Source: Candidatus Sulfopaludibacter sp. SbA3 | GTDB lineage: Bacteria > Acidobacteriota > Terriglobia > Bryobacterales > Bryobacteraceae | Length of the DNA: 64,000 nt | Assembly: GCA_945893365.1 (NCBI GenBank) | Contig: CAMDED010000003.1 | Location: 62,001-126,000 of the forward strand | Direction of reading: 5' to 3' | Shown here: one piece after another, positions 1-64,000 of the stretch | Position numbering within the stretch: position 1 is the stretch's first letter | Layout: each line of letters opens with the position of its first letter | The notes under the pieces: generated by a model | What the model was told of the DNA's origin: nothing | The model's input: the letters and a program-made list of their open reading frames with translations, nothing else | Database searches by the model: none | Made by a program: the position numbers and the translations under genes

Positions 1-2
1 CC

Positions 3-347
3 AGCCACAATCTGAAGTATTGGCGCTTCGCATCCTACGTGGGCTTCGGCGCGGACGCACACTCCTTCGACGGCGTCATGCGCTGGCAGAATCCCGAGTC
101 CGTGGAGCAGTACTTGCGCTCTCCGCGCGAGAGCGGCACGCCCGTAAACGCCGCGGAAGAGAAGTTCTACGTCGGCCTCAGGCTTAGCGAAGGCGTCGAT
201 CTTCGCGATGGCGACTGGGCAAAATTCGAAGCCCCTATCCGCCGCTTCACCGAAGAGGGATTACTTGAGCTCGACGGCGCAAAGCTGCGGCTCACCGCGC
301 GCGGCGTCTTATTATCCAACGAAGTATTTCAGGAGTTCCTGCTTTGA
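3..347 (+). CDS. hemW: HemW-like radical SAM protein, C-terminal part
   Basis: Only the last ~114 codons are in the window; the frame is open from base 3, so the gene begins upstream. The translation opens with HNLKYWR and then GFGADAHSF, the conserved block of HemW/oxygen-independent coproporphyrinogen oxidase-like proteins (family knowledge: HemW is a haem chaperone; the radical SAM CxxxCxxC would lie upstream, out of view). The C-terminus has the usual winged-helix-like end with '[16 protein letters not shown]'. The stop overlaps the TTG start of the threonine aldolase gene in a TTGA, so the two are probably translationally coupled. Confidence 0.85.
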
Positions 348-1396
348 TCGATTTACGCAGCGACACCGTTACCAAGCCCACACCGGCCATGAGGCGCGCG
401 ATGGCCGAAGCGGAGGTCGGCGACGATGTTTACCGTGAAGACCCCACCGTCAACCGCCTGGAGGATCGCGCCGCCGCGATTCTTGGCAAAGAGGCCGCTC
501 TTTTCCTGCCCACGGGAACCATGGGCAACACCATCGGCGTTAAGCTCCACACCGAACACGGGCAGGAGGTGATCTGCGAATCGCGCGGCCACCTGCTCAA
601 CTACGAACTTTCCATGGTCGCCTGGTTTTCGGGCTGCGTCCTCAGGACCATTTACGCCGAAGACGGAATCCTCCGGTGGGACCGGATTCGCCGCGAGTAC
701 CGGGCTCTGGGACCGCATTGGGCACCCACCGGGCTCATCGAGATCGAGAATACGCACAACATGGCGGGCGGAACGGTGTACCCGCTCGACGTCATTTCCG
801 AGGTCTGCGACGGCGCTCATTCGCTCGGACTCGCGGTTCACATGGATGGAGCGCGCCTCTTCAATGCCGCCGCGTATTTGGGCGTTCCCGTGAGCGATGT
901 GGTGGCGAAAGCCGACACCGTGACTTTCTGCCTGTCGAAAGCGCTCGGCGCACCGGCCGGTTCCCTCATCGCGGGTTCCGCGCGGCATATGGACCGCGCG
1001 CGTCTCTACCGCAAGCGCCTGGGAGGAGGGATGCGGCAGGCGGGCGTGCTTGCCGCCGCCGGCCTGATTGCGCTTGAGCGGCATCCGCCGCTCCTCGCCG
1101 CCGATCATGAAAACGCACGATTCCTCGCCTCGGGCCTGGCGAAGATTCACGGGATTTCAATCGACGCGTCTAAAGTTCAGACGAACATCGTGATCTTCAG
1201 CGTGGAGGGGACGGGCTTTACGGCGCCCGATTTCAGCGCGCGTCTTAAGGAGCGCGGCGTGCTCATGAACAGCATCGACGACCGCCGGTTACGCCTCGTG
1301 ACGCATTACGATGTCAATCGCGAAAGCTGTGAACGCGCGCTTGAAATGGTCCGCGAAACGGCGCATCGGGCCGCCACCCGCGGCGACTGCGGCTGA
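344..1396 (+). CDS. ltaE: Low-specificity L-threonine aldolase
   Basis: A 350-residue PLP enzyme expected to cleave L-threonine/allo-threonine to glycine and acetaldehyde in the cytoplasm. The N-terminus [13 protein letters not shown] is typical of the family, [11 protein letters not shown] carries the PLP-pyridine-binding aspartate (D168), and [12 protein letters not shown] carries the Schiff-base lysine (K199). Length is normal for the family. The start is TTG, overlapping the hemW stop, with AGGAG at 331-335 as ribosome binding site. There is no ATG alternative nearby in frame, so TTG is the best choice. Confidence 0.93.
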
Positions 1397-1495
1397 AAGG
1401 TCGATCTTCCGTCGGCCGGCTGGAAGATCGCGCGCCTGTTCTCTCGGCTGGAAGCGCGGGTGTTTCGTCCCGCTGTTGCCAGCGGAGCGGCGCAC

Positions 1496-1669
1496 TTACC
1501 TCGAAGAATCGCGACCACGCGTCTTCGCGACGCCGGAAAGAATCCCGAGCCCTGCCAACACCAATATCCCTACACCGATCCACCGAGGCGGAACGTTCAT
1601 CATATTGGCGCCAATGGCTAGGCCGACGATCAGCACCACGAACCCAACTAAATACAGTCCGAACGACAT
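1496..1669 (-). CDS. Small two-helix membrane protein, 57 aa
   Basis: A short gene reading MSFGLYLVGFVVLIVGLAIG at its N-terminus. It has two hydrophobic segments (about residues 4-22 and 31-46) separated by a short polar loop with NVPPRW, and ends in a basic tail. A strong purine-rich ribosome binding site (a run of G followed by GTGAA at ~1671-1680) sits just upstream of the ATG. It lies between two genes on the other strand and looks like an independently expressed small membrane protein. I know of similar short proteins in acidobacterial genomes but cannot name a function. Confidence 0.6.
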   Translation of the reverse strand: MSFGLYLVGFVVLIVGLAIGANMMNVPPRWIGVGILVLAGLGILSGVAKTRGRDSSR

Positions 1670-1782
1670 TTCACCCCCCCTTCATACCTAGCAATCGGGT
1701 GGCCAAATTCAAAACGGGCAGGACGCCGGCGTGGGCGCCACGCACGGTCCATAGCTGGGAGCAGTTGATAAGATGTTGGAGG

Positions 1783-2982
1783 ATGAGAGTGTTCCTTCTG
1801 CTCGCGGCGCCTTCCCTGTTTGCCGGTCTCGAGGACTGGCCTCAATTCCGCGGACCTGGCGGCCAGGGCCACTCCAGGGAGACTGGACTTCCGGTCGAGT
1901 GGAGCGAAACCGGCAATGTCCGATGGAAGGTCGCTCTCCCCGGTCTTGGCTGGTCGTCGCCATCGATCCGGGGCGGAACCATCTGGCTCACAACGGCAAC
2001 TGAAGAGGGCCGTTCGCTCCGATTACTTGGCGTCGATCGGACGTCCGGCGTCATCCGGACGAACGTCGAGGTGTTCCGCCTGGAGGGTCCGATTCCGGTC
2101 CAGGAAAAAAATAGCCGCGCATCGCCGACGCCCGTGGTTGAAGGCGACCGCGTCTACGTCCACTTCGGCTCCTACGGGACCGCATGCGTCCGCGCCAGTG
2201 GGGAGATCCTCTGGCGCACGCGGCTTGAATACTATCATCGCCACGGCCCCGGTGGCTCGCCGGCCCTCTACAAAGACCTCCTCATCGTCAGCTGCGACGG
2301 CTATGACATTCAATACGTCGTCGCGCTGGATAAACGGACAGGCGGAGTCCGCTGGAAGAAGGCGCGCGCCGGCTACCAGGCGTACACGACGCCCCTGCTG
2401 ATAACCGTGAACGGCCAGGATCAGATGATCAGCCCGGGAGCGTGGCGCGCGGTTGCCTACGATCCCTCCACGGGTGCGGAGATTTGGAGCGTTCGCTACG
2501 GAAAAGGCTATTCCAACGTCCCGCGCGCGGTTTTCGGCCAAGGCCTGGTCTATATTTGTACCGGATTCGATCAGGCCGATCTCATCGCGGTCCGTCCGTC
2601 GGGGAGCGGCGACGTGACCGATACGCATATCGTGTGGCGCGCTAAGCGCGGAATTCCCCTGACCCCTTCTCCGATTCTTGTGGGCGACGGCGTTTACATG
2701 GTGAGCGACAACGGGGTGGCTAGCAGCCTCGACGCGAAGACCGGCCAAGAGCTCTGGCGCCGGCGATTGGGCGGAAACTACTCGGCTTCACCGATCTACG
2801 GCGATGGCCGAATCTACTTCCTTAGCGAAGAATGCGAAACCACCATCGTCGCGCCTGGAAAGGAGTACAAACCCCTCTCCGTTAGTCGACTCGACGGCCG
2901 CTGTCTTGCCTCGCCCGCCGCTTCGGTGGGAGCGATCTTCCTCCGTTCAGACACACATCTCTACCGGCTGGAGAACCGCTGA
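1783..2982 (+). CDS. Secreted PQQ-like beta-propeller repeat protein
   Basis: About 399 residues: a short hydrophobic leader (VFLLLAAPSLFAG), then DWPQFRGP, the usual opening of PQQ-like propeller proteins of Planctomycetes and Acidobacteria. Several blades follow with the 'ALDxxTGxxxW' tryptophan-docking pattern (ALDKRTGGVRWKK, YDPSTGAEIWS, SLDAKTGQELWRR). Such proteins are exported and usually act as scaffolds or as subunits without bound PQQ; no dehydrogenase active site is evident. Start choice: the frame is open further upstream, but the signal peptide fixes the N-terminus here. GGAGG at 1778-1782 is too close to the ATG at 1783 and better spaced for the in-frame GTG at 1789, which may be the true start. 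Confidence 0.8.
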   Translation: MRVFLLLAAPSLFAGLEDWPQFRGPGGQGHSRETGLPVEWSETGNVRWKVALPGLGWSSPSIRGGTIWLTTATEEGRSLRLLGVDRTSGVIRTNVEVFRLEGPIPVQEKNSRASPTPVVEGDRVYVHFGSYGTACVRASGEILWRTRLEYYHRHGPGGSPALYKDLLIVSCDGYDIQYVVALDKRTGGVRWKKARAGYQAYTTPLLITVNGQDQMISPGAWRAVAYDPSTGAEIWSVRYGKGYSNVPRAVFGQGLVYICTGFDQADLIAVRPSGSGDVTDTHIVWRAKRGIPLTPSPILVGDGVYMVSDNGVASSLDAKTGQELWRRRLGGNYSASPIYGDGRIYFLSEECETTIVAPGKEYKPLSVSRLDGRCLASPAASVGAIFLRSDTHLYRLENR

Positions 2983-3045
2983 TCCCGGCCGCTAAGGGCT
3001 CGCCACGAAATAACTGTTCCAAATTTTCCGATGGACCTGTTGTAG

Positions 3046-3145
3046 CGGTGGGGCAGGCCATCGTCGTTTGTGGCCTGCCATTTTCGCTGTAGAAGGCAGG
3101 CGGTAAAAGACGATCACCCGCCCCACTGACGGCCAATTGCAAACG
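3046..3145. repeat. REP-like palindromic element, copy 1
   Basis: The left arm GGTGGGGCAGGCCATCGTC (from 3047) and the right arm GACGATCACCCGCCCCAC (ending 3126) are near-perfect inverted repeats with about two mismatches. They enclose a second inverted pair GGCCTGCC / GGCAGGC. The trailing GGCCAATTGCAAAC is also shared with the copy at 37.88 kb. It lies between the convergent ends of the PQQ gene and the Oar-like receptor, so it could also act as a bidirectional terminator. The GTGGGGCAGGC signature recalls elements mobilised by RAYT (REP-associated) transposases; none is in this window. Confidence 0.7.
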
Positions 3146-3258
3146 TTATTTCATTCCAAGCCCTAAGTTCGGCGCGATAGCCCAACCTATGACCGCGAAA
3201 AGCCGCAGCTGGTTTCAAACCGCGGTTCGAGCGGCAGCTAAAAACCCGGTTGCAATCG

Positions 3259-6200
3259 TCAGAACTCCAGCTTGAGGCCCAGTTGGAGATTGCGTCCGTC
3301 GACCGCGGATGTGACCGTGCCGAAGTTGCGGTCCGACGCTGTCATATTCGGATTATTGAATTGTGCGTGATTCCAAATATTGAACGCCTCGGCCCGGAAG
3401 TTGATTTTAACGCGCTCGCCCGATATGGGGAAGGTCTTCATGACGGCTACGTTCCAGTTGTTGCGGCCTGGCCCCTTTACAATGCGGGGCGCGCTGTTTC
3501 CGAAGCGGTTCGAAGGAGGCGCGACAAAGGCCCCGCCGGGACCGGGATCGAACCAGAAGTTCCCGGTGCTTGGAAGGCCATTTCCCCCGGTAAGAGTGCG
3601 CACTTCCCGCAACTCCAGATACTTGAGGTCGGCGATCCGGTCCGGGCGGCGGACGCCGGTGGGCGTCTGGATTAAGGGCGTCAGATATTGACCCGTCTGG
3701 AATTGATTGATCCCCGACAGTGTCCAGCCTCCCAGCAGCTTCTTGTACAGGGGTCCGGTTCCAGCGCGCCAGAGCGGCAGATCCCAGATGTAGCTGATGG
3801 CGGCAATCTGGCGGCGATCGAAGAGCGAATGAGAACGTTCGTTTCGATAGTTGGTTGGATCCTCCACGCCCTCGGCGAGTTGCGAAGCATCGTCGAGCGC
3901 CTTGGAATAGGTGTAGGCGGCGCTGAAACTGAGGCCGCCCGAAAAACGCCGGGACCATCCCGCCTGGAGTCCGTGATAGTTGGATGAGGCCGAGCTTTCG
4001 TACATCAGAATGGAGGCATAGCCCGGATAGGGCCGAAGGGCATTGAGACTTACTCCAGTGTTAGCAATCTGGATGGCTGGATGGACGGTATTGACGTCGA
4101 CGCGGCGGAGCAGGTGTCTGCCCTGCGAGGTAACGTAATTGACGTCCAGGATCGCCGACAATGGCGTCCGGATCTGCACCCCGAGATTGCCTTTGTAAGT
4201 AATGGGCGCCTGAAGGTTCCGGCGGGTGCCGAGAACCGTGACCGGGAACCGCGCGCCTGCGCTTCCACGCGCGGGGTCGTCGAAAGGTCCGTCGATCACT
4301 TCAACCACGTTTCCGAAGGGCGGGTTAGAGCCGTGTTCCCGGAAGAATCCGGTAGGCTGCATGTCGGTAAACACGCCCGCGCCGCCGCGCACCGCGATAC
4401 GGCCGTCGCGGAAAGGATCCCAGGCGAAGCCGAGCCGGGGAACCAGGACCGTATAGTTTCCATATATGGTTCGCGGTACGCCTCGAAACAACGCCTGCAC
4501 TTCCGGCGTGTTCGCGGCGGGGAGGCGGCGTTCGAAGCCCTGCAGAAAGCCGTCGCCCGGGATCACAATGCCGTTGTAGCGGGTACCTACGCCGGCGCGG
4601 AGGCTGCCCGCCCCCGTTCCGGAAGGAATCACCTGCTCGGATTGGTCGAACCGGAAGAACCCGGGATCGAACGTGGAGATGTTGTTGGCCGCGGCGTGGT
4701 TGGGAATGGCGTGCGTGGCCCGCAAGCCGAGATCGAGGCTGAGATTCGGCCGTAGCTTCCAATTATCCGTGACGTACCACTCATATTGACTCACCCGCAC
4801 GCCGGCGATCGACGTCGCCTCCGCCTCTCGCCAGGAGCGGAAGTTACCGAGCAGCAGATCTCCGAGCGCGTTGCCGGTCGTATTTATGTTGCCCTGCGGA
4901 GAGAAGTCCACTTGCGCCATCAGGAAACGGGACGTTTCAAGAACGGCTTCATTCTTGCGGTTGCGAAAGAACAGGAGCCCGGCTTTGAAGTTGTGCCGCC
5001 CGCGGCTGTAACTGAAGTCGTCCATTACGCTAAAGTCGGCCGTGGGAGCCTGCCACGCACCGGCCGCGCCGGAGATAGTGGAGAAGCCTTGAAGGGTGAT
5101 GGTTGGAATTCCCAGTTCCTGGATATCGTTGCCGAACAGCTCCTTCGGCGCGAGACCGTACTTTTGCGCCCTGTCGAAGTCTCCGAGCGGCGGCCAACGG
5201 AGGTCCGTGTGGTTTACCTGGCCCATGACCTTGTTCACCATGGTCGGGCTGATGATGCTGGTATGGGAAATCCGATGCGACGTGTTCAGATTGCGGCGGA
5301 CGAATCCTTTGGTGGGGTATGGCCCGAACACGAATGGATTCGGACCGTAGCCGGGGCCGTACATCCAGGTGTACGTGAGCCGATGGCGTTCGTTGATTTC
5401 ATAGTCGACCTTGACGAAATCCTCGCGCCGGTTATCCGGAACCGGCAATTGGAAAATAGTGTTGTTGGCGTTTGGCTGATCGACGTAGGAGACCGCCTGT
5501 CCGATCATGGTCTCCCAGATCCGGCCGATGGCGCGGGCGTTCTGGGTGATGTACTGTTGGGGGATGATGTTTAGCCCCTGCGGATTGGAGGGCGTTGCAC
5601 GGGAAGGATCGCTGATCGGCTGCCCGCGAAGAGCGGCGACGGGGAAGTTGGCAGGGTAAGAGAGTTGGGTGGCGCTGTTGAGGATTCCGGACCGCTCCGC
5701 CGTAGTGGGAGTGGTGGCAAACGTAATCGTGTCGCGTACCCTTCGCCGGTACTCCTGGCCGACAAAGAAGAAGAGCCGGTTGCGGTCGCGATTGAAGAGC
5801 CTCGGTATGTAGACCGGTCCGCCCACGGTCCAGCCGAAATTGTTGAAGCGAAGCTTCTGCACGCCCGGCACGAAGAAGCTACGGGCGTCCAGGACGTTGT
5901 TCCGGAAGAACTCGTAGGCGGTTCCATGAAAATCCCTGGTGCCGCTGCGAGTGGCGAAATTGATGTTGACGCCCGAATGCCGCCCATACTCGGCGGAATA
6001 CCCTGAGGTCACAATGGACACTTCCTGGACAAAGTCCGGACTGACGAGATTACTCTGGCCGACCACCGCGCCGCTGTCCTGGTTATAGCCGCCATCGATC
6101 GAAGCCGTATTAAAGACCGTTCTCGAACCGTTAACCGAAAAGTTGCCCAAACTGCCCGTAATGTCGAAAGCATTCAAATCGCCGGTCACCGCCACGCCGG

Positions 6201-6678
6201 GAACGAGCGCCAGCATGTGGGTGAGCACGCGGCCGTTCAAAGCCAAATTTTGCGCCTGCTTCTGCTCAATGACGTGACGGATTTTTCCGTCTTCGGTATT
6301 CAGCGACTGGACGGCTGCCGATACGGTAACGCTCTCGGTCACGACGCCCACTTCCATATTGAGAGTCACGTTCACGCGTTGACCGGCGCCGACGGCAAAC
6401 GGCTTGCTGCGGGAGGATTTGAACCCGTTCGCGGTGGCGTTGACCTCATAAGTGCCGGGCGGCAGGAGGGTGACGTTGAACGCGCCGGATTCGGACGTCG
6501 CGGCGCGCCGCTCGGTTCCCGTCTCGATATTCGTGACGACGACGCTTACGTGCGGGATCACGGAATCCGAGGAATCGAGAATGCGGCCTGTAACTTCGCC
6601 GGTTGTGGTTTGCGCGGTGAGTTGCATCGTCGCGCAGAATAAAACGAGGAGAGGCAAGGAAGTCCGAGAAGTGTTCAT
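3259..6678 (-). CDS. Oar-like TonB-dependent outer-membrane receptor
   Basis: A 1139-residue outer-membrane protein. It has a signal peptide (MNTSRTSLPLLVLFCATMQL, cleavage near AQT), an N-terminal carboxypeptidase-regulatory-like beta-sandwich at about residues 24-105 (GEVTGRILDSSDSVIPHV...PPGTYEV), a plug region around 115-225 and a very long beta-barrel ending in LGLKLEF with a terminal aromatic residue. This is the Oar/Cna-B-plug architecture greatly expanded in Acidobacteria; substrates are probably large oligosaccharides or peptides, not siderophores, but nothing here fixes the ligand. The start at 6678 is chosen over an upstream in-frame ATG because AAGGAGAAA stands about 7 bases before it and the signal peptide begins there. 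Confidence 0.9.
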   Translation of the reverse strand: MNTSRTSLPLLVLFCATMQLTAQTTTGEVTGRILDSSDSVIPHVSVVVTNIETGTERRAATSESGAFNVTLLPPGTYEVNATANGFKSSRSKPFAVGAGQRVNVTLNMEVGVVTESVTVSAAVQSLNTEDGKIRHVIEQKQAQNLALNGRVLTHMLALVPGVAVTGDLNAFDITGSLGNFSVNGSRTVFNTASIDGGYNQDSGAVVGQSNLVSPDFVQEVSIVTSGYSAEYGRHSGVNINFATRSGTRDFHGTAYEFFRNNVLDARSFFVPGVQKLRFNNFGWTVGGPVYIPRLFNRDRNRLFFFVGQEYRRRVRDTITFATTPTTAERSGILNSATQLSYPANFPVAALRGQPISDPSRATPSNPQGLNIIPQQYITQNARAIGRIWETMIGQAVSYVDQPNANNTIFQLPVPDNRREDFVKVDYEINERHRLTYTWMYGPGYGPNPFVFGPYPTKGFVRRNLNTSHRISHTSIISPTMVNKVMGQVNHTDLRWPPLGDFDRAQKYGLAPKELFGNDIQELGIPTITLQGFSTISGAAGAWQAPTADFSVMDDFSYSRGRHNFKAGLLFFRNRKNEAVLETSRFLMAQVDFSPQGNINTTGNALGDLLLGNFRSWREAEATSIAGVRVSQYEWYVTDNWKLRPNLSLDLGLRATHAIPNHAAANNISTFDPGFFRFDQSEQVIPSGTGAGSLRAGVGTRYNGIVIPGDGFLQGFERRLPAANTPEVQALFRGVPRTIYGNYTVLVPRLGFAWDPFRDGRIAVRGGAGVFTDMQPTGFFREHGSNPPFGNVVEVIDGPFDDPARGSAGARFPVTVLGTRRNLQAPITYKGNLGVQIRTPLSAILDVNYVTSQGRHLLRRVDVNTVHPAIQIANTGVSLNALRPYPGYASILMYESSASSNYHGLQAGWSRRFSGGLSFSAAYTYSKALDDASQLAEGVEDPTNYRNERSHSLFDRRQIAAISYIWDLPLWRAGTGPLYKKLLGGWTLSGINQFQTGQYLTPLIQTPTGVRRPDRIADLKYLELREVRTLTGGNGLPSTGNFWFDPGPGGAFVAPPSNRFGNSAPRIVKGPGRNNWNVAVMKTFPISGERVKINFRAEAFNIWNHAQFNNPNMTASDRNFGTVTSAVDGRNLQLGLKLEF

Positions 6679-6888
6679 AGTTTCTCCTTTCTGTCGTCGC
6701 ATCAAGTGTAGATAAGCTTGTTGACGCCATGATGAAAGGTGCGTAACAGTTTAAGCACCCCGAATCGATTTTTCCCAGACGAATCATATCATGGGGGATC
6801 GGCCGCTGAAAGGTGGATGGGTGCGCTCTGTCGAGCACACTCTCGCCCGGTATATGGAGAGCCGCCACGACGGTTATCATAGTGCCCA

Positions 6889-7494
6889 GTGCCTTCGAAA
6901 CTGGAAATCGAAATCAAGCTTCCGCTGCCTGGCGCCGCGCACGGACGCGCTCTTCTTCGCAAAGCCGGGTTCTCCCTCACACACAAACGCGAGTTCGAAT
7001 CGAACGTCGTCCTCGATACCCCGGATCGGAGCCTCCGCAACGGCGGTTGCCTGCTGCGCGTGCGCGAGCACGGAGCGCGGCGCATCGTCACCTTCAAACA
7101 GCCTTCCATTCCCGGGAAACATCGCTCGCGGCCGGAAACGGAGTTCGAGGTCTCGGACATCGACGCCGCGGCCGCTGTCTTCGAGAGTCTCGGGTTCACG
7201 CCCGCCTTCCGTTACGAGAAGTTCCGCTCTGAATATCAAAGACTCGGCGAGCGGGGCGTCGCCATGCTCGACCACACGCCCATCGGCGATTTCCTTGAAC
7301 TTGAGGGTAGCCCGCGCTGGATCGACCGCATCGCCAAAGCAATCGGCTTCCGCGAATGCGATTACATCACGGTCAGTTATGGCCAGCTCTACTTCGCGCA
7401 TTGTCTCGAGCGCGGCGTCGAACCGGGCCACATGGTTTTCGAACGGCATAGTGTTCGAGCCGCCGCTCCGCGATCGCGGCGCGGACTGAGATAG
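6889..7494 (+). CDS. CYTH-domain protein (CyaB/ThTPase-like)
   Basis: A 201-residue single-domain protein beginning KLEIEIKLPL, the ExExK signature of the CYTH superfamily, followed by LRVRE and a conserved FKQP (triphosphate-binding basic residues) and later FLELEG. CYTH enzymes bind triphosphorylated substrates through acidic and basic residues in a beta-tunnel; members include class IV adenylate cyclase, thiamine triphosphatase and inorganic triphosphatase. The sequence alone does not separate these. The GTG start at 6889 is forced by the conserved N-terminus. The C-terminal ~15 residues are Arg-rich and probably unstructured. Confidence 0.82.
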   Translation: MPSKLEIEIKLPLPGAAHGRALLRKAGFSLTHKREFESNVVLDTPDRSLRNGGCLLRVREHGARRIVTFKQPSIPGKHRSRPETEFEVSDIDAAAAVFESLGFTPAFRYEKFRSEYQRLGERGVAMLDHTPIGDFLELEGSPRWIDRIAKAIGFRECDYITVSYGQLYFAHCLERGVEPGHMVFERHSVRAAAPRSRRGLR

Positions 7495-7610
7495 ACTCTT
7501 CAAACGGAGCGCACGCAATGCCCCCACGTTCCATTCTCGAAAGCGTTCGCCGCCGCGGCCCGGATTCAGGCGGCGTGCAATGGCGGAGCGCCAGGGAATC
7601 GATAACGGCA

Positions 7611-8255
7611 ATGCCCATGCTCTCCATACGCGTCATCTCGGATGTCATCTGCCCCTGGTGCTTCATTGGAAAGCGGCGTCTCGAACGAGCGCTCGGGATG
7701 CTGCCCGACGGGATCGAGACCGAAATTTGCTGGACGCCGTTCCAACTCAATCCCGGCATGCCGCCGGAGGGCATCGCCCGCAAGCAATACCGCACGGCGA
7801 AATTCGGAAGTTGGGAGCGGTCGCGGCAACTCGACCTGCAAGTGGCGCTCGCGGGTTCGGGGGAGGGGATCGAGTTCGCTTTCGCTCGCATGGAGCGCAC
7901 CCCGAATACGTTTCAAGCTCACCGGCTGATCCGGCTCGCAAGGCTCGAAGGCGTCGAGCACGCCGTGGTGGAGGGCCTGTTTCAACGTTATTTTATCGAG
8001 GCGGAGAACGTGGGCGATCCGGAGGTTCTTACCTCTGTCGCGAACGCCGCCGGGATCGAAGCCGCGCGCGCCCGGCGCTTCCTTGACAGCGAAGACGGGG
8101 CAGCGGAGGTACGAGCGGAAGAGGAGGAAGCCCGCCGTCTGGGTGTGAGCGGCGTTCCGTTTTTCGTCGTCGGGGATCGTTACCGGATCGAGGGAGCGCA
8201 ACCCGCCGAAGTCCTCGTCGAGACGCTACTTCGCGCCAGCCAGAATTTTCCGTAG
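7611..8255 (+). CDS. FrnE-type DsbA-family oxidoreductase
   Basis: About 214 residues with a thioredoxin-fold N-terminus (LSIRVISDVICPWC) containing the CPWC active-site pair, a helical insertion, and the cis-proline region GVSGVPFFVVGDRYRIEGAQ near the C-terminus. This is the FrnE/2-hydroxychromene-2-carboxylate isomerase-like branch of DsbA proteins; no signal peptide, so cytoplasmic. FrnE proteins act as dithiol oxidoreductases in oxidative stress. Two ATGs at 7611 and 7617 compete. The frame is open from 7518 but the extra N-terminal residues are not family-like. The 3' end overlaps the convergent amidohydrolase gene by 30 bp. Confidence 0.85.
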   Translation: MPMLSIRVISDVICPWCFIGKRRLERALGMLPDGIETEICWTPFQLNPGMPPEGIARKQYRTAKFGSWERSRQLDLQVALAGSGEGIEFAFARMERTPNTFQAHRLIRLARLEGVEHAVVEGLFQRYFIEAENVGDPEVLTSVANAAGIEAARARRFLDSEDGAAEVRAEEEEARRLGVSGVPFFVVGDRYRIEGAQPAEVLVETLLRASQNFP

Positions 8256-9116
8256 CGTTCCACCGAAGATGTTGGCCTGCGCGGCGGGCGATACGCCGCA
8301 CACGTCGAGCATTTTGCCATAGCGCTCAAGCTCGCGGTCGAATTCCTCGAGTTCGCCGCCGAAAACGTCCGATCCGAAGATCAGCTTCTCAAACGCGCTG
8401 GGGCCGCCCTTCGGCGTGTGTGGGCTCGCAATGCCGGACCACCAGAAGACGGACTTGAAGAAAGCGTAGTCCTCCTGCTTCTTGATGAGCGTGGAGCCCG
8501 AGACGTCGAAGTAGAGGTTGGGATTCCAGCGGGCAACCTCGGCCGCCCAGGCATAATCGGGATTGCCGAGATGCGCGCCGATGAGCGTGAGCTTCGGGTA
8601 GCGCCGCGCGATGTTGTCGAGCGTTGTGGGACGCATGCGGTCCACGCTGATATCGGCGGGGACGTCCGGGTTCGTGCGGTTCACAATGCCCGTGTGAAAC
8701 AGAACGATCATTCGGTGCTTTTCGGCGGCGGCGAAAAGCGGCGCGTAGGTCTTATCGTCGAAGCTCTTGAGCGGCCCCGAGAGTTCGCCGAGACCGCGAA
8801 AACCGGCGGCGTGGAACCGCTCCACCTGCGCGAGCGCGTTCGGGTCGTCGAGTTTGATGCTTCCAAACCCGATGAGCCGGTTCGGATGCTTCCCGATCGC
8901 GGCCTGAACCGATTCCAGATCTTTCGGAAGCGTAAGCAGGAATGCCGTGCCGTCGACGGCGTCAAGCCGGGCGATCATCTTATCGAGGAAAGCCGCGTCG
9001 CCGTTATGGTGAACGTGCGCGTCCACTAGGCCGCGCCATGCTTGAGCTGGAAGCCGTGCCTCAAACGTGGCGGAAAGAAGCAGTGTCAGAAGTACCGGAC
9101 GAAAATACGCGCTCAT
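8226..9116 (-). CDS. Exported amidohydrolase (amidohydrolase_2 family)
   Basis: A 296-residue metal-dependent TIM-barrel hydrolase/decarboxylase-like protein. It has a hydrophobic signal segment (about residues 7-25), the DAHVHHNGD metal motif at the first strand, LFHTG and IGAHLGNPDYAW for the later histidines, and FGSDVFGG supplying the C-terminal aspartate. The HxH and downstream His/Asp residues are intact, so it should be catalytic; the substrate is unknown. It sits 11 bp beyond the end of the serine hydrolase gene on the same strand, so the two may be co-transcribed. Confidence 0.82.
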   Translation of the reverse strand: MSAYFRPVLLTLLLSATFEARLPAQAWRGLVDAHVHHNGDAAFLDKMIARLDAVDGTAFLLTLPKDLESVQAAIGKHPNRLIGFGSIKLDDPNALAQVERFHAAGFRGLGELSGPLKSFDDKTYAPLFAAAEKHRMIVLFHTGIVNRTNPDVPADISVDRMRPTTLDNIARRYPKLTLIGAHLGNPDYAWAAEVARWNPNLYFDVSGSTLIKKQEDYAFFKSVFWWSGIASPHTPKGGPSAFEKLIFGSDVFGGELEEFDRELERYGKMLDVCGVSPAAQANIFGGTLRKILAGAK

Positions 9117-9127
9117 ACCTTGAAATC

Positions 9128-10189
9128 TTACCGGAATAGCGTGAGATCCGCGATCCTGGCCGCGATTTCCTCCGGCCGGGCGTCGGAGCGATTCGACAGG
9201 ATGATCACGGAAAACCGCTCTTTCGGGAAACGATGGATCACGTTCCGGAAGCCAACCGTCGTGCCCGTGTGCCGGTACCGCAAAGCGCCTTTGTAGGTAT
9301 CGATGTACCAGCCGAATCCGTAGTTCGTTTTCGTGCCGCCGTCGAGCGACGAAGGCGTGAAGACTTGCTCGTACAAATCCGGCGTCAGGAGTTTCCCGAA
9401 GGTGAGCGCCTCATCCCAGCGCACCAGATCCGTAATGGACGAATAGATCCCGCCATCCCCCAGCACGGCGCTCGTCGGGCTCTGGTCCGTTCGCTTGAAA
9501 CCCGGCCCCTCGGGCGTGTAGCCATAGGCCCGGTTCGTCAATACGGAGACGCCCTCTTCAAACGCGACCGTCCCGCTCATGCGGAGAGGATCGAAAATCC
9601 GCGCTTTCAGAAACTGCGCAAAACCGCGGCCCGACACGGCCTCAATCACGAGCGCCAGAACGGCATAACCGGAATTGCTGTACTGAAATTTCGATCCGGG
9701 GTCGAACAGCATGGCGTTCGCGGTCTTGAGCAGTTTTAGAACGTCCGCGTCCTTGACCTGCTCCGTTTGCCCCTCCGGCATCAGCTTTTCGTAGTCCGGC
9801 AGGCCCGAGGTGTGATTGAGAAGGTGGCGAATCCGGACCTCCTTTGCGTAAGCCGGAAGGTCCCGCAGGACGGCGGCCGCGCGATCGTCGAGCTTCAGCC
9901 TTCCGTCCTTCACCAGTAGCATCGCCGCCATGGCCGTGAACTGTTTCGTCACCGAAGCGAGTCTGTAGTTCGTGGCGTCGCTTGCGGGAGTGTTCTCCTC
10001 AAGATTCGCTCTGCCGAAGCCGCGCCGGTAGACGATGCGGCCGCGATGCACGACGGCTACGCTCGCGCCCGGAACATTCGCCGCGTTGTATCCGGCGAAT
10101 AGAGCGTCGATTGCCCTGGTATCCGGAATGTCCGCCGCGGCGAGCAAAGTAATAGCGGGCAAGGCCGCGAAAACCGCCGCGGCTTTCAC
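9128..10189 (-). CDS. Serine hydrolase, class C beta-lactamase-like
   Basis: About 353 residues with an N-terminal signal segment (KAAAVFAALPAITLLAAA) and the penicillin-binding/AmpC-like fold. LASVTK gives the SxxK nucleophile-lysine pair (S79, K82 from this start), FQYSNSGY gives the YxN motif and RHTGTT the HTG-type KTG equivalent near the C-terminus. Such proteins are exported esterases, D-aminopeptidases or carboxypeptidases more often than true beta-lactamases. The GTG at 10189 is preferred to a longer reading because it starts the signal peptide. Upstream lies transposase debris, so its original promoter region may have been altered. Confidence 0.82.
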   Translation of the reverse strand: MKAAAVFAALPAITLLAAADIPDTRAIDALFAGYNAANVPGASVAVVHRGRIVYRRGFGRANLEENTPASDATNYRLASVTKQFTAMAAMLLVKDGRLKLDDRAAAVLRDLPAYAKEVRIRHLLNHTSGLPDYEKLMPEGQTEQVKDADVLKLLKTANAMLFDPGSKFQYSNSGYAVLALVIEAVSGRGFAQFLKARIFDPLRMSGTVAFEEGVSVLTNRAYGYTPEGPGFKRTDQSPTSAVLGDGGIYSSITDLVRWDEALTFGKLLTPDLYEQVFTPSSLDGGTKTNYGFGWYIDTYKGALRYRHTGTTVGFRNVIHRFPKERFSVIILSNRSDARPEEIAARIADLTLFR

Positions 10190-10257
10190 GAAAACCTGTA
10201 GATCCGGTGCGCGGTGCGGCCCATGATCCACTCCTTGTCCTCCACCGTGAAAACCGG

Positions 10258-10398
10258 AATCCCCTCGAAATACCCTAATAGCAACAGACGGAAGTAGATT
10301 CCCGCCGAAAGCGAGGGTCGGCCGTTATTGACGGCATGGAATCCCGCGCATTCCTTCTCGACGTCTTCCTGCCGTTGGCGGTGGTGGCGGGTGCCCAT
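10258..10398 (-). pseudogene. IS1182-like transposase remnant
   Basis: About 47 codons remain. The beginning reads MGTRHHRQRQEDV, and after a deletion the frame continues GRPSLSAGIYFRLLLLGYFE. These are the start and the conserved 'GRPS...YFR.LL.GYFEGI' block of a common transposase family (IS1182-like DDE proteins, by recollection). The stretch normally lying between them and the whole catalytic part are missing. The remnant sits directly upstream of the serine hydrolase. Confidence 0.6.
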
Positions 10399-10544
10399 CG
10401 ACATACAAATAAACGCAACCCCGTTTGGCGGAGACCTCACATCGCGGCATCTGGTGCGAAAGTGCACCGATGATAGCATACGACCGGTATGAATTTCCTG
10501 CCACCTGTCATGCAAAACTTCATGGAGCGGTCGTCGAAGCCGCG

Positions 10545-10795
10545 CTAACGCCGCGGGAAACTGCGGGCCGCGGGAGATTTCTCTTTCGAGCCGCTCTGCC
10601 ATGCGCCGCCATGTATCCGGACCACCACGGGAAAGCGCCCGTTCGAAGAGCTCTCCTGAGGGTTCACATCCGGTAAGTTGAGATCAAGTTGCGGAACCTT
10701 GCCGCCCGCCTGGGCGTAGACCAGGTCTGAACGGCGGCGCGCGGATTCTGAACGGCGAGACCGAGTGTGAGGAACCACAAGGCGCGAATCGGCAT
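10545..10795 (-). pseudogene. Broken secreted esterase (alpha/beta hydrolase) fragment
   Basis: A signal-peptide-like start MPIRALWFLTLGLAVQ at 10795 lies in one frame. The continuation DLVYAQAGGKVPQLDLNLPD and then FPVVVRIHGGAWQSGSKEK lies in another. The latter is the conserved N-terminal strand and oxyanion-hole HGGxW of BD-FAE/carbohydrate-esterase-like hydrolases. The match stops after ~60 residues with further frame changes and stops; no GxSxG nucleophile follows. It is therefore a truncated, frameshifted relic. Confidence 0.55.
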
Positions 10796-10815
10796 GACTC
10801 GGTTTACCAAACGCT

Positions 10816-11102
10816 TTACCCGAAAGACGATGGCACAACGACGTCGCGAACCTTCGTCCACTTCGCCTTTCCAGCGGGGCCTTCGACGTACAGCGTGACC
10901 ACATACTCGCCGGCCGCCTCGCAAGTGTGCCAAAATCCCATCGCCACGATCGCACCTGATCCGAAGAGCGATCCTGAAAGGCGACCGGACGCCGTTCGAG
11001 ATGGAGAACCTGGAAAGACCATGTCGCATCGATAGCCTTCCGCGGCGCCGCCTTAAGCGGCATGAGGCGGAAGGCGACAAGGTCGGTTGAGTTGCCGCGC
11101 AT
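10816..11102 (-). pseudogene. Frameshifted gene fragment, function unknown
   Basis: One frame carries DLVAFRLMPLKAAPRKAIDA then WSFQVLHLERRPVAFQ. The frame one base over continues coherently as FGSGAIVAMGFWHTCEAAG and GEYVVTLYVEGPAGKAKWTK to a stop at 10816. Joined by a single-base correction near 10990 they read like a beta-sandwich domain. I do not recognise the family. It sits between the broken esterase and the broken ParE. Confidence 0.35.
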
Positions 11103-11327
11103 CGTCGTCTTGTGGGAGAGGTTCCAGAATCCGCGAAGTTCGGATTCTTGACATCGTCTGTAGTCCAGAACGGACCACAACGTGCCGATCACCCTGTCCT
11201 CCCAGAGCTTCGACTCGACGGCGCGGACCGCTCCCTCCCGCGGCAAACCGGTTCGTGGCCGCCTCGGAACTTTCGGGGCACACCAAGGAGGGAGGCATCG
11301 GACGGCATTTTCACCTCTCACTCTCCG

Positions 11328-11657
11328 GGATGACTCAACTCCTCGCTGCCGAGATCCGGAAGCGCGCCATGACGGATTGTGCAAGATCTGGACCGTCTGG
11401 CGTTCCTCGTCAACCTCGTACAGAATACGGTAGACATTGCGCATCCTGCCAAAAAGGAGGCAACGAATCTCTCGGTTGGCGAGCTCTGCCTCACGGGCTA
11501 TCGGACAGCGGTAAGGTAACTGTTCGAGCGAGTAGAGGCACTTGATCGGTTCTTCGAACCACTCTCGACCGCGAACCGGGGCTTCTTCAAGCACCCAGTC
11601 GTAGATGCGGCTTGCGTCCGCCTTCGCGGCATCGGCGAGCACGACTCGGAAGGCCAC
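11328..11657 (-). pseudogene. ParE/RelE-family toxin with a C-terminal frameshift
   Basis: The N-terminal ~90 residues (FRVVLADAAKADASRIYDW...RNVYRILYEVDEERQTVQIL) are a typical ParE/RelE toxin of the ribosome- or gyrase-targeting superfamily. After ILH the expected tail 'IRHGA...' is in the next frame. Removing one A of the pair at 11377-11378 restores HIRHGALPDLGSEELSHPGE and a stop at 11328. As read, the frame instead runs on for over 250 codons through unrelated debris. The GTG start lies 71 bp inside the 3' end of the antitoxin gene. Either the toxin is inactivated or this is a sequencing error. Confidence 0.65.
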
Positions 11658-11931
11658 GTTTTGTTCGAAATTCTTTTTCGAATTTTCTCAGGGGCGTCAC
11701 GCGGCCGGCCTCAACGTCGGCGCGTCCGCGCTTTATGCCTTCAAGAGCCTCTAGCTCGTCCATTCGGTATAGCAGCCTTTGATACGAGACCGCATCCTGC
11801 ACGACTATCTCGGCCTTGCCGTTAATCGTCGGCACCACGGGATGTCCGGTGCTACGCATTTGATCGAGGAACTCGCTGGTGTTCCGCTTGAAATCGCTGA
11901 GCGAGTGGATGTCTTTGGCGATGTCGAGCAT
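11587..11931 (-). CDS. Phd/YefM-type antitoxin
   Basis: About 114 residues from the ATG at 11931: MLDIAKDIHSLSDFKRNTSE, then a segment on a helix-beta scaffold (HPVVPTINGKAEIVVQDA) and a long helical C-terminus (YQRLLYRMDELEALEGIKRG). This is the Phd/YefM fold: the N-terminal part binds DNA and autoregulates, the C-terminal part neutralises the toxin. GAGG about 8 bases upstream supports this start over a longer reading. The basic last ~20 residues overlap the toxin start. It remains intact although its partner appears frameshifted. Confidence 0.8.
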   Translation of the reverse strand: MLDIAKDIHSLSDFKRNTSEFLDQMRSTGHPVVPTINGKAEIVVQDAVSYQRLLYRMDELEALEGIKRGRADVEAGRVTPLRKFEKEFRTKRGLPSRARRCREGGRKPHLRLGA

Positions 11932-12587
11932 ACGAACCTCGTGCACTAAATCCGCACTGAATGTGATGCTACCGGAATGGGGGGCCGCGTGTCGAGGATT
12001 CGCGTTGGGATTCGCACCGTACTTTTGGCGCACACATCCGCGCCTTTCATCCTTTTGTTGATTCCAAAGCCCTTATCCGACGCAAGCGCAAGCGGCCTTT
12101 TTCATTTCAATTTTTCAAAAAGAATTTCGCGTCCGCTTTTCAATCACTTACGGCAAATTTGCGCTTGCGGCCGCACAACCGTGTTGTAGACTGCAATCAG
12201 AAGCAGTTCCACACCGGAACGGCTTGCGCGGTTTCGTGAGCCGCGTCCGTCACCGATGCATAAATCCTGGCCAGGTAAAACATCGTGTAAGGTGCTTTCC
12301 GCGTCTTCGGTTTTCCGGAGACTTACGATCATCCCGAATGTAAGTGCGAGGATATCGGATAGGAGAGGAAAACGCGTTTTCTGAAAAAGCGGAGATTGGA
12401 CTTCATAGCTGGCTTTCGGACCCGTGCTCCCATTGGGAACCACTCCTCGATGTGGCTAGTCCCTTAAAGTCGTTCGATCACCCCACACCTCGTTGGGCAG
12501 CCCTCGGGTTGCCCAGCGGCGGCGGCGACTTCCGCAAATATCAATCCCGTTCGCGTGGGTGAACTGCGCCCTCAAACGCCTCGAGCT
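11932..12587. other. 656-bp stretch without a recognisable gene
   Basis: Short open frames exist on both strands, but none has family-like sequence or a convincing ribosome binding site. The part nearest the antitoxin has an A/T-rich patch (12100-12130). A GC-rich hairpin lies at 12494-12515. The composition fits decayed sequence continuous with the gene relics to the left. Confidence 0.5.
12494..12515. other. GC-rich hairpin downstream of galU
   Basis: TGGGCA at 12494 pairs with TGCCCA ending 12515, with an inner CCC/GGG pairing, giving an almost unbroken stem with a two-base loop. It lies about 70 bp past the galU stop and might help end transcription or stabilise the mRNA. There is no U-run on either strand, so it is not a classical intrinsic terminator. 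Confidence 0.4.
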
Positions 12588-13457
12588 CTACAGCGATAAT
12601 CCGCGCAAATATTCGCGAAACCCCGGCCCTAAATCCGCGCGCCTCAGCGCCAGTTCCACTGTCGCTTTCAAGAACCCAAGTTTGTCGCCCGCGTCGTAAC
12701 GCGTACCTTCGAATTTGTACGCATAAAGAGGGGTCGTTCGCAGCAGGTGCTTGAGCCCGTCGGTCAACTGAATCTCGGACCCCGAGCCCGGTTCAACGCA
12801 GGCGAGCGATTCGAAGATTCGCGGCGTCAAAATGTAGCGTCCGATGATGGCCAGATTCGAAGGCGCTTCGCCCGCCTTCGGCTTCTCCACAAGGTCGAGG
12901 ACACGGAACACACGCTCGCTCACCTGCTCCGCCGCCACCATTCCATACAAGCGCGCGTGCTCGGGCGGCACTTCCATCACCGCCACCACCGGCGCGAGAA
13001 ACGTCCTGTAGATGCCGATCAGCTGTTCGAGACACGGCGTCGAAGCCACGATCACGTCGTCCGCAAGAACGACCGCGAACGCCTCCTCGCCGACCAGATC
13101 GCGCGACCGGAGCACGGCGTGCCCCAACCCGAGCGCCTGACTCTGCCGGATATAGGCCACGTTGACCTTGTCCGAAATCGCCCGCACGGCTTTGAGCAGA
13201 TCCTTTTGACCGCGCGCTTCGAGCAGGTATTCGAGCTCAAAGCTCACATCGAAGTGATCTTCAATCGCCGATTTGCCGCGCCCGGTGACGATCACGATGT
13301 CGCTGATCCCGGATGCGATCGCTTCATCCACTCCGTACTGAATGATGGGCTTATCGACCAGCGGCAGCATTTCCTTTGGCAGGGCCTTGGTTGCGGGCAG
13401 GAACCGCGTGCCAAGGCCCGCCGCCGGAAACACGGCCTTCCGAACGGCGCCGGTCAT
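12588..13457 (-). CDS. galU: UTP-glucose-1-phosphate uridylyltransferase
   Basis: A 289-residue nucleotidyltransferase making UDP-glucose from UTP and glucose 1-phosphate in the cytoplasm. The N-terminal AVFPAAGLGTRFLPATK is the GxGTRxLPxTK nucleotide-binding loop, followed by KEMLPLVDKPIIQYGVDEA. The body ILVLADDVI/VEKPKAGEAPSNLAIIGRYIL and the C-terminal GTRYDAGDKLGFL match GalU closely. Length is typical. It ends a minus-strand run that starts with truB, and its UDP-glucose could feed the glycosyltransferase operon at 17-19 kb. Only three bases separate it from the isomerase-like gene upstream. Confidence 0.95.
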   Translation of the reverse strand: MTGAVRKAVFPAAGLGTRFLPATKALPKEMLPLVDKPIIQYGVDEAIASGISDIVIVTGRGKSAIEDHFDVSFELEYLLEARGQKDLLKAVRAISDKVNVAYIRQSQALGLGHAVLRSRDLVGEEAFAVVLADDVIVASTPCLEQLIGIYRTFLAPVVAVMEVPPEHARLYGMVAAEQVSERVFRVLDLVEKPKAGEAPSNLAIIGRYILTPRIFESLACVEPGSGSEIQLTDGLKHLLRTTPLYAYKFEGTRYDAGDKLGFLKATVELALRRADLGPGFREYLRGLSL

Positions 13458-13460
13458 CGG

Positions 13461-14312
13461 CTACGCCAGCGCTTTCCTGCAATACTCCAGGCACTTCTTC
13501 ACTTCCACCAGCGTGTCGGCGCCCTTGTATTCATACTCGATGTTTGCCGGAATCCTGTACCTCTTCGCCTTGAGCAGCTGCAGCACTTCCTTGATCGGCG
13601 TGTCGCCTTCGCCCAATGGAACGTTCGGTCCCTGGTCCTTCTTGCGGTCCTTGATGTGCAGCGTCACGATGCGCTCGTGGTGCTTCGACAGGTAGTCCAC
13701 GGCGTCGAAACCGGCGGCCGTGAAGTGTCCGATGTCGAGATTGATCGCGACGTATTCGGACATGCCCTTCATAGCGTCGGCGAAGTTCTCCGGCGTCGCG
13801 AACTCATTCGGTCTGATGTTCGAGTGGTTGTGCATGCCCACGCGGATCTTCGCCTTTTTCGCGAAAGGATCGATGCGCCTGGCGGTCGTCACGTTGGACG
13901 AAGCCGTGATCACCTTCACGCCCAAGGCCTTCGCCATTTCGAAGCCGCGCGAGATTTCTTCGTCGGTAAAGTCTTCGCGGAAGCTGTAGTTATAGGCGTA
14001 GAGATCGATGCCGGCGGTGTCGAACTTCTTGCCCACTTTCTCAAACTCGGAGAGCGCAACCGTGGTGCGCCAGTTGCGCAGCTCGTCCCGCTTCATTCCC
14101 TTCGGCTCCACGTGGCCCGAATACATCTCGCAGGAGCTGAGGCCGGCTTCGACCATCCCGGCGATGGCGGCGTCGAGATCGCGGTCGCGAAAGCTGTAGG
14201 ATTGAACGCCGATCTGCACGCCGTTCACCTTGGAATTGGGCTTCGCCGCAAACAACGGCCGCGCAGCCGTCGCCGCGATCGCGATCTTCGAAAAATCTCT
14301 TCTTGAGAACAT
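13461..14312 (-). CDS. Tat-exported sugar phosphate isomerase/epimerase-like protein
   Basis: A 283-residue TIM-barrel (AP endonuclease family 2 / xylose isomerase-like) protein. The N-terminus [20 protein letters not shown] is a twin-arginine signal. [17 protein letters not shown] opens the barrel; [14 protein letters not shown] and [13 protein letters not shown] carry metal-ligand His/Asp/Glu candidates, and [10 protein letters not shown] and NIEYEYKG complete the site. AAGGAGAT lies ~8 bases before the ATG. Such proteins are abundant in Acidobacteria and Planctomycetes; the sugar substrate cannot be told. It ends 4 bp before galU starts and is probably co-transcribed with it. Confidence 0.85.
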
Positions 14313-14360
14313 GGATCAAATCTCCTTCTGGACAATATCACACGGGCGGCCGCAACACCA

Positions 14361-15224
14361 TCACAACACCACCACCGGATGGTACAGATTCGGTAGCACT
14401 CCCTCTCCGATCGCCACCAGTTCACCGCCGGAGACGGCCTTCACGTAGCGCGATCCCGCTTGCGCGCGGAAGGGCGATGCCGGAAAATTTCTTCCCTGGC
14501 GAACGTGCGTCGAGCCGAGTTCGTCGAGAAACACGGTGGGGATCTCGGGCAGCAAATCGGCGGCTGGGACGAGCGCGGCTTCGACGTTCGCCTCCAGTTC
14601 CGCGAGCGTGCGCGCCTGCGCGATCGTGAAAGGCCCGGCGGCGGTGCGCCGCAAGGCGATCAGATGCGCTCCGCAGCCGAGCGTCCGCCCGAGATCGTGC
14701 GCGATGCCGCGCAGATAGGTTCCCGCCGAGCAGCTGCATCGCAGACGCGCCACGCTGCCCGAGGCCTCAAGCAGGGTCAATTCGTACACTTCCACTTCCA
14801 CCGGCTCGAGTGTGACTTCCACGTTGTGACGCGCGAACTTATAAGCCGGCGTGCCTTTGATCTTCTTGGCTGAAACGGGAGGCGGCGTCTGAAGAAACTT
14901 TCCGCGAAACGCGTCGAGCAGCGGCTCGAGCGTTTCCGCCGTAACCTCGACCGCGGTCTCGGCCGATGTGGCGGCGCCCATGCGGTCGTAAGTGCCTGTT
15001 GAGAATCCGAACCGCACGGCGGCGTCGTAGGTCTTTGCGCCCCGGTTGAAGAACTGCGCAAGCCGCGTCGCGCGCCCGATCAGCACCGGCAGCACGCCCG
15101 TCGCCATCGGGTCGAGCGTCCCCAGATGCCCTACCTTCTTCGTATTCGCCAGCCGCCGCACGCGATTCACAACATCGTGCGAAGTCCACCCCTCCGGCTT
15201 GTCCACCACCAGCGCTCCATCCAT
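14361..15224 (-). CDS. truB: tRNA pseudouridine-55 synthase
   Basis: A 287-residue TruB that isomerises U55 in the T-loop of tRNAs. DGALVVDKPEGWTSHDVV is the N-terminal signature and GHLGTLDPMATGVLP holds the catalytic aspartate (D38). KTYDAAVRFGFSTGTYD, SAGTYLRGIAHDLG and LRRTAAGPF follow as in the family, with a short PUA-like C-terminus. The ATG at 15224 is preceded by GGGGAG and matches the conserved N-terminus; an upstream in-frame ATG adds only atypical Arg/Gly-rich residues. Confidence 0.95.
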   Translation of the reverse strand: MDGALVVDKPEGWTSHDVVNRVRRLANTKKVGHLGTLDPMATGVLPVLIGRATRLAQFFNRGAKTYDAAVRFGFSTGTYDRMGAATSAETAVEVTAETLEPLLDAFRGKFLQTPPPVSAKKIKGTPAYKFARHNVEVTLEPVEVEVYELTLLEASGSVARLRCSCSAGTYLRGIAHDLGRTLGCGAHLIALRRTAAGPFTIAQARTLAELEANVEAALVPAADLLPEIPTVFLDELGSTHVRQGRNFPASPFRAQAGSRYVKAVSGGELVAIGEGVLPNLYHPVVVL

Positions 15225-15471
15225 CGTTTCTCCCCGCTCAACCCGCACAAGACCACGCCCGCGCCCCATCCATCAAGCACACCGCGTTATCCCGGACCCT
15301 TCCGCGAGATGCTGCGGCGATTGAGCGCATTTCTCCCGCCATTTTCCCACCTCGCGCGGACTTTCCGCGCTCAGCCGGTTAACCCTCGCCCAAGCGCGCG
15401 ACTCATCTCTTCCCGTCCAACTCGCGGGCTTTCCGCGCTCGCCGCCCCACTCGGAGCCTGATGGCCCTCCG

Positions 15472-16380
15472 TCATTTTTCCAGTTCCTTGATGGTTTCGA
15501 GGAGCACCGCTCCCACCACGCCCAAGCTCTCCGCGCTCAGCTTGTCGACAGTGTCCTTATCGGTGTGCCAGTAGGAATTTCCGGGGCCGTAGTTGAAGTC
15601 GATGAGGTTGAGCGCGTTCACTCCGCGCCGCAGGAACGGCATGTGATCGTCTTCCACCGCGCCGCCCAGGTCGAGAAAATGCTTCTTCACGCCGAGCTTC
15701 GCCGCCGTGTCCCAAACCAGTTTCCGCAGCGTTGCCGAGGAGTTCGTCTCCATCAGAATGTCCAGGTCGCGGTCGCCGATCATGTCCACGTTGATCAGCG
15801 CTTTGATCCGGGGCAGCACGGATTCCGCGGCCCATTTCTCCGCCAGATGGCGGCTTCCGTAGATGCCGTCGGTGTCCGACCACTGCGCGAATGCTTCCTC
15901 TCCGTCGAACCAGACCAGGTAAACGTCGTCCTTTCGAGTTCGGCCGGAGAGCGCGGCGGCGAGCGCCATCAGGAGTCCGCCCGACGCGCCGCCGTCGTTC
16001 GCGCCCACGAAATAAAGGCCCGGCATCGACTTCGTATCGTAGTGGCCAGTGATCGCAATTGCCTTTCCCGACGTGCCCGGAAACCGCGCAATCAGGTTCT
16101 TCATGGCCTTCGGTCCAAGCGGCGTGGATGCGGTGAAGTTGTCCTCGGCCACCGTGCACTTGAACGCCTTCAGCTCGGCCAGCATCCAGGCCTGCAGTCT
16201 CCTCATCTCAGGAGAACCGGCCGGACGCGCTCCGAACGACACCATACGCCGCGTGTACTCGAGCGCGCTTGCGCCGCTGAAGGCGGGCTCCGCGGCCGCG
16301 GCGGAGAACGAGGCCGGCATCACCGTCAGCGCGGCGGCAATCGATACCCGGATGGTCAGCGCGGTTTTCTTGCGGTGCAT
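15472..16380 (-). CDS. Exported M28-family zinc peptidase
   Basis: About 302 residues: a signal peptide (KKTALTIRVSIAAALTVMPA, Ala-rich cleavage region), then the M28 aminopeptidase/glutaminyl-cyclase-like domain. ITGHYDTK gives the first zinc His/Asp, GANDGGASGG the bridging Asp, WFDGEEAF the catalytic Glu and zinc Glu, NVDMIGDRD the next Asp, and NSYWHTDKDT the last His. All ligands are present. It resembles bacterial glutaminyl-peptide cyclotransferases as much as aminopeptidases, so the reaction is uncertain. The start lies 25 bp inside the end of the upstream methyltransferase gene, so it is likely the last gene of the 19.0-15.5 kb operon. Confidence 0.85.
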   Translation of the reverse strand: MHRKKTALTIRVSIAAALTVMPASFSAAAAEPAFSGASALEYTRRMVSFGARPAGSPEMRRLQAWMLAELKAFKCTVAEDNFTASTPLGPKAMKNLIARFPGTSGKAIAITGHYDTKSMPGLYFVGANDGGASGGLLMALAAALSGRTRKDDVYLVWFDGEEAFAQWSDTDGIYGSRHLAEKWAAESVLPRIKALINVDMIGDRDLDILMETNSSATLRKLVWDTAAKLGVKKHFLDLGGAVEDDHMPFLRRGVNALNLIDFNYGPGNSYWHTDKDTVDKLSAESLGVVGAVLLETIKELEK

Positions 16381-17057
16381 ACGTATCCCAAAGTAAAATT
16401 CCGGTCTCGGTCGAGAAAGTCCAGAGCGGGCAGGACGAGCGCGGGTACGCCTAACAACAGGGCGGCGAACGGAAACAAGAGCCAGCGCGCGCCCCCCGTA
16501 AAAAATTGTAGCCCGTTTGCCAGCCGTCTCGCCAGCAGACGGAAGTATCCACCCGCGGCGCGGATCTCGATCGCCTCCATGCCTGCCTGCGAAAGCAGGT
16601 AGTCGAGCCCGTGCCGCGTGTACCGGAAATAGTCGTGCGGCGATTGATGCACTTCCCATTCGTGCGGCGCAACCAGCAGCAATCGAGCCCCGGGCGAGAG
16701 GGCGCGCGAGACTTCGCGCAACGCCGCCGCGGGCTCTTTCAGGTGTTCAAGCGTGACGATGTGGATGCAGGCGTCGAAAGAGCCGGCGTGGAAGGGCAGG
16801 GAAGCCAGGTCGGCCACGGCGTCGAGCCGGCGGTAATTCCAGGCGGCGTCGCCAACGCCGAGATCGACGCCGGTGTAGCGGTGCCTCGCGAACCACGCCG
16901 CGTAGCGTCCCTCTCCCGCGCCCGCGTCGAGCACGCGCGCGCCGTCCGGGAGGGAGGCCGCGAATTCCGCCACCGCGTCTTCGATCCGCGCTTCAAAGTC
17001 GAGCAGGTGGCGGCGCAGGAACCTTGGCAGGCGCCCGGCGAGAGCGGTGCAACTCAT
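16356..17057 (-). CDS. Class I SAM-dependent methyltransferase
   Basis: A 233-residue Rossmann methyltransferase. VLDAGAGEGRYAAWF is motif I (SAM-binding), YTGVDLGVGD motif II, LPFHAGSFDACIHIVTLEHL the post-II/motif IV region and GARLLLVAPHEW the later strand. C-terminal hydrophobic stretches (about residues 185-215) suggest membrane association. It overlaps the next methyltransferase gene by 4 bp (ATGA) and sits in a run with a GT2 glycosyltransferase, so a role in glycan or lipid-linked saccharide modification is a reasonable inference. Confidence 0.82.
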   Translation of the reverse strand: MSCTALAGRLPRFLRRHLLDFEARIEDAVAEFAASLPDGARVLDAGAGEGRYAAWFARHRYTGVDLGVGDAAWNYRRLDAVADLASLPFHAGSFDACIHIVTLEHLKEPAAALREVSRALSPGARLLLVAPHEWEVHQSPHDYFRYTRHGLDYLLSQAGMEAIEIRAAGGYFRLLARRLANGLQFFTGGARWLLFPFAALLLGVPALVLPALDFLDRDRNFTLGYVCTARKPR

Positions 17058-17992
17058 GCCTTCTTCCGCGCTTCCACCATGATGGTGGAGCCGCGTCCGA
17101 ACAAGGCTTCGATCGCGGCCGGCGCAAGCGACGCCAACACAAGTCCGAAGTAAAGGCCGTCTTTCACGACCGCTTTTTGCCAGCTCTCCTTGACGCCGCG
17201 CACGCGCCGCCTCATGGGATCGAGACGCGGCGCGGCGCTCGTGGCGAACCCCGCCGGATTGTCGCGCAAAGAGAAGTGTTTACGCCGGACGATTTCAAAA
17301 CCCGATCGTTCGAGCAGGACCGCGAGATCGCGGGCGCGATAGTTCACCAGGTGCCGCGGAATGTCGATTCCGTTCCAATTCTTTCCGAAAAGGGCGAACT
17401 GCCAGGAGTCGGCGTTCGGCACCTGCACAATTAGCCGTCCTTGAGGCGCGAGCATCTCCCGCGCCGCATCCAGATAGGGCCTCGCATCGTAGAGATGCTC
17501 CACCACGTGGAACATGGTGACGGCCGCGCAACTCCCTTCGCGGATGGGAGAACCTTCGCAGAGCGAAGCGCAAACGGCAGGCACGCCTTTCGCCTTCCAC
17601 GCGATGCGGGCGGCGTTCGGGGAAAAATCGAGTCCAACGGCGCGATGACCGCGCTCTCGCATCAGCGAAAGAAACAGCCCGCCGCCGCAGCCGACATCGA
17701 GAACCGGCCCGGTCTCGCCGCAACCCGCGAGGGCCCGCGCGACGAACCGCACGTGATCGCGAAGCACAACGCGGCGGTACTTTTCGGCAAGGCCTTCGCC
17801 TGGGAACCAATAGTTCGCCGGATAGAATTGAGCGAGATCTTCCGCCGAGGGCTGCGGATGCAGGCGAAGCAGGCCGCAGCGCGCGCAGGTCACGACGTGG
17901 AACGGTTTCTTCGTGGTTCCGTACAACGTATCCGTGGACGTGAAGAGCCGCGTGTAGCCGCTTTCTTCGCAGATCGGGCAGTTGTCCATCAT
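17054..17992 (-). CDS. Methyltransferase with N-terminal zinc-ribbon, polysaccharide type
   Basis: A 312-residue protein. An N-terminal Cys4 element (CPICEESG...CARCG) is followed by QPSAEDLAQFYPANYW, then a Methyltransf_11/23-like domain with VLDVGCGGGLFLSLM (motif I), AVGLDFSPNA and AVTMFHVVEHLYD. This Zn-ribbon plus methyltransferase layout is common in O-antigen and exopolysaccharide clusters, where it methylates sugars. The C-terminus contains a hydrophobic segment (LYFGLVLASLAPAAIEALF). It overlaps the genes on both sides by 4 bp, so translation is coupled. Confidence 0.85.
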   Translation of the reverse strand: MMDNCPICEESGYTRLFTSTDTLYGTTKKPFHVVTCARCGLLRLHPQPSAEDLAQFYPANYWFPGEGLAEKYRRVVLRDHVRFVARALAGCGETGPVLDVGCGGGLFLSLMRERGHRAVGLDFSPNAARIAWKAKGVPAVCASLCEGSPIREGSCAAVTMFHVVEHLYDARPYLDAAREMLAPQGRLIVQVPNADSWQFALFGKNWNGIDIPRHLVNYRARDLAVLLERSGFEIVRRKHFSLRDNPAGFATSAAPRLDPMRRRVRGVKESWQKAVVKDGLYFGLVLASLAPAAIEALFGRGSTIMVEARKKA

Positions 17993-19014
17993 GCCGCCGG
18001 CCGGCCGTTCAGCTCGCGCAGCGTAAGGCGGTGGGCCAGGATGAGCCGCCGCACTTCGGACGGAGAGAGGGCGCGGATGGCGTCCACGGACGCGCGCTTG
18101 CGGAGCATCTTCGGCGACATCGCCAGCGCTTCCAGATCGCCCATCAGCAGCGCGCCCGCGACTCGCAGCTTTCCGAGGAAACCGGGGAAGAGCGCGGTAT
18201 CGCCCTCGCCCGCGGCAGCCGCGCTCATGCCGGAAATCAGCCGCGCCAGATAGTAAGCGGGATTAAGCCACAGAAGGCTCCAGGGGAAAAGCTTGAGCGC
18301 GAGTAAGATCCGGTTCCGTTCGATCAGCCGCAGCCTTCGCATCGAGCGCAATCCGAGCGTCGAGCCGCGATGATGGCGCACCCGCGCGCCGGGCGCGTAA
18401 AGGCACTTCCAACCCGCAATGCGCGCCCGCAGGCCCAGTTCGGCGTCGTCCGCGTAGGCGAAAAAGTCTTCGTCGAAACCGCCGATTCGATCCAGCATTT
18501 CTTTCCGGTACATCGCGGCGCACCCGTCGGGCCAAAGCGCTTCTTCGGCGGCGTCGTACTGGCCGCGGTCGATCTCTCCCGTGCCGCGCCCACGATTCTG
18601 GCCGTCGGGATATATCAAGTGTCCCACCTTGTCGATCCTGGTGGGGTCCTCCCACACTAGAATCTTCGATGCCGCCATTCCGACGTCCGGCCGGCCCTCG
18701 AACGCGGCGTGCAGTTCCGCGAGCCAGAGGCAGTCGGCTTCCGCGTCGTTGTTGAGCAGCGCCACGAACCGGCCCCGCGCCATGGCTATTCCCTGATTAT
18801 TCGCCTCGCAAAAACCCCGGTTGCCGGCGTTCCTGACGATCCGGACGTCCAGGCCGGAGGCCGCCGAGAATTCCTCCGCCATCTCAGCCGACCCGTCCGA
18901 GGATCCGTTGTCCACGAAAATGATCTCAAAAGCCGGGGCTTTCTGGGCCGAGAGGGATTTAAGACAAGCGCGCGCCAGCTCCCGCCGGTCCCAATTTACG
19001 ACAATCACCGACAT
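17989..19014 (-). CDS. GT2 family glycosyltransferase (rhamnosyltransferase-like)
   Basis: About 341 residues. MSVIVVNWDRRELARACLKS is the GT-A start, EIIFVDNGSSDGS binds the nucleotide, NNDAEAD is the DxD-like metal site, and GGFDEDFFAYADDAELGLRA gives the acceptor-side acidic motif with the catalytic-base Asp. The helical C-terminus (WLNPAYYLARLISG) is typical of WbbL-like transferases that add sugars to lipid-linked acceptors. An in-frame TTG at 19044 exists, but a TATAAT-like -10 at 19052-19057 would leave almost no leader for it, so the ATG at 19014 fits better. First gene of the operon running down to the M28 peptidase. Confidence 0.87.
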   Translation of the reverse strand: MSVIVVNWDRRELARACLKSLSAQKAPAFEIIFVDNGSSDGSAEMAEEFSAASGLDVRIVRNAGNRGFCEANNQGIAMARGRFVALLNNDAEADCLWLAELHAAFEGRPDVGMAASKILVWEDPTRIDKVGHLIYPDGQNRGRGTGEIDRGQYDAAEEALWPDGCAAMYRKEMLDRIGGFDEDFFAYADDAELGLRARIAGWKCLYAPGARVRHHRGSTLGLRSMRRLRLIERNRILLALKLFPWSLLWLNPAYYLARLISGMSAAAAGEGDTALFPGFLGKLRVAGALLMGDLEALAMSPKMLRKRASVDAIRALSPSEVRRLILAHRLTLRELNGRPAA

Positions 19015-19090
19015 TTCCGGAATAACGACCCTTTTTCCCGTCAACTGTAGTATTATAAGCTTGTGGAGGTAGACTGGAAGATCTAAGTCT

Positions 19091-20149
19091 ATGAACTCTC
19101 TTGGTGAGCGCCTGCGCTCGAAGCGGATGGAATACGGCGTCAGCCTGGATCAGGTTGCGGACCGTACCAAGATAGGCGCCAGGCTCCTGGCCGCCATCGA
19201 GGAAAACGATTTTGACCGTCTCCCCGGGGGTCTCTTTCGAAGAAGTTTTGTACGACAGTACGCTTATGCTCTCGGCTTTTCCGAAGAGGATATCGCCTCC
19301 GATCTGGGCCGGTTTACCGTGGAGGAACCGAATCCCGAAGAAGTCGCGGAACAGGCCGTTCGCAGCATGCCGGTGCGAGCCGCGGGAAGGCTTTCGGAAA
19401 TACGGATCTTCGATATCCGGCCGGACTCCTTTCTTGGCCGCGCCCTTCAGCCAGTGGTAGCTTTTGGCGGCCTGATCGCCGTCGCCGCAATTTGCGCCAC
19501 GGCATACGGTTGGTGGCAGCCAAACGGCTGGGCGGAACACTGGTCTAAGGCGGGCCGCATTTCGGCCTCGACTGTCGAGGCTGCGAAGCCCGCGGCTAGC
19601 GTGTCAAGGGCGAGTCTGCCTGCGGCAACGTTGTCGGCGGCCAGTGTACCGTTGCCTGGCGCGGCATTGCCTGGCGCACAAGCGAAGGCCACACCACCGG
19701 CTAGCGCGCCAACGGCGAAGGCGCCACCGCCCGCGGCGAGCGCACCTGCGAAGGTCGTACCTGCGAAGGTCGTACCGGCGACGGGCGCACCAACGGCGAG
19801 GCTGCCAACGGCGGGCGTAGCGGCGGCGACGCCCCACGACGGGCGGACCGTAACGCCAACGATGGAGGTCGCGTTTCGCGCGACGGAGCCGACGTGGGTC
19901 TCAGTTACCTCGGACGGGCGTTGGTCCTTTGCGAGCGCTCTTCAGGGTGGAACCGTCAGGACCATCGCTGCCTCGGAGATGGTTCGTGTCCTTGTCGGCA
20001 ACGCGGGCGGGCTTGAGATCAGCCTGAACGGGAAGCCGGTGGGTCCGATCGGCCCGCGCGGCAAGGTCCGTATCGTTGAATTGACGCCGTCCGGCGCCCA
20101 GATTCAAACCACGCCCCGAAAATTGGCGCCTGGCGCGGAACCTCTCTGA
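19091..20149 (+). CDS. rodZ: RodZ-like protein: HTH, one TM helix, DUF4115
   Basis: A 352-residue protein. The N-terminal HTH_25 domain (LGERLRSKRMEYGVSLDQVA...RSFVRQYAYALGF, residues 3-65) is the RodZ cytoplasmic part that contacts MreB. A single membrane helix (about 120-140) is followed by a ~90-residue Ala/Pro/Thr/Val-rich linker with a tandem PAKVVPAKVVP, then a DUF4115 domain (PTWVSVTSDGRWSFASALQG...LEISLNGKPVGPIG). Role by family: rod-shape/cell-wall elongation. A purine-rich TGGAGG stands ~25 bases upstream, too far to be a good site. The 3' end overlaps the convergent pgsA by 46 bp. Confidence 0.8.
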   Translation: MNSLGERLRSKRMEYGVSLDQVADRTKIGARLLAAIEENDFDRLPGGLFRRSFVRQYAYALGFSEEDIASDLGRFTVEEPNPEEVAEQAVRSMPVRAAGRLSEIRIFDIRPDSFLGRALQPVVAFGGLIAVAAICATAYGWWQPNGWAEHWSKAGRISASTVEAAKPAASVSRASLPAATLSAASVPLPGAALPGAQAKATPPASAPTAKAPPPAASAPAKVVPAKVVPATGAPTARLPTAGVAAATPHDGRTVTPTMEVAFRATEPTWVSVTSDGRWSFASALQGGTVRTIAASEMVRVLVGNAGGLEISLNGKPVGPIGPRGKVRIVELTPSGAQIQTTPRKLAPGAEPL

Positions 20150-20799
20150 CGTGCCGCTCGAGCCGTCCGAAGTTCTTTCCACAAAGTCTGTTTGCGAACA
20201 CGCTCCAGTTGGAGCAATTCCCTGCGGCGTCGTCTCTTGATGCGGATGTCCACTTTTCTCCAGAACTTGAGGAAGTAGTCCACAGCGGAGACGACGGAGA
20301 ACAACACCACAATCCAAAGCATGCCCCGCGCCAGCCCCGCGAGCGCGGGATGGCGCAGGCTGGCGAGCAGCACCGCGATCGCCGCGACTTGGGAAACCAT
20401 CTTTGTCTTGCCTAGATCCCCGGCCTTGATGGTGTAGCCTTCCGCGGCGGCGATGCTCCGCAGGCCAGAGACGGCGAACTCGCGCCCCACAATGAGAATC
20501 GTCATCCAGGCTTCGATGGCCCGCACCTGCACGAGCGAAATGAGAGCTGCCGAAATAAGCATTTTGTCGGCAATCGGATCGAGGAGCGTTCCTATTGTGG
20601 TGACCTGCCCCCAGCGCCTTGCGAGATAGCCGTCCAGCAGGTCGGTGGCGGCGGCGGCGAGGAAGATCGCGAGCGCCAGCAGGTCGTTCGTGATCACGAA
20701 TCCATCCACGCGGATCGCCACCCGCTCCTGCACAAGCGCGGCCACGAGCAAGGGCACGAAAAAGATCCGGGTAAGGGTGAGAATATTGGGTATGTTCAT
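20104..20799 (-). CDS. pgsA: CDP-diacylglycerol-glycerol-3-phosphate 3-phosphatidyltransferase
   Basis: A 231-residue integral membrane enzyme of phosphatidylglycerol synthesis. NIPNILTLTRIFFVPLLV is the PgsA N-terminus. DLLDGYLARRWGQVTTIGTL followed by LDPIADK is the complete CDP-alcohol phosphotransferase motif (DGxxAR...G...D...D). Several hydrophobic helices follow. The C-terminal ~45 residues are strongly basic and longer than usual. The ATG at 20799 gives the conserved N-terminus; frames open further upstream lack family similarity. Confidence 0.93.
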   Translation of the reverse strand: MNIPNILTLTRIFFVPLLVAALVQERVAIRVDGFVITNDLLALAIFLAAAATDLLDGYLARRWGQVTTIGTLLDPIADKMLISAALISLVQVRAIEAWMTILIVGREFAVSGLRSIAAAEGYTIKAGDLGKTKMVSQVAAIAVLLASLRHPALAGLARGMLWIVVLFSVVSAVDYFLKFWRKVDIRIKRRRRRELLQLERVRKQTLWKELRTARAARQRGSAPGANFRGVV

Positions 20800-20896
20800 C
20801 GCCCGTACCCAACTATAGCGCAGGCCGCCCGCAAATTTGAGCGGCGCTTTGAGCAACGCTTCGAAAAGCGCCATCGCGGCCGGCTTGCGCTCCATC

Positions 20897-21829
20897 CTAT
20901 TTCGGGCGGCTCGGTTCCCGAGGCAGGCCCGGCGCCTTGGGTCCCGCCGCGGATTCGAGTAGCGCAATCGCGGCCCACGCGGATGTGGAGATGTGTTGGG
21001 CGTAGCTTTGCGAGCCGGAAGGGCGGGTCGTGGCGCTCCATCCTCCTTCGGGCAGTTGGGTCCGCTTCAGGTAGCCGCGGCCCTTTGCGGCCCGCTCCGG
21101 ATCGATCGCCGCGAGCGCGAGAACGGCGATTGCCGTGTCGAACGCCTCGGACGGCGCCTTCGCGTAAGGCCCCCAGCCGCCGTCGCCGTTCTGGCTGTTT
21201 CGCAGGCGCTCCGCGCAGGCCGGGCTCTTCACGGCGAGACAGACGGCCGCCGCGTCGAGCGTGGATTTCGCGGGGGCGCGTTCGAGCCAGCGGTTCGCCT
21301 TTGCGATCGCATCCTGGAAACGCCGCGAGTCCGCTTTCTCAAGCGTCGAGCGCGCCATGTATGTGGCAAGCGGGGCTCCCCATGTGGCCGGCGATCCGAG
21401 TGAAGCCTCCGCGTCCACCTGCCATGATCCGTCCCTTTCCCGATAGGGCAGCAGCGATTCGGCCGCCTGCGCGAGAGCGGTGCGGTCCTTCACGAAGCCC
21501 GCGCCGACGGCTTCGGACAGCGCCGCCGCGAACTGAAGCCGGGCGAGCTTCTTGTCGCTGAAACCCGGGTCGCCGTGGTTCGAATCCCATTCGAGCGGGC
21601 GAAGGAGCCATCGGGCCGTGTCTTCGAGCGCCTCGTTTGGAACCGGCGCCCCCGCTCGAACGGCCGCGAAAAGCGCGCGCGCGCCGTCGCCGTTGTTGTG
21701 GCACGAAAAGCATTGATTTTGCTTCGACCACAGAGGAACTTCGCGAGAAAGATACGCGATGGCGCGGTCGTCCGCATGAACGCCGGCGGCGAGCAGCAGC
21801 GTCATCCACGCCGTGTGATGAAGCGCCAC
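20897..21829 (-). CDS. Secreted toroid (squalene-cyclase-like) protein with a haem c motif
   Basis: A 310-residue protein with a short signal segment, then NQCFSCHNNGDGARALF with CxxCH at residues 40-44, which could covalently bind haem c. An alpha/alpha-toroid of prenyltransferase/squalene-oxidase-like repeats follows (RNSQNGDGGWGPYA, TQLPEGGWSATTRPSG, DGSWQVDAEASLG). The QNGDGGWG and GGW repeats are the QW-type motifs of the fold; the cyclase DxDD is not visible, so catalysis as a terpene cyclase is unlikely. Similar CxxCH-plus-toroid proteins occur in Acidobacteria and Planctomycetes with unknown role. It starts 28 bp inside the end of pduX. Confidence 0.7.
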   Translation of the reverse strand: MALHHTAWMTLLLAAGVHADDRAIAYLSREVPLWSKQNQCFSCHNNGDGARALFAAVRAGAPVPNEALEDTARWLLRPLEWDSNHGDPGFSDKKLARLQFAAALSEAVGAGFVKDRTALAQAAESLLPYRERDGSWQVDAEASLGSPATWGAPLATYMARSTLEKADSRRFQDAIAKANRWLERAPAKSTLDAAAVCLAVKSPACAERLRNSQNGDGGWGPYAKAPSEAFDTAIAVLALAAIDPERAAKGRGYLKRTQLPEGGWSATTRPSGSQSYAQHISTSAWAAIALLESAAGPKAPGLPREPSRPK

Positions 21830-22707
21830 GTGTCCTCAATACCCATGCGGGCCAATTGCCGGGACGCGATCGAGATGCGTCCCGGTGTCGCCTTGTCTTT
21901 CGGATCGAAGAGCAACCCCGCGACCGTGCCGCTATGCGCGGCTACGATGCCGAGGGCTCCGGATTCGGAGGCGATCCGCTCAAGATCGTCGAATCGTGGC
22001 TTCGGGAGAAAGCGTTGATTGACTCGCGCGCAGCCGGTGGCGGCGAATCCGGCGCAGTGGACATCCTGAGCGGCCACGGCCTGGCGGGCGAGACCCGCCA
22101 GAATCGCGAACCGTGCGAGATCGGAGGCTTCGTAGCGCGGCTGGGGATGGGTCAGAGTATCCACGCCGCGGCCGGATGGACCGGTATCGAAGCCGAGCAC
22201 TTCGAGCGCCGGAAGTTCCGCTCCCAGATCCTCCAAAACGCGCCCCTCGCGATGCAGAAACAGGACGGCTGAGGGGAACATGGTGGAATCGGCCGCGCTT
22301 TCGGCCGAAACGGCAATGCGTGCAATTGTTCCGGACGTGAGCGTCGCGCCGAGCGCGGAGGCTACGGCGCGGAGAGCGGCCACGCAGTCCGCGGTGGAGG
22401 ATCCGAGTCCCCGGCTCACCGGAACGTTGGAGCGGATCGAGAGAAAGCCGCCGCGCCATGCCGTGTCGAGTTCGGCAAGGAGCGTTTCGGCGGCGAGCCG
22501 GGCCTTTTGCCGATGCGACGGGCACATAAGCACGCCTCGCTCCCGGGAGGGTGAGAACGTGGCCTCCGACTGAAACAGAGGACAAGGCAGGCTGAGGAGA
22601 ACGCGTCCGCCCGCGAGCGCGCCCTGCATGAGTTCGCCGAAGTGCGCGGCTCCCACGCCGGTTCCGATGCGCGGGCGCAAACCTGTCGTGATGATTTGAG
22701 AACTCAT
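21802..22707 (-). CDS. pduX: GHMP-family kinase, probable L-threonine kinase (PduX-like)
   Basis: A 301-residue small-molecule kinase. TGVGAAHFGELMQG at the N-terminus, NVPVSRGLGSSTADCVAA as the GHMP ATP-binding loop (about 95-110) and ALGIVAAHSGTVAGLLFD as the C-terminal GHMP motif are all intact. PduX phosphorylates L-threonine to Thr-O-3-phosphate, the substrate of CobD, which is encoded at 31.5 kb; that context supports the assignment over other GHMP kinases. Its ATG overlaps the start of a divergent cobO fragment in a CATG, and its ribosome binding site (GAGGAGGAG, plus-strand 22712-22720) lies inside cobO codons. Confidence 0.75.
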   Translation of the reverse strand: MSSQIITTGLRPRIGTGVGAAHFGELMQGALAGGRVLLSLPCPLFQSEATFSPSRERGVLMCPSHRQKARLAAETLLAELDTAWRGGFLSIRSNVPVSRGLGSSTADCVAALRAVASALGATLTSGTIARIAVSAESAADSTMFPSAVLFLHREGRVLEDLGAELPALEVLGFDTGPSGRGVDTLTHPQPRYEASDLARFAILAGLARQAVAAQDVHCAGFAATGCARVNQRFLPKPRFDDLERIASESGALGIVAAHSGTVAGLLFDPKDKATPGRISIASRQLARMGIEDTWRFITRRG

Positions 22708-22783
22708 GGGGCTCCTCCTCGTTTATACCGGAAACGGCAAGGGAAAAACCACCGCGGCATTGGGGGGTGCTGCTGCGGGCGCT
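22638..22783. repeat. Direct repeat, left copy, flanking the PadR-permease cassette
   Basis: About 146 bp that recur at 26199-26343 in the same orientation with roughly ten differences. It covers the first ~23 codons of pduX (minus strand) and the first ~25 codons of cobO (plus strand). Similarity starts abruptly at CGAAGTGCGCGG and ends at TGCGGGCGCT. In this copy pduX is complete and cobO is cut off. Confidence 0.85.
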
Positions 22784-22792
22784 GTAGGTTGA
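22706..22792 (+). pseudogene. cobO fragment (5' end only)
   Basis: It reads MGLLLVYTGNGKGKTTAALG, identical to the first 20 residues of the intact cobO at 26267. Then a one-base insertion in the G run (22762-22767) shifts the frame to GAAAGAVG and a stop. It contains the P-loop but nothing else. It is probably retained because its codons 2-5 contain the ribosome binding site of pduX on the other strand. Confidence 0.8.
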
Positions 22793-23001
22793 CGCACGAC
22801 CGGTGGCACGTTCCTACGAGCGATGTGCCGGCGCGCCGCTTCGTAACCGATGAGCCGGCCGCCAGGCACGCATGGGTAACGGTAGGCGCCGCGGGTGCGC
22901 CGCCGTGTCTGTACGCGTACTCCAAGCCGCCGCGATCGCCACGAAGTCCGGCTGCGTTGGGACGCCTGTAGTCCGCGGGCGGCTGAGGGCCCGCTTACCT
23001 A

Positions 23002-23030
23002 TGGACATTACAAAGGAGCTATGCTATCTT
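23002..23030 (+). promoter_or_regulatory. Candidate sigma70 promoter of padR
   Basis: TGGACA at 23002-23007 (five of six consensus bases) and TATCTT at 23025-23030 (four of six) are spaced by exactly 17 bp. The predicted transcription start, about seven bases on, falls at or next to the padR ATG (23038), so the message may be leaderless or nearly so. An AAGGAG at 23013-23018 is too far from that ATG to serve it. Confidence 0.45.
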
Positions 23031-23037
23031 ATTTGCA

Positions 23038-23397
23038 ATGTCCAAAGGAAAGGCCGTCCCCAAAAAATCCGAGGTGCTGCAGGGCACGCTCGACCTGATG
23101 ATTTTGAAAACGCTACAGGCGCTGGGCCCGCTGCACGGATTTGGGATCGCCCGGCGGCTGGAGCAGTTGAGCGAAGCAGTGCTCCACCTGAACGAAGGCA
23201 CGGTTTACACCTCCCTGTTGAGGCTGCAGCAGGAGAGATGGATTGCGGCGGAGTGGGGCGCTTCGGAGAACAACCGTAAGGCGAAATTTTATTCCATTAC
23301 GAAGAGCGGCCTGAAGCAATTGGCGAAAGAGATGGCGGACTGGGAACGGATTTCCGGCGTGATAGGCCGCGTGCTGCGGCTGGAGGGCCAGCGGTAA
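23038..23397 (+). CDS. PadR-family transcriptional regulator
   Basis: A 119-residue winged-helix repressor. KSEVLQGTLDLMILKTLQAL and GPLHGFGIARRLEQLS form the HTH, LNEGTVYTSLLRLQQERWI the recognition helix and wing, and the remainder a C-terminal dimerisation helix. PadR genes immediately ahead of duplicated FtsX permeases are characteristic of Acidobacteria; the regulator presumably controls its own operon in response to an unknown ligand. Its TAA overlaps the original ATG of the permease gene (TAATG at 23395-23399). Confidence 0.9.
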   Translation: MSKGKAVPKKSEVLQGTLDLMILKTLQALGPLHGFGIARRLEQLSEAVLHLNEGTVYTSLLRLQQERWIAAEWGASENNRKAKFYSITKSGLKQLAKEMADWERISGVIGRVLRLEGQR

Positions 23398-23479
23398 TGG
23401 TGCGAGGACTTAGGAAGCTGTGGGAGCGGATGCGCGGCACGGTTCATAGTGAGCCTCGCGACTGGAGTTCCAAGCGGAG

Positions 23480-26044
23480 ATGGAGGAACACGTCACGCTG
23501 CTCGCGGAGCGGTATCGCCGGCAGGGCATGACGCCGGAAGCTGCCTTGCTCGCGGCGCGGCGGCAGTTCGGCAATACCGTTTTGTTGCAGGAGGACCGGA
23601 GGATGATGCGGACGATACCCGCTATCGAGTTGTTGCGAGGCGATCTGACTTACGCCGCCCGCATGCTGCGCAAGAACCCGGGGTTCGCAGCGGCGGCGGT
23701 GGTAACGCTGGCGCTCGGGATTGGGGCGAATACCGCCATTTTCAGCATATGTAATGCAGTGCTTTTCAAGCCGCTGCCCTATGCGGAGCCGGACCGCATC
23801 GTGACGCTTTGGGAACGGATGCGCGATGGAAGGCTGAGCACAGTGGCTCAGGCGAACTTTGTCGATTGGCGCAACGAAAGCCGGTCGTACAGCGATATGG
23901 CGGCGGTAAACTCGTTGAGCTTCATCCTTGGCGGACAGGGTGAGGCGGCGCGCTTGGCCGGAGCGGGCGTTTCGTCGAATTTCTTTCCGCTATTGGGAGT
24001 CCGGTTCACGCTGGGCCGCAATTTTCTTCCGGAGGAGGACCGACCGGGACAGAACCGCGTAGCGATTCTAAGCCACCGGGCCTGGCAGGAATGGTTCGGC
24101 GCCGATAGGGATATTTCGGGAAGACAGATCACGCTGAACGACAACAGCTACACGGTGGCGGGCGTGCTGCCGGCGAATTTTCAGTTCGCGAGTAACGCGT
24201 CGGAGTTTCAGGCGCGCAGCCAGGCTGACATTTGGGCGCCGCTCGCACTCGATCCGCAGAAGCTGCAGCGCGGCTCGCATCCGCTGCGTGTGATAGCGAG
24301 GCTCAAGCCCGGAGTGGAGCTGGCACAGGCCCAGGCGGAGTTGGACGTTACGGCGGCAAAGATGGCACGACTCTATCCGGCGGACAACCGGGACAAGGGG
24401 ATCACGGCGGTTCCCCTGGCGGAGCAAGTGACGGGGAGTGTTCGCGTAGCACTCAAGACGCTTCTCGGCGCGGTTGGACTGGTGCTGCTGATCGCCTGCG
24501 CGAACGTCGCTAACCTTCTGCTGAGCAGGGCAGCGGCGCGCCAGACAGAGATGGCGGTTCGGGTAGCGCTGGGCGCAAGCCGCGGGCGGTTGGCACAACA
24601 ACTTCTGACAGAGAGCCTGTTTCTGGCGAGCATCGGCGGAATCGCGGGCTTCCTTTTCGCGCAGACTGCGATTGCGGTCCTGTCTCCTCATTTGCCTGCC
24701 GACCTCTCGCGGGCCGCGGGAATTACGGTCGACGCGCGAATGATGGTGTTTACCGCGGTGATTTCGATGGCGACGGGAATTCTGTTCGGGCTGGGTCCAG
24801 TGTTCGGGATGCGGCGGATAAGTGCAGGGGAATCGCTGAAGCAGAGCAATCGAATAGCGGGGACTCACGCCGGTTTGCGGAATGGGCTCGTGGTGGCGCA
24901 GATCGCGACCGCGATGATTCTTCTGATCGGCGCCGCGCTGATGGCGAAGAGCTTTTGGGCTCTCGTGCGCGTATCACCGGGGTTTCGTTCGGAGAGCATC
25001 GTGACGGCGCGCCTCTCGCTGCCGAGATCCCGCTATCCCGATAACCGGAGGATCGCGGCCTTCGAACGAGAGCTGCTCGACGGCTTGCGCCGGAGGCCGG
25101 GCATTCAGTCCGCGGGGTTCACGACGTACCTGCCGCTAAGCGGTTCGGACAACGGATGGGCGTTTTTTATCGAAGGCCGTCCGCCGCTGCCGGTTGGGAT
25201 GTACAACATGGCGAAGTACCGGCCGGTGAGTGCGGGCTATTTCGAGACGATCGGGATTCCCTTGCTGCGAGGACGATGGTTCACGCCCGCGGATACGGCA
25301 GAATCGCCGTGGGTGGTGGTGATCAGCGATTCGATGGCGCGCGAGTATTGGGGAACGGAAAACCCGGTCGGCCGGCGGCTGCATTTCGCGGGACCGACTT
25401 GGCGCACCGTGGTTGGAGTAATTGGCGATGTGCTGCACGAGGGGCTTGACGGCGAGGCGAAGGCGGAGATGTATGTTCCGGTTGAGCAGGCCGCTAACAT
25501 AGAGAGCGGCCCGACGCTTGTGGTGCGAACGTCGCTCGATGCGAGCGCCGCGGCGGCGGAGCTGCGAGGGGCGGTTTCGGCGATCGATCGCACGACGCCG
25601 GTCGACCGGATCGAGACGATGGAGCAGCTGGTATCGGGATCGGTGGCGCAGCCGCGTTTCCGCACCGTGATCCTCGTGGCTTTCTCGATGCTGGCTCTGG
25701 TGATGGCGTCGATCGGAATTTACGGCGTGATGAACTACCTGGTGATTCAGCGGACGCGCGAGTTCGGGATCCGGCTGAGCGTGGGAGCAACCGAAGCCGA
25801 TGTACTGCGGCTGGTGCTTGGCCGGGCGGCGGCGTTGATCGCCGCAGGTACGTGTCTGGGACTCGCGGGATCGTTCCTCCTGGTGCGATTGATCGCGAAG
25901 CTGCTTTTTGGAACGTCTCCTCTGGATCCACTTACGTTCGCGACGGCGCCGATACTGCTCGCAGGAGTGGCGCTGGCCGCGAGTTATATTCCGGCGCGGC
26001 GGGCCACGCGGGTCGATCCGATGGTGGCTTTACGACACGAGTGA
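23480..26044 (+). CDS. ADOP-type FtsX/MacB-like ABC permease, 5' frameshift
   Basis: 854 residues from the first ATG of the intact frame. Order: helical N-terminal segment (MEEHVTLLAERYRRQGMTPE), TM helix ~65-85, MacB periplasmic domain, FtsX permease (three TM helices, ~340-460, with EMAVRVALGASRGRLAQQLL), linker, a second periplasmic domain and a second FtsX half ending PARRATRVDPMVALRHE. The real start should be ATG 23397, overlapping padR. From there MVRGLRKLWERMRGTVHSEP runs to DW, then one base is missing near 23464 (GACTGGAGTT where GACTGGGAGTT would keep frame). Either the N-terminus is lost or the base is an assembly error. No ATPase gene is adjacent, as usual for this orphan class. 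Confidence 0.85.
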   Translation: MEEHVTLLAERYRRQGMTPEAALLAARRQFGNTVLLQEDRRMMRTIPAIELLRGDLTYAARMLRKNPGFAAAAVVTLALGIGANTAIFSICNAVLFKPLPYAEPDRIVTLWERMRDGRLSTVAQANFVDWRNESRSYSDMAAVNSLSFILGGQGEAARLAGAGVSSNFFPLLGVRFTLGRNFLPEEDRPGQNRVAILSHRAWQEWFGADRDISGRQITLNDNSYTVAGVLPANFQFASNASEFQARSQADIWAPLALDPQKLQRGSHPLRVIARLKPGVELAQAQAELDVTAAKMARLYPADNRDKGITAVPLAEQVTGSVRVALKTLLGAVGLVLLIACANVANLLLSRAAARQTEMAVRVALGASRGRLAQQLLTESLFLASIGGIAGFLFAQTAIAVLSPHLPADLSRAAGITVDARMMVFTAVISMATGILFGLGPVFGMRRISAGESLKQSNRIAGTHAGLRNGLVVAQIATAMILLIGAALMAKSFWALVRVSPGFRSESIVTARLSLPRSRYPDNRRIAAFERELLDGLRRRPGIQSAGFTTYLPLSGSDNGWAFFIEGRPPLPVGMYNMAKYRPVSAGYFETIGIPLLRGRWFTPADTAESPWVVVISDSMAREYWGTENPVGRRLHFAGPTWRTVVGVIGDVLHEGLDGEAKAEMYVPVEQAANIESGPTLVVRTSLDASAAAAELRGAVSAIDRTTPVDRIETMEQLVSGSVAQPRFRTVILVAFSMLALVMASIGIYGVMNYLVIQRTREFGIRLSVGATEADVLRLVLGRAAALIAAGTCLGLAGSFLLVRLIAKLLFGTSPLDPLTFATAPILLAGVALAASYIPARRATRVDPMVALRHE

Positions 26045-26166
26045 TGCGGCCACGCTAAGCCGCCGGCCAGGCGTGAAGCCCTGCCCCGACAACGTTGGAG
26101 AAGTTGTCGATTCCGCGACGGCTTCCTGAGCAGCTGACGTCGTTTGCCACCTGGATACAGGTCACC

Positions 26167-26268
26167 TCACCGCGTACTCTTCCCGTACAATGACGCGGCG
26201 AAGTGCGCGGCTCCCACGCCGGTTCCGATGCGCGGGCGTGAACCTGTCATGATGATTTGAGAACTCAT
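26167..26268 (-). pseudogene. pduX fragment (5' end only)
   Basis: It starts MSSQII and carries PRIGTGVGAAHF, the first ~23 residues of pduX with two changes. It then runs off the duplicated segment into AASLYGKSTR and a stop. It is the mirror of the cobO fragment at the other end of the cassette. Confidence 0.8.
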
Positions 26269-26343
26269 GGGACTCCTCCTCGTTTATACAGGAAACGGCA
26301 AGGGAAAAACCACCGCGGCATTGGGCGCGCTGATGCGGGCGCT
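26199..26343. repeat. Direct repeat, right copy, flanking the PadR-permease cassette
   Basis: Matches 22638-22783 in direct orientation over its whole length. Here the cobO side is complete and the pduX side is cut off. Differences are a few substitutions (for example GTGAACC/GCAAACC, GGGACTC/GGGGCTC, TACAGG/TACCGG) and a one-base length change near the end. Between the two copies lie ~3.4 kb with padR and the permease. Confidence 0.85.
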
Positions 26344-26776
26344 CGGTCACGGTCTGCGCACTTGCACCGTTCAGTTCCTGAAAGGCAAATGGAAAACCGG
26401 CGAACGAAACTTCGCCGAATCGCACGGACTTGAGTGGCACATGATGGGGCAGGGGTTCACTTGGGACAGCCGGGATGTGGATCGGGACAAGCAAATGGCG
26501 CGCGAGGCGTGGACGCTCGCGGCGGAGCGAATCTTGTCCGGGAGGTACGATTTAGTTATACTCGATGAGGTCTGTTACGCAATGCACTACGGGTATCTCA
26601 GTTGCGAGGAGGTGCTCGAAACATTGCGCCGCCGTCCGGAGGAATTGAACGTGATTCTAACCGGACGGAACGCTCCCGAGGCGCTGGTGGAAGCGGCCGA
26701 TCTTGTGACGGAGATGAGAGAAGTCAAGCATCCGTACAAGAAAGGCACGCCGGCGGCGAAGGGAATCGATTTTTGA
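26267..26776 (+). CDS. cobO: Cob(I)alamin adenosyltransferase, CobO/BtuR type
   Basis: A 169-residue enzyme that transfers the 5'-deoxyadenosyl group from ATP to cob(I)alamin or cobinamide. GNGKGKTTAALG is the P-loop, VQFLKGKWKTGE and GLEWHMMGQGFTW are CobO blocks, and YDLVILDEVCYAMHYGYL is the Walker-B-like strand. Length is typical of the short CobO form. The start codon is shared in a CATG with the divergent pduX fragment. The stop is immediately followed by the B12 riboswitch. Confidence 0.93.
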   Translation: MGLLLVYTGNGKGKTTAALGALMRALGHGLRTCTVQFLKGKWKTGERNFAESHGLEWHMMGQGFTWDSRDVDRDKQMAREAWTLAAERILSGRYDLVILDEVCYAMHYGYLSCEEVLETLRRRPEELNVILTGRNAPEALVEAADLVTEMREVKHPYKKGTPAAKGIDF

Positions 26777-26781
26777 AAACC

Positions 26782-26925
26782 GGGTGAGGAGCTAAGGGAA
26801 GGCGGTGAAAATCCGCCACTGCCCCGCAACTGTAAGCGGCATGCAATATGGCCGCGCGATCACTGCGAAAGCGGGAAGATCGCGCATCGAGGCCAGCCGT
26901 AAGTCAGGAGACCGGCTCCACGCCA
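26782..26925 (+). promoter_or_regulatory. Cobalamin riboswitch
   Basis: The conserved elements are present in order. AAGGGAAGGCGGTGAAAATC (from 26794) leads into CCGCCACTGCCCCGCAACTG, the B12-box core, then TAAGCGG, a variable helix, and AAGTCAGGAGACCGG at 26901-26915. It sits 16 bases after cobO and ~30 bases before the btuB ATG, so it should switch off btuB and probably the long downstream operon when adenosylcobalamin is plentiful. The GAGGGGG ribosome binding site of btuB, just beyond, is the likely target of sequestration. Confidence 0.93.
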
Positions 26926-26955
26926 AGCCAACAAAACGTTCCGAGGGGGAATGTA

Positions 26956-29166
26956 ATGATGCGAAAACGTGTATTCGTGTTTCTATTCGCCGCCGCGCTC
27001 CGCGGCGGTTTTCCAACGCTCGACGGCACCGTACTCGATCCAGCCGGCGGGCCTGTGCCCGGCGCAAGAGTCGCGTGCGGGGCGAAGTTTTCCGCGACCG
27101 GTCCCGACGGCCGGTTCACCGTTACCGGCATCGACGCCTGCGTGGCGGCGATTTCCGCGCAGGGTTTCGAGACGGCGAAGGCCGACCTGAAACAGGGCGA
27201 ACCGGCGACGATCCGGTTGACGGTTTCCCCGCTTGCGGAGCGCATCGTGGTCTCAGCCACGCGCCTTGAGACAACCGTGGAGGAAGCGGCGGTGTCGGCG
27301 AGCGTGGTCACTTCCGAGGACCTCGAACAACGTCAGAATCCGCTCGTGCTCGACGTGCTGCGCGAGTTGCCCGGATTGCATGTCGCGAAGTTCGGAAGGA
27401 ACGGAGGCTCCACGCAGGTATTTGCGCGCGGCGGGCAGCGCACCGGAACGCTGGTGCTGATCGACGGCGTGCCGGCGAACGACCCCGGCGGCGACCTGAA
27501 CTTCGCGCACCTGCTTTCCAGTTCCATCGACCGCATGGAAGTGGTGCGCGGACCGGAGAGCGCGCTCTTCGGAGCCGAGGCTTCGGCGGCTGTGATCCAA
27601 CTCTTCACGAAGCAAGGCCGCGCGGAGGACGCGCACCCTCACGGCGCCGTCTCCTACGAGCGGGGCAGTTTTCAGACGGACCGCTGGATTGCCAACGTCT
27701 CGGGCGGTTCGGGCGACCGGTTCGACTATGCGATCGGTACCGAACAATTCCACACGGTGAGCGAGTTTCCGAACGACTTCTACCGCAACACCACGGGAAG
27801 CGCGTCGTTGGGATACCGGATCTCCTCCGCAACGCAACTCCGGGCGACGCTGCGGAGTTTCGATTCCACCGTCGGCGTGCCGAACCGCACCGCCTACAAT
27901 GTGTTTGATTTCGACGCCAAGCGGCGGAATCGCGATTACGTCGCCGGATTCAAGGTGGACGACGTGCGAGGACGCAACTACTCTCAGCGGGCATCGTTCT
28001 CTTTTCACAAGCTGCGCGACACCTTCGACGATCACGTCCGGGACGGCCCCTATACGGTGGCGGGCCTTGTCACCGGCACGTCGCAAGTGCGCCTCGTGGA
28101 GCTGATCGACCCGAGGCGTCTTCCGCTGGCTCCGGCCGAAATCCCGCCGGGCGCGCGTCTGGCCACGCGCACCAACATCTTCTTGACGCCCGCTTCATCC
28201 TTGAGTGTGACGTCGCGGGAGCGCTTCGCCTACCAGGGCACGGCTTCGCACGCCAATGGTGCGGCGGTTTTCGGCTACGAATATGAACGGAAAGGCGGCT
28301 CCATTTCGGGCCGCGACGTGGACCGCGATAACCACGGATTGTTCGTTCACAAACAGCACACGCTCCTCGGCCGCGTGTTTCTTTCCGGCGGAGCGCGCCT
28401 GGAACGGAATGCGACGTTCGGCACGAAGTTCACGCCGCGCGTTGCGGTAAGCGTGCGCGCGCTCTCGAACACGTTTCTCCGCGTGAGCGCCGGCCGCGGA
28501 ATCACGGAGCCAAGTCTGCTTCAGGGTTACGCGCGGGAATCCACCTTCATCGGCAACCCCGCGTTGCGGCCCGAGAAGACCGTGTCCTACGAAGCGGGCG
28601 TCGTGCAAACGTGGCTCGGCAAGCGGGTGCGGACGGAGGTGTCGGTCTTCCAGAACAAATTTACGGATCTGATTGTGTTCCTGTCCGTGCCCGGCCAGAT
28701 CGTTTCCACGTGGAACAACGTCGAAGCCAGCCGCGCGCGGGGAGTCGAGTTTTCGAGCGAAGCGAAGCTGATGCGCCACGTCACCGTCTCGGGCAACTAC
28801 ACGCTGCTCGCGACGCGCATTATTACCTCGAATTCCCCCGCGAGCCCGGTTACCGGCGTGGGTCAGGAGCTGCTGCGAAGGCCCCGTCATTCGGGCGCGG
28901 CGTCGCTCTCGGTGGCTCCACGGAGGTGGTTTTTCCAGGCCGGCGCGGTCTTCATGGGAGAGCGTCAGGATATGGACGGCGCCGGGTTGGGACTGACGCG
29001 CAATCCGGGCTATCAGACCCTCTACGCGGGCGGATCGTTCCGCCTCAACGCCCACGTAAGCCCAATGATTCGAGCTGAGAATGTGCTCAACAGCCGCTAC
29101 CAGGAGGTGTTCGGATACAGTTCGCTGTCGCGTTCGATCCGGGGAGGAGTGCGCCTCGCCTGGTAG
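26956..29166 (+). CDS. btuB: BtuB-like TonB-dependent corrinoid receptor
   Basis: A 736-residue outer-membrane transporter: a signal peptide (RKRVFVFLFAAALRGG), a carboxypeptidase-regulatory-like domain (about 20-90), a TonB-box-like ERIVVSATR, the plug (VLDVLRELPGLHV, RTGTLVLIDGVPANDP, MEVVRGPESALFGAEA) and a 22-strand-type barrel ending RGGVRLAW. Substrate assignment to cobalamin rests on the riboswitch directly upstream and the cobalamin genes downstream. ATG 26956 is chosen for its spacing from GAGGGGG; the longer open frame would run through the riboswitch. Confidence 0.88.
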   Translation: MMRKRVFVFLFAAALRGGFPTLDGTVLDPAGGPVPGARVACGAKFSATGPDGRFTVTGIDACVAAISAQGFETAKADLKQGEPATIRLTVSPLAERIVVSATRLETTVEEAAVSASVVTSEDLEQRQNPLVLDVLRELPGLHVAKFGRNGGSTQVFARGGQRTGTLVLIDGVPANDPGGDLNFAHLLSSSIDRMEVVRGPESALFGAEASAAVIQLFTKQGRAEDAHPHGAVSYERGSFQTDRWIANVSGGSGDRFDYAIGTEQFHTVSEFPNDFYRNTTGSASLGYRISSATQLRATLRSFDSTVGVPNRTAYNVFDFDAKRRNRDYVAGFKVDDVRGRNYSQRASFSFHKLRDTFDDHVRDGPYTVAGLVTGTSQVRLVELIDPRRLPLAPAEIPPGARLATRTNIFLTPASSLSVTSRERFAYQGTASHANGAAVFGYEYERKGGSISGRDVDRDNHGLFVHKQHTLLGRVFLSGGARLERNATFGTKFTPRVAVSVRALSNTFLRVSAGRGITEPSLLQGYARESTFIGNPALRPEKTVSYEAGVVQTWLGKRVRTEVSVFQNKFTDLIVFLSVPGQIVSTWNNVEASRARGVEFSSEAKLMRHVTVSGNYTLLATRIITSNSPASPVTGVGQELLRRPRHSGAASLSVAPRRWFFQAGAVFMGERQDMDGAGLGLTRNPGYQTLYAGGSFRLNAHVSPMIRAENVLNSRYQEVFGYSSLSRSIRGGVRLAW

Positions 29167-29178
29167 CGGGCCACACTC

Positions 29179-30576
29179 ATGTCAGCGAAGTCCATCATGG
29201 TGGCGGGCACGGCGTCTCATGCCGGCAAAAGCTGGTTTGCGACGGCGATATGCCGCTATCTTCGGAGGCGCGGCGTCAGGGTCGCGCCTTTCAAAGCGCA
29301 GAACATGTCGAACAACTCGTACCCGTGCAAAGAGGGCGGTGAGATCGGACGGGCGCAGGTGGCGCAGGCGGAGGCGTGCGGGCTCGAGCCCTCGGCCAGC
29401 ATGAATCCGATCCTGCTCAAGCCGAATTCCGCGACGGGCAGCCAGGTGATTGTGGATGGAAAAGTGTGGCGCACGCTCAGCGGGCGCGAATATTACGAGC
29501 ACTTCGAATACCTGAACGGGCGCGTGATGGCGGCGTACGAGAGGCTCGCCGCCGAGTACGAGTACATTGTGATGGAAGGCGCGGGCAGCGTCACGGAGAT
29601 GAACCTGAAGCGCACGGACCTTGTGAATCTGGGCCTCGCGCGGCGCGTGGGCGCGCCGGCGCTGCTGGTGGCGGATATCGATCGCGGCGGAGTCTTCGCG
29701 TCGCTCGTGGGCACGTTCGCGCTACTCGAACCCGCCGAATCGAACCTGGTGCGGTCGTTCGCGATCAACCGCTTTCGCGGAGACGCCTCGCTGTTTGAAG
29801 ACGGCGTGGAATTCATCGAAGACAAGATCGGCAGGAAATGTTTGGGCGTATTCCCGCACGCGCCCGACATCCACCTCGACGCGGAAGACAGCGTATCGCT
29901 CGACGCCGCGACTCGGGGAAACGGCCAAGTCGCGATTTTGCGGTTTCCGCGCGTTTCGAATATCACGGATTTCTCGGCCGTCAGAGGCGCGGTGTGGATC
30001 GACCGGCCAGCCGGGCGCCAGTTCGAAACGGTGATTCTGCCGGGCAGCAAGAACGTTATCGGAGATCTGGAATGGATGCGGTCGCGGGGTCTCGACCGCT
30101 GGCTGCTCGCGCAGCATGCGGCGGGCGCTCGCCTGATCGGCGTGTGCGGCGGCTACCAGATGCTGGGCGAGCGCATCGACGATCCGTACCAGGTGGAATC
30201 CGCGGCCGGCAGCGCGGCGGGCCTGGGGTTGCTGCCGGTGACCACGACGCTCGAGACGGAGAAGACGACGCGAGTAACGGAAGCGGAGACGCCGGGCGGA
30301 CGGCGATTCACCGCCTACGAGATCCACGTGGGCAGAACTGTGACGCCGAACGGAGCCGAGCCGTTCGCATTTGCCGGCCGGGAACCGGAGGGCATCCGGC
30401 ACGGCCGTGTAATGGGCACGTATCTCCATGGGGCGTTCGAGGACCCGGCGGTGCGCCAGGAATTGCTCGGTGAAGGATGCGTGGACCGGGAGTCGAAGGA
30501 CGCCATGTACGACCGGCTCGCGGACTGGTTCGAGCGGAATGGCGACATGCGGCGCTTTGAAGAGTTATACCTATGA
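29179..30576 (+). CDS. cobQ: Cobyric acid synthase
   Basis: 465 residues. It amidates the b, d, e and g side chains of adenosylcobyrinic acid a,c-diamide using glutamine and ATP. The N-terminal dethiobiotin-synthetase-like ATPase domain shows VAGTASHAGKSW (P-loop), FKAQNMSNNSYP and EGAGSVTEMNLK. The C-terminal type I glutamine amidotransferase domain shows GVCGGYQMLG with its nucleophilic Cys and GTYLHGAFED with the His. All motifs are intact. This acts before the nucleotide loop is added; since no ring-building genes are here, it probably works on imported incomplete corrinoids or with genes elsewhere. Confidence 0.94.
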   Translation: MSAKSIMVAGTASHAGKSWFATAICRYLRRRGVRVAPFKAQNMSNNSYPCKEGGEIGRAQVAQAEACGLEPSASMNPILLKPNSATGSQVIVDGKVWRTLSGREYYEHFEYLNGRVMAAYERLAAEYEYIVMEGAGSVTEMNLKRTDLVNLGLARRVGAPALLVADIDRGGVFASLVGTFALLEPAESNLVRSFAINRFRGDASLFEDGVEFIEDKIGRKCLGVFPHAPDIHLDAEDSVSLDAATRGNGQVAILRFPRVSNITDFSAVRGAVWIDRPAGRQFETVILPGSKNVIGDLEWMRSRGLDRWLLAQHAAGARLIGVCGGYQMLGERIDDPYQVESAAGSAAGLGLLPVTTTLETEKTTRVTEAETPGGRRFTAYEIHVGRTVTPNGAEPFAFAGREPEGIRHGRVMGTYLHGAFEDPAVRQELLGEGCVDRESKDAMYDRLADWFERNGDMRRFEELYL

Positions 30577-30592
30577 GCGCGGAATTGTATTT

Positions 30593-31498
30593 ATGAGCGT
30601 CACACCGCTTGAAGTGCTGGCGGGCGTGGCGCTCGACCTTACGCTCGGCGATCCGCGGTGGCTGCCGCATCCGGTTCGAGGATTCGGCTGGTGCGTCGAG
30701 CGGCTGGAAGCGGCGTGGCGCAGGACGGGTCTCCCGCTCCGTCTGGCAGGGTCGCTGTTCTGGATTTCGGCGGTCGGGCTCTCGACCGCGGCTGTGTGGG
30801 CGACTCTGCCGTACGCAAACATTTACTGGATCTGGGCACTGCTTGCCGTACGGGATCTGGATGTGGAGGCAAGCCTTGTTCTGCGCCAGATCGATGGCGG
30901 CGACATCGCAGGCGCGCGCGAGATGCTGGCGCGGATTGTGGGCCGCGACACCGCAAATCTGGATGAGGCGGAGATCATCCGAGCCGCGGTTGAAACCGTT
31001 GCCGAGAACTTGAGCGACGCCGTGGTCGCGCCGCTGTTTTACCTGGCGATTGCGGGGCCCGCGGGGATGGCCGCGTACAAAGCGATCAACACGCTCGACA
31101 GCATGTGCGGCTATCGCAACGAACGCTACCGTCTGTTCGGCTGGGCGCCGGCGCGCATGGACGACGCGGCGAATTTCATTCCCGCCCGTCTCACAGCCGT
31201 GCTCGTTTGGATCTGCGCCCTGCTGCCCGGGTACGGCTTCCGGAGGTCCGTGCGCGTGACGCTGCGCGACGGAGGCTCGCAAGCGAGCCCGAATGCCGGT
31301 TATCCCGAAGCGGCGGTCGCGGGCGCGCTGGGAGTGCGCTTGGGCGGCCTGAACTACTACGGCGGGACGGCGCACGAGAAAGCGTTCATGGGCGATCCGG
31401 TGAAACCTTTGAGCACGGTTTCTTTCGAAGGGGCTCGGCGGATTCTGTATGCCGCCTCAGCCCTGATGGTGGTTGCGGTGTGCGGAGTCGTCGCTTGA
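30593..31498 (+). CDS. cbiB: Adenosylcobinamide-phosphate synthase
   Basis: A 301-residue membrane protein attaching aminopropanol (phosphate) to cobyric acid. LDLTLGDPRWLPHPVRGFGW is the conserved N-terminus. RDTANLDEAEIIRAAVETVAEN and DAVVAPLFYLAIAGPAG are the CbiB/CobD_Cbib core, YKAINTLDSMCGYRNERY and SPNAGYPEAAVAGALGVRLG complete it. Four or five hydrophobic helices are interspersed. The ATG at 30593 gives the family N-terminus. It follows cobQ by 16 bp and overlaps the next gene in TTGA. Confidence 0.93.
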   Translation: MSVTPLEVLAGVALDLTLGDPRWLPHPVRGFGWCVERLEAAWRRTGLPLRLAGSLFWISAVGLSTAAVWATLPYANIYWIWALLAVRDLDVEASLVLRQIDGGDIAGAREMLARIVGRDTANLDEAEIIRAAVETVAENLSDAVVAPLFYLAIAGPAGMAAYKAINTLDSMCGYRNERYRLFGWAPARMDDAANFIPARLTAVLVWICALLPGYGFRRSVRVTLRDGGSQASPNAGYPEAAVAGALGVRLGGLNYYGGTAHEKAFMGDPVKPLSTVSFEGARRILYAASALMVVAVCGVVA

Positions 31499-32499
31499 AC
31501 CTCGCGCACGGCGGCAACTTATTTGAGATCTGCCGCGAGCGCGGGTGGGATTGGAGGGAGGTGCTCGATCTGAGCGCGAGCATCAATCCCCTTGGCCCCG
31601 CGCCCGGCGTTTGGGATGCCATCCGGGGCGCTCTCGACCGCGTGGTTCACTATCCGGAGAAGCACGCTCCGCTTCTCGCCGCGAGCCTCGCGGACCGATG
31701 GGGTGTGAGCGGCTCCCAGGTGCTGGTGGGAAACGGCGCGACCGAGCTGATCCACTTCGCCGCGCGCGCGTGGCCGCACGAGGATGTATCGCTGATCGCT
31801 CCGGCGTTCTCCGAATACCATCGGGCGTGGCCGCGGGCTTCGTTGTGCAGCTTCGATCGCATATCCGGCGCCGGCTTGGTGGCGCTCGCACAGCCGAGCA
31901 ATCCGACCGGCCAGGCGATCGCATTCGAGATTTTGCGCGACTGGCTTCTCGGATCCGAGCGACCCGTTCTCATCGACGAATCGTTCATCGAATTCGCCAA
32001 CATGCCGTCCGCGGTATCGCTCGCCTCCCGCCGTCCGAACCTTCTGGTCCTGCGCTCGATGACGAAGTTCTACGCGCTGCCGGGCCTTCGGATCGGCGCG
32101 ATGGTGGGGCATCCCGATCTGATGGGCCGCCTTCGCGAGCAGCGGGAACCGTGGCAGGTGAACGTGCTGGCGGAGGCGGCCGCGCTTGCCGCCCTGGCCG
32201 ATACGGACCACGCGGAAAGGTCCGTCCAGTTGATTGCGCGTGAGCGCATCTGGTTTTGGAAGCGGCTTTGGAAGCTTCCCGGACTGAAGCCGGTGCATAG
32301 TTCGGCGAACTTTTTTCTGGTTCACCTGGACCGCCCCGCGGCAGAGCTGTGCCGGTTCTTTCTCGAGCGCAAAGCGATCTTGCGCGATTGCACCGGTTGG
32401 CCGGGCGTCGATGGGGAAGCCGTGCGCTTTGCGATTCGGACGCGCGAAGAGAACGAGCGAACGCTCGGCCTGTTCAAGGAGTTCTTATGTACAAACTAG
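31495..32499 (+). CDS. cobD: Threonine-phosphate decarboxylase
   Basis: 334 residues of a class I/II aminotransferase fold. It decarboxylates Thr-O-3-phosphate to (R)-1-amino-2-propanol phosphate for CbiB. LAHGGNLFEICRERG and DLSASINPLGP are typical CobD openings, LVGNGATELIHFAA and QPSNPTGQ bind cofactor and substrate, and LRSMTKFYALPGLRIG carries the PLP lysine. The TTG start overlaps the cbiB stop. Together with the PduX-like kinase at 22 kb this gives the whole aminopropanol arm. Confidence 0.9.
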   Translation: MNLAHGGNLFEICRERGWDWREVLDLSASINPLGPAPGVWDAIRGALDRVVHYPEKHAPLLAASLADRWGVSGSQVLVGNGATELIHFAARAWPHEDVSLIAPAFSEYHRAWPRASLCSFDRISGAGLVALAQPSNPTGQAIAFEILRDWLLGSERPVLIDESFIEFANMPSAVSLASRRPNLLVLRSMTKFYALPGLRIGAMVGHPDLMGRLREQREPWQVNVLAEAAALAALADTDHAERSVQLIARERIWFWKRLWKLPGLKPVHSSANFFLVHLDRPAAELCRFFLERKAILRDCTGWPGVDGEAVRFAIRTREENERTLGLFKEFLCTN

Positions 32500-33338
32500 T
32501 CTTACTCGCTCTGCCATTACTGATGCTGCGGGCGGCCTCGCCGCAGCGGATTGTCTCAACCGCGCCGAGCGTAACGGAGATGCTCTACGCGCTCGGCGCG
32601 GGAGACCGCGTAGTGGGGGTTACCACGTACTGTCACTATCCGCCGGAAGCGGCGTTGAAACCGAAGATCGGCACCTACATCAGGCCCGACGTCGAGACGA
32701 TCCTCAGCTTGAGGCCCGATTTGGTGGTGGCGCAGAAAGCGACCGGCAATCCGTCCGATCGTCTCGGCTCACTCAAGTTGAACACGCTGATGGTGGACCA
32801 TGACACGATTCCGGGAATCTTTCAATCCATCGAATCGATCGGGCGCGCCGTGGGGGCTGAGGCGCGCGCCGCCGCGCTGGTGCGAAACATACGCGCCGAG
32901 CTCGACTCCGTGCGCGCGCGCACCGGCGCGCTGCCGCGACGCCGCGTCGTGTTCGTGGTGGGACGCACGCCGGGCAGGCTTGAGAATGTAATCGCCGTCG
33001 GGAAATCGTCTTACCTCAGCGACGTGATGGAGATCGCTGGCGGCGCGAACGTCTTTCGCGATTCGATCGCCGCGTATCCGAAAGTGTCTCTTGAAGAATT
33101 GCTGTCGCGGAATCCCGAAGTGATTGTCGACATGGGCGAGATGGCGGAGACCATCGGCGTAAGCGACGAGCGGAAGCGCGCCGTGGTGGCGCTCTGGCAA
33201 CGCTACCCGATTCTCACCGCGGTGAAGCAGGGACGCGTGTACGCGGTGGCGTCGGACATCTTCGTCGTTCCAGGACCGCGCGTCGTCGAGGCCGTGAAAG
33301 CCTTCGCGAAGATGCTGCATCCGGAGGCGGGCTTCTGA
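32487..33338 (+). CDS. btuF: Corrinoid ABC transporter substrate-binding protein
   Basis: 283 residues. A short signal peptide (MYKLVLLALPLLMLRAASP) is followed by a periplasmic-binding fold of the BtuF/FepB class: RIVSTAPSVTEMLYALGAGD, GVTTYCHYPPEA, IGTYIRPDVETILSLRPDLV, FVVGRTPGRL and the long interlobe helix. Its place in the B12 operon supports cobalamin as ligand. AAGGAG lies ~7 bases before the ATG, which is 13 bp inside the end of cobD. No lipobox Cys is evident in the signal peptide, so it may be soluble and periplasmic. Confidence 0.88.
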   Translation: MYKLVLLALPLLMLRAASPQRIVSTAPSVTEMLYALGAGDRVVGVTTYCHYPPEAALKPKIGTYIRPDVETILSLRPDLVVAQKATGNPSDRLGSLKLNTLMVDHDTIPGIFQSIESIGRAVGAEARAAALVRNIRAELDSVRARTGALPRRRVVFVVGRTPGRLENVIAVGKSSYLSDVMEIAGGANVFRDSIAAYPKVSLEELLSRNPEVIVDMGEMAETIGVSDERKRAVVALWQRYPILTAVKQGRVYAVASDIFVVPGPRVVEAVKAFAKMLHPEAGF

Positions 33339-33352
33339 CATCCGGTTTCCAT

Positions 33353-34105
33353 TTGCGGGATGCCGGCATTCGCTTCGGCGGCGTTGAGATTCTGAGCGGC
33401 GTGTCGCTCGACTTCGATGCAGCGGGTCTGACGGCAATCGTGGGACCGAACGGCGCGGGGAAATCGACGCTGCTCTCCATCCTCGCCGGGCTGCGAAGCG
33501 GGTACACGGGCGAGTGCCGGTACAAGGGCAGGGAAGTGAGCGCGTGGAAGCGCCGCGCCTTCGCGAGGGAAGTCTCGTTCGTGCCACAGAGTCTGCAACT
33601 CGAGTTTCCGTTTACCGCGGAGCAAGTCGTGTTCATGGGCCGCACGCCCTTCTGCGACGGCCTGTTTGAATCGCCCGAAGACGCGATCGAGGTGGAGCGT
33701 GCGATGGCAATCACGGACACGCTTCGGTTCCGCCACCGCGATTTTGGGACGCTCAGCGGCGGAGAGCGTCAGCGCGTGGTGCTTGCCGGAGCGCTCGCTC
33801 AGCGGCCGCGGACGCTGCTTCTGGATGAGCCGGCGACGTTTCTCGACTTGAAGCATCAGGTGGAAATATACAGGCTGCTGCGCAATCTTTGCCGCGAAGG
33901 CCTATTAGCTTTGGTGGTGACGCATGACATCAATCTGGCCGCGGCGTTCGCCGACCGCGTCGTGATGCTCGCGAACGGACGGGTGGTGGCGGATGGGCCG
34001 GTGCAATCGACGCTGACGCGCGCGTCGATTTCCGAGGTGTTTGGGTTGTACGTGGAAATGCACGAAGGGCGCGACGGGCGTCCGTGGATTCTCTATGGCG
34101 GTTAA
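33353..34105 (+). CDS. btuD: Corrinoid ABC transporter ATPase
   Basis: About 250 residues of a FecE/BtuD-type ATPase. IVGPNGAGKSTLLS is Walker A, FVPQSL the Q-loop, GTLSGGERQRVVLAGAL the signature, TLLLDEPATFLDLKHQ Walker B plus D-loop, and VVTHDINLAAAFADRV the H-loop. The start is uncertain: TTG at 33353 gives a compact N-terminus, but the frame is also open for six more codons (from 33335) and no clear ribosome binding site decides. It overlaps btuC by 11 bp. Confidence 0.92.
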   Translation: MRDAGIRFGGVEILSGVSLDFDAAGLTAIVGPNGAGKSTLLSILAGLRSGYTGECRYKGREVSAWKRRAFAREVSFVPQSLQLEFPFTAEQVVFMGRTPFCDGLFESPEDAIEVERAMAITDTLRFRHRDFGTLSGGERQRVVLAGALAQRPRTLLLDEPATFLDLKHQVEIYRLLRNLCREGLLALVVTHDINLAAAFADRVVMLANGRVVADGPVQSTLTRASISEVFGLYVEMHEGRDGRPWILYGG

Positions 34106-35084
34106 GTACTCGACCGCGCTTGCGGGATCGGCCGCCTTGCTGGGCGCGGTGTTGTGCACGATGCCATTCCTCGGTTCGACAAGCATTCATTTCGGCCGCG
34201 CCTTTGCAGGCATTTCTCCCGACAAAGAGATCTTTCTCTATGCCCGATTGCCGCGGGTGCTGCTCTCGGGGATCGCCGGCGGCGGACTGGCTGTGGCGGG
34301 CGTGTTGTTTCAGGCGCTGGTCCGCGATGCGCTGGCGACGCCTTTCACGCTGGGCATCTCGAGCGGCAGCGCGCTCGGCGCGGTGATGGCGATCTGCTTC
34401 GGGTGGAGCGCGGCCACGAGCTTCCCCGTGGTTTGGATGGCCGCGTTTGCCGGCGCGTCGGTGACGGTGCTGCTCGTGATGTGGCTCGCCGCCGTTGGCA
34501 GACGCATGTCGTCGTTCACGCTGCTGCTCTCCGGCGTCACGATCAACAGCATCTGTCTCGCGTTGATTTTGTTCCTGCACTATCTGGCGAATTTCGGCCA
34601 GTCCTTCGCGATCGTGCGCTGGCTCGTGGGCGGCATCGACACGGTGGAATATTCCACTTTGGCTTGGCTCGCGGCCGTGATGGCGCCCGCCGTATTTTAC
34701 GTCTGCCTTCGCGGGCGCGACTGGAACCTCCTTTCAGTGGGCGAGGACTGGGCGGCGGCTCGCGGCGTTTCGGTGTCGCGCCTGATACTGACGGGTTATT
34801 TGTTGGGGTCCCTGATTACCGGCTCCGTCACGGCGCTCACGGGGCCCATTGGCTTTGTCGGGCTGATTGTGCCGCACGCGCTGCGGACAAGGCTCGGGGC
34901 GGACCATCGCATCCTTCTGCCGTGCTCGTTCTTCGTAGGGGCGGCGTTTCTGGCGATTTGCGATACGATTGCGCGGATCGTCATCGCTCCCACGGAAGTG
35001 CCGGTGGGCGTGATCACGGCGTTGATCGGCGGACCGTTCTTCATCTGGCTGCTGCGGTCTAAGAGGAAAAGCCTGTGGTTGTAG
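34095..35084 (+). CDS. btuC: Corrinoid ABC transporter permease (FecCD family)
   Basis: A 329-residue inner-membrane permease with about ten hydrophobic helices. LPRVLLSGIAGGGLAVAGVL with FQALVRDALATPFTLGISSG is the FecCD/BtuC hallmark, and GPIGFVGLIVPHALRTRLGADHR near the C-terminus is the conserved cytoplasmic coupling region that meets the ATPase. EVPVGVITALIGGPFFIWLL ends the protein as in BtuC. It overlaps genes on both sides, so btuF-D-C are made together. Confidence 0.93.
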   Translation: MAVKYSTALAGSAALLGAVLCTMPFLGSTSIHFGRAFAGISPDKEIFLYARLPRVLLSGIAGGGLAVAGVLFQALVRDALATPFTLGISSGSALGAVMAICFGWSAATSFPVVWMAAFAGASVTVLLVMWLAAVGRRMSSFTLLLSGVTINSICLALILFLHYLANFGQSFAIVRWLVGGIDTVEYSTLAWLAAVMAPAVFYVCLRGRDWNLLSVGEDWAAARGVSVSRLILTGYLLGSLITGSVTALTGPIGFVGLIVPHALRTRLGADHRILLPCSFFVGAAFLAICDTIARIVIAPTEVPVGVITALIGGPFFIWLLRSKRKSLWL

Positions 35085-35602
35085 CGTTGATCGGCGGGGG
35101 TTCGCGCAGCGGCAAGAGCCGTTTTGCGCTCGACTATGCGGAGCGCCGGTTTACGCGGCCCGCCTTCGTCGCGACCGCGCAGGCGTTGGACGGCGAGATG
35201 CGTGCGCGAATCGCGAAGCACCAGGCCGAACGGGGTGCGCGCTGGTCTACGATCGAAGAGCCGCTTGCGATCGGCGCGGTCATGCGCGAGAATGCCGGGC
35301 GCTTCGATGGCTTCGTCGTGGACTGTCTGACGCTGTGGTTGAGCAACGTCTTGTTAGCGGAGCCGGAGGTTCCGGCGGCCGCCTGCGACAGCGCCGGTGA
35401 AAGAATGCTCGACGAGTTGGTTTCCGGTCCGCCTTGTGTGCTGGTGACGAACGAAGTAGGCTGCGGCGTTGTGCCGGAAAACGCACTGGCGCGGCGCTTC
35501 CGGGATCTGGCGGGAACGTTGAATCAACGCACCGCCGCGGTGGCCGAAGAGGTCTACTGGATGGCCTTCGGCATCCCAATGACGGTTAAGGCGCGAAAGT
35601 GA
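35075..35602 (+). CDS. cobU: Adenosylcobinamide kinase / GTP guanylyltransferase
   Basis: A 175-residue bifunctional enzyme that phosphorylates adenosylcobinamide and then guanylylates it to AdoCbi-GDP. LIGGGSRSGKSRFALDYAE is the P-loop. FVATAQALDGEMRARIAKHQAER carries the conserved basic residues and the active-site histidine; GFVVDCLTLWLSN and LVTNEVGCGVVPENALARRFRD follow as in CobU. The GTG start lies within the end of btuC and its end overlaps cobS by 4 bp. Confidence 0.94.
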   Translation: MVVALIGGGSRSGKSRFALDYAERRFTRPAFVATAQALDGEMRARIAKHQAERGARWSTIEEPLAIGAVMRENAGRFDGFVVDCLTLWLSNVLLAEPEVPAAACDSAGERMLDELVSGPPCVLVTNEVGCGVVPENALARRFRDLAGTLNQRTAAVAEEVYWMAFGIPMTVKARK

Positions 35603-36264
35603 ACTCGTTTCTCGCGGCGCTGCAACTGCTGACCACTTTGCCGTCGGGACGGCCGCGAGTTTCGCGGAATGCCGCCGCGTGGTTTCCCGCCGTGGGCGCG
35701 CTCATCGGCGGCTTGACGGTGGCCGCGCATGAGGTTCTGTTTTTCATGGGCCGCCCCCTTGAAGCGGCGTTGATCCTGCTGATGTGGGTGTGCGTCACCG
35801 GCGCGCTGCACGAGGACGGCCTTGCGGATACGTTCGATGCGTTCGGCGGCGGACGCACGCGCGAGGACATCCTGCGCATCCTGAAGGACAGCCGCATCGG
35901 CACGTTCGGCGCGCTGGCGCTGGTACTTTCCGTGCTCATTCGATGGAATTCGCTGATTCTGATTCCGGGCGGGCGAATGGCGGCGGTGCTGGTTGCGAGC
36001 CAGATTGTTCCACGCGCCGGAATGGTTGTGCTCGCGCGGATGGCGGGCAGTGCGGCCGCGGGCGGCATGGGCGGCGCGTTTGCGCAATCGGTCACACGAT
36101 GGCACATGGCGATCGCGCTCGTGTTTGCCGCCCCGATGCTGCCGCTGCTCGCGTGTTTCTCGTGGTACTTCAAGCGCCGCATCGGCGGCGTCACCGGCGA
36201 CTGCCTTGGGGCGGCGAACCAACTTCAGGAGATCGTGATACTGTTGGCTGGGGTCTTGTTGTGA
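35599..36264 (+). CDS. cobS: Adenosylcobinamide-GDP ribazoletransferase
   Basis: A 221-residue membrane enzyme joining AdoCbi-GDP to alpha-ribazole (or its phosphate). LAALQLLTTLP at the N-terminus, AAWFPAVGALIGG, GALHEDGLADTFDAFGGGRT (metal-binding Asp/Glu cluster) and ILKDSRIGTFGALAL are diagnostic. The C-terminus GVTGDCLGAANQLQE is also conserved. Hydrophobic helices fill the rest. The GTG start overlaps the cobU stop, and its TGA overlaps the ATG of cobC. Confidence 0.94.
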   Translation: MNSFLAALQLLTTLPSGRPRVSRNAAAWFPAVGALIGGLTVAAHEVLFFMGRPLEAALILLMWVCVTGALHEDGLADTFDAFGGGRTREDILRILKDSRIGTFGALALVLSVLIRWNSLILIPGGRMAAVLVASQIVPRAGMVVLARMAGSAAAGGMGGAFAQSVTRWHMAIALVFAAPMLPLLACFSWYFKRRIGGVTGDCLGAANQLQEIVILLAGVLL

Positions 36265-36806
36265 TGCGGACCGTTTTTCTGGTTCGTCACGGGCATTGCG
36301 AAGGGAGCGGCACGCTGCTTGGACAGCGGGACGTTCCGCTGACGGAGGCTGGCGCCGCTCAGGCGGACGCGCTTGCGGCGTTTTTGGCGGCGCGGTTGGC
36401 GCAAGCGGAGGCGGCTCAGGTGGAAGTCATCGTGTCGAGCGATCTGTTGCGCGCGGTGTCGACGGCGGAGATTCTGTCCCGCCGCACGGGTGCTCCCGTG
36501 GTATTCGATTCCCGTCTTCGCGAAATCTCCTACGGGGTGTGGGATGGTCTTACGTGGGCGGAGATTGAGGATCTCGACCCGGAGGCCGCGAAACGAAAGC
36601 TCGAGGATTGGCGCGGGTCGACACCTTCGGGTGGCGAAGCGTTCGAAAAGTTCGAGGCGCGGGTGAATGAGGCGCGCGCCTCTTTGTTGAAACGGACGGA
36701 ACGCGCAATGGCCGTGGTCGCTCACCTCGGAGTCAACGCCGTGCTGAGCGGCCGTCCGGATTTGGCGCAGGAATACGGCACGGCAATCGAGATGACGCTT
36801 CGATGA
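36264..36806 (+). CDS. cobC: Alpha-ribazole phosphatase-like histidine phosphatase
   Basis: A 180-residue phosphoglycerate-mutase-fold phosphatase. FLVRHGHCEGSG has the RHG catalytic histidine, LGQRDVPLTEAGAAQA and VIVSSDLLRAVSTAEI the second Arg, LREISYGVWDGLTWAEIE the Glu, and VVAHLGVNAVL the second His. Position between cobS and cobT supports the role of dephosphorylating alpha-ribazole 5'-phosphate or cobalamin 5'-phosphate. Sequence alone would not distinguish it from other branch members. TGATG overlap with cobS, 4-bp overlap with cobT. Confidence 0.85.
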   Translation: MRTVFLVRHGHCEGSGTLLGQRDVPLTEAGAAQADALAAFLAARLAQAEAAQVEVIVSSDLLRAVSTAEILSRRTGAPVVFDSRLREISYGVWDGLTWAEIEDLDPEAAKRKLEDWRGSTPSGGEAFEKFEARVNEARASLLKRTERAMAVVAHLGVNAVLSGRPDLAQEYGTAIEMTLR

Positions 36807-37861
36807 CACGACTCACGGCGACGATGAACGCGATTCAGCCCGCGGAGAACGCTGAGCTCGGCCGCGCGATTCGGCGCCGTACGGACAGCCTGACGAAGCC
36901 CCTCGGCAGCCTGGGGCGTCTCGAAGAAGTGATGCTCCAATATGGCATGGCGCGAGGGATGGCGAACGCGAAGATTGAGCGTAAGGCGATGTTTGTTTTA
37001 TGCGCCGATCACGGCATCGCGCGGGAAGGCGTGAGCGCGTACCCTCCGGAAGTAACCGCGCAGATGGTGTTGAATTTCATCGACGGAGGCGCGGCGATCA
37101 ACGTCTTGTGCCGCCAGCACGGGATCGAAACGCGGATCGTGGACGTTGGCGTCGACGCGGATCTGGCCGGGGAGCCGCGCCTCATTCACTGGAAGATCGC
37201 GCGCGGCACGGCGAGCTTTCTGCGCGGACCGGCGATGACGGAGGAGCAGGCCGTTCAGGCGGTTCAAGTCGGCATTGAGCTGGCGTTGGACGCCGCTCGC
37301 GAAGGCTTCGACATTCTGGGCGCGGGCGAGATGGGCATCGGCAACACTACGGCCGCGGCGGCCCTCATCGCCGCTTTCACTGGGCGCGATGCGGCGGACG
37401 TGGTGGGTCCGGGTACGGGGATCTCCGCTGAACGGCTTGCTCACAAAGAGGACGTGGTGCGGCGGGCTCTTGCGCTTCACGCGGGTTCATTCAAGACGCC
37501 GCTCGCGACCCTCGCCGCCGTCGGTGGGCTCGAAATCGGCGCGCTTGCCGGCCTCATGCTGGGCGCGGCTTCCCAGCGGCTACCGGTCGCGGTGGATGGC
37601 GTGATCTCCTCGGCGGCCGCTCTGGTTGCGTTCAAGTTGTGTCCGGCGGCGCTGCCATATTTGTTCTTCTCGCATCAATCGACAGAGCCGGGTCACTCGG
37701 TTCTGCTCGAGCATCTCGGCGTGCGCCCGCTGCTGCACCTGGATTTGCATCTGGGCGAAGGCACAGGCGCGGCGGTTGGGATCGCCATAATTGAATCCGC
37801 CATGCGCCTGTACAACGAAATGGCGACGTTCGAATCGGCGGAGGTTTCGCGCGGCTCGTAG
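36803..37861 (+). CDS. cobT: Nicotinate-nucleotide-dimethylbenzimidazole phosphoribosyltransferase
   Basis: A 352-residue enzyme making alpha-ribazole phosphate from the lower-ligand base. RTDSLTKPLGSLGRLEEV, FVLCADHGIAREGVSAYP, LGAGEMGIGNTTAAAAL and GPGTGIS are all CobT motifs. The catalytic glutamate lies in SHQSTEPGHSVLLEHL and LHLGEGTGAAVG. Last gene of the B12 operon: a REP-like palindrome and IS debris follow directly. Confidence 0.95.
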   Translation: MTRLTATMNAIQPAENAELGRAIRRRTDSLTKPLGSLGRLEEVMLQYGMARGMANAKIERKAMFVLCADHGIAREGVSAYPPEVTAQMVLNFIDGGAAINVLCRQHGIETRIVDVGVDADLAGEPRLIHWKIARGTASFLRGPAMTEEQAVQAVQVGIELALDAAREGFDILGAGEMGIGNTTAAAALIAAFTGRDAADVVGPGTGISAERLAHKEDVVRRALALHAGSFKTPLATLAAVGGLEIGALAGLMLGAASQRLPVAVDGVISSAAALVAFKLCPAALPYLFFSHQSTEPGHSVLLEHLGVRPLLHLDLHLGEGTGAAVGIAIIESAMRLYNEMATFESAEVSRGS

Positions 37862-37878
37862 GATGCCGGATGGGCGCC

Positions 37879-37975
37879 GGTGGGGCAGGCCATCGTCGTT
37901 TGTGGCCTGCTACACGAGCGGCGGAAGGCAGGCTACGAAAGACGATCGCCCGCCCCACCGGCTGCCAATTGCCAA
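37879..37975. repeat. REP-like palindromic element, copy 2
   Basis: GGTGGGGCAGGCCATCGTCG at 37879 and GACGATCGCCCGCCCCACCG ending ~37960 form the same inverted repeat as at 3046-3126, with the inner GGCCTGC/GGCAGGC pair, and the trailing CCAATTGC is again present. It begins 18 bp after the cobT stop, where it could form a strong hairpin at the end of the cobalamin operon transcript. Confidence 0.7.
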
Positions 37976-38045
37976 CTATAATGGACCCCTTATTTTAGAC
38001 CAGGCAATAAGTTAGAATTTCGGCGGAGTCGTGAGGCAATGAGAG

Positions 38046-38290
38046 TTGATGACGACGACGCGAAACCAATATAGTCGGAAGTTCAAAGCGAAGGTGGCGG
38101 TGGAAGCGATCCGGGGAGAGCGGACCCTGAGCCAGTTGGGATCGCAGTTCCATGTACACCCGGTACAAATCGGCCAGTGGCGGAAGACGGCGACGGAACA
38201 GTTGGCGGATCTTTTCGTGGATGGGCGCAAGAGCAAGCGGTCCGGTGAGGAGGTAGAGAAGGAGGGGCTGTACGAGGAGATCGCTCGCTC
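38046..38290 (+). pseudogene. IS3-family orfA fragment
   Basis: MTTTRNQYSRKFKAKVAVEA with IRGERTLSQLGSQFHVHPVQIGQW is the helix-turn-helix of an IS3/IS911-type OrfA. The expected leucine-zipper C-terminus is lost after GLYEEIAR, where the sequence runs into the inverted orfB piece. The reading frame stays open to 38531, but the rest is not OrfA. Confidence 0.7.
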
Positions 38291-38406
38291 AGCCAACTCT
38301 TCATCCGCCGGCTCACGTAAAACGGGCGCCGCGTGTACTCTTCATCCATCATCCGCATCAGCTTCAGGTTCTCTTCGCTTTCACCCGCTGCCTGGTAGTA
38401 CAGTCC
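38290..38406 (-). pseudogene. IS3-family orfB fragment, inverted
   Basis: On the minus strand: GLYYQAAGESEENLKLMRMM, DEEYTRRPFYVSRRMKSWL, the conserved N-terminal region of IS3 OrfB (HTH_21 region just before the DDE core). It is oriented opposite to the orfA and the later orfB pieces. Confidence 0.65.
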
Positions 38407-38733
38407 CTACCGCACGGAAAGTGGAGTTCATGATTCTGGGACGCGGATCGACTTCCACCATCCGCTTCCTGTTCAGGCCCATCGAAGTGTCCTGGCATTT
38501 TGGATTCACAAAGCTGGTCTGGGCGAGTTGAATGAGGACCAGTTTTTCGGATCTCGTGCAGGAAGCCCAGGCGAGTTGATAGAACACGGCCGCCTTCTCG
38601 GCAACCCTGCCGAGGAGCGCAGCCGCGGATGGCGCCACAGGCTCGGCCGGCGCCACACCCTCTACTTCCTCGACCACCTCGTCAAAGATCCCATTGAGCA
38701 CCTGGTTGACGCGCCTTACCTCAAGGGCAGGAG

Positions 38734-38849
38734 GTAAACCGGAAGCGGGTGAGGCGGCTGATGGAGGTGATGCGGATCGAAGCGGTCTATCCCAAGCCGA
38801 AGGTAAGCCAGGCGGGGAAGGGCACAAGATCTACCCGTACCTGCTGAAG
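38734..38849 (+). pseudogene. IS3-family orfB fragment
   Basis: VNRKRVRRLMEVMRIEAVYP then KPKVSQAGKG is what normally follows the inverted orfB piece. One base is then missing (GGCACAAG for GGCCACAAG) before HKIYPYLLK in the next frame. The catalytic DDE domain that should come after is absent. Confidence 0.65.
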
Positions 38850-38851
38850 GC

Positions 38852-39073
38852 ATACGCGCGTGGGAGAAGGAGGGAGGAGAGAGTCTATGGCCGCTCATCC
38901 GCAACGTCCTCATCGTCACCGTGATTGGAGCCCTTCTCGCGATGGCTGCCACACAGCGCCAGGCGTTTCAAAACTTCGCCGCCATGGTCACGAGCATCGG
39001 GGTCGTTCTTACCGGTCTGTGTAAGGCATTTGAAATGGTCACTGGCAGGGGAGCGAACCCGGCCAAAGATTAG
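38852..39073 (+). other. Open frame with one or two hydrophobic segments, no start codon
   Basis: This frame reads LWPLIRNVLIVTVIGALLAM and later FAAMVTSIGVVLTGLCKAFE before a stop at 39073, looking like the end of a small membrane or holin-like protein. No start codon precedes the first hydrophobic segment; a GTG lies inside it. It may be a fragment fused to the IS3 debris. Function unknown. Confidence 0.25.
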
Positions 39074-39197
39074 TCCCGCCCCTTCCGCCAGGTCTGCTCG
39101 CCTCCTGAATTGGAGGCAGGACGAGAGGGCGGCTGGAACGGAAGCGCTCAATGACTGGCCGGCGCTTGCTTCTTTTTGCCGCGCCTAGCTGAGCCAA

Positions 39198-39968
39198 CTA
39201 TGGGATGCGCGGGGCGGCGTCGCCCGGCACGTCGCCCGAGAGCCAGCGGAAGGCGTTCAACAGCATCGTCTGGAACCTCGGATCGAGCCAGACTCCTTCC
39301 GGGTGTCCGAGCGCTGTGTAAAAGACGCGTCCGGAGCCGTACTGGCGGCACCAGGCGAGAGCGAAATCGCCATCGGTCCGGCGCACGTTTTCCGCGTTCA
39401 TGTCCACCGACGCCGTGTCGAGCGAAAGAAGGACGCGCACCTTCTCGCGTGAGAAGCTACGGAACTGGTAGATCTCGTCGGCGAGCGAAAACGAGGGAGG
39501 GAAGTGCGAAACCGCCGGGTGCTCGGGGTCCTCAACGCGTATCGAGACTTCCCGCGCCCAAGGGTGGCCGTCAAACACGCCGCCGATCAACTCGCCGTAT
39601 TCCGGCCAGCCGTAAAGCGTGTCCGTTGCGCTGTGGACGCCTCCGAACCCTTTGCCTGCGCGGACGAAGTCCAGCAAGTCGGCTTTCTGTGCGTCGCTGA
39701 GCGCGAGCTCGCCGCTCGTGAAGAAGAACAGAATGTCGAAACCGCGCAGTGTTTCAGCGTTGATGAGCGACACGTCTTCGGTGGAAACCACTTCGAGCGC
39801 GCCTTCGGAACGCCCCGCCATTTCTTCCAGTACCTGGCGGGACGCAGGGATGCTGTCGTGCCGGTATCCCGCTGAATGGGTCACGTAAAGCACGCGTCGG
39901 GGCGCCCCGGCCAAGGCGGCCGCGAGGAGCGCCGCTGCAAACAGGAGACGCACCATCATCACGCGCAT
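39198..39968 (-). CDS. Exported ThuA-domain protein
   Basis: About 256 residues: a signal peptide (MVRLLFAAALLAAALAG), then a ThuA/trehalose-utilisation domain of the glutamine-amidotransferase-like fold. VLYVTHSAGYRHDSIPAS, LFFFTSGELALS, GKGFGGVHSATDTLYGWPEYG with ELIGGVFDGHPW, and WCRQYGSGRVFYTALGHPEG are the family blocks. Such secreted proteins are common in Acidobacteria and Planctomycetes and thought to process sugars; the activity is unproven. The start overlaps the fabD end; 39968 is preferred because GAGG precedes it, though 39959 (TGATG with fabD) is possible. Confidence 0.82.
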   Translation of the reverse strand: MRVMMVRLLFAAALLAAALAGAPRRVLYVTHSAGYRHDSIPASRQVLEEMAGRSEGALEVVSTEDVSLINAETLRGFDILFFFTSGELALSDAQKADLLDFVRAGKGFGGVHSATDTLYGWPEYGELIGGVFDGHPWAREVSIRVEDPEHPAVSHFPPSFSLADEIYQFRSFSREKVRVLLSLDTASVDMNAENVRRTDGDFALAWCRQYGSGRVFYTALGHPEGVWLDPRFQTMLLNAFRWLSGDVPGDAAPRIP

Positions 39969-40894
39969 AGAGCCTCGATCTCGGCCGCTTCGCCGCACTT
40001 CGACGCCTTTAGCGCCGGGTCGATATTGCGCAGCAGACCCGACAGCACGGCTCCGGGGCCGACTTCAAGATACCGCTCCACACCCTGCGCCGCAAGCCAT
40101 CGCATCGATTGCATCCACAGCACCGGATTCGGAACCTGCTCGAAAAGGCCTCGGCGCGCATCGGCGCCGGCCGTGATGGGCTCGGCCGAGTAGTTGTTGA
40201 CCAGCGGGCAGCGCAGGTCGTGGAACTCCGCCGCGTCGAGGTCCGCCGAGAGCCGCGCCTGCGCCGGTTTCATGAGCGGGCAGTGAAACGGCGCGCTCAC
40301 CGGCAGCAGCACGGCGCGCTTTGCTCCGGCGGCCTTCGCCAGTTCCATCGCCCGCTTGACGGCGGCCGTGCTGCCCGCGATCACCACCTGATCGGGCGAA
40401 TTCAGATTCGCCGCCGTGACCACTTCGCCCTCTTCCGCTTCGGCCAGCGCTTCCGCCAAAACGTCCGCGAGCTTCTCTTCCGGCATCTTGAGCAGAGCGG
40501 CCATCGCGCCCACGCCGGGCGGAACCGCGTCCTGCATGTACTGGCCGCGCTTCCGAACCAGGCGCAGCGCGTCTGCAAAACGCAGACCGCCCGCCGCAAC
40601 CACGGCGGAGTACTCGCCAAGGCTGTGGCCTGCGACGAAATCGGCTTCGATCCCCTTTTCAGCAAGAACGGCCGCCGCCGCGGTCGAAACCGTGAGCAGC
40701 GCCGGCTGCGTATTCTCCGTGAGCTTGAGCTCTTCCTCCGGACCCTCGAAACAGAGCCTCGAAATGGGAAACTCGAGCGCGCGGTCGGCCTCTTCGAACA
40801 CGGCGCGGGCCGTTGCATAGGCGTCGGCGAGCGTCTTTCCCATGCCGGCGAACTGGGACCCTTGGCCGGGAAACAGGAATGCGGTCTTAGGCAT
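39959..40894 (-). CDS. fabD: Malonyl-CoA:ACP transacylase
   Basis: 311 residues, loading malonyl groups onto acyl carrier protein for fatty acid synthesis. FLFPGQGSQFAGMGK opens the fold, VAGHSLGEYSAVVAAGGL contains the nucleophilic Ser91, RGQYMQDAVPPGVGAMAALL the substrate-binding Arg, and VSAPFHCPLMKPA the catalytic His. Length and motifs are standard. Other fab genes are not in the window. It starts one base after the VWA gene ends, so it may be read from the AAA/VWA promoter. Confidence 0.95.
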   Translation of the reverse strand: MPKTAFLFPGQGSQFAGMGKTLADAYATARAVFEEADRALEFPISRLCFEGPEEELKLTENTQPALLTVSTAAAAVLAEKGIEADFVAGHSLGEYSAVVAAGGLRFADALRLVRKRGQYMQDAVPPGVGAMAALLKMPEEKLADVLAEALAEAEEGEVVTAANLNSPDQVVIAGSTAAVKRAMELAKAAGAKRAVLLPVSAPFHCPLMKPAQARLSADLDAAEFHDLRCPLVNNYSAEPITAGADARRGLFEQVPNPVLWMQSMRWLAAQGVERYLEVGPGAVLSGLLRNIDPALKASKCGEAAEIEALCA

Positions 40895-40895
40895 C

Positions 40896-42125
<1,230 letters not shown>

Positions 42126-42155
42126 TGCTTAGGCCCTGCCGCAAAATATGGTATC

Positions 42156-42206
42156 GATGGGGCCGGCCATCGTGGTTTGTGGCCTGCCACTGGATGCGGA
42201 TTGCAA
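42156..42206. repeat. REP-like element, partial third copy
   Basis: GATGGGGCCGGCCATCGTGG followed by TTTGTGGCCTGCCA resembles the left arm of the palindromes at 3046 and 37879; the trailing ATTGCAACGG matches the sequence that follows the right arm in copy 1. The right arm itself is missing. It fills most of the gap between the VWA and AAA genes. Confidence 0.55.
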
Positions 42207-42227
42207 CGGTTGTTTCATGAGAGGTCC

Positions 42228-43709
42228 TCAGTTGAATTGGCGGCGCCGCTGCTGCGGCGGCGGCTCCTCGCGCTTCTTCTCCTCGCCCACAAAGCCGCGC
42301 TCCTCGCTTCGGCTGATTCGGCGGTGGGCGTACAGACCTTCCAGAACGAACTCGGCGGCCGAAGCGCGCGCGGCGTCCGGTTCGTTCAAACCCAACCCCA
42401 GCGCCCGCACTTTCTCCATCAGGCCCTGAATCTGCATCAGCTCGCGCACCATCGAAGCGGAATCCGAATTTTCGTCGAGGCGAAGCGATCCGCCAAGGTC
42501 GAACCACTGGATGATGTTCGCGACGTTCACGCCATCGAAATAGTGGTTGTACACGCGGCCAACGGCTTGCCGGATCAATTCGCGGGCCACGGCGTCTCCG
42601 CCTTTGAGCTCGCCCTCGTATTCAAGCTCGATCTTTCCGGTGATGGAGGGCAGCGCGGCGTACACATCGAGCACGCGCGGCACGGCGGTATCCTCTCCGG
42701 ACCTCAGGGCACGCCGCTCGGCGTTCGAAACCACGTTTTCGAGCACTGAGATGGGAAGCCGCTGCGAGACTCCCGAGCGCTTGTCGACGCGTTTGTCTTC
42801 GCGCGCGAGGAACGCCAGTTGCTCGACTACTTCGCGAATGAAGTCCGGCACGCGGATCTCGAGCGTCGAGGGGCGGCTCACCCAGGCTTCCTGCTGCGTG
42901 ATCGCCAGGCCATGCGCGACATCCGAGGGATAATGCGTGCGAATTTCGCTGCCGATGCGGTCTTTGAGCGGCGTGATAATTTTTCCGCGGGCGGTGTAAT
43001 CTTCCGGATTCGCCGTAAACACCAGCAGCAGATCGAGCGGCAGCCGCACCGGGTAGCCCTTAATCTGCACGTCGCCTTCCTGCATGATGTTGAACAAGCC
43101 GACCTGAATTTTGCCGGCGAGGTCCGGCAGTTCATTGATGGCGAAGATTCCGCGATTCGCTCTCGGCAGCAGACCGTAATGGACGGTCAATTCATCCGAA
43201 ATATCCTGGCCGCGGCGCGCGGCCTTGATGGGGTCGATATCGCCGATCATGTCGGCGATGGTCACGTCGGGAGTGGCGAGCTTCTCCACGTAGCGCTGAT
43301 CCCTTGCTAGCCACGCGATGGGCGTTTCTTCTCCCTGATCGGCGATCAGGTCGCGGCAGCGCCGGCAAATCGGGGTGTAAGGGTTGTCGTGGATTTCGCA
43401 GCCGGCGACATAGGGCAGAGCTTCGTCGAGGAGGGCGGTGAGCATGCGGATGAGCCGCGTCTTGGCCTGTCCGCGCAGTCCCAGCAGAATGAAATTGTGC
43501 CGCGACAGGACGGCGTTGACTACTTGAGGGACGACGGTGTCCTCGTAGCCCACGATGCCTGGAAACAAGTCGTCGCCGCGTCCCAGAGCGCCAATGAGGT
43601 TGACGCGCAACTCGTCCTTCACGCCCCGCGGGCCGATGACGTCTTCCGAGTAGGCGCTGCGGCGCAACGCGCCCAACGTCCGAGGTAAATCCCAGGTGGC
43701 TGATCCCAT
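42228..43709 (-). CDS. MoxR/magnesium-chelatase-like AAA ATPase with altered Walker motifs
   Basis: About 493 residues. The ATPase domain begins near residue 45 ([20 protein letters not shown]). Its P-loop is GLRGQAKT (77-84), with Ala in place of the usual second Gly. Walker B reads GIFAINEL with Asn for Asp. [20 protein letters not shown] (sensor 1/arginine region) is well kept. A Cys/His cluster [15 protein letters not shown] (104-118) could bind zinc. The C-terminal ~120 residues are unusual and end in a charged Arg/Gln tail. AGGAC precedes the ATG at 43709. Likely assembles with the VWA protein downstream. Confidence 0.78.
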
Positions 43710-44113
43710 CTTTTTGTCCTGAAGCCGTCTCCTCAAGAGAAGACTTGATTGTATCGCGAATCGCCGGCCGGTCATTGTTTGGGGTTTGGGAAGGGCGGAT
43801 GTCGCAGCCTCGTTGTCTGAACTGGTGTCGGAGAATAGCGCAGTCTTATTGCGCACCTGCCTTGGGTGCCTAACGCCGCCGCCCCGAACAAACGAGTCAA
43901 ACAGGTTCGACTCCTCCCATCAACCCGAAAACCCGCTGTTGTCGATCTTGTTGCAGATGCACTACCAGAGAGGCCGAGTCGCGGACCGCGCGGGTTCCCA
44001 CGCGGGTGCTTACGACGAGCTTAATCCCAATTTGAATGGAATCCGAGAACCGCCTGCCGGCGTGCAGCGCAAAAAAACGAATGCTTTGACTTTTTGCCAT
44101 AAGCGCTTCTAGA
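43710..44113. other. 404-bp gap upstream of the AAA gene
   Basis: No gene is supported here on either strand; short open frames lack family-like sequence. It contains the promoter regions of the minus-strand AAA gene and of the accessory block that starts at 44.1 kb. An A-run (near 44070) and the drop in GC towards the right mark the beginning of the lower-GC island. Confidence 0.5.
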
Positions 44114-44254
44114 ATGAAGGGCATGAAGCGGGGACTGATCTCGGCTGTGTTGCGCGAAATGGGTCGCAAGGACGGCAGGAAGGGCGGAAAGAATGGCGGC
44201 GGGTTTCGGATGGGAGTTCTGACTGCGACCGAACCCTTCGAAACTTGCGCTTAA
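44114..44254 (+). CDS. Possible 46-aa Gly/Lys-rich basic protein
   Basis: It reads MKGMKRGLISAVLREMGRKD then GRKGGKNGGGFRMGVLT. This resembles the 'GRKGGxKGGK' start of short basic proteins common in Acidobacteria, but ends early, after ~30 matching residues, so it may be a truncated relic. It stops 15 bp before the ParB-like gene and could be a leader of that operon. No recognised function. Confidence 0.35.
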   Translation: MKGMKRGLISAVLREMGRKDGRKGGKNGGGFRMGVLTATEPFETCA

Positions 44255-44269
44255 GGCGGCCCAGGAGCG

Positions 44270-45472
44270 ATGGGCAAAGTCCAAGTCGTGAATCGCGCGA
44301 TGCGCAAGCCGGTCAACACACCAGTCGAGGCTACTGTTCCTTCAGGCGAGAAAGCGGCTCTGGAACACAGGATCATCCGGGTCCATCCCGACCAGTTATT
44401 TCTGGATGAAGAGAATCCGCGATTGACATCCTCCGCATCCGGCACGTCGCAAGAGGAGTTGTTGCGGGTGTTGTGGACCGAGATGGCCGTGAACGAGGTG
44501 GCAATCTCAGTGGCAGCCAACGGATTCTTTGAGGAGGAACCTCTCTTCGTCGTTCCAAGGGGGCGGCCCGGAGCCGACGGCAAACAGAATTACACAGTGG
44601 TCGAAGGCAACCGCCGCTTGGCTGCGGTAAAGCTCCTCCGAGACGAGAACTTGCGCAAGCGTTTGAAGGCAACGGACATCCAAGGGATTCGGGCCGATCG
44701 TGCGCACACGATTGAGACCTTGCCGGTGTCAGTCTATTCGCAAAGAAAAGATCTTTGGCAGTACTTTGGTTTCCGCCACATCAATGGCCCAAAAGCGTGG
44801 GACGCCTACAGTAAGGCCCTGTATGTCGCAAAGGTGAACCAAGAGTATGGTATTCCTGTGCGACAGGTCGCTGAGAGTATCGGCGACGAAAACTACACGG
44901 TAGAACGGATCTACCGCGGCTATTGCTTATTGCAGCAAGCTGAAGAGCAGGCGGGCTTCTCCAAGGAGGATCGAGTAGCAAATCGCTTCAGTTTCTCCCA
45001 TCTTTATACAGCTGCTTCCCAGCCGGAGTTTCAGAGGTTTCTCGGCATCACCAAGGAGAATTCGCTTCAGAAGAATCCGGTTCCGAAAAAACATCTGCCG
45101 CACCTGAAGGAACTTCTGGAATGGTTGTACGGCAACCGCAGCGAAGGCAAACAACCTGTTGTTCGGACGCAGTTCCCAGACTTGAACTATTTACGCGCGG
45201 TTGTGAGCGCCCCTATCGCACTGCATGCTCTTCGCCGAGGGTATCCGATTGAGCGCGCGCACGAAATCAGTGTCGGCGATACAACGCGATTTAGAGAGTC
45301 ACTTTCGTCCGCCAAAGAAGAGTTGTTACAAGCGAAGGCAACCGTTACCACTGGTTACAATGGCGAGTCAGACTTGTTTCACGTCGCAGAGGACATTTTG
45401 GAGGTCGCGCAAGAGCTGACAGAAGAAATGCGTCGCCGATCCAGCAAACCCCGAAAGGATGGTGACCGCTAG
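44270..45472 (+). CDS. ParB/Srx-domain protein of a DNA-modification operon
   Basis: 400 residues. A ParB/sulfiredoxin-like N-terminal domain (about 35-175) starts HRIIRVHPDQLFLDEENPRL and contains VVEGNRRLAAVKLL, with E112-GNRR as the phosphate/nucleotide-binding ParB box. A helical region follows (WDAYSKALYVAKVNQEYGIP...IGDENYTVERIYRG) that looks like the ParB HTH. The C-terminal half is helical and unassigned. Family knowledge: ParB-fold domains bind CTP or act as nucleases/ATPases, and lone copies beside methyltransferases occur in defence and phage loci. Lower GC than its neighbours suggests acquisition. It is followed with no gap by the next gene. Confidence 0.75.
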   Translation: MGKVQVVNRAMRKPVNTPVEATVPSGEKAALEHRIIRVHPDQLFLDEENPRLTSSASGTSQEELLRVLWTEMAVNEVAISVAANGFFEEEPLFVVPRGRPGADGKQNYTVVEGNRRLAAVKLLRDENLRKRLKATDIQGIRADRAHTIETLPVSVYSQRKDLWQYFGFRHINGPKAWDAYSKALYVAKVNQEYGIPVRQVAESIGDENYTVERIYRGYCLLQQAEEQAGFSKEDRVANRFSFSHLYTAASQPEFQRFLGITKENSLQKNPVPKKHLPHLKELLEWLYGNRSEGKQPVVRTQFPDLNYLRAVVSAPIALHALRRGYPIERAHEISVGDTTRFRESLSSAKEELLQAKATVTTGYNGESDLFHVAEDILEVAQELTEEMRRRSSKPRKDGDR

Positions 45473-46363
45473 GTGCCAGGAATCCGGTTGCCAAAGATGG
45501 ACGATGTCCTAAAGTGGGCAGACTGGCTGGAGTTGTCCGCCACCCTCAGCGCAGACGGAAACAGCAGTCGCGGCGATTTGGAAGGCGCCCTCAGACTCAG
45601 CGCGTATTTCGACAGTCAACAAGCCATCGAGAATCGCTGCAACGACGTGTTCTTGGAACTTGCGGATCGGAGTTCCTCCGCGGGGGCTGCGTACCCGTTT
45701 AGCGTCAACGCCAGCTTGCTCGATGCTAAGGGCGAGGTTAAGGACTATCTGGCATACTTCTTCTGCCTGTGCCTGTCGTATGCGGGCTGGAGCAAGAAGA
45801 AAGGTCAGGGACAGGCCGCCGCCCGCATGTTCGAGGAGCTCTCGTGTATTGCGGCCCAGTCCTACGTTGGCGGCGAAACGGCGAGGTTTGCATCTCCACG
45901 AAGAGGGGGTATTTCGGGTCTCCCGAAGAGTTTCAAACAAGCCATTGCCGCTCTGGCTGCGCAGATGGCGGAAGGTGGAGGCTACCGCGATAGGCCGCCG
46001 CGATCCACGAAGGATGATGCACTTGACGTAGTGGCTTGGCGCCACTTTGCAGATCGGCTTCCAGGAAAGCTGGTGCTCGTCGGGCAATGCGCTTCCGGCG
46101 ACGATTGGGCGGATAAACTCAATGACCTCAATCCAGTCGCCTTTACAGATGAGTGGATGATCCAGCCGATTATCAGCCCAATGCTTCGCGCCATGTTTAT
46201 CCCGCATAGAGTACGGCGAGACAAATGGGAACATTGCTGCAGGAGAGCGGGTCTTATCTTCGATCGCTGCCGCCTAGCCCACTGGGTGCACAACGGAGCG
46301 CCAGTACCGATGGATGCGCACCTTGCGTGGACGACGAAGTGTTTGGCAGAGGTCGTTGTGTGA
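45473..46363 (+). CDS. Uncharacterised protein with a possible PD-(D/E)XK-like core
   Basis: 296 residues from a GTG directly after the ParB-like stop (no intergenic base). I do not recognise a named family. The arrangement MFEELSCIAAQSYVGG (E121/E122), then DDALDVVAWRHFAD (D185), then GKLVLVGQCASGDDW (Q205) matches the order of the helix-Glu, strand-Asp and strand-(E/Q) positions of Mrr-like restriction-endonuclease folds. The usual catalytic lysine two residues after Q205 is an alanine. If correct, this would be the nuclease partner of the methyltransferase that overlaps it by 4 bp. The function remains inference; the coding call is firm. Confidence 0.6.
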   Translation: MPGIRLPKMDDVLKWADWLELSATLSADGNSSRGDLEGALRLSAYFDSQQAIENRCNDVFLELADRSSSAGAAYPFSVNASLLDAKGEVKDYLAYFFCLCLSYAGWSKKKGQGQAAARMFEELSCIAAQSYVGGETARFASPRRGGISGLPKSFKQAIAALAAQMAEGGGYRDRPPRSTKDDALDVVAWRHFADRLPGKLVLVGQCASGDDWADKLNDLNPVAFTDEWMIQPIISPMLRAMFIPHRVRRDKWEHCCRRAGLIFDRCRLAHWVHNGAPVPMDAHLAWTTKCLAEVVV

Positions 46364-47460
46364 ACAGGAATAGGCTGCATTCGCTATGCCCCTATTTCGC
46401 CATGTTCCCGGAGACATTTGCCCGTGATCAGCTTGAAGCTCATACCAAGCCTGGCGATCTTGTCTTTGACCCGTTTTCCGGTCGCGGTACAACTCTTCTT
46501 CAATCGTTGCTAATGGGGAGGCGAGCGGTCGCGGCCGACATCAACCCGGTTGCGTATTGCATCAGCGGTGCAAAGGCTACGGTTCCCAGGCTTTCCTCAG
46601 TCCTGAGGAGGTTAGAAATCCTAGAGAGCCAGTTTGATCCGGCTTGCGAGGAGTCAGTCGGTAAGTCCTTGCCTGAGTTTTTCTCACATGCCTACGCTTC
46701 CGCTGTGCTTTCGCAAATACTCTTCCTCCGGCACTCACTCACGTGGCGGCGAAATCATGTTGACAGATTCATTGCTGCTCTCGTGCTTGGCTCTTTGCAC
46801 GGCGGGATGGACAAGTCACCTTCCTATTTCAGCAATCAGATGCCGCGCACGATCAGCACCAAGCCGGGTTACTCAATACGCTACTGGCTGCGACACAAGC
46901 TGCTGCCGCCCTCAAGAGACGTATTTGACATATTGCGGAAGCGAGCGGCGTACCGTCTGAGTGCCGAGGTTCCTTTATTGCGGGGGTCGGTCGCTCTCAC
47001 GGACGCGCGCAAAGCGTCAGAAGTTTTTGCGAAGTTCAAGAATCAGGTCAATCTCATCGTGACATCCCCGCCCTACCTGGATGTCACACGCTACGAAGAG
47101 GACCAGTGGCTCCGGCTCTGGTTTCTTGGGCACGCGCCCTTCCCGACGTATTCCCAGGTCAGCGTGGACGACCGACACACAGCACCGACGAAATACTGGG
47201 AATTTCTGCGCTCGGTTTGGAGTGGAGTAGCCGGCATGCTGGCGCCGAAGAGCATCATGATCTGCCGCATCGGCACAAAGCATCAGTCTATTGAAGATCT
47301 GACGAACGGTCTATCGTTGAGCTTGAGAGGAGTTTTCCCGGACCTTCGTTCGCTACGGCCGGCGGTCGTGTCGAACATCCGAAATCGTCAAACGGAGTAC
47401 TTTCACCCTGGAACGACTGGTTGTCTCCGCGAGGTGGACTTCGCATTTCAGCTCACATAG
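46360..47460 (+). CDS. DNA methyltransferase, N4-cytosine/N6-adenine type
   Basis: About 366 residues from the GTG overlapping the upstream stop (GTGA), with AGAGG seven bases before. Motif I is LVFDPFSGRGTTLLQSLLMG (D37-P-F-S-G-R-G), followed by AADINPVAYCISGAK. The catalytic motif IV is VTSPPYLD at 235-241, followed by the EEDQWLRLWFL region. Motif I precedes motif IV, as in alpha/gamma-type order. The region between (about 80-225) is probably the target-recognition or lid part. All key residues are present, so it should methylate DNA. It is the third gene of a tightly coupled operon. Confidence 0.85.
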   Translation: MNRNRLHSLCPYFAMFPETFARDQLEAHTKPGDLVFDPFSGRGTTLLQSLLMGRRAVAADINPVAYCISGAKATVPRLSSVLRRLEILESQFDPACEESVGKSLPEFFSHAYASAVLSQILFLRHSLTWRRNHVDRFIAALVLGSLHGGMDKSPSYFSNQMPRTISTKPGYSIRYWLRHKLLPPSRDVFDILRKRAAYRLSAEVPLLRGSVALTDARKASEVFAKFKNQVNLIVTSPPYLDVTRYEEDQWLRLWFLGHAPFPTYSQVSVDDRHTAPTKYWEFLRSVWSGVAGMLAPKSIMICRIGTKHQSIEDLTNGLSLSLRGVFPDLRSLRPAVVSNIRNRQTEYFHPGTTGCLREVDFAFQLT

Positions 47461-47740
47461 GATCCGTCGGGCGAAAAGGCCCGCGGATTCGAGCCCGCCC
47501 GTTGTCGATAGCACAGGAACTGTTGATGATCTCTCCTGCTCGTGCCTCCATGCTCAACAGGGTTCAGCGACCTCAGCGGGACAGTTGCATTTCCTTGAAA
47601 CACAAGTGCTCGGAAAATGGGGCATCCTCAGAGCGCGGTGGGAGCCAACTTGGGCGTGGGTTGTCGAGCGTTAAATCGACCCGTCCGACAAATAAGCAAA
47701 TAGAATACGGGGCTGTGGTGAAATAAGCCTACTTCGCAGT

Positions 47741-48174
47741 CGCTCGATACTCATTGGCGCCGGGCGGCGCTGGTTCGACGTAAGCCGGGCGATCGCTCTT
47801 GCGATCCTAGCGAACGGTGGGCCTGAGCGCGTGGTGGAAATCGTCCGGCGCGCCAACCATCTGAGGGTGCGGAACGGCAGCGAGTGCTGGCCCAGTTGGT
47901 GTTGCTTTGCGGGTTGCGGCAGGTAACGGGAAGGCGCACAACGGAGTTGAAGACTATGGGCACACTGATTAATATCGCCAAGAACGAAATTCTGAGGGAC
48001 TTGATCCGAGACGGCCAGGCGAGTATCGTCCGCGTACAACTGGAGACGAAATTCGGTAAGTTGCCCAAGTGGGTGGATGAGCGTCTGGGTCACGCGAAGT
48101 TGTCCGACGTCGAACGGTGGTCGATAAGACTCCTTACCGCCGATACGCTCGAAGGCGTGCTCGGCAAGAGGTAA
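47741..48174 (+). pseudogene. Frameshifted Rpn/DUF4351-type protein remnant
   Basis: The frame from ~47741 reads RRWFDVSRAIALAILANGGP then ERVVEIVRRANHL. After one apparent missing base near 47865 the next frame continues GAERQRVLAQLVLLCGLR and AKNEILRDLIRDGQ to TKFGKLPKWVDERLGHAKL and a C-terminus TADTLEGVLG. That tail is the DUF4351-like end of Rpn-family (PD-(D/E)XK, recombination-promoting) proteins. The N-terminal nuclease domain is absent. The intact stretch can start at 47884 (GTG) or 47956 (ATG). Confidence 0.55.
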
Positions 48175-48335
48175 GCTCCTCGTGGCGCCGGGGCTGCGCG
48201 GTCGGTACGTCTACACGGTCCTTTCGCCTCTAGCGCGCGTCGCCGGAGCGTGAATCCACTTACGCCTTCACCGTCAGTCCCGCGATTGAAACGGTTGATC
48301 CCCCGCCGCATCCAGTACAATGCCCTGGAGGAACC

Positions 48336-49529
48336 ATGTTCACCGCCACCGACGGCCTTATTCTGCCCAGTACCACCACCGGGTCTTTCCCCCGCCCGCG
48401 CTGGTTCGACGTGAGCCTTTGGGGCCGCTCTCTCGACACCTGCATGCTCGACATTCGTTTCCGCGAGAAGTTTCAGGACGCCCTCGCCGTACTCATCAGC
48501 GACCAGGAGCGCGCCGGACTCGACATTCTCACGCATGGCGATTTCCACGTCGATGAAGACATGGCCGGCCGCGCCTGGCACCACTACCCGCTTCAGCGTT
48601 GGGCCGGTTTCGAAGGCGACCATCTGCAGCCGCAAGCGACCACCGCGCCTTGGCTCCACTATCCGCCCGGCACGCTGCTCAACGAGATCTATACCGGCTG
48701 GCGGTGGCCGCGCGTCGTGGACAAGATCGAGCATCGCCCGCTCGACTATCCGAAGTTGTGGCGGCTCGCTCAGGGGAAGACGCGGAAGCCAGTCAAGTTC
48801 GGCACCTGCTGCTCTCAGGTGATGGCGCTCTTCCTCGACATCCATACGCCGAAATATAAGGACAAGCGCGAGGTGATCTGGGATATGGCGGTGGCGATGA
48901 ATACGGAGCTTCTCGCCCTGCGCGACGCCGGGTGCCGCTCGATCCAAATCGAGGAACCGACGTTTCACTTCATGGCGAACACCTACGGCAAAGATCACGA
49001 CGAGGTGAAGTTCATGATCGACGCATTCAACCGCGAGGTTCAGGGGCTCGACGACGTGGAACTTTGGATACACACCTGCTGGGGGAATCCGAACATGCAG
49101 CGCGTGATGGAGGATACGAGTTACGCGAACTCGATTGAGATCTACCTGGAGCGATGCCGCGGCGACGTCTGGACGCTCGAAATGAAGGATCGCGATCAGC
49201 GGGATCTGGAGCTGTTCGAGCCCTTCAAGAACGATCTTAAAAAGAAAATCTGTATAGGGGCCGTGAGTCATCGGATGCTCCAGGCCGACCGGCCCGAGGA
49301 TGTGGCCGGCGAAATCCGCAAGGCGCTGAAGTACATACCGGCCGAGCAGTTGATCGTATCGAGCGATTGCGGTTTCGGACGGCAGGGCTGTAATCGCGAA
49401 ATCGCGTTTTACAAGGCGAGCGCGATTGCGCAGGGCTGCAACATTGTGAGGAGCGAGCTCGGGTTGCCGGTGACGCGCGTTCCAGCCGCCGATCCCGCGC
49501 TGCAGATCGACGTTGTGCCTGGCCGGTAA
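48336..49529 (+). CDS. Methionine synthase II (MetE C-terminal-like) family protein
   Basis: A 397-residue protein of the cobalamin-independent methionine synthase C-terminal/UROD-like superfamily. GLILPSTTTGSFPRPRWF starts the barrel; RSIQIEEPTF is the substrate region; IHTCWGN supplies the zinc His and Cys, and VSSDCGFGRQG the second Cys. MetE proper has an extra ~350-residue N-terminal domain, missing here, as in archaeal MetE and in uncharacterised bacterial homologues. The methyl donor is unknown, possibly a corrinoid protein or a different thiol reaction. GGAGG stands six bases before the ATG. Confidence 0.8.
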   Translation: MFTATDGLILPSTTTGSFPRPRWFDVSLWGRSLDTCMLDIRFREKFQDALAVLISDQERAGLDILTHGDFHVDEDMAGRAWHHYPLQRWAGFEGDHLQPQATTAPWLHYPPGTLLNEIYTGWRWPRVVDKIEHRPLDYPKLWRLAQGKTRKPVKFGTCCSQVMALFLDIHTPKYKDKREVIWDMAVAMNTELLALRDAGCRSIQIEEPTFHFMANTYGKDHDEVKFMIDAFNREVQGLDDVELWIHTCWGNPNMQRVMEDTSYANSIEIYLERCRGDVWTLEMKDRDQRDLELFEPFKNDLKKKICIGAVSHRMLQADRPEDVAGEIRKALKYIPAEQLIVSSDCGFGRQGCNREIAFYKASAIAQGCNIVRSELGLPVTRVPAADPALQIDVVPGR

Positions 49530-49616
49530 GGCTGGCCTAACTTCTGATCTCCTCCAGCCAAGCGCCTGCAAAGGCGGTCTCGACCCAAGATACGTTGCCC
49601 AAGTATTCCGCTACCG

Positions 49617-49838
49617 CTACCCGCCCCCCACAAACATCACGAGCTCCACTTCCGCGCCCGCAGCCAACTCCGTCTCTGCCCACCGCGTCCGCTTGACGAT
49701 CTTTCGATCGAACTCGACCGCGAGCCTTTCCGGGTCGAGCTCAAGCGTCCGTATCAGGCCAAGAATCGTCTCTCCGGCCTTCACGGCGCGCCGCTCTCCG
49801 TTCAAAACGATGTCGATTTCAAGCGCGTTGGTTGACAC
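49617..49838 (-). CDS. thiS: ThiS/MoaD-type sulfur carrier protein
   Basis: A 73-residue beta-grasp protein ending in GGG, with the C-terminal Gly-Gly that is adenylated and thiocarboxylated. The body EIDIVLNGERRAVKAGETIL, then VEFDRKIVKRTRWAETEL and AAGAEVELVMFVGGG, matches ThiS (thiamine thiazole synthesis). No thiG or other thi gene is adjacent. The start is GTG with GGAGAAA seven bases upstream. A TATAAT at 49854-49859 (minus strand) is well placed as its -10, giving a very short leader. Confidence 0.88.
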   Translation of the reverse strand: MSTNALEIDIVLNGERRAVKAGETILGLIRTLELDPERLAVEFDRKIVKRTRWAETELAAGAEVELVMFVGGG

Positions 49839-49861
49839 GTGATTTCTCCACTCATTATAGT
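49832..49861 (+). promoter_or_regulatory. Sigma70-type promoter of the nuo operon
   Basis: TTGACA (perfect -35) at 49832-49837 and TATAGT (five of six) at 49856-49861 are 18 bp apart, predicting initiation near 49868 and a ~37-base leader before nuoA. The -35 lies over the first codons of the divergent thiS. The same AT-rich block holds a minus-strand TATAAT for thiS, so the two promoters overlap and may compete. Confidence 0.6.
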
Positions 49862-49904
49862 TATATTTACCGTCGCTTTTCGTTTCCCGTGAATCTTAAC
49901 CTGA

Positions 49905-50300
49905 ATGCCCAGCAGCTATAACGAAATCTACTTTCCCGTCCTGCTTCAGGCGGCGATCGCCATGGGAATTGCCGGGCTTATCCTCGGAATGTCATATCTC
50001 TTGGGGAAGAAGGTCCGCAATCGCGTGAAGGACCTCCCCTACGAGTGCGGTATCGACCCCACCGGCAACGCCCGCGAACGCTTCAGCGTCAAGTTCTACC
50101 TGGTGGGAATGCTCTTCATCCTGTTCGACATCGAAGCGATCTTCCTCTACCCGTGGGTGGTGGTTTACCGCGAATTCAAGATGTTTGCCTTCCTCGAGAT
50201 GCTGGTTTTTATCGTGCTCGTGTTCGCAGGCTATTTTTATATCTGGAAGAAGGGCGCGCTCGACTGGTCGGAAGGCATCAAGGGACCGAATGCTCGTTGA
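49905..50300 (+). CDS. nuoA: NADH-quinone oxidoreductase subunit A
   Basis: A 131-residue membrane subunit of complex I with three helices (about 10-30, 63-83, 93-112). LPYECGIDPTGNARERFSVK is the conserved loop with its reactive Cys near the quinone-binding cavity, and FILFDIEAIFLYPW the conserved second helix. Its end overlaps the next gene by 11 bp. The next gene is nuoC, not nuoB as in most operons. Confidence 0.95.
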   Translation: MPSSYNEIYFPVLLQAAIAMGIAGLILGMSYLLGKKVRNRVKDLPYECGIDPTGNARERFSVKFYLVGMLFILFDIEAIFLYPWVVVYREFKMFAFLEMLVFIVLVFAGYFYIWKKGALDWSEGIKGPNAR

Positions 50301-50778
50301 AGGCAACCCGGTTGACGATCAGCTCTCCGACCGAAAGCTGAGCGAGGAGCTGGGCGCATTTGACGCCGCGGCCGTGCTCGCCGAAAAGCGGGATCTGGGC
50401 GAGTTGACTCTCGAGATTGCGCCGGAAAAACTGGTAGCCGTGTGCGCGCACCTCAAAGCGGTGTGCGGTTTTGAGCGATTGAGCGGCATTACGGCGGTTG
50501 ATCGCTATCCGGCCGAACCGCGGTTCGAAATTGTGTACCATCTGCACTCCGTCTCCCGCAATGAGCGCGTCCGGCTGAAGTGCCGGCTGCCTGGCGAAGA
50601 CGCTGAGATCGATTCCGCCACCGCCGTCTGGCGTTCCGCCAACTGGTACGAGCGTGAAGTGTTCGACCTGTTCGGCGTCCGTTTCCGCAACCATCCGGAC
50701 CTGCGCCGGATCATGCTTCCGGAAGATTGGGAAGGGCACCCCCTTCGCAAGGACTATCCGGTTCAAGGGTACAAGTGA
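50290..50778 (+). CDS. nuoC: NADH-quinone oxidoreductase subunit C
   Basis: A 162-residue 30-kDa-type subunit of the peripheral arm. SGITAVDRYPAEPRFEIVYH and ANWYEREVFDLFGVRFRNHP with DLRRIMLPEDWEGHPLRKDY are the family signature. It is a separate gene, not a NuoCD fusion, though its stop overlaps the nuoD GTG. The ATG at 50290 lies inside the end of nuoA, leaving no room for nuoB between them. Confidence 0.94.
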   Translation: MLVEGNPVDDQLSDRKLSEELGAFDAAAVLAEKRDLGELTLEIAPEKLVAVCAHLKAVCGFERLSGITAVDRYPAEPRFEIVYHLHSVSRNERVRLKCRLPGEDAEIDSATAVWRSANWYEREVFDLFGVRFRNHPDLRRIMLPEDWEGHPLRKDYPVQGYK

Positions 50779-52010
50779 GCGATTCCGAGACATCGGCGGT
50801 TCTCGCAACGCCCCCTGAGAGCGACGCCCGGGCCGACAATGTAAAGCCCCGCCGCATGACGCTCAACATGGGGCCCCAGCACCCGTCGACGCATGGCGTT
50901 CTGCGCCTCGAACTCGAGCTTGAAGGGGAGACGGTCCGCAGTTGCCGTCCGGATATCGGTTACCTGCACACGGGCATCGAGAAGCAGTGCGAGGCGCTGA
51001 CCTATCAGCAGGCGGTGACCCTGACCGACCGCGTCGACTACCTCGCGCCCCTCTCGAACAACCTGTGCTACTGTCTTGCGGTCGAGAAACTGCTGAGTCT
51101 CGAAATTCCTCCGATGGCGCAATGGACGCGAGTCCTGCTCACGGAGCTGACGCGCCTCAACAGCCATCTGGTGTGGCTCGGCACGCACGCGATCGACATC
51201 GGCGCGATGTCGGTGTTTCTCTATTGTTTCCGCGAGCGCGAAGATATTCTTCGCATTTTTGAGCTCTTCTCCGGCCAGCGGATGATGACGAGCTACTTCC
51301 GCGTCGGTGGGCTTGCTTTAGCGCCCCCCAGGGGCTGGCAGGCGCGCGTGAAGACCTTCATCGATTCGTTCCCGTCGAAGGTGGACGAGTACGAAGACCT
51401 GCTCACGAACAACCGGATCTGGATTAATCGCACCCGCGGCGTGGGCTACATTTCGCTCGAAGATATGCTCGATCTGGGAATCACCGGACCCATGCTGCGC
51501 GCCGCCGGCCTCAACTGGGATACGCGCAAATCCGCTCCTTATTCGAGCTACGAGAAGTTCGATTTTGAAGTGCCCACGCGGACGGAGAACGACGTCTACG
51601 CCCGCTACCAGGTGCGCGTTGAAGAGATGCGGCAAAGCTGCCGCATCGTCAGGCAAGCGCTCGAAGGCATGCCCGCGGGTCCGCACACGGCCGATGCTTC
51701 GAAGGTGGTTCTGCCGGAGCGCGAGCGCATGAAGACGCAGATGGAAGCGCTCATCTATCACTTCAAAATCGTGACGGAAGGTTTCGGCGTGCCGGAGGGC
51801 GAGGTCTATCAGGTGATCGAATCGCCGCGCGGCGAGCTCGGCTACTACGTGGTGAGCGACGGCACCGCGAAGCCGTACCGCGTGCATATCCACGGCCCGA
51901 GTTTCGGGAATTTGCAGGCCGTTCCGAAGCTGGTTGAGGGCATTTTACTCGCGGATGTGATCGCCTCGATCGGCAGCATGGATTTTGTTCTGGGAGACAC
52001 CGACCGTTAA
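50775..52010 (+). CDS. nuoD: NADH-quinone oxidoreductase subunit D
   Basis: A 411-residue 49-kDa subunit lining the quinone chamber. MTLNMGPQHPSTHGVLRLEL holds the conserved quinone-contact His, PDIGYLHTGIEKQCEALTYQ the next block, and TELTRLNSHLVWLGTHAIDI the helix bundle; it ends LADVIASIGSMDFVLGDTDR as usual. The GTG start overlaps the nuoC stop; the first ~33 residues form a non-conserved acidic extension. The stop overlaps nuoE in TAATG. Confidence 0.95.
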   Translation: MSDSETSAVLATPPESDARADNVKPRRMTLNMGPQHPSTHGVLRLELELEGETVRSCRPDIGYLHTGIEKQCEALTYQQAVTLTDRVDYLAPLSNNLCYCLAVEKLLSLEIPPMAQWTRVLLTELTRLNSHLVWLGTHAIDIGAMSVFLYCFREREDILRIFELFSGQRMMTSYFRVGGLALAPPRGWQARVKTFIDSFPSKVDEYEDLLTNNRIWINRTRGVGYISLEDMLDLGITGPMLRAAGLNWDTRKSAPYSSYEKFDFEVPTRTENDVYARYQVRVEEMRQSCRIVRQALEGMPAGPHTADASKVVLPERERMKTQMEALIYHFKIVTEGFGVPEGEVYQVIESPRGELGYYVVSDGTAKPYRVHIHGPSFGNLQAVPKLVEGILLADVIASIGSMDFVLGDTDR

Positions 52011-52498
52011 TGACCCTCTCGCCTCATTTGGAAGCGAAGTTCGCGAAACTGCTGACCAGCTATCCGCCCGGCCGGCAGCGGTCGGCGATGATTCCGATGC
52101 TGATGTTCGCGCAAGACGAGTTGGGGCAAGTGACGCAGGAGTTGGTCGAGGAGGTCGCGCGGCGGATCGGCTGCACGCCCTTGCAGGTGGAGGAGGTGTT
52201 GACCTATTACTCCATGCTGCACAAGAAGCCTCTCGGCAAGTATCACGTGCAGATCTGCACCAACATTAGCTGCATGCTCACCGGCGGTGCGGAGCTTTGG
52301 GAGCACGCCTCCGGAAAGCTGCGCATCGGCCACAGGGAAGTTGCGGCCGATGGCTTCTTTTCGCTCGAAGAAGTGGAGTGCATCGGCGCTTGCTCGTGGG
52401 CCCCGGCCATCCAGGTCAACTACGACTTTCACCATCACGTGACGCCCGAAAAACTCGACCGGCTGCTGGCGGGGTTGAGGAGCGCGAATGCTGTATAA
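52010..52498 (+). CDS. nuoE: NADH-quinone oxidoreductase subunit E
   Basis: A 162-residue thioredoxin-like [2Fe-2S] subunit (cluster N1a). The four Cys ligands are seen in QICTNISCML and EVECIGACSWAPAIQVN. RQRSAMIPMLMFAQDELGQV is the conserved N-terminal helical part. The start overlaps nuoD by one base and the end overlaps nuoF by 11 bp. Confidence 0.94.
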   Translation: MTLSPHLEAKFAKLLTSYPPGRQRSAMIPMLMFAQDELGQVTQELVEEVARRIGCTPLQVEEVLTYYSMLHKKPLGKYHVQICTNISCMLTGGAELWEHASGKLRIGHREVAADGFFSLEEVECIGACSWAPAIQVNYDFHHHVTPEKLDRLLAGLRSANAV

Positions 52499-53813
52499 CG
52501 AGCCGAGTCCGCACGAGGTGAAGGTGCTGACCAGGCGATTCGGCCTGGCGGATTCCGCGTCGATCAAGACCTATCTCAAGACCGACGGCTACGTGGCGTT
52601 TGAAAAAGCGCTGAAGATGAAGCCTGAGGAAATCATCGAGGAAGTCAAGGTCTCGAATCTTCGCGGCCGCGGCGGGGCCGGGTTTCCCACGGGCTTGAAG
52701 TGGAGCTTCGTTCCCAAAACGTCGCCGAAGCCGAAGTACATCGTGGTCAACGCGGACGAGAGCGAGCCGGGAACCTGCAAGGACCGCTTGCTCATCGAGA
52801 ACGATCCGCACCAGCTGATCGAAGGCATGCTGATCGCCGCTCTTTCGGTTGACGCGCACGCGGGCTACATCTACATTCGCGGGGAATATCGCTATCTGAT
52901 CGACATCATGGATAAGGCGATCGCCGAAGCCTACGAGCACGGCTACCTCGGCAGGAATCTGCTGGGATCGGCCTTCCATTTCGACGCCTTCACGCACACC
53001 GGCGCCGGCGCATACGAGTGCGGCGAGGAATCGGCGCTGCTCGAATCGCTTGAAGGAAAGCGCGGCGTCCCCCGCATCCGGCCGCCGTTTCCAGCGGTGG
53101 TCGGCGCATTCCAGAGCCCGACGATTCTAAATAACGTCGAGACCTTTTGCGCCGCGCCGGCGATCCTTCGCGATGGAGGCGCCGCTTTCGCAGCGCTGGG
53201 CGTTCCCAAGGCCGGCGGCACGAAACTGACTTGCCTTTCGGGACATCTGAACAAGCCCGGCGTGTACGAGCTGCCCCTCGGATTTCCCGTGAAGAAGATG
53301 ATTGAGGAAGTCGGCGGGGGCATTCGCAACGGTAAAAAGCTGAAAGCCTTCGTGCCGGGCGGATCGTCCTGCCCCGTTCTCACCGCCGCCGAGTGCGAAG
53401 GTCTCACCATGGATTACGACGCGCTCGCCAAGGTCAAATCGATGCTCGGTTCTGGCGGCGTCGTGGTGATGGACGAAGATACCTGCATAGTCAAAGTCGC
53501 GCTCCGCGTGATGCGTTTCTATGCGCACGAGAGCTGCGGGTGGTGTATTCCCTGCCGCGAAGGTACGGCGTGGCTGCGCAAACTGTTGCAGCGTTTTCAC
53601 GATGGACATGGACAGCGCAGCGACATCGTTCTAATCGGCGATCTGGCGAAAAATATGCTCGGACGCACGTTCTGTCCCCTCGGCGACGCGGCGGCGATGC
53701 CCACTATCTCCTTCGTTGAGAAGTTTCGCGACGAATTCGAAGCGCATCTGGACGGGCGGCCGTGTCCTTACGAACCGGCTAACCGCCTGGCGGCTCACTT
53801 GGTGGCTCAATAA
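52488..53813 (+). CDS. nuoF: NADH-quinone oxidoreductase subunit F
   Basis: The 441-residue NADH-binding subunit. NLRGRGGAGFPTGLKWSFVP binds NADH/FMN, VVNADESEPGTCKDRLLIEN and GAGAYECGEESALLESLEGK line the FMN site, and ESCGWCIPCREGT plus RTFCPLGDAAA give the four Cys of cluster N3. The C-terminus includes a region similar to the helical SLBB end. Intact and standard in length. It is the entry point for electrons from NADH. Confidence 0.95.
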   Translation: MLYNEPSPHEVKVLTRRFGLADSASIKTYLKTDGYVAFEKALKMKPEEIIEEVKVSNLRGRGGAGFPTGLKWSFVPKTSPKPKYIVVNADESEPGTCKDRLLIENDPHQLIEGMLIAALSVDAHAGYIYIRGEYRYLIDIMDKAIAEAYEHGYLGRNLLGSAFHFDAFTHTGAGAYECGEESALLESLEGKRGVPRIRPPFPAVVGAFQSPTILNNVETFCAAPAILRDGGAAFAALGVPKAGGTKLTCLSGHLNKPGVYELPLGFPVKKMIEEVGGGIRNGKKLKAFVPGGSSCPVLTAAECEGLTMDYDALAKVKSMLGSGGVVVMDEDTCIVKVALRVMRFYAHESCGWCIPCREGTAWLRKLLQRFHDGHGQRSDIVLIGDLAKNMLGRTFCPLGDAAAMPTISFVEKFRDEFEAHLDGRPCPYEPANRLAAHLVAQ

Positions 53814-55889
53814 ATGGCCGCGCCGGTGAAACTTACCATCGACGGAAAAGCCGTTGAGGCCGCGCCGGGCACGCTGGTCATCGACGCGGCGAAGCTCGTG
53901 GGCATCAATATCCCCTCGTTCTGCTATTACGAGGGGCTTACTCTCCAGGCCGCCTGCCGCATGTGCCTGGTTGAGGTGGAGAAGGCGCCGAAATTGCTGG
54001 CCGCCTGCACGCTTCCAGTGGCGGAAGGCATGGTGGTTCGCACCGAAACGCCCGTGGTCGCCGAAGCGCGCAAGTATACGCTCGAATTTCTCCTCACGAA
54101 TCATCCGCTCGATTGCCCGGTCTGCGACAAGGGCGGCGAGTGCGAATTGCAGGACATGGTGTTCCGCTACGGCGCGGGCGAGAGCCGCTACTCGGAGAAC
54201 AAACTCCACGTCGACGAGAAGCAGTGGTCGCCGGTCGTTTTTTATGACGGTCCGCGCTGCATCCTTTGTTTCCGCTGCGTGCGCATCTGCAGCGAGGGCA
54301 TGGGCGTCGGCGCGCTCGGTATAGTGAATCGCGGCGCGGTGTCCGAGATCGCACCGAACCACGGGGATCACCTCGAATGCGACGAGTGCGGCATGTGTAT
54401 CGACATCTGCCCGGTCGGCGCGCTCACGAGCGGAACGTATCGTTATAAGACGCGGCCCTGGGAGATGGATCACGTCGGCACCATCTGCACCCACTGCTCG
54501 AACGGCTGCAAGACGACCCTCGGCGTGCGTAACGGTCAGATCATCCGCGGCAACAACCGCGACCGCTCGGGAATCAACGGCGAGTTTCTTTGCATCAAGG
54601 GCCGCTACGGTTTCGATTTCACCGATCATCCGGAACGGTTGCAGTCTCCGCTGATGAGGGTGAACGGGAAGCTCGAAGCGGCGTCCTGGTCGGTCGCGCT
54701 GGCCGCGGTGGCGAAGAAATTCAGCGAGGTCCGCGCGCGCCACGGCAGCTTCGGGGTTATCGGCTCCACGCACACGACGAACGAAGAGAACTACTACTTG
54801 CAGAAGTTCGCCCGAAGCGTGCTGGGCACGAATCACATCGATCATCACCGCTCAGGCGACGTCGTCACGCTGCTCGACGCGTTGAGCGGAACGGCGGGCT
54901 CGCTTTCGACTACCGCCGATCTCTACGAAAGGAAAGCCGTGCTGGTGGTGGGCGCGGATCTTTCGTCGCAGCAGCCTTTCCTCGCGTTCCAGATCCGCGC
55001 CAACTATCGCCACCATCAGGCGCGCGTTTACGTCGTCACCGAAAATGAGGTAAGGGAAGACGGCATCGCCGCGGCAACGGTTCGCGTGGACAAGGGCGGG
55101 GAATTGGCGGGCGTCCATTCTCTCGCCGAAAAGCTCAAGACCGAATCCGAGCTCGTGATCGTCTTCGGCGACTCGATCAAGGGCGAGGCCGTTCGCGAAC
55201 TGGTCGCCTTCGGAAACTCGCTCGGCATCCCCGTAAAATATGTTGCGCTCGTCGATTACTCGAACTCGCGCGGCGCGCTCGACATGGGCCTGGTACCTGA
55301 ATTGCTGCCCGGCTATCAGCCGTCGAATCAGCCCGGAATGACCGTCGGCGAGATGCTCGAGAGCGAGTCGCTCGAGGTCCTCTGGGTGGTGGGCGCGAAT
55401 CCCCTTGAAAGCGCCGCGATGAAAGCGAAGGACGCGTTTGTCGTGGTGCAGGAGATGTTTCTTACGGAGACCGCGCAGCGGGCTGACATTGTGCTGCCGG
55501 CGGCATCCGCCTATGAGAAGACCGGCACGGTCACAAACGTCACGGGCGAAGTGCAGCGACTGAAGACCGGGCCGTCTACCATGGGCGCGAAGCCGGATCT
55601 CGAAATCATCGGTCTGATTGCCCGCGACATGGGCCTCGCAGCCGCCGTGGGCCCGTGGATCGCCGATAAGGTTTTCGAGGAAATTCGCGCAACGGTCAAA
55701 GGCTATTCCGTGCCGATGGCCATCATTTCGGCCGGCGGCGCGGCCCACACCATGCCCGTCAACGGGCGCATTCCGGTGGAAAGCAGGCCCGATCTCATCC
55801 ATTCAAGCCGCGACAACTTGTTCACGTCCGGTACGCTCGGGCGCTATTCGAAAATGCTGGGCTCTGTGATGGAAGGACGCCAAGCCTGA
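53814..55889 (+). CDS. nuoG: NADH-quinone oxidoreductase subunit G
   Basis: 691 residues. The N-terminal ferredoxin domain has the N1b ligands (CYYEGLTLQAACRMCLVEVE), then CPVCDKGGECELQDM (N5-type region), CILCFRCVRICSE and CDECGMCIDICPVGAL (N4). The molybdopterin-oxidoreductase-like part starts with ICTHCSNGC and a fourth Cys in EFLCIKGRYGF, matching the extra N7 cluster of Escherichia and Thermus NuoG. The C-terminal pseudo-catalytic domain includes VLWVVGANPLESAAM and QRADIVLPAASAYEKTGTVT. The two 4Fe-4S motifs are normal NuoG ones, so this does not replace the missing nuoI. Confidence 0.94.
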   Translation: MAAPVKLTIDGKAVEAAPGTLVIDAAKLVGINIPSFCYYEGLTLQAACRMCLVEVEKAPKLLAACTLPVAEGMVVRTETPVVAEARKYTLEFLLTNHPLDCPVCDKGGECELQDMVFRYGAGESRYSENKLHVDEKQWSPVVFYDGPRCILCFRCVRICSEGMGVGALGIVNRGAVSEIAPNHGDHLECDECGMCIDICPVGALTSGTYRYKTRPWEMDHVGTICTHCSNGCKTTLGVRNGQIIRGNNRDRSGINGEFLCIKGRYGFDFTDHPERLQSPLMRVNGKLEAASWSVALAAVAKKFSEVRARHGSFGVIGSTHTTNEENYYLQKFARSVLGTNHIDHHRSGDVVTLLDALSGTAGSLSTTADLYERKAVLVVGADLSSQQPFLAFQIRANYRHHQARVYVVTENEVREDGIAAATVRVDKGGELAGVHSLAEKLKTESELVIVFGDSIKGEAVRELVAFGNSLGIPVKYVALVDYSNSRGALDMGLVPELLPGYQPSNQPGMTVGEMLESESLEVLWVVGANPLESAAMKAKDAFVVVQEMFLTETAQRADIVLPAASAYEKTGTVTNVTGEVQRLKTGPSTMGAKPDLEIIGLIARDMGLAAAVGPWIADKVFEEIRATVKGYSVPMAIISAGGAAHTMPVNGRIPVESRPDLIHSSRDNLFTSGTLGRYSKMLGSVMEGRQA

Positions 55890-57076
55890 TGGATTTCTTC
55901 CTTCTCAGCCTCGTGAAAGCCGGTGTCGTCGCCGCCGTGCTTCTGACGACGCTCGCTTACCTGCAATGGGTGGAGCGCAAGGTGATTGCGCACATCCAGC
56001 TTCGCATGGGTCCCTCCCGTGTGGGCCCGCACGGCCTGCTGCAACCGCTCGCGGACGTCATCAAGCTCATCACGAAAGAAGACCTGATCCCGCCGCACGT
56101 CAACAAATTCCTCTACCTTCTCGCCCCGTTTCTGGCGATGACGATGGCTCTCATCTCGATCTCGATTATTCCGTTCGGCGGCGAGATCGAAGTCTTCGGC
56201 ACGAAGACCTGGATGCAGCTCACCGACCTCAATATCGGCGTGCTCTTCATTCTCGCCGCGTCGTCGATGGGCGTCTACGGCATTGCGCTCGCCGGCTGGG
56301 CGTCGAACAACAAGTACGCGCTACTCGGCGGACTGCGCAGCTCGGCGCAGATGATCAGTTACGAGCTTCCCATGTCGCTCGCGATCGCCGCGCCGCTGCT
56401 GCTCCTCAACACGCTTAGCCTGCGCGAGATCGTCCAGATGCAATCCGGCTACGCGTTCGGAATTGTGCCGCGGTGGAGCGTTTTTCAGGGGCCATTCCCC
56501 CAGGTAATCAGCTTCTTCGTATTCCTGATTGCCGGTTTCGCCGAAACCAACCGCATTCCGTTCGATCTGCCGGAAGCCGAGAATGAGCTCGTCGCCGGTT
56601 TCCACACCGAGTACAGCAGCATGAAGTTCGCCGCGTTTTTCATGGCCGAGTACGCGAACATGATCACCATCGCGGCCATGACGACGATCCTGTTTCTAGG
56701 CGGGTGGCATCCGATCTTCCCGGCCGCGTATGGCGCGGACTTCGTCGCGCCGCTGATTTTCGCGATCGCCGCGGGCGTCTGCTTCTATCACGGATTGCAT
56801 CCGGCACGGCGGTTCGACCGCATCACGCTCCCTGTTTTCGGATTCGTCTTCGCGGCCATGGCGGCGGCGTTCCTGATTCCCGCGCTTCACGATGCGCTCA
56901 TCCCGCTGTTCTGGTTCGCCGCAAAGACCGGTTTTCTCCTTTTTGTTTTTATCTGGATTCGCGGCACGCTCCCCCGGTTCCGCTACGATCAACTGATGAA
57001 TTTCGCATGGAAGTTCCTGTTTCCCGTGGCGTTGATTAACCTGCTTGTAACCGGGTTGATGGTCGCCTTGTTCTAA
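55889..57076 (+). CDS. nuoH: NADH-quinone oxidoreductase subunit H
   Basis: A 395-residue membrane subunit that joins the two arms and forms the quinone entrance. YLQWVERKVIAHIQLRMGPS with RVGPHGLLQPLADVIKLITK is the N-terminal signature and NRIPFDLPEAENELVAGFHT the charged loop. Eight or more hydrophobic helices are present. ATG overlaps the nuoG stop (TGATGG). In most operons nuoI would follow; here the next gene, 17 bp on, is nuoJ. Confidence 0.95.
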   Translation: MDFFLLSLVKAGVVAAVLLTTLAYLQWVERKVIAHIQLRMGPSRVGPHGLLQPLADVIKLITKEDLIPPHVNKFLYLLAPFLAMTMALISISIIPFGGEIEVFGTKTWMQLTDLNIGVLFILAASSMGVYGIALAGWASNNKYALLGGLRSSAQMISYELPMSLAIAAPLLLLNTLSLREIVQMQSGYAFGIVPRWSVFQGPFPQVISFFVFLIAGFAETNRIPFDLPEAENELVAGFHTEYSSMKFAAFFMAEYANMITIAAMTTILFLGGWHPIFPAAYGADFVAPLIFAIAAGVCFYHGLHPARRFDRITLPVFGFVFAAMAAAFLIPALHDALIPLFWFAAKTGFLLFVFIWIRGTLPRFRYDQLMNFAWKFLFPVALINLLVTGLMVALF

Positions 57077-57093
57077 AATGAGCGTGCTCTGAT

Positions 57094-57590
<497 letters not shown>

Positions 57591-57594
<4 letters not shown>

Positions 57595-57902
57595 TGACCG
57601 GCGTTCCCCTTTCCTGGTATCTGATTCTGAGCGTCGTGCTGTTTTCGCTTGGCGTGGCGGGCTTCCTGTTCCGGCGCAACATCATTACGATCTTCATGTC
57701 GATCGAGCTGATGCTCAACGCCGTCAATCTCAGCTTCGTAAGCTTTTCTTACGAGCTGAAGTCCGTGAACGGCCATCTCTACACGCTCTTTGTGATGGTG
57801 GTGGCGGCGGCGGAGGCGGCGGTGGGCCTCGCGATTATCCTGACGGTGTTCAAGAATCGCGGCACGCTTAACGTCGACGAGTTGAACTCGTTGAAAAACT
57901 AA
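57591..57902 (+). CDS. nuoK: NADH-quinone oxidoreductase subunit K
   Basis: A 103-residue three-helix antiporter-like subunit (MrpC-like). [20 protein letters not shown] contains the conserved Glu of TM2, and [20 protein letters not shown] that of TM3, both needed for proton transfer. Two ATGs in tandem at the start; the first overlaps nuoJ. It ends at the first base of the nuoL ATG (TAATG). Confidence 0.95.
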
Positions 57903-59752
57903 TGCTTCTTTGGCTAATCCCGATCTTCCCCCTGGCCGGTTTCGTCATCAACGGAATCTTCGGCCGCAGCAGGTCGAAGGCCTTTGTCAATACGGTCGCC
58001 ATCGGCTCGGTGTTGCTGAGTTTCGCCTGGGTCGTCAAGACGCTTCTCGCCCTCGGCGAGCTTGAGACCGCGCACATCGAGCGTTACTTTACCTGGATCG
58101 AGAGCGGCGAACTCCGCATCGGCATGGACCTCGCCGTCGACCGCCTCACAGCCGTGATGCTCCTCGTCGTCACCGGGATCGGCTCCATCATCCACGTCTA
58201 CGCAACCGGCTACATGGCCCATGAAGACGGCTATTACCGCTTCTTCTCCTACATGAACCTGTTCATGTTCTTCATGCTGGTTCTGGTGCTCGGCGGGAAC
58301 TATCTGATCCTGTTCGTCGGATGGGAAGGCGTGGGACTGTGCAGCTACCTGCTCATCGGCTTCTACTACCTTCGCAAGAGCGCCACCAATGCCGGGAACA
58401 AGGCTTTCATCGTCAATCGAATCGGCGATTTCGGCTTTTCGCTTGCCATGTTCCTGATCGTGATCTCGTTCAACTCGCTCGATTTCGGCACGGTTTTCAG
58501 CCAGGTGAATCGATCGGGTGTGAATGGAACCAGTGAGGCCGCCATGACCACCATCGCGCTCTTACTCATGGTGGGCGCGTGCGGTAAGTCCGCGCAGTTC
58601 CCGTTGTACGTCTGGCTTCCCGACGCCATGGAAGGCCCCACGCCCGTCTCCGCGCTGATCCACGCCGCGACAATGGTGACGGCGGGCGTCTACATGGTGG
58701 CCCGCTCGTGGCCCATCTATATGCACGCGCCCGGCGCGATGAACGTAGTGGCGCTCATCGGTTTATTTACCGCAGTCTTCGCCGCGACCATCGGCCTCGC
58801 GCAGAACGACATCAAGAAGGTGTTCGCCTACTCCACGGTTTCGCAGCTCGGCTACATGTTTCTCGGACTCGGAAGCGGCGCTTTCTCCGCCAGCATCTTC
58901 CATCTGATGACGCACGCGTTTTTCAAAGCGCTGCTCTTCCTTGGCGCGGGCAGCGTGATCCACGCCTGTAGCGGGGAGCAGGACATGCGCCACATGGGCG
59001 GCCTGCGCACCAAGATCCCCTGGACCTGCTGGACCATCTTCTGCGCCGCCATCGCAATTGCCGGTATTCCCCCGTTTTCCGGATTTCACAGCAAGGACGC
59101 CATTCTGCTCGCCGCGCATCATCACGCGCCGTGGATGTACTGGGTGGGCGTCGTGACCGCCGCCATGACGGCATTCTACGTATTTCGCGCCTTCTTCATG
59201 ACCTTCTTCGGCAGCTACCGCGGCCATCATCATCCGCACGAGTCGCCCGCATCCATGATCGGGCCGCTGGTGGTTCTCGCGCTGCTCTCTCTTGGCGGCG
59301 GCTACATCGCAATTCCCCATTTTCTGGACAAGTTTTTCCCCATCATGGAAGAGGCGCACGACGCCACGCTGGTCGCGATCTCCGTCGCCGCGGGCGCGCT
59401 CGGTATCGGGTTCGCCGCGTTGCTCTATGTTTTCAAGCCGGGCCTTCCCGATTCCATCGTTGCCAGCCTTCGATCGCTCCATTCCCTCGTCTACAACAAG
59501 TATTGGGTTGACGAGATCTATGACCTTCTGGTCGTGAAACCTCTCGTCGGCATTTCGCGCGTCGGGCTTTGGAGAATCGCCGACGCCGGAATCATCGACG
59601 GCATCGCAAACGGCGTCGGCGGACGCGCCCAAGGTATCGGACGCGCCCTGCGTCTGATTCAATCGGGCAACATCCGAAGTTACGCCACCTGGGTCGTGGC
59701 AGGCTCGATCGCCATGATCGTGGCGATGGGCCTCGTCGGAGGCTCGCGGTGA
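57902..59752 (+). CDS. nuoL: NADH-quinone oxidoreductase subunit L
   Basis: A 616-residue distal antiporter-like proton-pumping subunit with the lateral helix at its C-terminus. FVGWEGVGLCSYLLIGFYY carries the TM5 Glu, GACGKSAQFPLYVWLPDAME with GPTPVSALIHAATMVTAGVY the TM7 Lys and broken helix, and VFAYSTVSQLGYMFLGLGSG the TM8 Lys region. SLVYNKYWVDEIYDLLV begins the long C-terminal arm. Standard in length for bacterial NuoL. Its stop overlaps nuoM (GTGA). Confidence 0.95.
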   Translation: MLLWLIPIFPLAGFVINGIFGRSRSKAFVNTVAIGSVLLSFAWVVKTLLALGELETAHIERYFTWIESGELRIGMDLAVDRLTAVMLLVVTGIGSIIHVYATGYMAHEDGYYRFFSYMNLFMFFMLVLVLGGNYLILFVGWEGVGLCSYLLIGFYYLRKSATNAGNKAFIVNRIGDFGFSLAMFLIVISFNSLDFGTVFSQVNRSGVNGTSEAAMTTIALLLMVGACGKSAQFPLYVWLPDAMEGPTPVSALIHAATMVTAGVYMVARSWPIYMHAPGAMNVVALIGLFTAVFAATIGLAQNDIKKVFAYSTVSQLGYMFLGLGSGAFSASIFHLMTHAFFKALLFLGAGSVIHACSGEQDMRHMGGLRTKIPWTCWTIFCAAIAIAGIPPFSGFHSKDAILLAAHHHAPWMYWVGVVTAAMTAFYVFRAFFMTFFGSYRGHHHPHESPASMIGPLVVLALLSLGGGYIAIPHFLDKFFPIMEEAHDATLVAISVAAGALGIGFAALLYVFKPGLPDSIVASLRSLHSLVYNKYWVDEIYDLLVVKPLVGISRVGLWRIADAGIIDGIANGVGGRAQGIGRALRLIQSGNIRSYATWVVAGSIAMIVAMGLVGGSR

Positions 59753-61275
59753 CGCTCCTCGACGCGCTCCTCTTCCTGCCGCTCGCGGGCTTCGCGCTCC
59801 TGCTTTTCCTGCCGCGCGCACAAAGCGAGAACATCCGCTTGACGGCGCTCGCCGTGTCCTTGGCTGTATTTCTGGGCTCCCTCGGCCTGCCGTTTCTGTT
59901 TGAAACACTTTCGACAGACTTCGTTTGGATCGAGTCGCCCAACATTCACTATCACGTCTCGCTCGACGGCATCAGCCTCTGGCTCGTCCTCCTCACAACC
60001 GTGCTCACGCCGATAGCGATCCTGATTTCGTGGCGCAGCATTCAGGACAGGATCAAGGAATACTACGCCTTTCTCCTCCTTCTCGAGTTCGGGCTCATCG
60101 GCGTCTTCATCGCCCAGGACCTGTTCCTATTCTACGTGTTTTGGGAAGTGTCTCTGGTTCCGATGTACTTCCTGATCGGCATCTGGGGCCACGAACGGCG
60201 GATCTACGCCGCGGTCAAGTTCTTCCTCTTTACGATGGCCGGCAGCGTCCTGATGCTCGCGGCGATCATCTACCTGTACAACAAGGCGGAGACGTTCGAC
60301 TACGCATTGATCCTGCAAGCCCTCTCGACCGGGAAGCTGGCGCTTAGCGCCGCCGAGCAAATGGCGCTGTTTCTGGCTTTCTTCCTGGCGTTTGCGATCA
60401 AGGTTCCGTTGTTCCCGCTGCATACCTGGCTGCCGGATGCGCACGTCGAAGCGCCCACGGCAGGCTCCGTAATGCTGGCCGCCGTCATGCTGAAAATGGG
60501 CACATATGGGATCATCCATTTCTGCGTGCCGATGTTCCCCCGCGCCGCGCATGAGTGCGCACCGTGGATCGTGAAGCTCGCCATCATCGGCATCGTCTAC
60601 GGCGCGCTAGTGGCGCTTGTCCAGCCGAACATGAAGAAACTTGTGGCGTACTCTTCGGTCAGCCACCTTGGCTTCGTGGTTCTGGGAATCTTTTCCTTCA
60701 CGCAGCAAGGCATGGACGGCGCGGTCTATCAGATGCTCAACCACGGCATCTCGACCGGCGCACTCTTCGTCCTGGTCGGTTTCATGTACGAGCGCCGGCA
60801 CTCGCTTGAAATCGCCGACTACGGCGGCGTTGCCCCCTACGCGCCCTGGCTCTCCACCGTGTTTCTCATCACGACTCTGGCCAGCATCGGCCTCCCCACG
60901 CTTAACAATTTCGTAGGCGAATTTCTGGTCCTGCAAGGCGCGGCGATCGCCAATTTCAAGTGGGCCGTCTATGCCGCCCTCGGCGTGATTCTCTCCGCAT
61001 GCTACATGCTCTGGCTCTACCAGCGCACGTTCTACGGAGAGGCGTCGGAAGTGATCAAACATCACATGCCCGATTTGACCGGCCGCGAATGGGCCGCGAT
61101 GCTTCCGCTGCTGCTCTTGATGGTCTGGATGGGGACGTACACGAAGACGTTCCTGCCGCCCATCAGCGCCTCGACGGCCCGCATCCTGGTTGGCACGGAA
61201 TCGAGCAAACGAATCCGCGTGGCGGCCCCACGAGCAAACACGCTTCTCGCGAAGGAGGCCGCCGATGTCCGTTGA
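59749..61275 (+). CDS. nuoM: NADH-quinone oxidoreductase subunit M
   Basis: A 508-residue antiporter-like subunit. LFYVFWEVSLVPMYFLIGIW has the TM5 Glu, AFAIKVPLFPLHTWLPDAHV followed by EAPTAGSVMLAAVMLKMGTY the TM7 Lys region, and KLVAYSSVSHLGFVVLGIFS TM8. The GTG start overlapping the nuoL TGA is chosen because it begins the first hydrophobic helix; the frame is open further up inside nuoL. The C-terminal ~30 residues are an Arg/Ala-rich tail overlapping nuoN. Confidence 0.94.
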   Translation: MTLLDALLFLPLAGFALLLFLPRAQSENIRLTALAVSLAVFLGSLGLPFLFETLSTDFVWIESPNIHYHVSLDGISLWLVLLTTVLTPIAILISWRSIQDRIKEYYAFLLLLEFGLIGVFIAQDLFLFYVFWEVSLVPMYFLIGIWGHERRIYAAVKFFLFTMAGSVLMLAAIIYLYNKAETFDYALILQALSTGKLALSAAEQMALFLAFFLAFAIKVPLFPLHTWLPDAHVEAPTAGSVMLAAVMLKMGTYGIIHFCVPMFPRAAHECAPWIVKLAIIGIVYGALVALVQPNMKKLVAYSSVSHLGFVVLGIFSFTQQGMDGAVYQMLNHGISTGALFVLVGFMYERRHSLEIADYGGVAPYAPWLSTVFLITTLASIGLPTLNNFVGEFLVLQGAAIANFKWAVYAALGVILSACYMLWLYQRTFYGEASEVIKHHMPDLTGREWAAMLPLLLLMVWMGTYTKTFLPPISASTARILVGTESSKRIRVAAPRANTLLAKEAADVR

Positions 61276-62695
61276 CGACGCCATTCGCTTCCTCCCCGAA
61301 CTGATCCTGATCCTCGCGGCCACGCTGATCATGGTGTGCGATCCGCTTACCTCGACGCACCGTAAGAGCACGCTCGCCGTGCTTGCGTTCGTGGCGCTCC
61401 TCGCCGCCCTCGCGGCTACCGCCTATTCGTCCACAGACCCCGGCAAGGCATTCTTCGGAATGATCGTCGTCGATGGATTCGCCACCTTCTTCCGCGCCAT
61501 CGTCATCGTCGTCGGCCTCCTGACCGTACTCTCTTCGAACCGCTTTCTCGAACGCGAAGGAGCGAACTCGGGTGAATTCTACGCCCTGCTGCTGTTCTCC
61601 ATCTCCGGACAGTCGATGATGGCGGCGTCGAACGAGCTGATTATCCTTTTCATCGGTCTTGAAATCTCGTCCATCGCATCGTACGTAATGGCGGGATTCC
61701 TGCGCGACGACTCCCGCGCCAACGAATCCGCCCTCAAGTATTTTCTGCTCGGCTCGTTCGCTTCCGCGTTCCTGCTCTACGGAATCGCTCTCGTCTACGG
61801 CGTCACGGGCGCAACCAACCTCAGCGATATCGGCTCCCGGATGCAGCCCGATTCCCTCCTCGGTGGCGTTGCCGCCGCGCTCATGTTCGTCGGCTTCGGC
61901 TTCAAGATCTCGGGAGCGCCCTTTCAGATGTGGGCCCCGGACGTCTATCAGGGCGCGCCCACTCCGGTTACCGCGTTCCTCTCGGCGGGTCCCAAAGCTG
62001 CCGCGTTCGCCGTTTTCGTGCGCGTCTTCACCGTCGCCTTCGGCAACATCGGCGACCGTTGGGAACCTCTAATTTGGATCTCCGCGCTGCTCTCGATGAC
62101 CATTGGAAACTTCGCCGCGCTCGGCCAGACGAACGTGAAGCGCATGCTTGCCTACAGCTCGATCGCGCACGCCGGATACGTCTTGGTTGCGATCACCGCG
62201 CGCTCGGAATCGGGAGTCGCCGCGGTGATGTTCTATCTGGGCGCTTACGCTCTCATGAACGTCGGCGCGTTTACCGTGGTCGGCCACATCTCGCGGAAAG
62301 GCGAGCGCTACCTGCGCGTCGAGGACCTTTCCGGACTCGGCGTGCGGCAGCCTCTGACGGCCGCGATGTTCTCGATTTTCCTGCTCTCCTTCATCGGCGT
62401 CCCGCTAACCGCCGGCTTTTTCGGCAAGTTCTACATCTTCAAAGCCGCGCTTCAATCGGATCTCATCTGGCTCACCGTTCTCGGACTCCTGAACAGCGCC
62501 GTCGCCGCATATTACTACCTGCGCGTGCTGGTCGTGATGTACATGCAGGAGCCGGGCGAAGCGGTGAACGAGGTCGAGCCTCTCTCGCCCGCGCTGCGCC
62601 TGTCGCTCATTTGCTCCGCCGCCGGAACTTTGATACTCGGCATCTTCCCTTCCGGGGCGCTGCATTTCGCCGTGAAATCCGCCGTCTTGAAATAG
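61265..62695 (+). CDS. nuoN: NADH-quinone oxidoreductase subunit N
   Basis: A 476-residue antiporter-like subunit. LIILFIGLEISSIASYVMAG has the TM5 Glu, GFGFKISGAPFQMWAPDVYQ followed by GAPTPVTAFLSAGPKAAAFA the TM7 Lys region, and RMLAYSSIAHAGYVLVAITA TM8. About 13-14 helices overall. The ATG at 61265 gives the conserved short N-terminus (DDAIRFLPELILILAATLIM). Last nuo gene: the following dehydrogenase starts immediately after its TAG. Confidence 0.94.
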   Translation: MSVDDAIRFLPELILILAATLIMVCDPLTSTHRKSTLAVLAFVALLAALAATAYSSTDPGKAFFGMIVVDGFATFFRAIVIVVGLLTVLSSNRFLEREGANSGEFYALLLFSISGQSMMAASNELIILFIGLEISSIASYVMAGFLRDDSRANESALKYFLLGSFASAFLLYGIALVYGVTGATNLSDIGSRMQPDSLLGGVAAALMFVGFGFKISGAPFQMWAPDVYQGAPTPVTAFLSAGPKAAAFAVFVRVFTVAFGNIGDRWEPLIWISALLSMTIGNFAALGQTNVKRMLAYSSIAHAGYVLVAITARSESGVAAVMFYLGAYALMNVGAFTVVGHISRKGERYLRVEDLSGLGVRQPLTAAMFSIFLLSFIGVPLTAGFFGKFYIFKAALQSDLIWLTVLGLLNSAVAAYYYLRVLVVMYMQEPGEAVNEVEPLSPALRLSLICSAAGTLILGIFPSGALHFAVKSAVLK

Positions 62696-63742
62696 ATGAC
62701 CCCTCATCGGATCGCGGTTCTGCCGGGAGACGGCATCGGACCGGACGTGATTGCCGAGGCCTTGAAGGTCCTTCGCGCGGTCGAAGACCGCATGGCCCGC
62801 CCTTGCGAGTTCACCGAATACTCCGTCGGCGCGGGCGAATTCCTGCGCGGCGGCGACCCGATGCCGCGCGAGACCTTCGAGCGAATCCGCACGCACGACG
62901 CGATCCTCCTCGGCGCAATGGGCCTTCCCGATGTTCGCTGGCCGAGCGGCCAGGAAATGGCGCCGCAGCTCGATCTTCGCGAAGATTTGCAGCTCTACTG
63001 CGGCCTGCGCCCCATCCGGCTTTATCACGCCGCCGATTCGCCTCTCAAGAAGTATGCGGCGGGAGAGATCGACTTCGCGATTGTCAGGGAGAGCACGGAA
63101 GGCATGTTCTCCTCGCGCAAGGAGACCTATGCGCCCGATGCCGCCTCCGTCACCGACCGCCTCACCATCACGCGTCTGGGGAGTGAGCGGGTGATTCGTT
63201 CCGCGTTTCGAGAGGCGTCGCGAAGGAAGGGTCTCGTCGCTCTGGTGGACAAAGCGAACGTGCTCCCTTCGATGAGCTATTTCCGCCGCATATTCGACGA
63301 AGTGGGAGAGGAATATCCCGAGATTCGCAAGGAAAAGGTGTACGTGGACGCCGCGGCCCTCTATCTGGTGCAGCGGCCGCACACCTTCGACGTCATGGTA
63401 ACCGAAAACCTGTTTGGCGATATTCTGTCCGACCTTGCGGCTGGGATTGTGGGTGGGATGGGCATGGCGCCATCGGGAGACATCGGCGACCGGCACGCGG
63501 TGTTTCAGCCGTCGCACGGATCGGCGCCGGACATCGCCGGCCGCGGCATTGCGAACCCGATAGCCGCCATTCTCTCGGTCGCCATGATGCTGGAGTGGCT
63601 CTGCGAGTGGGACGCCTGCGCCGCGATTCGAGGCGCGGTGGAGCAGGTGCTCGCCGCGCCGGAGAATCGCACGCCCGACCTTGGCGGGAGGCTGACCACC
63701 GAAGAAATGGGCGGCCTTATTTCCTCCGCGCTGCGTCGGTAG
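62696..63742 (+). CDS. Isopropylmalate/isocitrate dehydrogenase-family enzyme
   Basis: 348 residues of the beta-decarboxylating dehydrogenase fold. IAVLPGDGIGPDVIAEALKV opens it; LREDLQLYCGLRPIRLY binds substrate carboxylates; RESTEGMF is the family loop; VDKANVLPSMSYFRRIFDEV carries the catalytic Lys and VMVTENLFGDILSDLAAGIV the metal Asp residues; HGSAPDIAGRGIANPIA is the cofactor-binding C-terminus. The RESTEGMF and PIRLY variants are closer to tartrate/3-isopropylmalate-like enzymes than to classical LeuB, so I leave the symbol blank. It abuts nuoN without a gap and is probably in the nuo transcript. Confidence 0.83.
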   Translation: MTPHRIAVLPGDGIGPDVIAEALKVLRAVEDRMARPCEFTEYSVGAGEFLRGGDPMPRETFERIRTHDAILLGAMGLPDVRWPSGQEMAPQLDLREDLQLYCGLRPIRLYHAADSPLKKYAAGEIDFAIVRESTEGMFSSRKETYAPDAASVTDRLTITRLGSERVIRSAFREASRRKGLVALVDKANVLPSMSYFRRIFDEVGEEYPEIRKEKVYVDAAALYLVQRPHTFDVMVTENLFGDILSDLAAGIVGGMGMAPSGDIGDRHAVFQPSHGSAPDIAGRGIANPIAAILSVAMMLEWLCEWDACAAIRGAVEQVLAAPENRTPDLGGRLTTEEMGGLISSALRR

Positions 63743-64000
63743 GCGTGGTGGTTTGCGAAGGCGAAAACGCCGAACGCACCGCCAATCCCCTCATGCGGTG
63801 CACGAAAGGCGTATACCCTGTCTCTGGCTCGCCTTCGGCAATCTTTGGTCGTTGGCGGTCCTCGCGGACACATACTCAGTAGAGGCGGGGCCGCGACTGG
63901 GGCGATCCGGGCTTTGTGTTCGCGCGATTGCGTTCACGACGGCCCGCGTGCCTTCATAATGGTTATTGGCTTCCCTTCTTGAAAGCTGTACCTCAATCTC
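63743..64000. other. No gene recognised at the right end
   Basis: About 258 bp after the dehydrogenase stop. Short open frames are present on both strands but none looks like a conserved protein or has a clear ribosome binding site. No terminator-like hairpin with a U-run was seen. Confidence 0.4.

What the first reader, a model, noticed from the sequence alone, without database searches (positions are those of the whole stretch)
44270..47460. Compact three-gene ParB/Srx-like, nuclease-like and DNA methyltransferase operon in a lower-GC island
Seen: three genes with 0-bp and 4-bp (GTGA) junctions, so translation is coupled. The first has a ParB-type GNRR box, the third intact DPFSGRG and TSPPY motifs. 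The middle one has no family I can name but shows Glu (121/122), Asp (185) and Gln (205) in the order of a PD-(D/E)XK core. Codon and base use look less GC-rich than the flanks, and debris (IS3, Rpn remnant, REP) surrounds it. Known: methyltransferases with nuclease partners form restriction-modification or defence systems; ParB-fold proteins occur as accessory effectors. Inference: a modification-based anti-phage or plasmid-type system in which the ParB-like protein gates or recruits the nuclease. I do not know this trio as a described system.
Basis: partly seen in the sequence, partly recalled or inferred. Interest (0 to 1): 0.78.

Follow-up and report, generated by a model that had tools for sequence, protein, structure and literature searches.

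The report
ParB-nuclease-methyltransferase defence operon
Three linked bacterial genes (a ParB-like DNA-clamp-fold protein, a DNA-cutting-enzyme-like protein and a DNA methyltransferase) look like an uncatalogued self/non-self DNA defence system found in many bacteria and prophages, whose methyltransferase part is swapped between unrelated enzyme types.

Summary
In loci selected by the ParB-like gene, the middle gene follows in 154 of 160; a DNA methyltransferase lies within 600 bp of 143 of those 154 pairs. It belongs to one of three unrelated classes (N4/N6 as here 27, D12 adenine 74, C5 cytosine 42), with 12 class changes on a ParB tree (8 if only well-supported branches count). The middle protein, unmatched in Pfam and PADLOC, is predicted (pLDDT 94) as winged helix plus PD-(D/E)XK nuclease; all 89 aligned sequences keep a lysine at one of two alternative positions. 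The first protein has the ParB/KorB/Noc fold. 36 of 79 phage-type copies lie between P2 gpA and portal/terminase genes. D12 partners belong to the PD-Lambda-5_B family and the ParB domain resembles PD-Lambda-5_A, a tested anti-phage system. Best reading: a restriction-modification-type system; ParB plus nuclease restrict, the methyltransferase marks self. Sister to PD-Lambda-5 with another effector, not a member. Cleavage, methylation, nucleotide use and phage protection are untested; what reads the DNA site is unresolved.

The parts
44270..45472 (+). ParB/KorB/Noc-fold protein (400 aa): N-terminal ParB domain (about 33-174), HTH region (to about 317), helical C-terminus; residues 1-24 predicted with low confidence
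   Evidence: PHROG 3694 E 1e-75
44603..44617 (+). EGNRR motif (residues 112-116), at the place of the GERR-type box of ParB proteins
   Evidence: invariant in 80 of 80 aligned sequences, window included; aligns with G-E-RR of solved ParB proteins
45473..46363 (+). winged helix + PD-(D/E)XK nuclease-like protein (296 aa); family without a Pfam or PADLOC model
   Evidence: PHROG 14650 E 2e-28, function unknown
45494..45787 (+). predicted winged-helix domain (residues 8-105)
   Evidence: VIA-align FOXN1 Z 6.1, 80 residues, rmsd 3.0
45788..46312 (+). predicted PD-(D/E)XK nuclease domain (residues 106-280)
   Evidence: VIA-align BsaWI Z 7.1, MspJI 6.8, BspD6I 6.8; the 12 best rows are all restriction or nicking endonucleases
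45833..46117 (+). span of the predicted catalytic codons E121 (45833-45835), D185 (46025-46027), Q205 (46085-46087), K215 (46115-46117)
46360..47460 (+). N4/N6 DNA methyltransferase (366 aa), motif I DPFSGRG at 46468-46488 before motif IV TSPPY at 47062-47076 (alpha-type order)
   Evidence: PF01555 E 3e-16; PADLOC MTase_II E 1e-30
43764..48309 (.). segment between the ends of DNA similarity to same-genus genomes; holds the trio; low G+C

Best explanation
The trio is a restriction-modification-type defence system. The methyltransferase marks the cell's own DNA. The ParB-like protein and the winged-helix PD-(D/E)XK protein act together as the restriction arm and destroy incoming DNA that lacks the mark. 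My preferred mechanism: the ParB-like protein is the DNA sensor. It binds unmodified DNA through its HTH region, closes as a nucleotide-gated clamp like ParB/KorB/Noc, and loads or activates the nuclease, which cuts with E121, D185, Q205 and K215. Shown here by computation: the pairing, the linkage to methyltransferases, the exchange of methyltransferase class, the predicted folds, the conserved residues and the kinship with PD-Lambda-5. Inferred: DNA cleavage, protection by methylation, the sensor role of the ParB-like protein, nucleotide gating and phage defence.
For: Pairing: the nuclease gene follows the ParB gene in 154 of 160 loci picked by ParB alone. A search with the nuclease profile found 8 loci in 7 of 396 Acidobacteriota genomes; a ParB gene is adjacent in 8 of 8 and a methyltransferase in 8 of 8. 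Methyltransferase within 600 bp in 143 of 154 pairs, in three unrelated classes (classes by Pfam on representatives). Position control: 141 of 295 gene slots next to the pair hold one, against 17 of 1431 slots at ranks 2-8. 12 class changes on a 98-row ParB tree, 8 forced by starred branches. ParB and nuclease segments co-vary more than either does with the methyltransferase in the D12 set (0.68-0.85 against 0.34-0.39) and the C5 set (0.60-0.82 against 0.35-0.61). Nuclease: model pLDDT 94.3; the 12 best VIA-align rows are all restriction or nicking endonucleases, Z 6.3-7.1; D185 in 89 of 89, Q205 in 82 of 89; lysine at 207 only in 30, at 215 only in 58, at both in 1 of 89. ParB: KorB Z 10.4 over 32-317, Noc 9.3, CTP-bound ParB 8.9. 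Defence context: 36 of 79 pairs on viral contigs lie between gpA and portal/terminase families, where a P2 defence hotspot beside the portal gene is reported (PMC9519451, passages). All 73 D12 enzymes scanned match PD-Lambda-5_B at E <= 1e-30.
Against: No activity of any part was measured. Foldseek gives no match at E <= 1e-3 to the nuclease model (best 4e-3) and VIA-align Z stays under 8, the range where a common arrangement can mislead. In the window's own N4/N6 class the ParB-nuclease covariation is weaker (0.32-0.67) and overlaps that with the methyltransferase (0.27-0.48, n = 26). Three pairs with room on both sides have no member of the three methyltransferase families within 600 bp, and the one upstream gene tested in each is not a methyltransferase (L073, L082, L093). 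Pairs of relatives that differ in methyltransferase class show no consistent excess divergence in any ParB or nuclease segment (only 4 such pairs above 60% ParB identity), so the site-reading part was not identified. E121 is Q in 13 of 89 and neither E nor Q in 5. 37 of 79 viral-contig pairs have no gpA, portal or terminase family nearby, and in a Pseudomonas phage the set lies beside tail genes. The second copy in the same genome has a methyltransferase ORF in two frames beside an intact nuclease, odd if that enzyme protects the host, unless it is an assembly error or the first copy protects.
Confidence: 0.76

Rival explanations
1. Plain two-protein Type II restriction-modification: the winged-helix nuclease alone reads and cuts the site, and the ParB-like protein is an accessory (regulator, or clamp that raises processivity).
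For: A winged helix joined to a PD-(D/E)XK domain is a sensible site-specific endonuclease; SdaI is among the structural matches. The winged helix shows weak partial covariation with the methyltransferase in all three classes (r 0.13, 0.16, 0.34; permutation p 0.02-0.04, 15 tests, uncorrected). In L047 and L065 a NotI-type endonuclease (Pfam on L047; L065 by clustering) and a D12 methyltransferase lie beside the ParB gene while the usual nuclease is missing.
Against: ParB is the better conserved partner (mean column identity 39% against 22%), and in the nuclease-seeded sample it is present in 8 of 8. ParB HTH or C-terminal segments give similar partial correlations in some classes. One partial nuclease copy (L007) stands without a detected ParB.
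Confidence: 0.25
2. The ParB domain is itself the nuclease or nucleotidase and the middle protein is its regulator or helper.
For: ParB/Srx domains with DNase or NTPase activity, and a ParB-methylase fusion with nicking activity, are reported (PMC5512222, passages).
Against: The middle protein keeps D185 and one of two alternative lysines in 89 of 89 sequences and Q205 in 82, as expected of an active enzyme. The ParB protein resembles ParB, KorB and Noc (Z 7.0-10.4) more than sulfiredoxin entries (4.6-6.8).
Confidence: 0.1
3. Abortive infection: the ParB-like sensor, on meeting unmodified DNA, unleashes the nuclease on all DNA and kills the cell.
For: [quoted passage not shown]
Against: The effector here has a DNase-type fold and is linked to a methyltransferase, which fits selective cutting; nothing here separates the two.
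Confidence: 0.2
4. Mobile-element maintenance or partition genes with a bystander methyltransferase.
For: ParB fold; presence in prophages.
Against: Three methyltransferase classes next to the pair against about 1% of slots at ranks 2-8. The second copy of this genome lies among what look by eye like housekeeping genes.
Confidence: 0.05

Closest known systems
PD-Lambda-5 (Vassallo et al. 2022, PMC9519451; PADLOC PD-Lambda-5_A and _B)
   Same: ParB-type N-domain plus DNA methyltransferase; the D12 enzymes beside many relatives of this pair match PD-Lambda-5_B in 73 of 73 scanned. In L064 one D12 gene lies between a PD-Lambda-5_A gene and a ParB-nuclease pair, all on one strand.
   Different: The two full-length PD-Lambda-5_A cases here are 446 and 500 aa with their own C-terminal part; the window protein matches the PADLOC models only over its N-domain (best 65 bits over residues 36-201) against 473 and 608 bits over nearly the whole length for those cases. 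Here a separate winged-helix PD-(D/E)XK protein takes the effector place, and the window methyltransferase is not D12.
Type II restriction-modification systems
   Same: A nuclease-fold protein and a DNA methyltransferase side by side; methyltransferase of known types
   Different: A ParB-fold third component; methyltransferase class is exchangeable; the nuclease family has no Pfam or PADLOC model
ParB / KorB / Noc CTP-dependent DNA clamps
   Same: N-domain, GxRR box and HTH region, VIA-align Z up to 10.4
   Different: GNRR instead of GERR; invariant H170, W177 and K182 in the region where I recall ENxQR in ParB; the gene partner is a nuclease-like protein; ParA was not looked for systematically
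PADLOC candidate PDC-M38A
   Same: The window protein matches residues 85-336 of this 715-position profile and 80 of 80 aligned ParB proteins match the profile at E <= 1e-3
   Different: The rest of that profile is something else, not identified here; no PADLOC model fits the nuclease
Phage Wphi gp98-gp96-mth
   Same: Same three-gene set with a C5 methyltransferase in a P2-like phage; gp96 is annotated without a function
   Different: Methyltransferase class C5 and on the opposite strand

Membership tests
PD-(D/E)XK nuclease superfamily | restriction-endonuclease-like fold | tested here: met
   AlphaFold2 pLDDT 94.3; the 12 best VIA-align rows are restriction or nicking endonucleases, Z 6.3-7.1; Foldseek best MspJI only E 4e-3, so moderate support
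PD-(D/E)XK nuclease superfamily | acidic residues and catalytic lysine | tested here: met
   D185 89/89, Q205 82/89, E121 71/89; lysine at 207 or 215 in 89/89, at both in 1
Type II restriction-modification | methyltransferase encoded next to the nuclease | tested here: met
   143 of 154 pairs within 600 bp; 8 of 8 in a nuclease-seeded sample
Type II restriction-modification | nuclease and methyltransferase recognise the same sequence; methylation blocks cleavage | not testable with these tools
   needs biochemistry or methylome data; covariation and swap tests were inconclusive
PD-Lambda-5 | PD-Lambda-5_A protein over its whole length | tested here: not met
   window protein aligns only over its N-domain, best 65 bits; full-length cases score 473 and 608 bits
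PD-Lambda-5 | PD-Lambda-5_B (D12 methyltransferase) | tested here: not met
   the window enzyme is PF01555-type; PD-Lambda-5_B is not among its best 25 of 62 PADLOC matches. Met for 73 of 73 D12 enzymes of relatives
ParB/KorB/Noc CTP clamp | ParB N-domain plus HTH architecture | tested here: met
   8qa9 KorB Z 10.4, 198 residues, rmsd 4.4, over 32-317
ParB/KorB/Noc CTP clamp | GERR-type nucleotide box | tested here: inconclusive
   GNRR in 80 of 80, aligned with GERR; the effect of E to N is unknown
ParB/KorB/Noc CTP clamp | CTP-dependent clamp closure on DNA | not testable with these tools
   needs protein
ParB/KorB/Noc CTP clamp | ParA partner or parS-like sites | not tested
   no search was made
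alpha-type amino DNA methyltransferase | motif I before motif IV, separated by a target-recognition region | tested here: met
   DPFSGRG at 37-43, TSPPY at 235-239; both motifs in this order in 22 of 27 relatives, one of the two not found in 5 (L016 is a fragment)

The most novel reading that the evidence does not exclude
This is restriction by a nucleotide-gated sliding clamp: a ParB-fold protein loads at unmodified sites, slides along DNA and delivers or switches on a separate nuclease. The same ParB-plus-methyltransferase chassis drives at least two effector types (this DNase-fold protein and the C-terminal part of PD-Lambda-5_A) and accepts three unrelated methyltransferases, which would define a new mechanistic type of restriction-modification.
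Probability: 0.3. Interest if true: 0.92.

Novelty: new variant of a known kind. Interest (0 to 1): 0.74.

Why it matters
If true, an uncatalogued defence type found across many bacterial groups and prophages uses the ParB clamp fold, known from chromosome and plasmid segregation, as the DNA-sensing arm of restriction. It would explain 'ParB N-terminal domain' and 'hypothetical' gene pairs beside methyltransferases in P2-like prophages, including an E. coli strain and phage Wphi. It would link them to PD-Lambda-5 as one modular family, and the natural methyltransferase swaps make it possible to ask which part reads the DNA. Defence finders could call D12-bearing copies PD-Lambda-5, or overlook the nuclease (inference).

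Tried and rejected
Finding relatives of the nuclease by peptide pattern from the single sequence gave nothing, and from alignment A1 it was not possible. So the ParB alignment was the seed: nuclease and methyltransferase counts in that sample do not depend on the seed, ParB counts do. The nuclease-seeded Acidobacteriota search is the check. The 80 genome loci are the best of 492 and the 80 viral loci the best of 137, so they lean towards the window's ParB.

Domain-by-domain covariation with the methyltransferase was meant to find the specificity part. Winged helix, ParB HTH and ParB C-terminus each gave weak signals in some classes. The swap test showed no consistent excess divergence; in one bin of 14 class-differing pairs the nuclease domain was 38% identical against 46% in 200 same-class pairs, in the other two bins equal or nearly so. 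Inconclusive. ParB-nuclease fusions: none among the ORFs held. I considered that PDC-M38A is a ParB-methyltransferase fusion; a motif scan of four loci matching its C-terminal half found no methyltransferase motif pair, so I dropped that. The C-terminal part of PD-Lambda-5_A looks HEPN-like to me by eye; Pfam gave no match for two full-length cases, so this is recall and not used as evidence.

No solved structure matches the nuclease profile by sequence at E <= 1. Seen in passages only: PMC5587805, PMC12839542, PMC10853773, PMC6471742, PMC5379612, PMC3091744, PMC5512222, PMC12629846, and PMC9519451 (section 7 read whole). None of the passages describes this pair; I did not read these papers whole.

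The empty-site test is partial: G002 shows the left flank and G001 the right flank, on contigs that do not join them. A search of E. coli genomes with a P2-type set hit 145 of 5426 genomes, in the rows listed mainly over the methyltransferase (about 30% of the query), so it says little about the pair.
Full report
What is there. Three + strand genes abut or overlap at 44270-47460: a 400-aa ParB-like protein, a 296-aa protein and a 366-aa DNA methyltransferase. Junctions are 0 bp and a 4-bp GTGA overlap, as reported. The trio has a lower G+C (55.8%) than all 609 windows of its length taken at 100-bp steps, and GC3 of 62-65% against 77-80% in five nearby genes. DNA similarity to same-genus genomes stops at 43763 (G002) and restarts at 48310 (G001), and neither genome has a match to the middle gene (they are 86% and 73% complete). 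This fits horizontal acquisition. The same genome holds a second trio on contig C62 (middle protein 38% identical), among what look by eye like housekeeping genes, whose methyltransferase lies in two frames.

The ParB gene and the middle gene are one unit. An alignment of ParB relatives was used to fetch loci: 80 of 492 from bacterial and archaeal genomes and 80 of 137 from viral contigs, the best kept. In 154 of 160 a relative of the middle protein follows (147 by a stricter distance rule). Of the six others, L018, L022 and L125 end within 0-745 bp after the ParB frame. L034 goes on to an N4/N6 methyltransferase. L047 and L065 (gammaproteobacterial MAGs) have a NotI-type endonuclease (Pfam on L047, L065 by clustering) and a D12 methyltransferase there instead. 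The sample holds near-copies: 112 middle proteins and 107 ParB proteins remain at 75% identity. In an opposite test the middle-protein profile found 8 loci in 7 of 396 Acidobacteriota genomes (the window's included), and all 8 have ParB adjacent; in G450 the middle gene is in two frames. Two further ParB loci in that set lack a detected middle gene. In G324 a C5 methyltransferase, the ParB gene, a 263-aa protein with a D-x(n)-QCK motif seen by eye and a Vsr-like gene (name from recall) follow each other. In G305 a shortened ParB frame and a methyltransferase fragment are left.

The pair travels with a methyltransferase, but not with one kind. Within 600 bp of 143 of 154 pairs lies a methyltransferase of one of three unrelated families: the window's N4/N6 type (27), D12 adenine type (74) or C5 cytosine type (42) (families by Pfam PF01555, PF02086 and PF00145 on representatives). 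Of the 11 others, 6 are near a contig end and 5 have room. L035 and L168 have one a gene or two further on. L073, L082 and L093 have none of the three families within 600 bp, and the one upstream gene tested in each is not a methyltransferase. Rank control: 141 of 295 slots next to the pair hold such a gene against 17 of 1431 slots at ranks 2-8. In the middle-gene-seeded set 8 of 8 have one (5 N4/N6 counting both copies of the window's genome, 1 D12, 2 C5). On a ParB tree of 98 rows the class changes 12 times (shuffled mean 38); 8 changes of D12 or N4/N6 are forced by starred branches, while C5 is one side of a branch with low support (54) (quick method). In the D12 set (n = 67) ParB and nuclease segments co-vary at rho 0.68-0.85 and the methyltransferase follows at 0.34-0.39; in C5 (n = 27) 0.60-0.82 against 0.35-0.61; in the window's N4/N6 class (n = 26) 0.32-0.67 against 0.27-0.48, so there the contrast is weak. 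A two-gene core with an exchangeable methyltransferase is what a restriction arm with replaceable self-marking enzymes would look like.

What the proteins are. The middle protein has no match in Pfam (0 of 89 sequences) and only single, weak ones in PADLOC (four families, one member each, E 0.004-0.007; none for the window protein), none among solved sequences; its PHROG matches are families of unknown function. AlphaFold2 gives pLDDT 94.3. Residues 8-105 resemble winged helices (FOXN1, Z 6.1). Residues 107-280 resemble PD-(D/E)XK nucleases: the 12 best rows are restriction or nicking endonucleases, among them BsaWI 7.1, MspJI 6.8, BspD6I 6.8, BsmI 6.6, SdaI 6.5, FokI 6.5; Foldseek's best is MspJI at E 4e-3. 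These scores alone would be modest. The residues carry the argument: D185 in 89 of 89, Q205 in 82 of 89, E121 in 71 of 89 (Q in 13), and the lysine either two residues after Q205 (position 207, 30 sequences) or at 215 (58 sequences), in both in 1 and in neither in 0. Migration of the catalytic lysine is known in this superfamily (my knowledge). The window protein has E121, D185, Q205 and K215. The ParB-like protein (pLDDT 90.9) matches KorB (Z 10.4) and Noc (9.3) across N-domain and HTH region, and CTP-bound ParB (8.9) over the N-domain. EGNRR is invariant in 80 of 80 and aligns with G-E-RR of solved ParB proteins. The methyltransferase has motif I before motif IV, the alpha order.

Context and kin. 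Of 79 pairs on viral contigs, 36 lie between gpA and portal/terminase families within five called genes, 6 have one of these on one side and 37 neither (family names by Pfam on one member each). Named cases are phage Wphi (gp98, gp96, mth), phage 12474III and E. coli SF-088, annotated as ParB N-terminal domain protein or gp number, hypothetical protein or gp number, and DNA (cytosine) methyltransferase. In Pseudomonas phage D14A the set stands beside tail genes instead. A P2 defence hotspot beside the portal gene is reported in PMC9519451 (passages). PADLOC names the D12 enzymes PD-Lambda-5_B in 73 of 73 at E <= 1e-30. All 80 aligned ParB proteins match a PD-Lambda-5_A profile at E <= 1e-3, but the window protein does so only over its N-domain (best 65 bits), while full-length PD-Lambda-5_A proteins in L035 and L064 score 473 and 608 bits. 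In L064 one D12 gene lies between a PD-Lambda-5_A gene and a ParB-nuclease pair; in L035 a ParB-nuclease pair precedes a PD-Lambda-5_A plus D12 pair. [quoted passage not shown] That ParB domain plus methyltransferase is the shared part while the effector differs is my inference from these results; the protein make-up of PD-Lambda-5 is taken from the PADLOC model names.

Mechanism. Best reading: the methyltransferase marks self; ParB plus nuclease restrict unmarked DNA; the ParB-like protein is the sensor and possibly a nucleotide-gated clamp that brings or activates the nuclease. The sensor role is argued from its being the part shared with PD-Lambda-5. It is not shown. Attempts to find the specificity part by covariation and by class swaps were inconclusive. 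The main rival is a plain Type II nuclease whose winged helix reads the site.

Novelty. I found no description of this trio in ten searches of an open-licence library, nor a model of the nuclease in Pfam or PADLOC. Subscription papers, REBASE and newer defence catalogues were not searchable. I class it as a new variant of a known kind: a restriction-modification-type system, sister to PD-Lambda-5 but failing its two defining protein tests, with an uncatalogued nuclease family.

Noticed in passing
L206:7411-8521 (contig C62 of the window's genome): Second trio copy in the same genome: ParB and nuclease frames open, methyltransferase in two reading frames.
   Followed up: partly
L064:5481-10048: PD-Lambda-5_A, D12 methyltransferase, ParB and nuclease in one row on one strand (Dyadobacter): two effector sets that could share one methyltransferase.
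   Followed up: partly
L047:8100-11310 and L065:8100-11439: ParB relative without the usual nuclease; a NotI-type endonuclease (PF12183 on L047) and a D12 methyltransferase lie beside it on the other strand.
   Followed up: partly
L223:2007-5346: C5 methyltransferase, ParB, a divergent protein with a QCK motif and a Vsr-like gene (by eye) in a row; the nuclease profile misses this protein at E 1e-6.
   Followed up: partly
L003:149-8552: Faecal 'phage' contig with a C5 methyltransferase-like gene and a large ATPase-like gene (both named by eye) before one ParB-nuclease pair, and a second pair facing it.
   Followed up: no
L004:1378-6861: Neorhizobium conjugative plasmid: annotated Z1 and PD-(D/E)XK genes directly before a ParB-nuclease pair, near a DUF262 gene.
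   Followed up: no
L051, L069, L074, L086, L089, L091 (cluster c25) and L060, L074, L084, L089 (cluster c33): Families of Type I restriction specificity (HsdS) and HsdR genes beside several ParB-nuclease-D12 sets; one member of each family was checked by Pfam.
   Followed up: no
window 34001-35000: Strong AT skew (-0.36) in one kilobase, the largest in the window table.
   Followed up: no
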